Shown here: in pieces, positions 1-40,932 of the stretch
How the letters are laid out: each line of letters opens with the position of its first letter
How positions within the stretch are numbered: position 1 is the stretch's first letter
DNA from: an alpha proteobacterium SCGC AAA288-N07
GTDB lineage: Bacteria > Pseudomonadota > Alphaproteobacteria > Pelagibacterales > Pelagibacteraceae
Length of the DNA: 40,932 bases
Reading direction: 5' to 3'
Assembly (NCBI GenBank): GCA_000513055.1
Contig: AZYB01000007.1
Coordinates: forward strand, 1 to 40,932
The notes under the pieces: model-generated
Database searches by the model: none
What the model was told of the DNA's origin: nothing
Seen by the model: the letters and a program-made list of their open reading frames with translations, nothing else
Made by a program: the position numbers and the translations under genes

Positions 1-542
1 TCTTTTGGTCCACCTGCTTCAACGCCAATAAGTTCAACTTGATTTTTGTCATAATCTATAAATTCATTCCAGAAACCCATTGCCGAAGACCCCCCACCTA
101 TACAATTAATTAATTTTAATTTTTTTGGAACTTTTCCAAATTCTTTTTTTACCTGAACTATAAGTTCTCTAGAAATTTGTGCAGTGCTCCAAGCACATAT
201 TTTTATAAATATATTAGGTCCAACTGTCGATCCAACGCACATCGAAGTTGTATCATTATTGGAAACCCAATATCTCATGCATTCACTAACAGCATCCACA
301 AGAGTTCTGCTTCCCGAATTGACGGGAACTATTTCTGCACCATTTTTTCTCATGGCACGACAATTAACTGCTTGACGCACAATGTCTTTGGTTCCCATAA
401 ATATTTTGCATTTAAGACCAAATTTTTTTGCAGCCATACTTAGCATTTTGCCAGCGTAGCCTGCTCCGGTGTCTCCAATTATGTATTTTTTTTTGGCCCT
501 TTTACATAACAGAGCATGAACCGTAGCATTATAGATTTTGTG
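1..542 (-). repeat. Inverted copy of internal trpB segment (reverse complement of 10329-10870)
   Basis: Direct comparison: base x pairs with 10871-x; identity ends at 542/543. The ORF track shows the same 88-aa and 63-aa ORFs at 177-443/184-375 (+) and 10428-10694/10496-10687 (-). Confidence 0.95.
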
Positions 543-719
543 GGGCTCCTAACGGGCAGAGAACTTGCTATTAGCACCATGAATAAAGAATATAAATTAA
601 AATACGTGTTTCCTCTTATAGGAAAAGACTTTCTTAAAATGATTTTTGGTTTAAGTGTGTCGATCGGAATCGTATTAGCAATTCACTATATAATTATTCC
701 TAGTGGCTTAGGTTTATAA
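543..719 (+). CDS. 3' fragment of an unidentified membrane protein (N-terminus lost at the junction)
   Basis: Open frame from the junction to a stop at 717-719: GLLTGRELAISTMNKEYKLKYVFPLIGKDFLKMIFGLSVSIGIVLAIHYIIIPSGLGL; contains a hydrophobic segment. The 516-719 ORF start lies in the inverted repeat and is artefactual. Confidence 0.4.
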   Translation, partial: GLLTGRELAISTMNKEYKLKYVFPLIGKDFLKMIFGLSVSIGIVLAIHYIIIPSGLGL

Positions 720-739
720 TTTTCATTTTTCATTACAAC

Positions 740-1681
740 TTATGCAAACTCTCCACCTTTTCTAAATCGCCAAATGTAATCTGGTAGTACTGAATCGATA
801 GTTTTGGGATTAATCTTTAAATTTTTTAATGTTGGATACTTATTGCTAACAATATTATCAAATTTTAACATCTCTATTTGATCCGTTGAAATTAAAGGTT
901 TAGAAAATAATTGAAAAAACTTTGCTGGAAATGATGCGAGTGCCCACGGAATAGGAATAAGTAATCTTTTCTTTTTTATTTGCTTTAATAAAATTTCCAT
1001 CAGCTCTTTAAAAGTAAATGTCTGGGGTCCTCCTAGTTCAAAAATATTTTCACTAATTTCTTCTTTTTCTAAAACTGCTACTATAGATTTTGCTACATCT
1101 CCTACGTAGATAGGCTGAAAATAAGTTAGACCTCCACCAATTAAAGGTAGCACAGGAAGAAATTCGGCTAGTGAAGCAAATTTATTAAAAAATTGATCTT
1201 CTGGACCAAATACTAAACTAGGCCTTAAAATTACAGAATTATTGAAATTGTTTAAAATATTTTTTTCTCCTTTTAATTTTGATTTCATATATTGTGAACT
1301 AGCATTTTCATTGATTAAAGCACTAATGTGAACAAGTTTTTCAATATTAAGTTCACTACATAGTTTTGATAAAAGGTCAGGAAATATTGCATGAATATTA
1401 TTAAAACTTTGTCTCTTAGTTTGATATAAAATCCCTACACAATTAATTACTACATCTGAATTTTTTATTAATGTTCTTAAATTTTCTTTATCAAAGAGAT
1501 TTACTTTTTCTAGGTCAATTTGACCTGGATTTCCAAGTGGTTTTAAATATCCATGTAAATAAGGTGATCGAGTAGCAACAACTATTCTAAAGTCTTTTTC
1601 TGTCAATCTTCTAATTAAATGTCTTCCTATAAATCCACTGGCGCCGAAGACTGTAATGATTTTACCTGTGTTTTTTTGCAT
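740..1681 (-). CDS. NAD(P)-binding SDR protein, complex I NDUFA9-like family
   Basis: N-terminal ITVFGASGFIGRHLIRRL Rossmann motif, atypical SDR layout, GGPQTFTFKELME. Confidence 0.85.
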   Translation of the reverse strand: MQKNTGKIITVFGASGFIGRHLIRRLTEKDFRIVVATRSPYLHGYLKPLGNPGQIDLEKVNLFDKENLRTLIKNSDVVINCVGILYQTKRQSFNNIHAIFPDLLSKLCSELNIEKLVHISALINENASSQYMKSKLKGEKNILNNFNNSVILRPSLVFGPEDQFFNKFASLAEFLPVLPLIGGGLTYFQPIYVGDVAKSIVAVLEKEEISENIFELGGPQTFTFKELMEILLKQIKKKRLLIPIPWALASFPAKFFQLFSKPLISTDQIEMLKFDNIVSNKYPTLKNLKINPKTIDSVLPDYIWRFRKGGEFA

Positions 1682-1715
1682 TTTGATATTAATAACATTA
1701 TATATAAATTTAGAT

Positions 1716-2348
1716 ATGACTAAAATTTATAAGTTTGAAGATGATATTTCATCAGATGCATTAAAAGAGTTAGAAAAGCATTCTAGCCTTGCAATAGATA
1801 CTGAGGGGTCTGGTTTACAAATTCCTCACAGAGATAAATTAAGTTTAATTCAATTAAGCACAGGACAAAATGATGCATGGATAATTTCTCCAAATAGAAA
1901 AACATATAAAGCTCCAAATATTGTTAAAATTTTAGAAAATAACAAAATTACAAAAATTGGCCATTATTTACGATATGATGTAAGTGGTTTGGAATATTTT
2001 TTAAAATGTGAAGTAAAGAATATCTGGGATAGTAAAGTTTGTAGTAAACTAGTTAGGACCTATAGTCAAAACCATGGCTTGAAAGACCTTGTTTTAGAAT
2101 TTTGTGGAAAAAAATTAGATAAACGACTTAGTAGCAGTGATTGGAATAAAAACTTGAACGAACTTACAGATGCTCAGCTACAGTACTGTAGTAATGATGT
2201 TATATATTTACATAAAATAAAGGATGAACTCCACAAAATGTTAATTCGTGAACAAAGATTAGAACTTTATGAAAGTTGCATGAAATTTTTAAAAACGAGA
2301 ATTAAGTTGGATCAAAGCGGATTTACTGAAGATATATTTCAACATTAA
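1716..2348 (+). CDS. rnd: Ribonuclease D-like 3'-5' exonuclease
   Basis: DEDDy motifs: AIDTEGSGL, GHYLRYDVSGL, LQYCSNDVIYLH; HGLKDLVLEF. Start placed at MTKIYKFED rather than the upstream ORF start. Confidence 0.85.
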   Translation: MTKIYKFEDDISSDALKELEKHSSLAIDTEGSGLQIPHRDKLSLIQLSTGQNDAWIISPNRKTYKAPNIVKILENNKITKIGHYLRYDVSGLEYFLKCEVKNIWDSKVCSKLVRTYSQNHGLKDLVLEFCGKKLDKRLSSSDWNKNLNELTDAQLQYCSNDVIYLHKIKDELHKMLIREQRLELYESCMKFLKTRIKLDQSGFTEDIFQH

Positions 2349-3319
2349 TGAACAAAGACTTACAAATAGCTAAAAAAACAGTTCAAACAGAAATACAAGC
2401 TTTAAAAAAACTTTCAGCTAGTTTTGGGCGTTTGTCACAATTCTCTAAAGCCGTTAATTTAATTTCAAAAATAAGAGGTAAATGTTTAGTTGTCGGTGTA
2501 GGAAAGAGTCATCTGTGTGGTCTTAATATATCCGCTACATTAGCAAGTCTAGGAACACCAAGTATTGCATTCTCAGCAAATGACTTGCAACACGGGGGCT
2601 TGGGAGCAATACAAAAAAATTATGATATCCTTTTAGTATTAAGTGTATCGGGAGAATCTTCAGAATTAAATAGCATATTAAGATATGCAAATAGACATAA
2701 CATTCCAGTAATTGGTGTAAGTTGTAAATTGGCATCAATGTTAATTAAACATTCAAATATAAAAATTGTATTACCTAAAGTTGCAGAAGCTGGCCACAGC
2801 TTAGCGCCAACTTCTTCGACATTAAATTTTCTTTCATGGGGTCACGCACTTGGAATAGCTTTAATGAAAAGAAAAAAGTGGACAAATAAAAAATTTGTTG
2901 CCACACATCCGTCTGGGTCACTAAGCACAGCTTTGATTCAAGTAGGTGAAATTATGTCCAAAGGAAAGACGATTCCACTTGTTTTTTCTAATAGTACAAT
3001 GAAAAAAGCAGTAACAGAAATGAACAAAAAAAAAATGGGATTGGTTTGTATAAAAGTTGGAAATAGAATTATGCTTTTGACAGATGGCGATATTCGAAGA
3101 CACTCGAATAATTTATATAAGAAAAAAATCGTAAAAGTTGCTACAAAGAATCCAACCTGGATTGCAGATATAGATACTGCTCTTTCTGCAATCAATACAA
3201 TGAATAAAAAAGGCATAACATCTCTCTTAGTAACAAGAAAAAAGGATATAAAAAAAAAGAGTAAAAGACTGATAGGTATCTTGCATATGCATAAGGCTTT
3301 GGCTCTAGGAATAAAATAA
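2348..3319 (+). CDS. kdsD: Arabinose-5-phosphate isomerase KdsD/KpsF (SIS + CBS)
   Basis: SIS domain (VVGVGKSHLCG, SVSGESSELNSIL), LAPTSSTLNFLSWGHAL, C-terminal CBS pair. Confidence 0.85.
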   Translation: MNKDLQIAKKTVQTEIQALKKLSASFGRLSQFSKAVNLISKIRGKCLVVGVGKSHLCGLNISATLASLGTPSIAFSANDLQHGGLGAIQKNYDILLVLSVSGESSELNSILRYANRHNIPVIGVSCKLASMLIKHSNIKIVLPKVAEAGHSLAPTSSTLNFLSWGHALGIALMKRKKWTNKKFVATHPSGSLSTALIQVGEIMSKGKTIPLVFSNSTMKKAVTEMNKKKMGLVCIKVGNRIMLLTDGDIRRHSNNLYKKKIVKVATKNPTWIADIDTALSAINTMNKKGITSLLVTRKKDIKKKSKRLIGILHMHKALALGIK

Positions 3320-3906
3320 TGAAGAAAAAAAATATTATTCAGATTTCTCTTGTTATATTAGGTATAGTATTACTTTTTAATACTTATTATTCCAACGATA
3401 AAGACAAGGTTGTCGAAGAAATAGATAAAAATATTTTAAAAGAAGATTTTGGCAATGTAACAGAAGATACTGTTAACATGATAAAGAATGCTAATTATTC
3501 TGGAGAATCTGGGGGCACATTTTATGAATTAAATGCTGACATAGCAGAAATAAAATATGATAATCAAAATATTAGCCACCTCCAAGGTGTTACAGCTGTT
3601 ATTAAACTGGGCAATTTGAGAACAATCAATATCCGTTCCGATAAAGCTATGTTTGATAAAACAAGCAATGATACTAAATTTTTTGGTAATGTGTTGGTTA
3701 CTGAACAAGATAACATAATAACTTGCAATAATCTTGACCTGCTAATGTCAGCGTCAACTCTGTCGGCATATAATTCCGTTAAATATAAAAATTCAAAAAA
3801 TTCATATGTGTTGGCTGATAAAGTTGATATTGATATGATAACAAAAAAGGCAAATATTTTTATGTACAAAAAAGATGATAAAGTACGCGTAAAATATATA
3901 AATTAG
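3319..3906 (+). CDS. lptC: LptC-family LPS export protein
   Basis: N-terminal TM, beta-rich GGTFYELNADIAEI / LQGVTAVIKL / ITCNNLDLLMS; directly upstream of lptB. Confidence 0.7.
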   Translation: MKKKNIIQISLVILGIVLLFNTYYSNDKDKVVEEIDKNILKEDFGNVTEDTVNMIKNANYSGESGGTFYELNADIAEIKYDNQNISHLQGVTAVIKLGNLRTINIRSDKAMFDKTSNDTKFFGNVLVTEQDNIITCNNLDLLMSASTLSAYNSVKYKNSKNSYVLADKVDIDMITKKANIFMYKKDDKVRVKYIN

Positions 3907-3915
3907 TTCAAAATC

Positions 3916-4689
3916 ATGGGAATTAAACGATTCAGGATAATTAAATTTAAAAATCGCAAACCTATTTTATCTTTAAAAAATATTATTAAAAGTTATGGTA
4001 AAAGACCTGTTTTGAAGGGATTAAGTTTCGATGTGTTCCCTGCACAGATACGTGGTCTGCTTGGCCCTAATGGCAGCGGCAAAACTACCATTTTCCAAAT
4101 AATCATGGGCATTATCAAGCCAAATAAAGGTGAAGTTAGAATAAATAATGAATTAGTAAATAAACTACCTATACATGTTAGAGCTGTTAATCATAAGATT
4201 GGATATGTCCCTCAGGTCGGTGGGTATCTAATTAACTTATCCGTACGAGACAATATAGAAGCCTTTGCAGAAATCCATTTTAAAGATTCAAGAGAAAGGA
4301 ATGAAAGGGTACAAACTATTATTTCTGAGTTTAATCTAGATCCTATTTCTTCTTTAAAAGCCGCAAATATATCAGGTGGTGAAAAGAGGAGATTGTCAAT
4401 TGGGATCGCCATGATTAGTAAACCTCGTTTAATACTTTTGGACGAACCTTTCTCAGCTCTTGATCCGCAAACAATTGAAATGATCAAAAATCTTATACTA
4501 CAACTTCAAAAGCTAAATATTGCATGCATAGTCAGTGATCATCAAGCTGCATCTATTCTTGAAATTTCAGATTCAACTCTCATACTTGGGAATGGCACTA
4601 TAATCGCAGATGACACGCCTAAACGACTCTTAGCTGACGCACGTGCCAGGGCAATTTACTTTGGGGAACATTTCTCGAGCCCTTTCTAA
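3916..4689 (+). CDS. lptB: LPS export ABC ATP-binding protein LptB
   Basis: Walker A GPNGSGKTT, Q-loop YVPQ, ISGGEKRR, LILLDEPFSALDP, SDH; C-terminal YFGEHF as in LptB. Confidence 0.9.
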   Translation: MGIKRFRIIKFKNRKPILSLKNIIKSYGKRPVLKGLSFDVFPAQIRGLLGPNGSGKTTIFQIIMGIIKPNKGEVRINNELVNKLPIHVRAVNHKIGYVPQVGGYLINLSVRDNIEAFAEIHFKDSRERNERVQTIISEFNLDPISSLKAANISGGEKRRLSIGIAMISKPRLILLDEPFSALDPQTIEMIKNLILQLQKLNIACIVSDHQAASILEISDSTLILGNGTIIADDTPKRLLADARARAIYFGEHFSSPF

Positions 4690-4695
4690 AAACTA

Positions 4696-6042
4696 ATGAA
4701 ATCTTTTTCGGTAATTATTAAAAAAAAAATAAATAAATTTAATAAATCTATATCTGTTCCAGGTGATAAATCTTGTTCGATTAGATTTTTTTTTATATCA
4801 AGTCTAGCCTATGGTGTTTCGTGTGCTAGGGGAATTAACTCAAACTCTCAAGATGTATTAACTACAATAAAAATTTTTAAACAATTGGGGGTAAAAATAT
4901 TAAAAAAAAAAGGTATATATTATGTTTATTCAAACGGCCTTGATTCCTATAAAACAAAAAATAGTCTAAAATTTGACTGCCAAAATTCTGGAACCGTTAG
5001 TCGTCTTTTGCCCTCTGTCCTTTTGAATTATAAACAAAAATTTTTTTTAGATGGTGATTTTACACTTCGTAGAAGAGATATGAAAAGAGTAATTGAACCT
5101 TTAGAAAAATTTGGAATGAGTTTTTATCCCTCTAAAAAAAACACTCTACCTTTAACCGTTCAGGGTACCGAATTTTCGATAGGTGGTAATACCTTTGTGC
5201 AAAATTTATCTTCAGCTCAGCAAAAGACACTATTGATTTTTGCATCAATTCTTTCTCCAGGATTATCAACCATTATAGCAAAGAAGTCGAGAACGCATAC
5301 CGAACTCATGCTTTCTCATTTTAAAGCAGGTATTAAAGTTATTAAGAAAAAAAACTTTGATGTAATCAAAGTCAAAGGTCAAAAAGATTTTAGAGGGACA
5401 GAGGTAAACATAGGAGGGGATATCAGTTCTGCTATTTTTTTAATAGCGCTCACAATTTTAAGCAAAAATTCAAAAATCAGAATCAAAAATGTAAATTTGA
5501 ATCCTTCAAGAACAGCTATACTTTTTATTTTACAAAAAATGAATGCACAAATATCAATTAAAAATAAAAGAATCAAATCTAATGAGATCATCGGAGATAT
5601 TTGTGCTGAAAGTTCATCAAATTTAAAATCTATTATTTGTCCTAAATCATTAAATAGTAATTTAATAGATGACTTCGTTATCCTATTTCTAATAGCAGGA
5701 AAATCTAAAGGAATTTCATATTTTTCAGAACTTAAAGAATTAAGACAGAAAGAATCTGACCGCCTTAGCATTTCTTCTAGGATTTTAAATCAAATTGGAA
5801 TAAAAACAAAAATCATTAAAGACTCAATAAAAATTTGGGGAAACCCAAACTTAAGTTGTAAAAATAAAACCTACAAAATATCTTGTCACTATGACCATCG
5901 AATCGCTATGATGAGCATTATTATGGGTTTAGTTAGTTTGGGAGGTAAATTTAAAATTTCTGACGGCCACAGTATTGCTACTAGCTTTCCCTCGTTCCTT
6001 GCCATTATAAAATCTCTCGGGGGAAAATATGAAATTAAATAA
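4696..6042 (+). CDS. aroA: 3-phosphoshikimate 1-carboxyvinyltransferase (divergent)
   Basis: VPGDKS, NSGT, LRRRDMKRVIEPL, SSAQQKT, DDF, LKELRQKESDRL, YDHRIAMM, TSFPSF. Confidence 0.88.
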   Translation: MKSFSVIIKKKINKFNKSISVPGDKSCSIRFFFISSLAYGVSCARGINSNSQDVLTTIKIFKQLGVKILKKKGIYYVYSNGLDSYKTKNSLKFDCQNSGTVSRLLPSVLLNYKQKFFLDGDFTLRRRDMKRVIEPLEKFGMSFYPSKKNTLPLTVQGTEFSIGGNTFVQNLSSAQQKTLLIFASILSPGLSTIIAKKSRTHTELMLSHFKAGIKVIKKKNFDVIKVKGQKDFRGTEVNIGGDISSAIFLIALTILSKNSKIRIKNVNLNPSRTAILFILQKMNAQISIKNKRIKSNEIIGDICAESSSNLKSIICPKSLNSNLIDDFVILFLIAGKSKGISYFSELKELRQKESDRLSISSRILNQIGIKTKIIKDSIKIWGNPNLSCKNKTYKISCHYDHRIAMMSIIMGLVSLGGKFKISDGHSIATSFPSFLAIIKSLGGKYEIK

Positions 6043-6697
6043 TTCATTTTCGTTAAGAATCGCCTGCGATGGGGAAAGTGCTAGTGGAAAGAGTTTTGCC
6101 AGCAAAGCTATTAGCAAAAAATATAAACTTTTTTGTTTGAACTCTGGTTTGTTGTTTCGTTTTGCAAGCCTCCTGATTTTAAAATATAGGCCAAAAAAAA
6201 TTATTCCATTTCTCAAAAAAAAATTCAATAATTTAAATTATAAAAAAATAACCCGACTTAATCTACATACTCAAGAAATCAGCGAGCACGTTGTCATTCT
6301 AGCTCAGAAGAAAAACTTACGCACTATAATAAAAATAGTTCAAAAAAAAAATATAAAAAAATATCCTCGAATATTAATTGAAGGAAGGGACAGTTCCAGT
6401 GTCATTTTAAGAAAAAACCCACGTTATGATTTAGCCTTTTATTTTAAATGTAACTTACATACTGCTAGTTTACGAAGGTGGCGTGACTTAAAAAAAAAAG
6501 TGCCATTCGAAATTGTCAAGAAAACCCTTCGAGCAAGAACAAGAACCGATAAATTGAGAAAAAATAATCCCTTGAAAAAGGTGTCCGATGCTGTACTAAT
6601 ACGAACCGATATTTTACATAAACAAGCGGTAATTGCTAAAATGTCAAAGGAAATTGAGAAAAAATTAAAAAAAAAATATGGAAATGGAAGTCTTTAA
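6029..6697 (+). CDS. cmk: Cytidylate kinase (divergent)
   Basis: DGESASGKSFASKAI P-loop, NSGLLFR, EGRDSSSVI, TRTDKLRKNNPL; between aroA and rpsA. Confidence 0.82.
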   Translation: MKLNNSFSLRIACDGESASGKSFASKAISKKYKLFCLNSGLLFRFASLLILKYRPKKIIPFLKKKFNNLNYKKITRLNLHTQEISEHVVILAQKKNLRTIIKIVQKKNIKKYPRILIEGRDSSSVILRKNPRYDLAFYFKCNLHTASLRRWRDLKKKVPFEIVKKTLRARTRTDKLRKNNPLKKVSDAVLIRTDILHKQAVIAKMSKEIEKKLKKKYGNGSL

Positions 6698-8444
6698 GGA
6701 TCTAAAAAATTCACCTAAAAATAAAGAATTTGCTAATTTATTAAGCAAGCAATTTGAGAAGGAATATATTCGAGAAGGAAAAGTTTACAAAGGCACTATA
6801 ACAAAAATAAATCCAAAGATATGCTGGGTAGAATTAGAATCCGCAAAAAGTGAAGGAACGCTCGGAGATGAAGAAATTAAAATTCTGAAAGAAGAAGGTC
6901 TGTTAAATCTAAATCAAACCATAAATGTAATGGTGGTTAAATTGGAGTCTAAATCAGGCGATCTAGTTATAAGTTTTGATCGTGCACGCAAGTTAGACAA
7001 ATGGAATGTTCTTTTGAAGGCATATCAAGAAAAAAAAGAAGTGACGGGCCGCATCGTTTCCAGAATTAAAGGGGGATACTGCTGCTCAATAAATGGTGCT
7101 CTTGCATTTTTGCCTTCATCACAGGTAGCGTTAACTCAACTTAAAAATAATGAATTAAATCAATTAATGAAAGAACCACAAAGATTTCTTGTGGTTAAGG
7201 CTGATGAACTGAGGGGCAATGTAGTGGTCAGCAGAAGAGCTATATTAGAGACCATACAGAATGCGTCAAAAGAAGAAATATTAAAAAAGTATAAAGTTGG
7301 ACAGATTGTTGAGGGTACTTGTAAAAATATTGTGCCATATGGGTGTTTTTTTGATCTAGATGGCGAGGTTGACGTTTTATGCCATATAAATGAAATAAGT
7401 TACAGCCGAATTAATCATCCCAATGAACTTTTTGAAATAGGGCAGCGTTTCGTGAAATTGAAAATCATTGGCATAGATAAAGACACAAAAAGAATTAGTG
7501 TATCCTGCAAACAAGTTAAGCCCGATCCATTTGCTACAAAAATAGATTCCTATAAAGAAGGTCAAATAGTACACAACTGTGTAGTCGAGCGCGTTATGGA
7601 ATATGGTGCATTTGTAGCATTAGAAGATTCTCTACAAGGATTGGTACATAGTACTCATTGCAGTTATAAAAAAAATATTTCACCGAGAAAAATTCTGAGT
7701 GTTTCACAAAAAGTTTCTTGCAAAATACTTTCTATACAAAAAGACCAGAGGAGGATTTCTTTAAGTATAAAAGATTGTTTATCTAACCCTTGGGATGAAT
7801 TTGAGAAGAAATTTGAAATTAATTCCGATATTCCAACAACAATTACTGATATCAGTGATTATGCAATTCATACTAATATAAAAGGTCATGAAGAACTAGC
7901 CGCCATAATACATAAAGATGATTTAGCTTGGTCTGAAAAAGAGCAAGATCTTAAAAAATTTAAAAAAGGTGAAGAAATTACAGCTAAGTTGTTGACTTTT
8001 AATCGTGACAAAGAACTTATACGGCTTGGGTTAAAACAGAAACTTCCTGACCCGCTAGATTATTTTAAAGATAAAGTAAACGAAATTTTAACAGTTAAAA
8101 TTTTAGAAACTGAAGAAAATGGTTTAATAGTAACAGCTATTGGCTGTCCAGATTTAAAAATACTGATTAAGAAAAATAACCTAAGTATGCATAAAGAAGA
8201 TTGCAGGGTTTCAAGATTCAATCCTGGTGACCGTATTGATTCGATTCTAACTGAATTAAATTTAAAGCGCAGGAAGATAGCTTTAAGTATTAAAGCTTTA
8301 GAGTTAAGACAGACTGAAGATGCAATAAAAAAGTTTGGATCGGTTTCAAGTGGAAGAGCACTTCCATTTGCTGATCTTTCTAATACTCTTAAAAAAAAAG
8401 ATAAAAAAATTATTCAGAAAAAAAGTAAAAAAGAAGAAAAATAA
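6678..8444 (+). CDS. rpsA: 30S ribosomal protein S1 (multiple S1 domains)
   Basis: Repeated S1 domains: GALAFLPSSQV, VEGTCKNIVPYGCFFDL, NCVVERVMEYGAFVAL; cmk-rpsA-IHF order. Confidence 0.92.
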   Translation: MEMEVFKDLKNSPKNKEFANLLSKQFEKEYIREGKVYKGTITKINPKICWVELESAKSEGTLGDEEIKILKEEGLLNLNQTINVMVVKLESKSGDLVISFDRARKLDKWNVLLKAYQEKKEVTGRIVSRIKGGYCCSINGALAFLPSSQVALTQLKNNELNQLMKEPQRFLVVKADELRGNVVVSRRAILETIQNASKEEILKKYKVGQIVEGTCKNIVPYGCFFDLDGEVDVLCHINEISYSRINHPNELFEIGQRFVKLKIIGIDKDTKRISVSCKQVKPDPFATKIDSYKEGQIVHNCVVERVMEYGAFVALEDSLQGLVHSTHCSYKKNISPRKILSVSQKVSCKILSIQKDQRRISLSIKDCLSNPWDEFEKKFEINSDIPTTITDISDYAIHTNIKGHEELAAIIHKDDLAWSEKEQDLKKFKKGEEITAKLLTFNRDKELIRLGLKQKLPDPLDYFKDKVNEILTVKILETEENGLIVTAIGCPDLKILIKKNNLSMHKEDCRVSRFNPGDRIDSILTELNLKRRKIALSIKALELRQTEDAIKKFGSVSSGRALPFADLSNTLKKKDKKIIQKKSKKEEK

Positions 8445-8446
8445 AA

Positions 8447-8749
8447 TTGAATTTTGTTAAAAAGGAAATATTAGATCAATTAGCTAATTCCTATCCCAGT
8501 TTTCTTAGGCGAGATTTAAAAAAGGCCTTAAACCTTGTATTAGATGAAATAATAAAAGCAGTAGCTAACGGCAAAAATGTTGAAATTAGAGGTTTTGGTA
8601 CCTGGAAAATTAGACAGTTAAAATCTAGAATTGGTAGAAATCCTAAAGATGGATCAAAAGTAAAGGTTCCTGCTAAAAAAAGCGTACACTGGAAAATAAG
8701 CAGAGAATTTTTTCAAAAATTGAATCAAAACAAGAATCACAATGAATAG
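8447..8749 (+). CDS. ihfB: IHF-beta/HU family DNA-binding protein (TTG start)
   Basis: VEIRGFGTWKIRQLKSRIGRNPKDGSKVKVPAKK; follows rpsA; codon at 8447 is TTG. Confidence 0.88.
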   Translation: MNFVKKEILDQLANSYPSFLRRDLKKALNLVLDEIIKAVANGKNVEIRGFGTWKIRQLKSRIGRNPKDGSKVKVPAKKSVHWKISREFFQKLNQNKNHNE

Positions 8750-9428
8750 AATTATTCTCGCTTTGGATACAACTGACACCAATCAAGGATTAGAAATAAC
8801 TAAAAAAATAATAGACAAAATTTTTACAGTAAAATTGGGTTTAGAATTTTTTAATGCCAATGGAAAAAATGGAATTCAAAAATTTAACAACATAGGGGTC
8901 AATAATCTAATGTTAGATCTTAAATTGCATGACATACCTCAAACTATTTATAAATCAATAATAGCGCTGGAAGATATTAAATTTGGTTTTATAACGATAC
9001 ACGCTCAAGGTGGTAAGGTAATGATTCAAAAAGCCAAAGAGGCAGCCAGTAAAATTAAATCTCAACCTAAGATTTTAATGGTAACCATTTTGACTTCTCT
9101 AAATGATAATGATTTAAAAATTATGGGCAATAATAGTAGTGTTACGAAGCAAGTAGAACATTTCGCAAAAATGGCGAAAGAAATGGGAGTTGGTATAATA
9201 TGTTCCGGTCATGAAGCAAAAATTGTCAGAAAAATTATTGGTCCAGATCTTGAAATTTTTAGTCCAGGAATTCGAATGCCTAACGATAATAATGACGATC
9301 AAAAAAGAACCTGCTCTCCTTTGGAAGCTATTAAAAATGGATGCGATAAATTAATTATGGGAAGAAGCTTGATGAAAGGAAATATTGAAGAAAACTTAAA
9401 TCAAGTATCAGCATCACTAAAAACATAA
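8742..9428 (+). CDS. pyrF: Orotidine-5'-phosphate decarboxylase
   Basis: MLDLKLHDIPQT, TIHAQGG, VTILTSL, SPGIR, DQKR, LIMGRSLM. Confidence 0.93.
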   Translation: MNRIILALDTTDTNQGLEITKKIIDKIFTVKLGLEFFNANGKNGIQKFNNIGVNNLMLDLKLHDIPQTIYKSIIALEDIKFGFITIHAQGGKVMIQKAKEAASKIKSQPKILMVTILTSLNDNDLKIMGNNSSVTKQVEHFAKMAKEMGVGIICSGHEAKIVRKIIGPDLEIFSPGIRMPNDNNDDQKRTCSPLEAIKNGCDKLIMGRSLMKGNIEENLNQVSASLKT

Positions 9429-9432
9429 ATCT

Positions 9433-10038
9433 ATGCCCATAGAGTTAAAAATCTGTGGCATAAGCTCAAAAAATATTATCCAAACAATAATTCAAAACGG
9501 CGGATGTCAATATTTAGGATTTGTTTTTTATCCTCCTTCCCCAAGAAATTTATCAGTCGATGAATCAAAAAAACTTACATCAATTCTGCCTGATAATATT
9601 AAAAAGGTTGCAGTTTTAGTAAAACCAGAAAATAGCTTTGTTGAAAAAATTAAAGATCAATTTGATTATCTCCAAATATATGAAACTTCTCCATCGAAAA
9701 GCAAAACATTAAAACTAATATTTAATAAAAAAATTATTCAGGCTATTAAAATAAAAAAAAAGGAAGATATAAATTTATATAAACAATATATGGGTATTGC
9801 AGATGAGTTTCTATTTGATTCATCGTCTATGGAAAAAAGTTCCACTTTTGATTGGAGTTATTTAAAAAATATTGAAATTAATGACTGGTTTCTTGCTGGC
9901 GGAATCAATATAGACAATATTGAAAAAGCATCAAAAATTTCAAAAAAAATTGATATTTCTTCAAGTTTGGAAGATAATCCTGGAATAAAATCTTCTAAAA
10001 AGGTTTCAGATTTTTTGTTAAAGGTAAAAAAATTATGA
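9433..10038 (+). CDS. trpF: Phosphoribosylanthranilate isomerase family (TrpF-like, divergent phosphate-binding motifs)
   Basis: KICGISSKN, LGFVFYPPSPRNLS, FLFDSSS..STFDW, LAGGINIDNIEKA, DISSSLEDNPGIK; next to trpB/trpA. Confidence 0.85.
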   Translation: MPIELKICGISSKNIIQTIIQNGGCQYLGFVFYPPSPRNLSVDESKKLTSILPDNIKKVAVLVKPENSFVEKIKDQFDYLQIYETSPSKSKTLKLIFNKKIIQAIKIKKKEDINLYKQYMGIADEFLFDSSSMEKSSTFDWSYLKNIEINDWFLAGGINIDNIEKASKISKKIDISSSLEDNPGIKSSKKVSDFLLKVKKL

Positions 10039-11270
10039 TGAAATTAAAAAAGGGTAAACTTTTAATTGATCAACATAATAAAAATTATATGTATGGCAAA
10101 AAATTTGGTGGTAATTATGTGCCAGAAACCTTAAAAAAACCAATTGAAGATCTAACTAATCTTTTTGAAAAACTCCGCTATAATAAGAAATTTTTAAATG
10201 AAAGAGACTACTATTTTAAAAATTATGTAGGAGTTCCAACTCCTTTTTTTAAATTAAATAATCTAACTAAACATTTAGGTGGTGCTCAAATTTGGTGCAA
10301 GCAAGTTTCAAAAGCTAATGGAGGAGCTCACAAAATCTATAATGCTACGGTTCATGCTCTGTTATGTAAAAGGGCCAAAAAAAAATACATAATTGGAGAC
10401 ACCGGAGCAGGCTACGCTGGCAAAATGCTAAGTATGGCTGCAAAAAAATTTGGTCTTAAATGCAAAATATTTATGGGAACCAAAGACATTGTGCGTCAAG
10501 CAGTTAATTGTCGTGCCATGAGAAAAAATGGTGCAGAAATAGTTCCCGTCAATTCGGGAAGCAGAACTCTTGTGGATGCTGTTAGTGAATGCATGAGATA
10601 TTGGGTTTCCAATAATGATACAACTTCGATGTGCGTTGGATCGACAGTTGGACCTAATATATTTATAAAAATATGTGCTTGGAGCACTGCACAAATTTCT
10701 AGAGAACTTATAGTTCAGGTAAAAAAAGAATTTGGAAAAGTTCCAAAAAAATTAAAATTAATTAATTGTATAGGTGGGGGGTCTTCGGCAATGGGTTTCT
10801 GGAATGAATTTATAGATTATGACAAAAATCAAGTTGAACTTATTGGCGTTGAAGCAGGTGGACCAAAAGATAGTAAAAGACATGCTGCCCCACTAACCAA
10901 TGGAGCTAAGATTGGTGTTCTACATGGAGCTTTACAATATGTAATTCAAGATGCAGAAGGCCAAATAGAAGAAACGGAATCAATTAGCGCAGGTTTAGAT
11001 TATCCTGGGGTTTCTCCATTACATTGTCTTTTAAAAGATTCGAAAAGAGCAAGATATACTTCAGCAACTGATGAGGAAGCTCTTGCGGCTTTTAAATTAA
11101 TTTCAAAGTTAGAGAAAGTTAGACCATCATTGGAACCTGCTCACGCATTTGCCGAAGCCATTAAAATTGCTCCAAGATTAAATAAGGATACTATTATTGC
11201 GGTGAATAGTTGCGGTGATGCTAAAAAAGATATGAATATTATTAAGAAAAGACTGGGATGTAGTTTATGA
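10035..11270 (+). CDS. trpB: Tryptophan synthase beta-like PLP enzyme (divergent active site)
   Basis: GGNYVPETL, GGAHKIYNA (PLP Lys), DTGAGYAG, INCIGGGSSAMG, SISAGLDYPGVSP; four-base overlap with trpA. Confidence 0.9.
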   Translation: MMKLKKGKLLIDQHNKNYMYGKKFGGNYVPETLKKPIEDLTNLFEKLRYNKKFLNERDYYFKNYVGVPTPFFKLNNLTKHLGGAQIWCKQVSKANGGAHKIYNATVHALLCKRAKKKYIIGDTGAGYAGKMLSMAAKKFGLKCKIFMGTKDIVRQAVNCRAMRKNGAEIVPVNSGSRTLVDAVSECMRYWVSNNDTTSMCVGSTVGPNIFIKICAWSTAQISRELIVQVKKEFGKVPKKLKLINCIGGGSSAMGFWNEFIDYDKNQVELIGVEAGGPKDSKRHAAPLTNGAKIGVLHGALQYVIQDAEGQIEETESISAGLDYPGVSPLHCLLKDSKRARYTSATDEEALAAFKLISKLEKVRPSLEPAHAFAEAIKIAPRLNKDTIIAVNSCGDAKKDMNIIKKRLGCSL

Positions 11271-12073
11271 GACCTTCAAATATAGCTTTGGCATTTAAAA
11301 AATGTAAACAAGAAAATAGACCTGCGCTTTTAACCTATACAGTTTCAGGAGATCCTAACAAGAAAAAATCTTTTGAAATTCTAAAAGCTATTTCCTCATA
11401 TGCAGATATTTGTGAAATTGGAGTTGGTCACAATTGCAATACAGGTGATGGAAAACAAATTCAAGACAGCACATACAGGGCAATCAAAAATGGTATAAAA
11501 ATTAATGATACATTTGCAATCGTAAAAAAATTTAAAAAAACTAAAAATGCCAAACCTTGCATTCTTATGGGTTACTATAATTCGGTCTTTCAATATGGCG
11601 AAAACCGATTTATCAAAAAATGCAAACAATTTGGCGTTGATGGATTGATTGTTGTTGACTTACCATGGCCTGAAAATAAAAACTTTTCAAAAAAATGTAA
11701 AAAAAATTCTATTAATTTTGTACAGCTTGTGTCTCCCACTACATCTAGTTATAGAATGAAAAGAATCATAAATGATTCTCATGATATGATTTACTATATC
11801 AGCATGTTATCAACCACAGGAGGAAAGCTTAAAGTTTCTCCAAAAGAAATTTTGGAAAATTATAATAAAATTAAAAAAATAAATAAGTCCAAGAATTTGG
11901 TAATTGGTTTTGGAATTACTATCAAAACTATTTCATCACTAACAAAAGCTGATGGTTTGGTAGTCGGTAGTGCTTTATGTAAGAAAATATCAGATTCGAT
12001 CAAAAATAGACAAAATCCTGTCACAAATATAGGTAATATGGTAAAAAATCTAAAAAGAAAATTATATGCCTAA
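11267..12073 (+). CDS. trpA: Tryptophan synthase alpha-like TIM-barrel protein (divergent loop 2)
   Basis: LLTYTVSGDPNKKKSFEIL, CEIGVGHNCNTGDGKQIQ, GVDGLIVVDLPWPE, YYISMLSTTGG, VIGFGI, GLVVGSALCKKI. Confidence 0.87.
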   Translation: MRPSNIALAFKKCKQENRPALLTYTVSGDPNKKKSFEILKAISSYADICEIGVGHNCNTGDGKQIQDSTYRAIKNGIKINDTFAIVKKFKKTKNAKPCILMGYYNSVFQYGENRFIKKCKQFGVDGLIVVDLPWPENKNFSKKCKKNSINFVQLVSPTTSSYRMKRIINDSHDMIYYISMLSTTGGKLKVSPKEILENYNKIKKINKSKNLVIGFGITIKTISSLTKADGLVVGSALCKKISDSIKNRQNPVTNIGNMVKNLKRKLYA

Positions 12074-12995
12074 TTGGATTACAAAATTTATAAAACCTAG
12101 ACTAAAAACTTTACTAAAAAAGAGACAACCAAGAGCTGATGATACTGGATTATGGGTAACTTGTGTTTGCCAACAATTGATTTATAAAGAAGACCTTCAT
12201 AAAAATTTTTTTGTATGTCCTAAGTGTGAAACACATCAAAAAATATCATGTCGAGCCCGATTCAAAATTTTCTTAGATAATAATGAATATGAGATTTTGA
12301 AAACTCCCTTGCCTATAGATGATCCATTAAATTTTGTTGACACAAAAAAATATACTGATCGATTAACTGCTGCAAGAAAGTTAACCAAGCAAGATGATGC
12401 TGTTATGATTGCAAGTGGAAAATTAAAAGGAATTAATGTAACGGTTGGTGCTCAAAACTTTTCATTCATTGGAGGATCGGTTGGCTCAGCATCAGGAGAA
12501 GCTTTTATTTGTGGTATCCAACACGCAATTGATAATCAAACACCTTTCATTTTTTTTTGTTGTTCTGGCGGCATCAGAATGATGGAATCAGCGATAGCAC
12601 TTCAACAAATGTCAAGAGCTGTAGTTGCGTTAAATGAACTCAAAAAAAATAGCCTTCCATATATTGTAATTTTAACTAATCCAAGTTATGGCGGAGTAAC
12701 GGCATCGTTTGGAATGCTTGGAGATATTCAAATTGCAGAACCGAAGTCTCAGATAGGTTTTGCGGGAAAAAGGGTAATTCAACAAACAATTGGTGAGACA
12801 TTACCAGAAGGATTTCAAACAGCAGAATATATAAAGAACCACGGAGGAATTGATTTAGTTGTATCTAGAAAAGACTTAAGAGATACTATTGGAAATCTTA
12901 TAACTATTTTACTAAAGAAAAACAAAGTCAGATCGAACGAAGCAACAAATGAAAATCGAGAAGATCCTCCAAAAACTCTTGTTGCTGCATCCTAA
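12066..12995 (+). CDS. accD: Acetyl-CoA carboxylase carboxyltransferase subunit beta (divergent)
   Basis: Zinc-ribbon-like N-terminus, GAQNFSFIGGSVGSASGE, SGGIRMMES, YGGVTASFGMLGDIQIAEP, IGFAGKRVIQQTI, LPEGFQTAEY. Confidence 0.9.
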   Translation: MPNWITKFIKPRLKTLLKKRQPRADDTGLWVTCVCQQLIYKEDLHKNFFVCPKCETHQKISCRARFKIFLDNNEYEILKTPLPIDDPLNFVDTKKYTDRLTAARKLTKQDDAVMIASGKLKGINVTVGAQNFSFIGGSVGSASGEAFICGIQHAIDNQTPFIFFCCSGGIRMMESAIALQQMSRAVVALNELKKNSLPYIVILTNPSYGGVTASFGMLGDIQIAEPKSQIGFAGKRVIQQTIGETLPEGFQTAEYIKNHGGIDLVVSRKDLRDTIGNLITILLKKNKVRSNEATNENREDPPKTLVAAS

Positions 12996-14229
12996 GTCAA
13001 TTGATCTTTCTTTACACAGAATTCAGCGCTTATTAAAGTCTCTAAACAACCCTGAAAAAAAACTTCAAAACTGTATTCAAGTTGTTGGAACAAACGGTAA
13101 ATTTTCAATCTGTTCAACACTTAGGGAAATTTATGAAACCGCAGGCTATAAAATAAATATGCATATAAGCCCTTCTCTTAGAAAATTTAACGAACGATAC
13201 TATTTCTCTGGTGAACAAATTAATGATGATAAATTATATGAACTCTTAAGTGAAGTTGAAAAAATTAATAAAGGTCAACCAATTACTTTTCACGAAATTA
13301 TTACTGCTGCTTTTTTCTTAGAAGCTTCAAGAACAAAAGCTCATATAAATATACTAGAAGCTGGACTTTTTTTTAGACTAGACGCCAGTAATGTATTAAA
13401 AAAAAATATTGCATCAATAATTACTCCCATAGGAATGGATCATAAAGATTTTTTAAAAAAAGGAACAATTGACGAAATAATCTATGAAAAGTGCTCACAT
13501 TTATTAGGAAAATCAAACATTATTGTTGCCGAACAAAAAAATAATGTGCTTAGAAAAATAAAAAAAAACATTCTAAATAATTCATCAAGAAAAATATTTT
13601 TTAATAAACATTATAATTATCAAAAAAATGTTGATGGATTTGTTTACAAAGATGAATTAGGTTCAATGAAACTACCATTGCCAAATTTAATTGGTGAATT
13701 TCAAATTAGTAATATTTCTACAGCAATAGCTGCTGTCAGAAATCTTAATCAATTCAAAATAACAGAGTTTCATATTGCAAAAGCAATAACTAAAATAAAA
13801 AATGAAGGAAGATTGCAAAAAATTATTAAAGGAAAATTAAGAAAATATATATCTAAAAATAATCAAATTATAATTGACGGTGCACATAATACTTTAGCTG
13901 CTTCTGTGATAAAAAAATATTTGGATATATTAGGTAAAGAAAAAAAAATTTATATGGTACTTGGAATGATGTCAAACAAGGAACATAGAAAATTTATTCA
14001 AATATTTAAAGATAAAGTTTATTCCATAATAACATTGGACATACCAAATCAAATAAACTTTGCTAAAAAGGAAAAACTTTCAAATATTGCTAAATCTTGC
14101 AAAATTCCTTCCGCAACTGAAAATTCTATTGAAAATGCCTTAAAAAATATTTCAAAACAAGATCCCAAAGCTATTATACTTTGTACAGGCAGTTTGTATT
14201 TTTGCGCAGAAATTTTAAATTTAAATTAA
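12949..14229 (+). CDS. folC: Folylpolyglutamate/dihydrofolate synthase-like (altered P-loop)
   Basis: [72 protein letters not shown]; follows accD. Confidence 0.87.
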
Positions 14230-14546
14230 ATATTTTCTTTAATCCATGAAACTATATTGGATTTTGTTGTAGCTCCGACCTTCGTTCCCTTTAACTCACC
14301 ATTTTTAAATAACAACATAGTTGGAATTCCTCTTACTCCATATTTTGTTGGAGTGTTGGGTTCATTATCAATGTTGTGTTTTGCAATGGTAACTTGATCT
14401 GCCATTTCATTCGATATTTCTTCAAGTACTGGTCCAATTTGTTTACAAGGACCACACCATTCTGCCCAAAAATCTACCAGGATAGGTTTTGACGATTTTA
14501 AAACATCTGTATCAAAACTATCATCAGTTACATTTATTGTTGCCAT
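14226..14546 (-). CDS. trxA: Thioredoxin
   Basis: [37 protein letters not shown]. Confidence 0.96.
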
Positions 14547-14572
14547 AAGATCCTTATAATTTTACTTACAAA

Positions 14573-15665
14573 TTATTCAAGCAATAAATCGTCTTCGTCA
14601 ACATCTAATAAATCATCGGGTAAATCAGCATTTGATACTATGGAAGCCATAATCGATCTTATATTTTTTTTATTTTCTTCATAATTTTTTTTACGATTCT
14701 TAAGTGAAATGTCATTTGATCTTTCATCTTTCTCAATCTGCAGACCCTCTTTTCTAATACCATTAATCGTTTTTCTATATTGAAGCTTGAATTCATTGCT
14801 ATTTAAATAATCATATAAAGTTTGTAATTTCAATGAAGCATCTTTTTTACTTAATTGATTTAAATGAATTTGTTGAATTAGTTTTCTATTAGTTGAAACT
14901 ATCTGTCTTAATATTGGATATTCTGAGCAAATTACAACCCGTCCACCTTCTCGCTCTTCTACTAAACCATTAGATTTTTTTGGCATTGCTTTAGTAAATA
15001 TTATTCCAACAGTTGCATTTTCTCGGGTCATATCATCAATTAATTTGCTTACCCATTTTTCATCAAAATTTAGAACATCTTTACTTTCGAAAAGTATTTT
15101 TCCAACCGTTTCATTTTTTGCCTGTACAAACTGAATAACATCAGCTCCTCTTTTTCCCTTTTTAACTGGTTCATATTTGTCATGAGGAAATTCTTTTTTT
15201 AAAAACTCTTCAATTAATTCTTCCTGTACTTCACCTTTTCGTTCAACTGGTGATTGGCTAACACTTCGTGCTGCTTCTTCATGTTTTTCTTTAATTCTTT
15301 TTACATCTATTTGATGAGCTTTTTCCTGCTTTGCTAATTTTTCTTTTAGTATTTCAATTTCCTTTTTAGATTTTCTCTCTACTTCTTCTTTAATTTGTTT
15401 TTGCTGTTCAGCGTGCTCCTTTTTAAATTTAAGTATTTTTGTATCAGCTTTTTTTTTTAGCTTCTTCCTCTTGTTTTTTCTCGTTTTCTTTTCTAAGTTT
15501 TTCTAATTTAGAATTAAATTTTTTTTCAATTTCTTTCTGTCTTTCTTTTGATTTTTTCTCCTCTTCAGCCTGAAATCTTTTTCTTATTTCCTCGTGCTCG
15601 TGCTTTAACGATTCTTCTACTGGAAACCATTTCTTACAGTGAATACATTTTATTTGTTGTTTCAT
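14573..15665 (-). pseudogene. DUF2130-family protein (Zn-ribbon, coiled coil, PD-(D/E)XK-like C-terminus), one frameshift in an A10 tract
   Basis: The ORF at 15444-15665 (MKQQIKCIHCKKWF...EEEAKKKS*) and the frame of 14573-15031 are parts of one protein. Upstream of 15031 that frame stays open and reads ...EPVKKGKRGADVIQFVQAKNETVGKILFESKDVLNFDEKWVSKLIDDMTREN. Removing one T from the T10 at 15449-15458 joins ...EEEAKKK to ADTKILKFKKEHAEQQ. Combined span 1093 nt = 3x364+1. Confidence 0.85.
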
Positions 15666-15723
15666 TATTTAATTTTTTTTATTTTTCTTTTTTAAATAAA
15701 TTAACTATTTTTTTAATCATAAT

Positions 15724-17166
15724 TTAAGCATCTATATATTTTTTTTCAATTCCCTCTACGTAAGCATTAATTTCATCTAGAAATTTTAGTTTTTTTTCGT
15801 CTTTATTATTTGTATATTTTTCTCTTAAATTATCACATTCAAAATAAAATTCTTTACAAGTCCACCATTTTTCCTTTTTATCACTAAGTATTCTTTCGGC
15901 AATTTTTTGTTTAATCTGTCTATACATGGTTATTGGAAGAGTTTCGGGAGATTCTTGAAATATAATTTTTTTTCCAAAATCAATTAACCGATCATCTTCA
16001 AATTTGTCTAGTATGATCAATTTATCTTTCCAGGACGCTTCATGCCATTTTGGGAAAAGAGCCGTATCTTTAGGGGAAGTAAATTTTTTATAAATAGACT
16101 CCTCTGCCAAAATTTCTTCTTGCGATGAGGTTTGTTCCTTTTCTTCTGCGGTTTCCTTAAGCACAATACATATTTTTTGAGCAAATTTTTCATTCGTTTT
16201 AATAAGTTCTGCTCTTTCGTTTATTAAAGCAGTACTCATTTTGTTATAAGGTTCAACCTTCATTCCATAACTAGCATCTAAAATAATTGGAGCTTTGTTA
16301 GATCTTATAGTTCTTAAAAATTTAGGAGTTTTTTTCATTTCATTTTTTAGGTCTGAAATTGAAAGTTCTAGTAAAGGTTTAATATCTACTCGTAGATCTA
16401 CCGCCTGCCCCCATTTATAGCGTGGATGAATACATGAATTAGGATGAAGTGGTGCCGACAAATATAAACGACTTTTACCATAGAAATATTCATTCAATGT
16501 AAACATTTTTTCTTTTTTAATAATTGTTTCGGTGTCATCTCTATTTCCAGTCCTTAAAAAGGCATCCCAGGTTTGAGGTTGTTTTTTTTTAATTAAACTT
16601 AAAACTTTAACAGTAAGTTCTGCATCAAATAATGCTGAGTGAGCCCCTGCTACTTCAAAACCATTGTGTTTTGCAAGTGATTCTAGTTTCATGACTGCAT
16701 TTCCTTTTTTATTTATCTCGGTCTTTAGTAGATTATTGTCCACTGCATAAGCTCCCCTTGCAATATTTAGTCCATCGTGCCTTTTATTTGGAGAAACGCT
16801 AGTAATATAAGGGTAACGAATTCCTCGAAAAAATTCTTTTCTAAGCATCTCATCATCAAATCCGATATTGGACCAACCTAAAAACATACAGCCATTACTT
16901 AGTTGGCTCCATTTTTTAAAAATTTTTTCAACTTCACCAAGCAACTGGTAGTGACTGAGATTTGTTTTTGTTAACATTTCAACACTAGTTTTATTAACAA
17001 TGAGTGCCATGGCTTGGGGAATCTCTCCCTCGGGAATTCTACATCTCAACTTGAAGCGATCTTTTTCAATCAAATTATTGTCAAGATATATAGCTCCAAT
17101 CTCAATTATTGATCCAAAAAAAGTGTCTGATGAGCTAGATTCTATATCCCATATAACAAAATTCAT
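15724..17166 (-). CDS. sbcB: Exodeoxyribonuclease I
   Basis: DEDDh exonuclease: VIWDIESSSSDTFFGSIIEIG, FLGWSNIGFDDEMLRKEFFR, HNGFEVAGAHSALFDAELTVKVL, plus long C-terminal ExoI domain. Confidence 0.88.
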   Translation of the reverse strand: MNFVIWDIESSSSDTFFGSIIEIGAIYLDNNLIEKDRFKLRCRIPEGEIPQAMALIVNKTSVEMLTKTNLSHYQLLGEVEKIFKKWSQLSNGCMFLGWSNIGFDDEMLRKEFFRGIRYPYITSVSPNKRHDGLNIARGAYAVDNNLLKTEINKKGNAVMKLESLAKHNGFEVAGAHSALFDAELTVKVLSLIKKKQPQTWDAFLRTGNRDDTETIIKKEKMFTLNEYFYGKSRLYLSAPLHPNSCIHPRYKWGQAVDLRVDIKPLLELSISDLKNEMKKTPKFLRTIRSNKAPIILDASYGMKVEPYNKMSTALINERAELIKTNEKFAQKICIVLKETAEEKEQTSSQEEILAEESIYKKFTSPKDTALFPKWHEASWKDKLIILDKFEDDRLIDFGKKIIFQESPETLPITMYRQIKQKIAERILSDKKEKWWTCKEFYFECDNLREKYTNNKDEKKLKFLDEINAYVEGIEKKYIDA

Positions 17167-17279
17167 TTAATACTGCCTTATCTTCAATTTATTTAATTTA
17201 CGAAATATTGATTTAAACAAAAGTTTATACAAAAAGTAAGAAACAGTAGACCAAACTCCGCATCTAAACCTGTAGCCTC

Positions 17280-17295
17280 GTTAGTAATTACTAAC
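17280..17295. promoter_or_regulatory. 16-bp perfect palindrome GTTAGTAATTACTAAC
   Basis: The sequence equals its own reverse complement; lies in the spacer between the nuclease gene (stop at 17313) and the sbcB start (17166). Confidence 0.35.
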
Positions 17296-17312
17296 TTGTT
17301 AATTGTCAAGTA

Positions 17313-17999
17313 CTAGATAGATGATTTTTTTTTATTATATTCTTCAACTTTTTCTAAAAATTTTTTCTGATAATCAATTAGTTGATTACCTTTGATTTTA
17401 AAAACTTGAAATAAATTATCTATAGTGCAAAGCAAAATTACACCTTGAATAATTTTTGATTGATAAACTTTGTTATGAGCTAGAGAATATGCTCCCAATT
17501 GAAGAAAAAAATCTTCAATGTATTCTTCTCTTTTAACTTTATTACTTTGTTTAAAATCAATAATAGTTTCTTGCTCCTGATAAATCCCTATACAATCTGC
17601 TGTTCCTGCATACAATTTTGGATAATAAACTGTCACTTCCGCTCCCCAGATTTCTGTTAATTTATCATTTAGTCCATCATCAATTATTTTTTGTGCCATA
17701 ATTTTAGCCTGGTTATTTTCTTCTATGAGTTGCATGTTTTGTTGTCCTAATAAATATTGTTCAATAAATGAATGCATGGATGTTCCCCTAGATGCTGCTT
17801 CTATTTTTATCTTTTCTGCCTCTTGATAACCCACTCTTTCTTTCCAGGCCTTTAGAGCATCCTTTTTTTCTTGGGAAGCTGTGGTTGACAATATAGCAGT
17901 TACGCTAGGTAATTTTTCTTTATTAATATCATAATGCCTAGATCCACCAACGAAGAATTTTGTAGATTTTGGATAGTTGAATTGTCTATTCCACTTCAT
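17313..17999 (-). CDS. PD-(D/E)XK nuclease (RecB/MGME1-like)
   Basis: LPSVTAILSTT, AASRGTSMHSFIEQYL, GAEVTVYYPKLYAGTADCIGIYQEQETIIDFKQSNK, FFLQLGAYSLAHN: D...DxK...QLxxY layout. Confidence 0.8.
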   Translation of the reverse strand: MKWNRQFNYPKSTKFFVGGSRHYDINKEKLPSVTAILSTTASQEKKDALKAWKERVGYQEAEKIKIEAASRGTSMHSFIEQYLLGQQNMQLIEENNQAKIMAQKIIDDGLNDKLTEIWGAEVTVYYPKLYAGTADCIGIYQEQETIIDFKQSNKVKREEYIEDFFLQLGAYSLAHNKVYQSKIIQGVILLCTIDNLFQVFKIKGNQLIDYQKKFLEKVEEYNKKKSSI

Positions 18000-18099
18000 A
18001 AATAAAACTTTTATTATTAATAATATAGCAGATGTAATTATTATTTTGAACTATAGAAAATTAATTTTTTAATTAATATAAAAAAATGAATATAAAAAA

Positions 18100-19569
18100 A
18101 TGAATATAAAAAAAATTTTTGATTTAGCTTTTAAAGATCATCAAAAAGGTAATTTTGCTAATGCAGAAATATTATATAAAAAAATATTAAAATTAGAGCC
18201 TAATCATTTAAAAACTAATTTCTTTCTTGGAACTTTGTTTATGCAAAAGAAAGATTTTTCTTCTGCTGAAGAAAGATTTTCTAGAGTGGTTTCAATAAAA
18301 CCAAATCATTTTTATGCATATAATTATCTCGGTATAATTTATAAAGAATTAAAATTTTTTAAAAAGGCAAAAAAAAACTTTGATAAAGCTATTAGCTTAA
18401 ATAAAGACTATGCTGATGGCTATTACAACCTTGGCTTACTTTTTAAAGATAACGAAGATTATAAAGATGCAAAAAAATATTATCAAAAAGCAATTATGTT
18501 AAATCCAAAACATTTGAATGTTTATAATAATCTTGGAAATGTTTGTAGTATTTTGGGTGAAAATAATAAAGCAATTGAAAATTATAAAAAAGCTGTAAAG
18601 ATAAACCCTAGAAATGCGCAAGCATATAATAATTTTGGAAATAAATTGAAAGAATTAGGCAAATATAAGAAATCAATTGAAGCATATAATAAAGCAATTC
18701 AAATTAATCCAAATCTTCAACAAGTTTATGAAAATCTTGGAAATGTTTATAGAATTAAGAAAAATTTTAAAAAGGCTATTGAATATTTTGAGAAATCAAA
18801 TTCGGATAACTCTAAAGCACAGCTATTGGAATGCATTTATTTTCAATATGGTTTAAAGAAATATAGTGAAAAAATTGAAATTTATTTAAAAAAAGATTTT
18901 CTAAATAGAAGAATCGCTACTATTTCTTCGTACATCTCGGCAGCAACTTCTTTAAAAAATGTGTATCCATTCTGTAAAAATCCTTTTAAATATTTTTATA
19001 AAACGAATATTGAAAGTGATCTTCATAATAAGAATAAATTTCAGAAAGATTTACTAATTTATCTTGAAAACTTAGACCCTGTATGGGAACCATCCTCTAA
19101 AACAACGACTAAGGGTTATCAGACAACTGGAAATTTATTTTCAAAAGATAAAATTAAATTTAAAAAATTAATTCAACTTATTGAGCAAACTCTTGTTTTT
19201 TATAAACAAAAATTTAGTAACTCGGATGATTTAATAATAAAAAAATGGCCAAACAAATCAATGTTAAATGCCTGGTATGTAAAACTAATTCAACAAGGTT
19301 ATCAAAAATCACACATTCATCCAGATGGGTGGATCAGTGGTGTATTTTATTTAAAAGTTCCAAAATTTACAGACGGCTTAGACGGTTCGATAAAGTTAAC
19401 ACTTTATGGATATGATTACCCTGTTAACAAAAAACTTCCTAACATACTTCATGCTCCAAAAGACTTTGATCTAATATTGTTTCCTTCTAGTCTTTTTCAC
19501 AAAACTATCCCTTTTAAACTAAAAGAGTCGAGACACGTTATAGCTTTTGATTTAGTTCCACTAAATTAA
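18100..19569 (+). CDS. TPR-repeat protein with C-terminal 2OG-Fe(II) oxygenase-like domain
   Basis: About six TPR units (e.g. AQAYNNFGNKLKELGKYKKSIEAYNKAIQINPN); C-terminal WYVKLIQQGYQKSHIHPDGWISGVFYLKVP...FPSSLFHKTIPF..SRHVIAFDLVP (HxD...H...R). Confidence 0.82.
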   Translation: MNIKKIFDLAFKDHQKGNFANAEILYKKILKLEPNHLKTNFFLGTLFMQKKDFSSAEERFSRVVSIKPNHFYAYNYLGIIYKELKFFKKAKKNFDKAISLNKDYADGYYNLGLLFKDNEDYKDAKKYYQKAIMLNPKHLNVYNNLGNVCSILGENNKAIENYKKAVKINPRNAQAYNNFGNKLKELGKYKKSIEAYNKAIQINPNLQQVYENLGNVYRIKKNFKKAIEYFEKSNSDNSKAQLLECIYFQYGLKKYSEKIEIYLKKDFLNRRIATISSYISAATSLKNVYPFCKNPFKYFYKTNIESDLHNKNKFQKDLLIYLENLDPVWEPSSKTTTKGYQTTGNLFSKDKIKFKKLIQLIEQTLVFYKQKFSNSDDLIIKKWPNKSMLNAWYVKLIQQGYQKSHIHPDGWISGVFYLKVPKFTDGLDGSIKLTLYGYDYPVNKKLPNILHAPKDFDLILFPSSLFHKTIPFKLKESRHVIAFDLVPLN

Positions 19570-19678
19570 TCAAATATTATTAAATAAATTATAAAGAAAA
19601 AAAGCTGTTAATATTATTTATAAAATAATTCTAAGTGTACCCATAGTGTGCTGGAAATTTTGATACATAATTATTAAT

Positions 19679-19804
19679 ATGCTTAGATATCAACAACAAC
19701 ATTCTAAATTAACCTTGCATAAAGGCATAAAAGAATTTTATTCTATGAATCCTGTATTTGCTGAAGCTGCGAGCGCCAACAGCGAGCAAGCATTTAAGGT
19801 TTAA
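19679..19804 (+). CDS. Small ORF, 41 aa, possibly a truncated remnant
   Basis: MLRYQQQHSKLTLHKGIKEFYSMNPVFAEAASANSEQAFKV*; not in the ORF track; no clear SD. Confidence 0.3.
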   Translation: MLRYQQQHSKLTLHKGIKEFYSMNPVFAEAASANSEQAFKV

Positions 19805-19846
19805 ATACTTGAAAAATTTAACTAAATAACCTATTTATTCTTCCAA

Positions 19847-19922
19847 GCCCTCATAGCTCAATTGGTAGAGCAACTGATTTGTAATCAGTAGGTTCGCGGT
19901 TCGAGTCCGTGTGAGGGCACCA
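19847..19922 (+). tRNA. tRNA-Thr(TGT), CCA encoded
   Basis: Cloverleaf: GCCCTCA/TGAGGGC acceptor, anticodon arm ACTGA-TTTGTAA-TCAGT, T-loop TTCGAGT, ACCA end. Confidence 0.96.
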
Positions 19923-19986
19923 CTTCCTTCATAAAATCACCAATAATTATTTTTGCAAATTTTAATTTTAACTAAATTTTAACTTT

Positions 19987-20030
19987 GATTGTGTACAGAT
20001 TGTGTACAGAGTGTGTACAGATTGTGTACC
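19987..20030 (+). repeat. Four tandem 11-bp iterons (consensus GATTGTGTACA)
   Basis: GATTGTGTACA GATTGTGTACA GAGTGTGTACA GATTGTGTACC read directly. Confidence 0.9.
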
Positions 20031-20135
20031 AATCAAGATCCCTAGAAACTTTTTCATAAACTTATGCTACAAGAATTTTACTAGGTTTTGGATACACCGA
20101 AGTACTTTAATACTGTTTAGTTTATTCAGCTGCCG

Positions 20136-20189
20136 TTATTGCTGCTGAATATAAGTGCCTATAACAATTATGCCTATTATCACCCACAT
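20136..20189 (-). CDS. Putative 17-aa membrane microprotein MWVIIGIIVIGTYIQQQ
   Basis: Reverse strand reads AAAAAAAAGGAGGTATCATT-ATG TGG GTG ATA ATA GGC ATA ATT GTT ATA GGC ACT TAT ATT CAG CAG CAA TAA; strong SD at 7-nt spacing. Confidence 0.5.
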   Translation of the reverse strand: MWVIIGIIVIGTYIQQQ

Positions 20190-20611
20190 AATGATACCTC
20201 CTTTTTTTTATTTATTATACCAAATCTGATAAACGTTTCATTAGTTTTCTAGCTTCAACAAAGAGCATGGGATTATGATAAGGTTATTGCTACTGATAAT
20301 AGTACAATAGTAAGTGTTCCGGAGATTAAAAATGCAGTTCGCATGACAAAGATTTAAAAATTAACAAATGGTCCTGTAAGCAGGATAAACCAATAACAAA
20401 ATATAAAAATATAAAATAATTTAAAACGCATTTGATGTCTAAGTAGTAATCGATTGTGTTCAAATAGTGTTTTGGCTAGAAATTTTAAAAAATATTTTTG
20501 TAAATTTTATCGTAGTTAAGAAAAAGAGATTAGAAGAAAAATCTTTTCTGAGTGTGCCCAAATTGAGCTAAGTTCAGTTATACTAAGTTTCTAAACGTCA
20601 GAAAAGTGTGG

Positions 20612-20687
20612 TGGTGGCCAGGGACGGAATCGAACCGCCGACACAAGCCTTTTCAGGGCTCTGCTCTACCGACTGAGCTACCTGGCC
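20612..20687 (-). tRNA. tRNA-Phe(GAA), CCA encoded
   Basis: Reverse complement GGCCAGGTAGCTCAGTCGGTAGAGCAGAGCCCTGAAAAGGCTTGTGTCGGCGGTTCGATTCCGTCCCTGGCCACCA; anticodon loop CTGAAAA. Confidence 0.96.
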
Positions 20688-20693
20688 ATTTAG

Positions 20694-20909
20694 TTAATAT
20701 CTAAAAATAATTCTTCCTTTAGTTAGATCATAAGGAGTAACTTCAACCATCACTTGGTCACCGGCTAACACTCTAATTCTATTTTTTCTTAATTTTCCGG
20801 CTGTATGTGCAAGAACCTCGTGGTTGTTTTCAAGTTTTACTCTGAACATTGCATTGGGTAGCAATTCGGTAACCTTTCCTTTAAATTCAAGTAAATCTTG
20901 TTTTCCCAA
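20694..20909 (-). CDS. infA: Translation initiation factor IF-1 (probable TTG start)
   Basis: [74 protein letters not shown] at 20909 gives a typical 71-aa length; the ORF track extends to 20954. Confidence 0.93.
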
Positions 20910-21062
20910 TATTTTACCTTTTTTATCTAAACTAAAATTATTAGACCTTTGCACATCTTCTAAATCATTAAAATCTTCTAATGTTATAACTAACGATCAA
21001 GTTGTTTCAATACCTTTTTTTCGGGAAAATTTCTATTTTTTTATTTTTATAATCTTAATATT

Positions 21063-21509
21063 TTATATTTTGTGTTTCGGAAAATGTTTTACTTCCCAAA
21101 AATGCTGCTGATCTTCAAACATGACGTCAATTTCTTCAGATTTTAACAGTATAATGCTATTTCCAGAAAAGACTAAACTTATATCATACAAATTATTTTT
21201 GTTATAAATGCATTTAATAGCTAACAATTCAAGATTTCTGTTTTTTTGCTGTTGCTTTATATTTTTAGCTAAAACACTTTCTATAGAACTAAATTTTAAT
21301 ACATTTTTGATTCTTTTATAATTTCTGAATACACCTTTTTCAATATCTTCCCACATAAATCTACTCATCATCATGATGAATATTTTATTTTCTTTTAAAT
21401 ATGCTAGATCCTTAATTTTGACAATTGAGTCCTGACTATATGCTGAAATGGTTTTTAAATCTTCAATATTTCTTCCAATAAGTTTTAGCCTGTTGACATC
21501 CTTTATCAT
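21063..21509 (-). CDS. DUF2948 family protein
   Basis: LKLIGRNIEDLKTISAYSQDSIVKIKDLAYLKENKIFIMMMSRFMWE; immediately downstream of murA. Confidence 0.8.
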   Translation of the reverse strand: MIKDVNRLKLIGRNIEDLKTISAYSQDSIVKIKDLAYLKENKIFIMMMSRFMWEDIEKGVFRNYKRIKNVLKFSSIESVLAKNIKQQQKNRNLELLAIKCIYNKNNLYDISLVFSGNSIILLKSEEIDVMFEDQQHFWEVKHFPKHKI

Positions 21510-22765
21510 TCAATTCTTTTTATTTGAGCTCCACAATTAGATAGTTTTTTTTCTATATTTTCATAGCCTCTGTCCAAATGATAAACTCTATTAATTATTG
21601 TTTTTGATTTTGATGATAAAGCAGCTAAAACTAATGAAACCGAAGCTCTAAGGTCAGTTGCCATCAATTCTGCGCCGTGTAGCTTTTTTTTTCCCTGAAT
21701 GATTGCTTGGTTACCTTTGATTATTATTTTAGCACCCATCCTATTTAATTCTGGTATATGCATAAATCTATTTTCAAAAATATTTTCTTTTATTTTTGAA
21801 ACTCCATTGGCCCCACACATTAAAACCATAATTTGTGCCTGAAGATCAGTAGGAAAACCTGGATACGGAGAAGTTTTAAGATTTACTTTTTTAATATACT
21901 TTGAACTACGAACCATTATTGATTTTGATTTAACAATTATCAATACTCCCATTTTTTTCATTACTAAAATTTCATTTTTAATTATTTTTGGATCAATATT
22001 ATTTATTTTAATTTGACCACCTGTCACAGCAGATGCGATCATATATGTGCCTGCTTCAATTCTATCAAACATCACTCTATAACTTAATGACTTAGGATTT
22101 GTGATACCATTAATTTCAATTATTCTTTTTCCGACCCATTTAATTTTACATCCCATTTTGATTAGAAACCTAATTAAATCTTTTATTTCAGGTTCGCATG
22201 CACAATTACTGAGTATAGTTTTTCCTTTGGCAAGACAGGCAGCTAAGATCGTGTTTTCTGTTGCTCCAACAGAAATTTTTGGGAAAGTGATTTTATTTCC
22301 AATTAATCCATTTTTAGTAATTGCATTAATATATCCGTCTCTAATTTTAAAATTTACTCCCATCTTTCTAAGTGCTGCAAGATGAAGGTCCACAGGTCTC
22401 GAACCAATTGCGCATCCGCCTGGTAAAGAAACTTTTGCTTTATTATATCTTGCCAAAAGTGGTCCTAGAACAAGAATTCCCGCCCTCATTGTTTTAACTA
22501 ATTTGTAAGGTACAAAAGTATTAAGTTTATTATTATTGAGTATTTCTATTTTTTTTCTTTTTCTATCCAATTTAATTTTTGAACCTAAAAGTAAAAGCAA
22601 ATCAATCATTGTCTCTACGTCTTTAACCAAAGGAATGTTTTCAATTATAACTTTTTTCTTGCTAAGTATTGATGCGGCTAAAATAGGTAGGGTTGCATTT
22701 TTAGATCCAGAGATATTAATTGAACCCCTGAGTCTTTTTCCTCCAACAACTATTAATTTTTGCAT
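21506..22765 (-). CDS. murA: UDP-N-acetylglucosamine 1-carboxyvinyltransferase
   Basis: NISGSKNATLPILAA, LPGGCAIGSRPVDLHL (active-site Cys), PYPGFPTDLQAQ, DLRASVSLVLAAL, RGYENIEKKL. Confidence 0.96.
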   Translation of the reverse strand: MQKLIVVGGKRLRGSINISGSKNATLPILAASILSKKKVIIENIPLVKDVETMIDLLLLLGSKIKLDRKRKKIEILNNNKLNTFVPYKLVKTMRAGILVLGPLLARYNKAKVSLPGGCAIGSRPVDLHLAALRKMGVNFKIRDGYINAITKNGLIGNKITFPKISVGATENTILAACLAKGKTILSNCACEPEIKDLIRFLIKMGCKIKWVGKRIIEINGITNPKSLSYRVMFDRIEAGTYMIASAVTGGQIKINNIDPKIIKNEILVMKKMGVLIIVKSKSIMVRSSKYIKKVNLKTSPYPGFPTDLQAQIMVLMCGANGVSKIKENIFENRFMHIPELNRMGAKIIIKGNQAIIQGKKKLHGAELMATDLRASVSLVLAALSSKSKTIINRVYHLDRGYENIEKKLSNCGAQIKRIE

Positions 22766-22768
22766 TAA

Positions 22769-23323
22769 TTAGATTTTAGGAAGTGTCACCCCGGATTGTT
22801 TCATATATTTTCCGTTTCTATCGGCATATGTAATATTGGGTTTTTCATTTCCTTTTAGAAAAATAAATTGTGCAGCTCCTTCGTTTGCATATACTTTTGC
22901 TGGAAGAGGAGTAGTATTAGAAAACTCAAGCGTTACATAACCTTCCCAGCTAGGTTCTAAAGGAGTAACATTTACAATTATTCCACATCTAGCATAAGTA
23001 GATTTTCCTAAACAAATTACCATTACATCATTTGGTATTTTAAAATATTCAACTGTGCTTGATAAAACAAAAGAATTAGGTGGAATAATACATTCTTCTG
23101 TCTTTTTAGAAATAAAATTATTTTGTCTGAAATTTTTAGGATCAATTATTTCTGAATTTATATTTGTAAATATTTTAAATTCATTTGAAACTCGTGCATC
23201 ATATCCATAAGAGGATAAACCATAGGAAATCTTATTCCCTCTTACTTGCTTATCTTCAAAAGGACTGATCATATTATGGTTTGTCGCCATTTCTTTTATC
23301 CACTTATCAGATAAAACGGTCAT
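22769..23323 (-). CDS. dcd: dCTP deaminase
   Basis: [52 protein letters not shown]. Confidence 0.95.
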
Positions 23324-23441
23324 TTTTTCTTTCTATTATTGTATTTTTTTTGAAATTTTTTTCTTTTTTTTAGATTTTTTTTTAATATTTTTTCAAGCTT
23401 CTGACAGTAAATTTCATTCTTTTCCATCTACCCGCAATAAT

Positions 23442-23642
23442 TTATTTCTTGTTATCTGGATTAGTTAAATCATCTAAAGTAATGGGTTTTTGAATATCGT
23501 GCATTGGTGATTCACTGCTTGTTTCGTCTAACCCTAAATTCTTTCTTTTTGCTCTTCTTGCAGCAAGACGAGATTCTCTCTTTGCTTGTTTTAGCACAGC
23601 CCGTTCACCTCTTTTAGATTTATAATCGTAATGAATGCCCAT
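23442..23642 (-). CDS. Small highly charged hypothetical protein, 66 aa
   Basis: MGIHYDYKSKRGERAVLKQAKRESRLAARRAKRKNLGLDETSSESPMHDIQKPITLDDLTNPDNKK; basic N-terminal half and acidic C-terminal half. Confidence 0.55.
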   Translation of the reverse strand: MGIHYDYKSKRGERAVLKQAKRESRLAARRAKRKNLGLDETSSESPMHDIQKPITLDDLTNPDNKK

Positions 23643-23765
23643 AAGAATTTCACCATTTCTAATATGTTTACTTTGTTAAAAGTAAATTTTCAAGCTACTA
23701 TTCGTTTATGGCTATTTTAAAGCTGTTGAAAATGTTTTTTTTCAAGTATTAACAATGCTAATTGA

Positions 23766-23841
23766 GCCCACATAGCTCAGTTGGTAGAGCACTTCCATGG
23801 TAAGGAAGAGGTCGCAAGTTCGATGCTTGCTGTGGGCACCA
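23766..23841 (+). tRNA. tRNA-Thr(GGT), CCA encoded
   Basis: GCCCACA/TGTGGGC acceptor, anticodon arm CTTCC-ATGGTAA-GGAAG, T-arm GCAAG-TTCGATG-CTTGC, ACCA. Confidence 0.95.
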
Positions 23842-23872
23842 TAATAAATATTATTTTCAAAGTTTTTAGGAT

Positions 23873-25060
23873 TTAAAGTGATTTTTTTTTGTAAATTTGT
23901 AAAAGGCCAAAAAAAGTAAACAATAAAGTAATTGACATAATCACACGTGAAGCTGTCGTCTCTAAAGTCCATGCTAGATCATAAGGAACAATTAAAAAAA
24001 TAATAACCAAAGAAAATAAATAAGCTATTCCAATCGATAAACTAAAATAAAAATTATTTTTATTTTTAGTTAATTTAAAAGCTACCAAAATGAAAATTAT
24101 TGAAAGAATAAATTTTGTATCTAAGATGAAAAATTTAAATATTAACCCTATTGAATTATAATCAACAATATTATTTATAAAAAAATTAAAATTAAAAATA
24201 CTAGAATTTATAATAATATTTTTTACATTATAATTAATGCAAATAATTTTCCAAGTTATAATTGGAACAATTGAAAATAATAAAAAAACTATTTTTTTAT
24301 AATTTTGTAAAATTTTTTCCTTCGAAATATTAATTGCACCTAAAATTAAAAATAAAATTATAATCATAACTATTCCTTCGTTTTTTAGTAAAGAAAGAAT
24401 AATAAAAAAACAGAATGCTATAAATAAATTATAAAATGAATTTTGTTTGCTTATAAAAATTTCATATATCAAATAGGAACTAAATGTAAAATATATAGCA
24501 ACAAGCCCGTCCACAAGACCTGAAACTAATTGTAAATTTAATATGAATAATGCAAATATTAAAAATAATAAATTATACCTAACGTTAAATATTTTAATTG
24601 TTAGAATCAGTGGTGGAAAAAACATTAATAAAAAAGCAAATTTAGGAAAAATATTATTCCAACCCCCAATTAATGTTGCAAATGATGTAGCAAATGCTGG
24701 GGCTATAACTGGGTAATCATTATGACTCCATAGCGCATATTCATCTAATTGAGCAATGATTGATTGTTCTAATAGAATTCTTTTGGCGTGAAACAACCAA
24801 ATAGCCCATGCATCCCAAGCGTATGTTGGATTTCCAAGAACGATTACCATTAATGCAATTAGTGTTATTTTTAAATGAAAAAAATTTAAAGGCTTATAAA
24901 TTAAAAAAAACAAAATAGTAAGAATATAAACGCTAAATATTGTTTTAATAATATATGAATTGTAACTTATAAACATTACAAAATAATTTAATAAAATTAA
25001 TAATGATAAAATAGATACAACTATTTCTATTTTAGAACCTTTTTTGATTTGATTTAACAT
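23873..25060 (-). CDS. Multi-pass membrane protein, GT-C glycosyltransferase-like
   Basis: Many hydrophobic segments; early loop NPTYAWDAWAIWLFHAKRI; adjacent to GT2 genes. Confidence 0.6.
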   Translation of the reverse strand: MLNQIKKGSKIEIVVSILSLLILLNYFVMFISYNSYIIKTIFSVYILTILFFLIYKPLNFFHLKITLIALMVIVLGNPTYAWDAWAIWLFHAKRILLEQSIIAQLDEYALWSHNDYPVIAPAFATSFATLIGGWNNIFPKFAFLLMFFPPLILTIKIFNVRYNLLFLIFALFILNLQLVSGLVDGLVAIYFTFSSYLIYEIFISKQNSFYNLFIAFCFFIILSLLKNEGIVMIIILFLILGAINISKEKILQNYKKIVFLLFSIVPIITWKIICINYNVKNIIINSSIFNFNFFINNIVDYNSIGLIFKFFILDTKFILSIIFILVAFKLTKNKNNFYFSLSIGIAYLFSLVIIFLIVPYDLAWTLETTASRVIMSITLLFTFFGLLQIYKKKSL

Positions 25061-25485
25061 TTTAATAATTTAAGATATTTGCCTTCATCTATTTTTTCAC
25101 ATTCTTTGGAAGTTTCTTCATTTTTATAAAAAAGAAAATATTTTGATTTCAAATCAAATTTTGATGGGTAATTGTACGTTATTATTCTGAAAAATGTATA
25201 TTTGTCAGACTCCTCAACAGCTTCGGTTGATTTACAGCAATAACTGGAACCAGGACCTATTATTTTTTTGCTAAGATTAAATTTTTTAATTCTATTTTTA
25301 TCTAATAAATATTTAGATTCAATTACCTCGTGACGATATATTGAATACACAGGTATCCAATCTTTATTAAATGAATTTTTTAAAATTTCTAATTTAAAAT
25401 AACTTATATTTTTAATATATAATATGTTTATTGTGAGCAGAAAAAAAAGAAATAAATTTAATTTATTTTTTAAAATACTTTTCAC
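25054..25485 (-). CDS. Membrane-anchored hypothetical protein
   Basis: N-terminal signal/TM segment; YCCKSTEAVEESDKYTFFRIITYNYPSKF; 7-nt overlap with the membrane protein downstream. Confidence 0.55.
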   Translation of the reverse strand: MKSILKNKLNLFLFFLLTINILYIKNISYFKLEILKNSFNKDWIPVYSIYRHEVIESKYLLDKNRIKKFNLSKKIIGPGSSYCCKSTEAVEESDKYTFFRIITYNYPSKFDLKSKYFLFYKNEETSKECEKIDEGKYLKLLKC

Positions 25486-25566
25486 TTTAAAAAACTCAAT
25501 TTTTTTTGTTTTTTCATATTAAATATTTTTTTAAATTTTAAAAATTTATTATTGAAAATCAGTTAA

Positions 25567-26259
25567 TTAATCAAAAATCGCATATCTAAAAATACAGTAA
25601 ATTGCTACAATTGCATCTCGTACACGCATTTTTTTTCCTTCTTCATAAGTTCTTCCTCTAAACGAAATTCCTACTTCATAAAATACACACTTTAACTTAC
25701 TAAGTTTAATAGTAACTTCCGGTTCAAATCCAAATCTTTTTTGCTTAAGATTTAATTTTAAAATTTTTTCTGACCTGAATGCCTTAAAACCAACCATCAT
25801 ATCCGTATGATTTATATTAGAAAAAATATTAGAAAGAAATGTCAGCACATTATTACCAATTTTATGCCAAAAATATAAAACCCTATGTTCATCTGAACTT
25901 ACAAATCTCGATCCATAAACCACATCTGCTCCTGATTTTAGGATAGGATTTATTAGTCTTTTATATTCATTGGGATTATATTCTAAATCTGAGTCTTGAA
26001 TAATAACTATTTCATTTTTAACATTTTTTAATGCGGTGTGAATTGAAGCACCTTTACCAAGATTTTTTTCATGTTTTATTAGATGTATGTTGGTAAATTT
26101 TTTTGCTAAATCTTTTATAATAAGGTTCGATTTATCGGTAGAAGCATCATCAACAACAAGTAAATTATCATGGGAACTTAAATTTTTTAAACATTCAAGA
26201 ATAACTGTTTCGATTGTCTTTTCTTCATTGTAGCAAGGTACAATTACATCAATGTTCAT
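25567..26259 (-). CDS. Glycosyltransferase family 2 (DPM1/ArnC-like)
   Basis: DVIVPCYNEEKTIETVI, LLVVDDASTDKS, NLGKGASIHTAL, QDSDLEYNPNE, VYGSRF, GFKAFRSEKI. Confidence 0.9.
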   Translation of the reverse strand: MNIDVIVPCYNEEKTIETVILECLKNLSSHDNLLVVDDASTDKSNLIIKDLAKKFTNIHLIKHEKNLGKGASIHTALKNVKNEIVIIQDSDLEYNPNEYKRLINPILKSGADVVYGSRFVSSDEHRVLYFWHKIGNNVLTFLSNIFSNINHTDMMVGFKAFRSEKILKLNLKQKRFGFEPEVTIKLSKLKCVFYEVGISFRGRTYEEGKKMRVRDAIVAIYCIFRYAIFD

Positions 26260-26445
26260 ATATAAATATAAATATGTTGAATTATTAAATATATTACAGA
26301 AGAATTATATAATTAAATTTTCTTTAATGTAAAGTATTTTAAAAATAAATTAAATTTATTCTTTTTTACACTTTAACAAATTTACTATGAGAGGGTAAAA
26401 TTTGAATAAAATAAATAATATAGTATTACTGAAGAAAGTAATTAT

Positions 26446-27684
26446 ATGGATATAAAAAAATTTAACAATTATTTCTTTATATATTTATTCTTATTATTTA
26501 TTTTTGGAATTTTTTGGTTACATACAAAACATCTTGTTGGGAATGATTCAACAATTTCAGAATGGATTATAAATTATCAAGGTGGTTTTATAAAAAGGGG
26601 CTTGATTGGAGAAATATGCTTTCAGATAGCTAAACACTTTGATCTAAGTCTTAGGTTTGTAATATTTTTATTTCAATCTTTTATATATTCAATTTTTCTA
26701 ATTCTAATCTATAGATTTTTTAGAAATATACCCACAAATTTAGTTATTGTATTGTCAATATTTACACCAATTTTTTTATTATATCCAATTGCCGAAGTTG
26801 AGGTATTGGCTAGAAAAGAAACATTCTTATTTATTAGTCTATTACTATTTTTAAACATATCAAATTCTGATTATTCAAATAATCTTCCTGTTTACTATGT
26901 TTTTTTTGTTTTACCTATTATTTGTTTAATTTGGGAACCAGTAGTATTTTTTTTTCCTTTCATAGTATCGGTTTTGATAATTAAACTGAGAAATGATAAA
27001 ATCATAAAGCTCTTAGGTAAAATAATAATATGTTTTATTCCTACATTGGTAGTATCAGTAATAATTGCAATAAATCCTTTAACTCCGGAAAATCATTTGA
27101 TCATGGAAAATTCATTAAAAGAAAATTTTGGTCAAGATTGTTATATGTCATGCGGTTTGTTGCTATCTAAATCATCAATTATTTCACAATTTAGAGGATC
27201 TTATGAATTGTATACGTTACATCCAGAAGTTATTTTAAGATATTTTCTAATAATATTAGTTGGTTTTGGGCCGATCTTTTTATTAAGTTTTAATTCAAAA
27301 TTAAAAATTAAAATATTATTTTTTAAACATTTTGAAAATTTATTTTATCCTATTTTATTATTGTTAAGTCCGGTTTTAATTCTATTTGCTATGGGCGTTG
27401 ATTGGGGCAGATGGGTCAACATTAGCTATACATTTACAGTACTTTTTTATTTTTATTTATTGAAAAATAATTTGCTAGAAATTAATTTAAATAAAATAGC
27501 AAAAAAAATATCTTTTTTTGACAAAAAGAAATTTTTGCTCATTTTTTGCTTTATTATTTATGCTTTTGGATGGAACCCCCAAAACGTCATAACGGGGGAT
27601 GTTTCTTCTTTTCCAGGATATAGAATACCTTATAAATCAGTTAAAATGTTATACTATCAAATTAAAATTAAAAAAAATAATTAA
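26446..27684 (+). CDS. Multi-pass membrane protein of unknown function in glycan cluster
   Basis: 412 aa, mostly hydrophobic; NDSTISEWIINYQGGFIKRGLIGEICF near the N-terminus; next to GT2 gene. Confidence 0.6.
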   Translation: MDIKKFNNYFFIYLFLLFIFGIFWLHTKHLVGNDSTISEWIINYQGGFIKRGLIGEICFQIAKHFDLSLRFVIFLFQSFIYSIFLILIYRFFRNIPTNLVIVLSIFTPIFLLYPIAEVEVLARKETFLFISLLLFLNISNSDYSNNLPVYYVFFVLPIICLIWEPVVFFFPFIVSVLIIKLRNDKIIKLLGKIIICFIPTLVVSVIIAINPLTPENHLIMENSLKENFGQDCYMSCGLLLSKSSIISQFRGSYELYTLHPEVILRYFLIILVGFGPIFLLSFNSKLKIKILFFKHFENLFYPILLLLSPVLILFAMGVDWGRWVNISYTFTVLFYFYLLKNNLLEINLNKIAKKISFFDKKKFLLIFCFIIYAFGWNPQNVITGDVSSFPGYRIPYKSVKMLYYQIKIKKNN

Positions 27685-27704
27685 ATAAATTTTCTGTCAA
27701 ATTT

Positions 27705-28415
27705 ATGACGAAAAATAAAATATTGATTTTTTCTGCGACTTATAATGAAGTCGGAAATATTGAAAATTTTCTTAAAGCAATTGAGGAATTAAATTTAGCG
27801 TTAGATATATTGTTGATTGATGATAATTCTCCAGACAAAACATGGGAAAAAATTCAAGAATATTCCAAAAACAAAAAAAATATTCATCTAATTATCAGAA
27901 ATAAAAAAGAAGGTTTGGATACAGCTCACAAAATTGCTTACGAATACAGTATTAAAAATAATTATGATTTGTTGATCACTTTAGATGCCGATATGTCACA
28001 TGATCCCAAAATAATTCCAAAATTTATTAATGAATCAAAAACAAATGCTTTTACAGTGGGTTCAAGATATATGAAAGGTAGTAAATGTGAATTGCGTGGA
28101 TTTAGATTATTTTTAAGTTACTTTGGAAATAGATTTATTAAATTTATATTTGGTATTGATTGTACTGAATTTACCACTTCATATAGAGGGTTTAATATTA
28201 AAAAACTTAATAATTTCACTCTAAAAGATGTAAATGCTAAAGGGTATAGTTTCTTTATGGAAACTATACTTCAAATTCATAGAAAAGGTATATTTATAAA
28301 TCAAATTCCAATTCATTTTGTAGATAGAAAAAAAGGTAAATCAAAAATTCCTAAAATAGAAATATTTAGAACTTTCTATAATATTTTAAGATTAAAATTT
28401 AGAAGTAAGTTGTAA
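27705..28415 (+). CDS. Glycosyltransferase family 2 (polyprenyl-phosphate mannosyltransferase-like)
   Basis: FSATYNEVGNIENFLKAI, DILLIDDNSPDKTWE, LDADMSHDPKIIP, GSRYMKGSK, TSYRGFNIK. Confidence 0.9.
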   Translation: MTKNKILIFSATYNEVGNIENFLKAIEELNLALDILLIDDNSPDKTWEKIQEYSKNKKNIHLIIRNKKEGLDTAHKIAYEYSIKNNYDLLITLDADMSHDPKIIPKFINESKTNAFTVGSRYMKGSKCELRGFRLFLSYFGNRFIKFIFGIDCTEFTTSYRGFNIKKLNNFTLKDVNAKGYSFFMETILQIHRKGIFINQIPIHFVDRKKGKSKIPKIEIFRTFYNILRLKFRSKL

Positions 28416-28428
28416 TCTATAGTTTTAA

Positions 28429-29154
28429 CTATTCCTTAAAATAAATTCTCTTAATTACAAATCCTATTATTAAAAGAATAAAAAAACAAACTATTGGAAC
28501 ATAAATATCAGGAGAAAAAATAACTTTGGCAATACTAATTTGAGCATTTTGATCTATAATACTTTCTATACCACTTCCTATAGATACAGTAACAAACATG
28601 GATGGCATGCTTCCAAGAAAAGTTGCAATAATATAATTTTTCATGGACATATTAAATAATATTGGCAAAGTATTTTGTACTGCATAAGGAGTTCCTCCCC
28701 CTCCAATAAATCTATAAAACATAAAATAGATAAGTTCGTTTTTATTAAAAAATTTTTTTAATTTTGAAAATTTTGGAGCTAATTTTTCCTGGATAATATC
28801 ACGAAAAAATAATCCGACTAGAAAATATAACATTGCCGCTCCTATTGTTGTAGAAGTAAGTATAATTAATATTCCCCACCACTTACCAAAAACAAAACCC
28901 GAAAATATTAAAAGTGGCATAGCAAAACCAAGCATCAATACCCAAATAATGGAAAAAATAAAAAAAAGGCTAGTTAGAGTTATAAAATTTTCACTTTTGT
29001 ATTCTAAAATTGTATTTTTGTTTAATTTTATAAATTCGTAACTAAAGAAATCTGAAATGTTATAATTTGTTAAAAGGAATGTAATTCCCGCTATTAACAA
29101 TAATAAATAAATGGATCCTACGATCCATTTAATGTTTAATAATTTTGAGTTCAT
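28429..29154 (-). CDS. TVP38/TMEM64 (VTT-domain) family membrane protein
   Basis: FAMPLLIFSGFVFGKWWGILIILTSTTIGAAMLYFLVGLFFRD, YRFIGGGGTPYAVQNTLPILFNM. Confidence 0.8.
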   Translation of the reverse strand: MNSKLLNIKWIVGSIYLLLLIAGITFLLTNYNISDFFSYEFIKLNKNTILEYKSENFITLTSLFFIFSIIWVLMLGFAMPLLIFSGFVFGKWWGILIILTSTTIGAAMLYFLVGLFFRDIIQEKLAPKFSKLKKFFNKNELIYFMFYRFIGGGGTPYAVQNTLPILFNMSMKNYIIATFLGSMPSMFVTVSIGSGIESIIDQNAQISIAKVIFSPDIYVPIVCFFILLIIGFVIKRIYFKE

Positions 29155-29232
29155 AAATAAATTTTTGACTGTACATATTAAGTCTTATTACCTATAAATA
29201 TCAAAAATTTCGCAAAGAACTATACAAATTTT

Positions 29233-29367
29233 ATGAAAAGAACATATCAGCCAAGTCGTCTTGTTAGAAAAAGAAGGCATGGATTTAGATCTAGAATGAG
29301 AAAAAAAAGTGGAAGAAAAACCATTTCTAGAAGAAGATCAAAGGGCAGAATAAGATTATCTACATAA
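29233..29367 (+). CDS. rpmH: 50S ribosomal protein L34
   Basis: [44 protein letters not shown]; absent from the ORF track because of length. Confidence 0.97.
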
Positions 29368-29372
29368 TATTA

Positions 29373-29729
29373 ATGATTAAATTGAAAAACCTAAAATCTG
29401 ATTTTCAATTTAAAAGATTATTGGGTCAAAAAAAATTTCATACCAACTATTTTTCAGTCTATTTTGGTAAAAATTCAACAAAAGAAAATAACAAAAAACT
29501 AAACATAAGCTTCATAATGAAAAAAAAAATAGGTAACGCTGTAGTTAGAAATAAAATCAAAAGAAGATTACGATCGGCAATTCAAAAAAAATTGCAAAAT
29601 AAAAAAATTATAGACACCAATTATTCTTATATAATTTTTGGAAAATCAAAAGCTTTTACTGAAAAATATTCTCTTATTTCTAATGAATTAGATAAAACTT
29701 TTTTTAAAATCAATCAAATAAATAATTAA
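29373..29729 (+). CDS. rnpA: Ribonuclease P protein component
   Basis: NAVVRNKIKRRLRSAIQKK signature; between rpmH and yidD. Confidence 0.93.
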   Translation: MIKLKNLKSDFQFKRLLGQKKFHTNYFSVYFGKNSTKENNKKLNISFIMKKKIGNAVVRNKIKRRLRSAIQKKLQNKKIIDTNYSYIIFGKSKAFTEKYSLISNELDKTFFKINQINN

Positions 29730-29730
29730 A

Positions 29731-29988
29731 ATGAAGTTTGTTAATTTAATTTTAATTTCGATAATAAAACTTTACAAATATTTTATATCTCCCTGCATCG
29801 GACCAAACTGTAGATACTTACCAACTTGTTCTGATTATTTTATTGATTGTATTAAATTAAATGGTGGGTTCAAAGGATGCATATTAGGAGTAAAAAGAAT
29901 TTTGAGGTGCCATCCGATTAAATTTTTAGGAGGAAGTGATGGATTTGACCCTGCACCAAATTTAAATACAAAGAGAGAAGAAAAATAA
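29731..29988 (+). CDS. yidD: Membrane protein insertion efficiency factor YidD
   Basis: YKYFISPCIGPNCRYLPTCSDYFIDCIKLNGGFKGCILGVKRILRCHP. Confidence 0.95.
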   Translation: MKFVNLILISIIKLYKYFISPCIGPNCRYLPTCSDYFIDCIKLNGGFKGCILGVKRILRCHPIKFLGGSDGFDPAPNLNTKREEK

Positions 29989-29989
29989 T

Positions 29990-31675
29990 ATGGAAGGTAA
30001 AAATCTTATTTTAGCAATTTCTTTATCTGCATTAGTATTGATAATGTGGTCAATATTTTTTGCCCCACCTCCTCCAACAATTGATAAGGAACAAAATAAA
30101 ATAGAAAAAACTCAAAAAAAAGATGACGAAATATCTTCTCCTTCTATAGATACCAAAAAAGAAACAGTCACCTTAACAAGAGCAAAATCTTTAAAATCTA
30201 CAAAAAGAATTTCTATTAAAAATGAAAATATATCTGGATCCATTTCATTAACGGGTGGAATTATAGATGATATAACTTTTAAGAATTATAACCAAAAGTT
30301 AAATTCTGAAGAAAAAGTAATTTTACTAAATCCAAATACTTCTGAAGATGGTTACTATATTGAAACTGGATGGGCTTCTACTAACAAAGATATGGATTTG
30401 CCAAACAATAAAACAGAATGGTCCATAGTTGGTAATTCCAAACTAACTCCAAATAATCCGGTTACTCTTAAATGGACAAATAATAATGGAATTATATTTC
30501 AAAAAACTATTGAATTAGATGAAAAATTTTTATTTAAAATAAATCAAAAAATTAAAAATGGTGGAAATAATAATTATGATTTTTATCCGTATGCACAAAT
30601 TGTAAGAAATAAGAAACCCGAAGTATTAGGGTTCTATATACTTCATGAGGGCTTCATTGGTGTATTCGATGAAGAACTTAAAGAAGAAGATTATAAAGAT
30701 ATAGAAGAAAAAAAATTTACAGCAAATTCTTCTTCTGGTTGGCTAGGTATAACCGATAAGTATTGGATTACAGCCATTGTTCCAGAAAAAAACAAGAATT
30801 TTAAGTCAGAATTTATTCACGATAAAAATTACAGAGCCAACTTTATCCAGACCGAACCAATCCAAAGCTCACCAAATCAAACAATTTCAAGTGAGATAAG
30901 AGTTTTTACTGCTGCTAAAGAAGTGGCTGTAATTGATGGATACGCTAAAAATGAAGAAATAGAAAAGTTTGATTTAACTATAGATTGGGGTTGGTTTTAT
31001 TTTTTTACTAAACCTTTGTTTTTTGTAGCAGACTATTTTTTCAAACTTACAGGAAACTTCGGCATAGCAATAATTTTGATAACTGCTTGTATAAGATTAA
31101 TATTTTTCCCCTTGGCAAATTATTCATTTAGGTCAATGGCAAAAATGAAAGTTTTGCAACCAGAAATGGTAAGACTAAAAGAACTACACAAAGACGATAA
31201 AGTAAAACTTCAGCAAGAAATGATGGCTTTATATAAGAGGGAAAAAGTTAACCCAATTTCAGGATGTCTTCCAGTTTTAATACAAATTCCATTTTTCTTC
31301 GCAATTTATAAAATGTTGTTTGTAACAATCGAGATGAGACAGCAGCCTTTTTTTGGATGGATACAAGATCTTTCTGCGAGGGACCCGACCTCGATATTTA
31401 ATTTATTTGGATTGATTCCTTGGGATCCACCAACGTTTTTAATGATTGGAGTCTGGCCTATTTTGATGGGTGTGACTATGTACATTCAACAAAAACTCAA
31501 TCCAACGCCTCCTGATCCAGTGCAGGCAAAGATTTTTATGTTCTTTCCATTATTTTTAACAATTATCTTGGCTCCATTTCCTTCGGGTTTGGTTGTTTAT
31601 TGGACCATAAATAATATTTTAACTATGGCTCAGCAGTGGGTAATAATAAAAAGAACTAAGGTTAAAACTGTTTAA
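29990..31675 (+). CDS. yidC: Membrane protein insertase YidC
   Basis: FGIAIILITACIRLIFFPLANYSFRSMAKMK, VNPISGCLPVLIQIPFFFAIYKML, PSGLVVYWTINNILTMAQQWVI. Confidence 0.96.
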   Translation: MEGKNLILAISLSALVLIMWSIFFAPPPPTIDKEQNKIEKTQKKDDEISSPSIDTKKETVTLTRAKSLKSTKRISIKNENISGSISLTGGIIDDITFKNYNQKLNSEEKVILLNPNTSEDGYYIETGWASTNKDMDLPNNKTEWSIVGNSKLTPNNPVTLKWTNNNGIIFQKTIELDEKFLFKINQKIKNGGNNNYDFYPYAQIVRNKKPEVLGFYILHEGFIGVFDEELKEEDYKDIEEKKFTANSSSGWLGITDKYWITAIVPEKNKNFKSEFIHDKNYRANFIQTEPIQSSPNQTISSEIRVFTAAKEVAVIDGYAKNEEIEKFDLTIDWGWFYFFTKPLFFVADYFFKLTGNFGIAIILITACIRLIFFPLANYSFRSMAKMKVLQPEMVRLKELHKDDKVKLQQEMMALYKREKVNPISGCLPVLIQIPFFFAIYKMLFVTIEMRQQPFFGWIQDLSARDPTSIFNLFGLIPWDPPTFLMIGVWPILMGVTMYIQQKLNPTPPDPVQAKIFMFFPLFLTIILAPFPSGLVVYWTINNILTMAQQWVIIKRTKVKTV

Positions 31676-31678
31676 ATA

Positions 31679-32551
31679 ATGCTATCTGTTAAAAATTTAG
31701 ATAATCAAATAGAACAATTGTGGCCCGACAATGGTCCTTCAACAAAAGAAATTTCAAAATATTTAAAAAAATATCAGAATGAAAAAATAGTTATAAAGTG
31801 TGGAGGAAAAGTTCTTCTAGATCCAATTCTATTGGATGGCATGATTGGAGATATAGCCATTTTGAAAAAACTAGGCTTAACCCCCATTCTGGTACATGGC
31901 GGTGGCCTTGGTATAAAGAAAAAATTGGATGAATTAAATATTGAAAGCAGGTTTATCATGGGGCTAAGAGTAACTGATAAAAAAATGATAAAAGTTGTTG
32001 AAGAAATAATGATTGAATTTAACAAAGAAATTATTAAAGCCTTAGAAAAAAAATCTTGCAAAGCAAGATCTATAACAATTAAAGAAAATAATATAATTTA
32101 TGTTGAACAGGAAAATAAAGAACTGGGATACGTTGGAAAACCAGTAAAAGTAAATACTGACTTGTTAAATGATATAATTCAAAAAGATTTTATTCCAATT
32201 GTAACACCAATGGGTTTGGATCAAAAAGGACAAGCATATAACATTAATGCTGATACAACCGCAGGTGCTTTGGCAAGAAGTCTTAAATCAAGAAGATTAT
32301 TGTTAGCAACAGATGTTGAAGGAGTTCTTGATAAAAATGAAAAATTAATTTCTGAAATTAGATCACATGAAGTTGAAAAGTTAATTAACGATCAAACGAT
32401 TCATGGTGGAATGATACCAAAAATCAAAACTTGCATTGAAGCTGTAAATAATAGTGTAAGAGGTGTTGTAATAATTGACGGCAGAAAACCACATTCTATT
32501 CTTTTCGAACTATTTTCAGATCTAGGTGCAGGAACTCTTATAAGAAAATGA
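31679..32551 (+). CDS. argB: Acetylglutamate kinase
   Basis: IVIKCGGKVLLD, LTPILVHGGGLGIKKKLDEL, NINADTTAGALARSL, LATDVEGVLD. Confidence 0.95.
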   Translation: MLSVKNLDNQIEQLWPDNGPSTKEISKYLKKYQNEKIVIKCGGKVLLDPILLDGMIGDIAILKKLGLTPILVHGGGLGIKKKLDELNIESRFIMGLRVTDKKMIKVVEEIMIEFNKEIIKALEKKSCKARSITIKENNIIYVEQENKELGYVGKPVKVNTDLLNDIIQKDFIPIVTPMGLDQKGQAYNINADTTAGALARSLKSRRLLLATDVEGVLDKNEKLISEIRSHEVEKLINDQTIHGGMIPKIKTCIEAVNNSVRGVVIIDGRKPHSILFELFSDLGAGTLIRK

Positions 32552-33219
32552 AAGAACTTAAATCGATCAAGTATTGGATCTTTGATCTTGATAATACATT
32601 ATATTCTGGAAAAACCAGAGTTTTTGAGCAGGTTGATAAAAAAATGTCAGAGTATATATCTAAAAAACTTAATGTAAGCACAGCTGAAGCAAAAGAAATT
32701 CAAAAAAATTATTTTCACGAATATAATACTACTTTGAATGGAATGATTAAAAATCACAAGATTGATGCAGATGAATTTTTAGAATTTGTTCATAACATTG
32801 ATATTGATTTTCTTAAAAAGGATCTAATACTCGGTGAAGAATTAAAAAAACTTGATGGAAAAAAAATTATATTTACCAACGGTTCCAAAAAACATGCACT
32901 TAATGTGACGGAACGAATTGGAATTGATCATTATTTTGATGATATCTTTGATATTATTGATTGTGAGTTTGTGCCGAAACCCGCAATCCAGCCCTATAAA
33001 AAGTTAGTAGAAAAACATAAAATTGACCCAAAATTATGCGGATTTGTTGAGGATATTGCAAGAAATTTAAAACCAGCATATGAAATGGGCATGAAAACAG
33101 TTTGGATTGAAAATGACGAGCCTTGGGCAAAAAAATTTTCTGATGGTGATTTTATTGATTTCAAAACGAATAACTTATCTGAATTTTTAAAACAAATTAA
33201 TTTATTGAAAGCTGCATAA
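32548..33219 (+). CDS. HAD-superfamily pyrimidine 5'-nucleotidase-like hydrolase
   Basis: [57 protein letters not shown]. Confidence 0.85.
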
Positions 33220-34046
33220 TGAATACAAAATCTTTTGAAAAAATAATTAACGAAGCCTGGAAAAATAGAAATCAAGTAAATAGCAAATCTGGAAAAAAAA
33301 TTATTAAAGCTATAGATGAAACAATTGAGCTTTTGGATGAGGGAAAAATCAGAGTAGCTGAAAAAAAGAACAATCAATGGATAGTTAATCAATGGATTAA
33401 AAAAGCAATTCTTCTTAGTTTTAGAACGAATGAAATGAAAAAACTTAAAGGTCCTTATGGTACATGGTTTGATAAAGTCGAGGGAAAAACAACAGATTGG
33501 GACAGAAAAAAATTTATTAAAGCTGGTTTTAGAAGTGTGCCCAATGGTGTAATCAGAAAAGGTTCCTATATTGCGAAAAATGCTGTTCTGATGCCATCAT
33601 TTATAAATTTAGGAGCCTATGTCGATGAAGGAACAATGATTGATACGTGGGCTTCGGTTGGATCATGTGCTCAAGTTGGAAAAAATTGTCATATCTCCGG
33701 GGGAGCTGGAATTGGTGGTGTATTAGAACCCATGCAGGCAAATCCTACCATTATTGAAGATAATTGTTTTGTTGGTGCACGTTCAGAAGTTGTGGAAGGT
33801 GTTATTGTTGGAGAAGGATCTGTTTTATCAATGGGCGTGTTCATAGGTAAATCCACAAAAATTGTAAACAGATCAAATGGAGAAATTTTATTTGGAAAAA
33901 TTCCACCTTATTCAGTGGTCGTTCCAGGTAGCCTGCCAAGTAAAGGTAATCCCGATGGACCTGCTTTGTATTGTGTAGTAATTATTAAACAGGTCGATGA
34001 AAAAACTAGATCAAAAACTTCAATTAACGATCTATTGAGAGAATAG
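33219..34046 (+). CDS. dapD: 2,3,4,5-tetrahydropyridine-2,6-dicarboxylate N-succinyltransferase
   Basis: [64 protein letters not shown]. Confidence 0.97.
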
Positions 34047-34049
34047 TTA

Positions 34050-35201
34050 ATGCCGATATTTAACGAATTAAAATTAGCTAAGGAGCTAATGAAGTTTCCA
34101 AGTGTTACACCCGTAGACGCTGGAACCATTAATTTTCTAGCAAGAAAATTAAGATCCCTGGGATTTAAATGTAAAATATTAGAATTTAAATCAAAAAATT
34201 CAAAACCTGTAAAAAATTTATATGCAAGACTTGGAAGTTCTAGACCCAATTTTTGTTATGCGGGTCACACAGATGTTGTGCCTCCCGGAAAATTAAGTGA
34301 TTGGACTGTCAATCCCTTCAAACCAGCAGTTAAAAAAAAACACTTGATTGGTCGCGGTGCTAATGACATGAAGGCGTCGATTGCTTGCTTTGTTGCAGCG
34401 GTAAGCAAATTTAAAAGTAAAAAATTTAAAGGCTCAATAAGTTTATTAATTACAGGTGATGAAGAAGGTATAGCAATTAACGGAACTAAAAGAGTTGTTG
34501 AATATTTAAAAAGAAAAAAAGAGAAAATTGATTTTTGCCTAGTAGGTGAACCCACCAATCAAAACAAGCTGGGAGAAATGATGAAGATTGGTAGAAGAGG
34601 AAGTATAACCGGATATCTAACAGTTTGTGGCACTCAAGGTCATGCCGCCTATCCCCATGATGCCAACAATCCTGTTCCAGTTGTGACAAAAATATTAAAT
34701 CAAATTGAAAATATAAAACTTGATAAAGGAACAAAGAACTTTCAGCCTTCAAATCTTGAAATAGTGAAAATTAATACTGACAATACTGCCGATAATGTTA
34801 TTCCTGGAGAAGTTACGGCAACTTTTAATATAAGATTCAACGATAAACATTCTTCAAATTCTTTAAAAAAGAAATTAAATAATATTTTTAGAAAAGCTTG
34901 TAGAAAAAGTAAGTGTTCTTTTAAAATTTCCTACATGGTATCAGGGGAATCGTTTATTACTGTTCCTAACAAGATAACTATAATGATTCAAAATACCATT
35001 AAAAAGATAACTAAAATAAAACCAGAACTATCAACAAGTGGTGGAACTTCAGATGCAAGATTTATAAGAAAAATATCACCATGTGTAGAATTTGGTTTGG
35101 TTGGAAAAACCATGCATAAGATTGATGAAGCGGTATCTATTTCAGATCTAAAAAAATTAACTCATATATATCGAAATATTCTAATAAATTATTTTAAATG
35201 A
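34050..35201 (+). CDS. dapE: Succinyl-diaminopimelate desuccinylase
   Basis: YAGHTDVVPPG, IGRGANDMKASIA, TGDEEG, STSGGTSDARFI; adjacent to dapD. Confidence 0.95.
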   Translation: MPIFNELKLAKELMKFPSVTPVDAGTINFLARKLRSLGFKCKILEFKSKNSKPVKNLYARLGSSRPNFCYAGHTDVVPPGKLSDWTVNPFKPAVKKKHLIGRGANDMKASIACFVAAVSKFKSKKFKGSISLLITGDEEGIAINGTKRVVEYLKRKKEKIDFCLVGEPTNQNKLGEMMKIGRRGSITGYLTVCGTQGHAAYPHDANNPVPVVTKILNQIENIKLDKGTKNFQPSNLEIVKINTDNTADNVIPGEVTATFNIRFNDKHSSNSLKKKLNNIFRKACRKSKCSFKISYMVSGESFITVPNKITIMIQNTIKKITKIKPELSTSGGTSDARFIRKISPCVEFGLVGKTMHKIDEAVSISDLKKLTHIYRNILINYFK

Positions 35202-35866
35202 TTAAAAATAAATTAAATTTTTTCTTTAAAAACCAAATTTGGCACATTGGTGGCCTAATCATTTTATATTATGTAGCTCTCCAGCTGGTTGATTTTGAAA
35301 CTGGCTCAAATGTCTTTTTTGGGATTAGTGCAAAAAATTGGTTTCTGTTTTCTATGATAACACCATTGCTTCATCAAGGTTATGTCTGGTTATGCTGGAG
35401 GTCAGAATTATGTTGGAAAACAATTAGCAGAACGATTGGCTTTAAAGCTTACGTTATAATTTTTTTCATAATTGCGATTTTAAGATTATTTTCTGTTGGA
35501 TTATGTTTTGCTGATTATGGAACTTGGTTTACCCCAGGCTGGATAGCATGGAGCGTATCCTTGTTAATTTTTATCCTATTCGTATATACAATGTATTCTG
35601 TAAAAAAATATTTTGGATTTTTGCGAGCAACTGGGATTGATCATTTTGATCCAAGCTATAAAGACATACCTTTTGAAAAAAGAGGAATTTTTAAATGGGC
35701 TCCTAACGCAATGTATACTTTTGCCATTGCCGTATTTTTTGGCTTTGCTATTTCCGCAGGATCAAAAGCAATGTTTGTATTTGCTGCTTATACTTATATT
35801 GGCGTGTGGCTACATTATTTCTGTACAGAAAAAGAAGATTTTAAAGTCATATATGGAAACAGCTAA
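35198..35866 (+). CDS. Integral membrane protein, possibly PEMT/ICMT-type methyltransferase
   Basis: Several TM segments, C-terminal YIGVWLHYFCTEKEDFKVIYGNS resembling the C-terminal signature of phospholipid/isoprenylcysteine methyltransferases. Confidence 0.5.
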   Translation: MIKNKLNFFFKNQIWHIGGLIILYYVALQLVDFETGSNVFFGISAKNWFLFSMITPLLHQGYVWLCWRSELCWKTISRTIGFKAYVIIFFIIAILRLFSVGLCFADYGTWFTPGWIAWSVSLLIFILFVYTMYSVKKYFGFLRATGIDHFDPSYKDIPFEKRGIFKWAPNAMYTFAIAVFFGFAISAGSKAMFVFAAYTYIGVWLHYFCTEKEDFKVIYGNS

Positions 35867-35893
35867 ATTGGCTTGGTAAAATAATTAATTTTT

Positions 35894-36871
35894 ATGGATG
35901 TTGTGAAAATGGTTGAGGTCACTAGAAGTGACTTTATTGAAAGTACACACAATGGTGTTGCCATATTAATTAATTCAAATGGAGAAATATTAAAGGAGTG
36001 GGGTAATTCAAATATATTAATTTATCCAAGATCAGCATTAAAACCCATTCAATCACTTAATCTTTATAAAGATGGTGTGGCCGAAGGTTTAAGTTTATCA
36101 GATGATTTTATAGCTTTGACTACAGCTTCACATCACGCAGAAAATATTCATCAAAAAATGATTAATAAATGGCTTAAAAAAATTAAATTAAAAGAAAATC
36201 ATCTTTCTTGCGGGCCTAGTTGGCCATGGAATATTAAAGATCAATTTGAGGCCCACACAAAATATAAAGTTAAAAGAAAAATTTTTCACAATTGTTCTGG
36301 AAAACATTGTGGTCATTTAGCTGTAAGTAGGTATAAAAATTTACCAATTAAAAACTACCAAAATAAAGATCATCCCATTCAAAAAGATTTGATTAAATTG
36401 ATTGAAGACTTATCAAAATATAAAATAAAAAATATAGGTGTTGATGGATGTACTTTGCCTAATCCATTAATTCCCTTAAAAAAATTTGCATTAGCCGCTG
36501 CCCAATTAGCCGATTATAAAAAACTAGGCGAACATTCTGCAATAGCTAAGAGAATTTTTGATTCCTGTATAAGATTTCCAGAAATTACGGGTGGAAGCAA
36601 AAGTACAAATTCTATTCTTACTAAACTCTCAAAAGGTAGAGCATTTTTTAAAAATGGAGCAGAAGGAGTTTTTGTAGCGATAATACCTGAAAAAAAAGCA
36701 GCTTTAGCAGTCAAAATTATTGATGGTACCACCAGAGCAGCAGAAGTAAGTATTGCGGGATTAATATCAGAGCTTAAAATAATTAATAGTTGTCAAATTG
36801 AAAAAATTAAAAAAAGACCTATAAAAAATTCCGTCGGTAAAATTATTGGGTCTATGAAGTGGATAGGTTGA
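35894..36871 (+). CDS. Asparaginase II-family protein
   Basis: VEVTRSDFIESTHNGVAIL, YPRSALKPIQSL, ALTTASHHAENIHQKMI, HNCSGKHCGHL, GVDGCTLPNP. Confidence 0.9.
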   Translation: MDVVKMVEVTRSDFIESTHNGVAILINSNGEILKEWGNSNILIYPRSALKPIQSLNLYKDGVAEGLSLSDDFIALTTASHHAENIHQKMINKWLKKIKLKENHLSCGPSWPWNIKDQFEAHTKYKVKRKIFHNCSGKHCGHLAVSRYKNLPIKNYQNKDHPIQKDLIKLIEDLSKYKIKNIGVDGCTLPNPLIPLKKFALAAAQLADYKKLGEHSAIAKRIFDSCIRFPEITGGSKSTNSILTKLSKGRAFFKNGAEGVFVAIIPEKKAALAVKIIDGTTRAAEVSIAGLISELKIINSCQIEKIKKRPIKNSVGKIIGSMKWIG

Positions 36872-36884
36872 AAGGAGAAAAATT

Positions 36885-36965
36885 ATGAAAGTAATATCAA
36901 GTGGAAGAACTAGAAGACGCCATAAAAAACACAAGAGAACAAAGAAAAAGAAAAAAAGAAAATGA
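36885..36965 (+). CDS. Putative 26-aa highly basic microprotein
   Basis: MKVISSGRTRRRHKKHKRTKKKKKRK*; SD AAAGGAG upstream of ATG; its stop overlaps the ATG of the next gene (ATGA at 36962-36965). Confidence 0.6.
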   Translation: MKVISSGRTRRRHKKHKRTKKKKKRK

Positions 36966-37888
36966 AAACAGGTATTATAACAACCAATACCTACTTAAAT
37001 CATAACACCGGCCAAGGGCATCCTGAAAGAGCAGATCGTGTAACAGTTGTTATTGATCATTTAAAAAAGGTTAAATCTAAAGATTTAATTTGGAAAAAAC
37101 CTACAAAATTTGATCTTAAATATTTAGCTTTAGCTCATGATAAAAACTACTTGGATAACGTAAAAGACTCTTTTCCAAAGCAAGGATTAAATTTTTTAGA
37201 TGGAGATACTATTGTCTCACCTGGCAGCAAAGAAGCAACACGGGATGCTGTCGGTTCAATTTTAACGGCTATCGATGGGGTAATGAAAAAAGATTTCAAT
37301 AATGCTTTTTGTGCAGTCAGGCCTCCTGGACATCATGCTGAAAAACAAAAGGCCATGGGATTTTGCGTTTATAATAATATTGCAGTTGGTGCTTATTATT
37401 TACTGGAAAAATATAATTTAAAAAAAGTTGCCATTATTGATTTTGATGTTCATCATGGCAACGGCACACAGGATATTTTCTATGATAATGAAAAAGTTCT
37501 CTATATTTCATCACACCAATACCCTTATTACCCAGGTTCAGGGGCTGCAAATGAAAAGGGCAATAAAGACAATGTCCTGAATGTACCTCTAAGTGCCGGT
37601 ACACAATCGCATGAATTTTTAAATGCTTATGAGAGTATCTTTAAAAAACTCAAAGAATTTAAGCCTGAATTCATTTTATTATCTGCTGGATTTGATGCCC
37701 ATAAAGATGATCCTTTGGCGCAAATCAACTTAGAATCTAAAGATTATTACACCCTTACAAAAAGAATATTAGATTTTGCAAAAAAGCTTTGCGATGGAAA
37801 GGTGGTCTCTATTTTAGAAGGTGGTTACGATCTAAATGCCTTAAAAGAAAGTGTTGATTACCACGTAAAATCATTAATGGAATCATAG
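36962..37888 (+). CDS. Histone deacetylase / acetylpolyamine amidohydrolase family protein
   Basis: GHPERADR, VRPPGHHAEKQKAMGFCVYNNIAV, IIDFDVHHGNGTQDIFY, LLSAGFDAHKDDPL, LEGGYD. Confidence 0.94.
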   Translation: MKTGIITTNTYLNHNTGQGHPERADRVTVVIDHLKKVKSKDLIWKKPTKFDLKYLALAHDKNYLDNVKDSFPKQGLNFLDGDTIVSPGSKEATRDAVGSILTAIDGVMKKDFNNAFCAVRPPGHHAEKQKAMGFCVYNNIAVGAYYLLEKYNLKKVAIIDFDVHHGNGTQDIFYDNEKVLYISSHQYPYYPGSGAANEKGNKDNVLNVPLSAGTQSHEFLNAYESIFKKLKEFKPEFILLSAGFDAHKDDPLAQINLESKDYYTLTKRILDFAKKLCDGKVVSILEGGYDLNALKESVDYHVKSLMES

Positions 37889-37890
37889 GT

Positions 37891-38628
37891 TCAATAAGAA
37901 ATTTTTGTTAAGTAAAGTCCGCAAGAAGGAGCTGGACGAGCACAATTAGAACGTTTTTTTAATTTAAATGCATTTTTAAAATCATCTAGTTTCCATTTAC
38001 CTTCGCCCAAATACTTGATGCAACCAACCATAGATCTAACCTGTTGTTGTAAGAAAGATTCGGAAGTAAATTTAAGAATTATTCTCTCATTATTTTTTTT
38101 GATTGAAATTTTTTTTAAAGTTTTGATTGGAGACTTTGCGCCACATGAAGAAGCACGAAATGTTGAAAAATCATGGGTTCCCAATAATAATTTTGCTCCT
38201 TTTTTCATAGCATTTAAATCTAATTTTTTCCTAATATGCCATGCTTTGTTTTTTTGCAAAGCCAAAGGAGATTGTCTATTGATAATCACATATTGATAGG
38301 TTCTTTTTTTTGCATCAAATCTTGAATGAAATTTATTATTTGTTTTTTTTATATTTAAGATAGTTACTGAATTATTTCCAATATATTGATTAACACCTAG
38401 TATAAAATTTTTTTTCTTTATTTTTCTTTTTAAATCAAAATGAGCAATTTGACCAATGGCATGGACTCCGGCATCTGTTCTACCCGCTCCTGTTATAGTT
38501 ACTTTTTCCCTGGAAAATTGAAATATTGCCTTTTGCAGTATTTCCTGAATTGAAAGGCCATTTTTTTGATACTGCCAGCCAACAAAGTTGGTACCATCAT
38601 ATTCAACTTTAATTTGATATCTTTGCAT
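37891..38628 (-). CDS. truA: tRNA pseudouridine(38-40) synthase
   Basis: VEYDGTNFVGWQYQ, TGAGRTDAGVHAIGQIAHF, FLQQQVRSMVGCI. Confidence 0.96.
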   Translation of the reverse strand: MQRYQIKVEYDGTNFVGWQYQKNGLSIQEILQKAIFQFSREKVTITGAGRTDAGVHAIGQIAHFDLKRKIKKKNFILGVNQYIGNNSVTILNIKKTNNKFHSRFDAKKRTYQYVIINRQSPLALQKNKAWHIRKKLDLNAMKKGAKLLLGTHDFSTFRASSCGAKSPIKTLKKISIKKNNERIILKFTSESFLQQQVRSMVGCIKYLGEGKWKLDDFKNAFKLKKRSNCARPAPSCGLYLTKISY

Positions 38629-39555
38629 TTAAGATAAAAGCAAATCTTTTTTTATTTTGGAACCTAATAAAAACTCTGCTGCTTTTTGTTTGCTTTTCCC
38701 TTGTCTTTGAATCTCTTGGATTGTTATTGATTTATTTCCACATGCGATGGTTAAATTATTATCTAAAACTGATCCTGGTTGACCTTTCAAATCTGATAAG
38801 GTGGCTTTTAATACTTTATATCTTTCCCCCTGAAACAAAAACCACGCTCCCGGATTTTGATACAAACCATTGATTTGTGCAATAATTTTAAACGCATCTT
38901 CGTTCCAATTTATCTTGGCTTCTTCTTTGTTTATTTTTTTTGCATAAGTTGCTGTATCATGATCCTGTTCTACAAATTTTGCTTTACCAATTTCGATCAA
39001 ATCAAGACAATCCGAAATAATTTCAGATCCAATTTTAGAAAGTTGATTGGATATATCTTCTGCATTCATTTCATTACTTAATTTAATTTTTTTTTTTAAC
39101 ATCGTTGGTCCAGAATCTAATTTTTCAACAATTTTCATAACACTTATCCCTGTTATCTCATCTAAATTCATTATTGATCTTTGTATAGGCGCAGCTCCCC
39201 TCCATTTTGGTAAAAGAGATGCATGAATATTTATAAATCCATGCTTAGACAAATTTAAAAATTCTTTTGGTATTAATTGCCCATAAGCTACAACAATTAC
39301 AATATCAGCGTTAAGAGATTTAAAATATTTCAATTCTTCTTCATTTTGATTTAAAAAATTTGGATTTCTAATACTTAGGCTAAAACTTTCAGCCAATTTT
39401 TGAATTGGTGATTTATTTATTTTTTGACCTCGCATGGCTTTTTTTGGTGGTTGAGTATACACAGAACATATGGAATATCCCTTTTGATATAAAGACTTTA
39501 GTATTGGCACAGAAAAAAATGGTGTGCCCATAAATACAATTTTTTTGAACATCAA
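38629..39555 (-). CDS. fmt: Methionyl-tRNA formyltransferase
   Basis: IVFMGTPFFSVPIL, VVAYGQLIPKEFL, FINIHASLLPKWRGAAPIQRSI. Confidence 0.96.
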   Translation of the reverse strand: MMFKKIVFMGTPFFSVPILKSLYQKGYSICSVYTQPPKKAMRGQKINKSPIQKLAESFSLSIRNPNFLNQNEEELKYFKSLNADIVIVVAYGQLIPKEFLNLSKHGFINIHASLLPKWRGAAPIQRSIMNLDEITGISVMKIVEKLDSGPTMLKKKIKLSNEMNAEDISNQLSKIGSEIISDCLDLIEIGKAKFVEQDHDTATYAKKINKEEAKINWNEDAFKIIAQINGLYQNPGAWFLFQGERYKVLKATLSDLKGQPGSVLDNNLTIACGNKSITIQEIQRQGKSKQKAAEFLLGSKIKKDLLLS

Positions 39556-39563
39556 TTATTAAA

Positions 39564-40100
39564 TTAGACTACGATTCTTTCTACATTCTCTTTTTTTTGT
39601 TTAGATAGCTTTTTAATAATCATTGCTTTTTTTAATTTAGATAAATAATCTATAAATAATATTCCTTCCAAATGATCAATTTCGTGTTGTATACAAGTTG
39701 CCAAAAGTCCTTCTGCTTTTAGTTCTTGAAAGTCTCCATTATAATCAAGATGTTTAACGTGGCATTTTTTAGGGCGATTAATTTCTGCAAATTGATTTGG
39801 TACTGATAAACAACCTTCTTCATAAGTTAATTTTTCTTCGGATTTCCAAATAATTTCTGGATTTACAAAAAACATGTGATTTTTTTTTGATTTTTTATCC
39901 TTATCTCTATTTATGTCTATTACAATTATTCGTTTATCTACTCCAATTTGAATGGCTGCAAGACCAATGCCAGGAGCGGCATATAAAGTTTCTAACATAT
40001 CATCCATAAGCTTTTGAATATTTTCATCTACATTTTCAACTCTAAGTGATTTTTTCCTTAAAAATTTATTTGGTTCAGTTAATATTTTTCTGATTGCCAT
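39564..40100 (-). CDS. def: Peptide deformylase
   Basis: GIGLAAIQIG, EEGCLSVPNQFAEI, CIQHEIDHLEGILFIDYL. Confidence 0.97.
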   Translation of the reverse strand: MAIRKILTEPNKFLRKKSLRVENVDENIQKLMDDMLETLYAAPGIGLAAIQIGVDKRIIVIDINRDKDKKSKKNHMFFVNPEIIWKSEEKLTYEEGCLSVPNQFAEINRPKKCHVKHLDYNGDFQELKAEGLLATCIQHEIDHLEGILFIDYLSKLKKAMIIKKLSKQKKENVERIVV

Positions 40101-40150
40101 AAAAATTACTGTTTAATATACATTTAATTTTTTATTATTCTAGATCTTAA

Positions 40151-40932
40151 TCAAACTCTGTAAGGTAAAGTTTTGATAATAATATTATTTCTTATTTTCT
40201 TTAAATCTAGTTTATTTAGCGTTGTTGTAATAAAATATAAACTCTCAGGGTCTAAATTTTTTAATTGATCTTCTCCAATAATTTCAATAATTTTTAGTAG
40301 TACTAGTCCTATTTGACCTTGGTTTGATAAGTCAATTAGTCCTCTAGGTATAGTTAATTGATCATTCTGATATCGTTTTTCTAATTTTTTAGGTAATTTT
40401 ATTCCATCAGCTTTTAGAGAGTCCAACAAAATTACATCTTTGGTCGAAAAAAAATATTTTTTATTTTTTTTAATTTTTTTATAAATGTTAATTAAATCAA
40501 CTTCTGCTGTTTCAATTCTATAATCTTCATCTATAAAATATTTAAGTAGTTTTGATTTATGTAAAATTTTGTTGTCGAATTTTATTCTGCCTAAATCTTC
40601 TTTTCCTTCTGTTGGTAAATTAAGTTTAGTTTGATAAAAACCAAGATGCTGAGAGGAAACTTCTTCTTCTTCTATGTATGACAAGATTGAAGATAATTCT
40701 TCGGAGAAAGCATTTTCGATATCGTCTTTTTTAAACAAATTATTTAATAAGATTAGTAAATCAAGTTTTTTTTCTAAATTATCAGAAAGTGATGCACTTT
40801 GATAAAGTAATGCCCTGGCTTTATAGGTTGGAAGAGTTTCATATATTTCTTCTGCATTTAAGAATTGATCAAAACTAAATAAAAATTTTCTATAAATATT
40901 AAATAATTCTTTTTTATTATATAAATTATTAG
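40151..40932 (-). CDS. Conserved-looking hypothetical protein, N-terminus beyond window
   Basis: The frame of the 40151-40738 ORF stays open to the window end (...NNLYNKKELFNIYRKFLFSFDQFLNAEEIYETLPTYKARALLYQSASLSDNLEKKLDLLILLNN-), so the TTG at 40738 is probably not the start. Confidence 0.6.
   Translation of the reverse strand, partial: NNLYNKKELFNIYRKFLFSFDQFLNAEEIYETLPTYKARALLYQSASLSDNLEKKLDLLILLNNLFKKDDIENAFSEELSSILSYIEEEEVSSQHLGFYQTKLNLPTEGKEDLGRIKFDNKILHKSKLLKYFIDEDYRIETAEVDLINIYKKIKKNKKYFFSTKDVILLDSLKADGIKLPKKLEKRYQNDQLTIPRGLIDLSNQGQIGLVLLKIIEIIGEDQLKNLDPESLYFITTTLNKLDLKKIRNNIIIKTLPYRV

Follow-up and report, generated by a model that had tools for sequence, protein, structure and literature searches.

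A conserved pair of membrane microprotein genes and a candidate genome-private micro-ORF in a tRNA spacer of a Pelagibacterales genome

CydX, CydY and CydZ are small single-helix membrane subunits encoded beside cydAB; they are poorly annotated and variable in sequence, with few fixed residues (PMC4325964). CydX stabilises or tunes cytochrome bd (PMC4325964). The locus described here lies in a genome of near 1 Mb and 29% G+C, whose size, base composition and gene content point to a marine alphaproteobacterium of the SAR11 type with a streamlined genome. It contains two comparably small membrane proteins, ORF1 and ORF2, followed on the same strand by an open reading frame of 17 codons. With a probability of roughly 0.6, the spacer that holds them has two layers – a conserved ORF1-ORF2 cassette, and hypervariable debris downstream of it in which the 17-codon ORF lies, private to this genome.

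Features of the spacer between tRNA-Phe and tRNA-Thr

Coordinates are those of the window, the whole stretch of 40,932 nucleotides that was analysed. In what follows, g1 is the genus of this genome, g3 is a second genus and f1 is the family. An Rfam search of the window gave two tRNAs only above the gathering score, and these border the spacer. A preliminary description of this DNA had pointed to an unexplained region of about 1 kb; it chose the right spacer, but overlooked the two conserved microproteins that lie, without Shine-Dalgarno (SD) sequences, just upstream of the 17-codon ORF. The features of the spacer, apart from those of the 17-codon ORF, are:

20612-20687, minus strand: tRNA-Phe(GAA), the upstream border of the spacer (ARAGORN)
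20450-20464, minus strand: cassette box TTTGAACACAATCGA, its core AACACA 29 nt 5' of the ORF1 start
20354-20431, minus strand: ORF1, a 25-aa membrane microprotein MRFKLFYIFIFCYWFILLTGPFVNF under purifying selection, with homologues in g1 and g3 (E down to 1e-17)
20273-20344, minus strand: ORF2, a 23-aa membrane microprotein MRTAFLISGTLTIVLLSVAITLS, paired with ORF1 in g1 and in most g3 loci
20228-20270, minus strand: a gene-start relic (ATGAAACGTTTATC...), like the starts of a secreted-protein family in genome G002 (88% over 43 nt, E = 2e-9)
20031-20071, minus strand: a second relic, from a dispersed type of signal-peptide start (MKK-F/L-LGIL; MKKLLGIL-type), with four further copies in the same genome
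19987-20029, plus strand: 11-bp direct repeats next to tRNA-Thr, four copies of GATTGTGTACA
19847-19922, plus strand: tRNA-Thr(TGT), the other border of the spacer (ARAGORN)

The sequence beyond the end of ORF2 differs in each of three genomes (this one, G002 and G003), and the 17-codon ORF sits between the two relics. The secreted-protein family is present in G002 as tandem paralogues with common start regions (L010, G002:C10), of which one start remains as the relic in the window. The 11-bp repeats GATTGTGTACA resemble the cassette box in reverse complement, and are possibly sites for a recombinase or a regulator. A 41-aa ORF, MLRYQQQHSKLTLHKGIKEFYSMNPVFAEAASANSEQAFKV, is found upstream of tRNA-Thr (19679-19804).

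Conservation, location and possible role of the ORF1-ORF2 cassette

ORF1 and ORF2 are 9 nt apart in the window. In G002 and G003, where the locus also follows infA and tRNA-Phe, alignment with the window (83% and 78%, respectively) runs from 20523 to 20273 and ends at the ORF2 stop codon. Among 197 family genomes, an ORF1 profile matched three of the five g1 genomes and 16 g3 genomes (E 1e-17 to 4e-3), with no convincing match beyond these two genera, and this genome was the only match among 385 genomes of the class. A weak match in several g4 genomes (FLYLFIFFTWAIIILGTFQNFI) was not counted, with an E of about 0.04 and no partner ORF, and a 45-aa frame that starts with TTG and overlaps ORF1 was rejected because G003 has it broken. 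A search for ORF1 in viral sequences gave no match. Neither microprotein had a match in Pfam or NCBIfam or a useful match among PDB chains, and PHROG matches were weak (E of at least 0.03).

The gap from ORF1 to ORF2 is 3-9 nt in most loci. The order is reversed in three genomes (G135, G158 and G027), in which an ORF2-like frame lies directly 5' of ORF1. Three g3 genomes (G147, G126 and G049; L140, L141 and L142) have a further 29-aa membrane ORF, ORF3, with a start that overlaps the ORF2 stop (TAATG or ATGA).

Both frames are kept, with change biased toward synonymous sites, and are under purifying selection. The ratio pN/pS was mostly 0.2-0.5 for ORF1 and ORF2, and in nine of the ten pairs tested amino-acid changes were fewer than if the same substitutions had been placed at random (p = 0.0002-0.04). 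Second codon positions changed least in the comparisons of ORF1 plus ORF2.

The cassette is single-copy, yet it is found at about nine different chromosomal places. The commonest, in seven g3 genomes, is about 95 nt 3' of petA-petB-petC (petABC), before a convergent ychF; the others are beside folD, tsaD, a DMT permease gene, a cupredoxin gene or a tRNA gene, and in g1 behind infA and tRNA-Phe (neighbouring genes were named by reading their translations). In 14 of the 18 loci fetched the AACACA core precedes ORF1 by 28-30 nt, and in G027, where ORF2 comes first, it is about 28 nt before ORF2. Since the core is kept at a set distance across such varied sites, the cassette seems to move with its control box. 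In this genome the extended box is matched exactly at one place. In loci L140-L157 and in the window, the AACACA box is often accompanied by CTGCGACAAAA further upstream.

ORF1 and ORF2 would be two tiny single-pass inner-membrane peptides, probably co-expressed from a promoter that contains the box. Their likeliest role, suggested by size, hydrophobicity and the frequent siting behind petABC, is regulatory or accessory: by analogy with CydX, the two peptides may pair in the inner membrane and there stabilise or tune a larger membrane complex. Linkage to any one complex is not constant – petABC in the seven g3 genomes, other genes elsewhere – and in the other f1 genera checked petC adjoins ychF directly, with no cassette between them. 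This counts against the proposed role, and for this reason the idea, drawn from the petABC linkage, that ORF1 and ORF2 are intrinsic subunits of cytochrome bc1 was set aside.

More tentatively, the pair may constitute an undescribed module – two membrane peptides, single-copy, relocating with a fixed upstream control box, and under selection in two genera across about nine sites – beside which the 17-codon ORF could be a young membrane peptide that was recruited there. It is unusual for two microgenes in single copy to retain a control box while their neighbours change, and one may ask by what means they relocate. Annotation misses genes of 23-25 codons, so the ORF1-ORF2 pair makes a concrete and testable contribution to the part of the membrane proteome that stays hidden in small-genome bacteria.

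The 17-codon reading frame

The preliminary description had reported an SD sequence, an ATG and a hydrophobic peptide on the minus strand, and all were present, followed by a TAA, when the sequence was reread. The features are:

20214-20241, minus strand: promoter-like site ATGAAA-16-TATAAT with an extended -10 (TG before it), scoring 10/12 in a consensus scan
20196-20203, minus strand: Shine-Dalgarno sequence AAGGAGGT, 6 nt 5' of the ATG (read directly)
20136-20189, minus strand: 17-codon ORF MWVIIGIIVIGTYIQQQ, with its ATG at 20187-20189 and its TAA at 20136-20138 (read directly)
20123-20151, minus strand: a hairpin across the stop codon (fold z = -3.4; inverted repeat I14), with no T-run after it

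The minus strand from 20212 to 20136 reads AAAAAAAAGGAGGTATCATT-ATG...TAA, and the order is thus promoter-like site, AAGGAGGT, ATG, MWVIIGIIVIGTYIQQQ and TAA. This anatomy is gene-like. The promoter-like site is the best of six in the spacer, on a consensus score that is by itself no evidence of function. The peptide, with a GRAVY of 1.36, would insert in the membrane if made, though 17 aa is about the lower limit for spanning one. Past its stop the frame runs on for 22 codons, and read through in this way it had no Pfam or NCBIfam match. It was rightly described as one that ORF callers would miss, and its SD as rare in this AT-rich sequence: among the window's 41 larger ORFs, AAGGA precedes one, AGGA two and GGAGG none.

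No relative of the 17-codon ORF was found. A DNA search of 100 relatives matched only the 43-nt piece 5' of it, and a degenerate pattern of its first nine codons, with up to two mismatches, had no credible match in 397 family genomes. The protein was found in none of the four genus mates. The preliminary description had made it decisive that relatives should share the SD, the start and the stop. They do not do so at this locus, where similarity to G002 and G003 stops 84 nt short of the ORF, and no copy was found elsewhere; at the sensitivity used, start, SD, frame and stop are not kept in the four genus mates or the 397 family genomes. The four genus mates are each at most 83% complete, so a close relative with the ORF could be unsampled, a point against calling the ORF private.

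One proposal that its position invites is that the ORF is a third cassette gene, equivalent to the ORF3 of three g3 genomes: it lies on the same strand 84 nt 3' of ORF2, and ORF3 is likewise a small membrane ORF after ORF2. However, the N-terminus of ORF3 is polar and its frame overlaps the stop of ORF2, a separate promoter-like site and SD precede the 17-codon ORF, the two ORFs have no convincing similarity, and an unrelated gene-start relic separates ORF2 from the 17-codon ORF. This equivalence is very improbable.

A pattern of SD, MW and hydrophobic-glycine spacing was also used. In 84,980 GTDB species genomes it matched a single site, in Halorubrum, which fits chance and was rejected as an orthologue, and in IMG/VR it had zero matches. 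A looser pattern gave 36 stretches in IMG/VR; they shared only the MW-hydrophobic-G start that the pattern imposed, and are not orthologues. The 17-codon ORF might be the truncated start of a small membrane protein of a phage or mobile element, since IMG/VR holds many SD-led small proteins that start MW[VIFL]xxG (for example MWVIIGIMCIVAMF...), the frame continues past its stop, and tRNAs flank a spacer that contains the tandem 11-bp repeats. The likeness does not extend beyond the short start that was searched for, though, and there was no PHROG match on read-through, no phage DNA match of note and no integrase identified nearby, all of which makes this origin improbable.

Whether the ORF exceeds chance depends on what is counted. 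The motif AGGAGG-N4-9-ATG occurs 24 times in the genome and 23 times in a reversed control, so it is not enriched and by itself proves little. Outside long reading frames, such sites lead into four long ORFs and two tiny hydrophobic ones – the 17-codon ORF and one of 24 aa on contig C30. A hydrophobic ORF with such a lead is rarer. Sequences simulated with first-order Markov statistics taken from the spacer gave, for an ORF that has at least 14 codons, 12 or more hydrophobic residues out of 14 and AGGAGG upstream, an expected 0.0002 occurrences over both strands of the 965-nt region and 0.02 per 100 kb, expectations to be read in the light of the ORF having been picked post hoc, once the sequence had been read. 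The 17-codon ORF therefore exceeds what composition gives, which also weighs against placing it in the debris. Without the SD requirement, about 0.3 short hydrophobic ORFs were expected in the spacer.

That last figure, the unenriched motif and the lack of conservation are what would be seen if AT-rich spacer DNA had left the frame open by chance. Such a chance frame is rather unlikely, given the joint rarity of SD and hydrophobic peptide and a promoter-like site upstream and in register. The same rarity (0.02 per 100 kb) favours a functional, expressed membrane peptide – a toxin-like peptide or a young small regulator, for example – that recently arose or arrived, as do the promoter-like site, the hairpin, the hydrophobic peptide, an SD that is strong where SDs are rare at starts, and the second orphan tiny membrane ORF on C30 with the same AAGGAGGT lead. 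Against this are the failure to find an orthologue in the genomes searched, a consensus scan in which no antisense promoter across the ORF was seen, and a length near the limit for membrane spanning; a functional peptide is unlikely.

The C30 ORF (G000:C30:8036-8117; L138, about 1500-1584) has the lead AAAAAGGAGGT, the peptide MGFWELAVIVVVFTQVARIGGWID and a strong GC hairpin 3' of it, and no homologue was found in the 60 relatives searched.

In the two-layer reading, the 17-codon ORF would belong to the debris, as a micro-ORF with gene-like signals that recently arose or was acquired. From its sequence it is a candidate for a genome-private ORF. The case indicates that in such genomes a strong SD alone says little about conservation, as the conserved neighbours have none.

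Comparison with known systems

The 17-codon ORF has the short hydrophobic frame with a ribosome-binding site that is a trait of type I toxins (17 aa, GRAVY 1.36, AAGGAGGT). Like type I toxin peptides and TimP, it also has its own promoter-like site and is missed by gene calls (PMC8309996, PMC7667032). Unlike them, it has no homologue found and no antisense RNA promoter across it in a consensus scan; none of the plus-strand promoter-like sites reads across it, and the nearest, at 20191-20218, points away. Of the earlier suggestion, the short hydrophobic peptide and its gene-like signals stand, but nothing supports a small regulator or a toxin in particular, with neither an antisense promoter nor a family match. 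The 17-codon ORF shares its first residues and a strong SD with phage-encoded small membrane proteins that have an MW-hydrophobic-G start. These are mostly longer, and the 17-codon ORF has no phage context or family match (PHROGs and phage DNA were searched).

ORF1 and ORF2 resemble CydX, CydY and CydZ in being very small single-helix membrane proteins that are poorly annotated, variable in sequence and often near respiratory-complex genes (PMC4325964). They differ from CydX in being 23-25 aa long, in being paired, and in having no homology to any family tested, known small subunits included. CydX stays with cydAB, whereas the ORF1-ORF2 cassette changes its neighbours.
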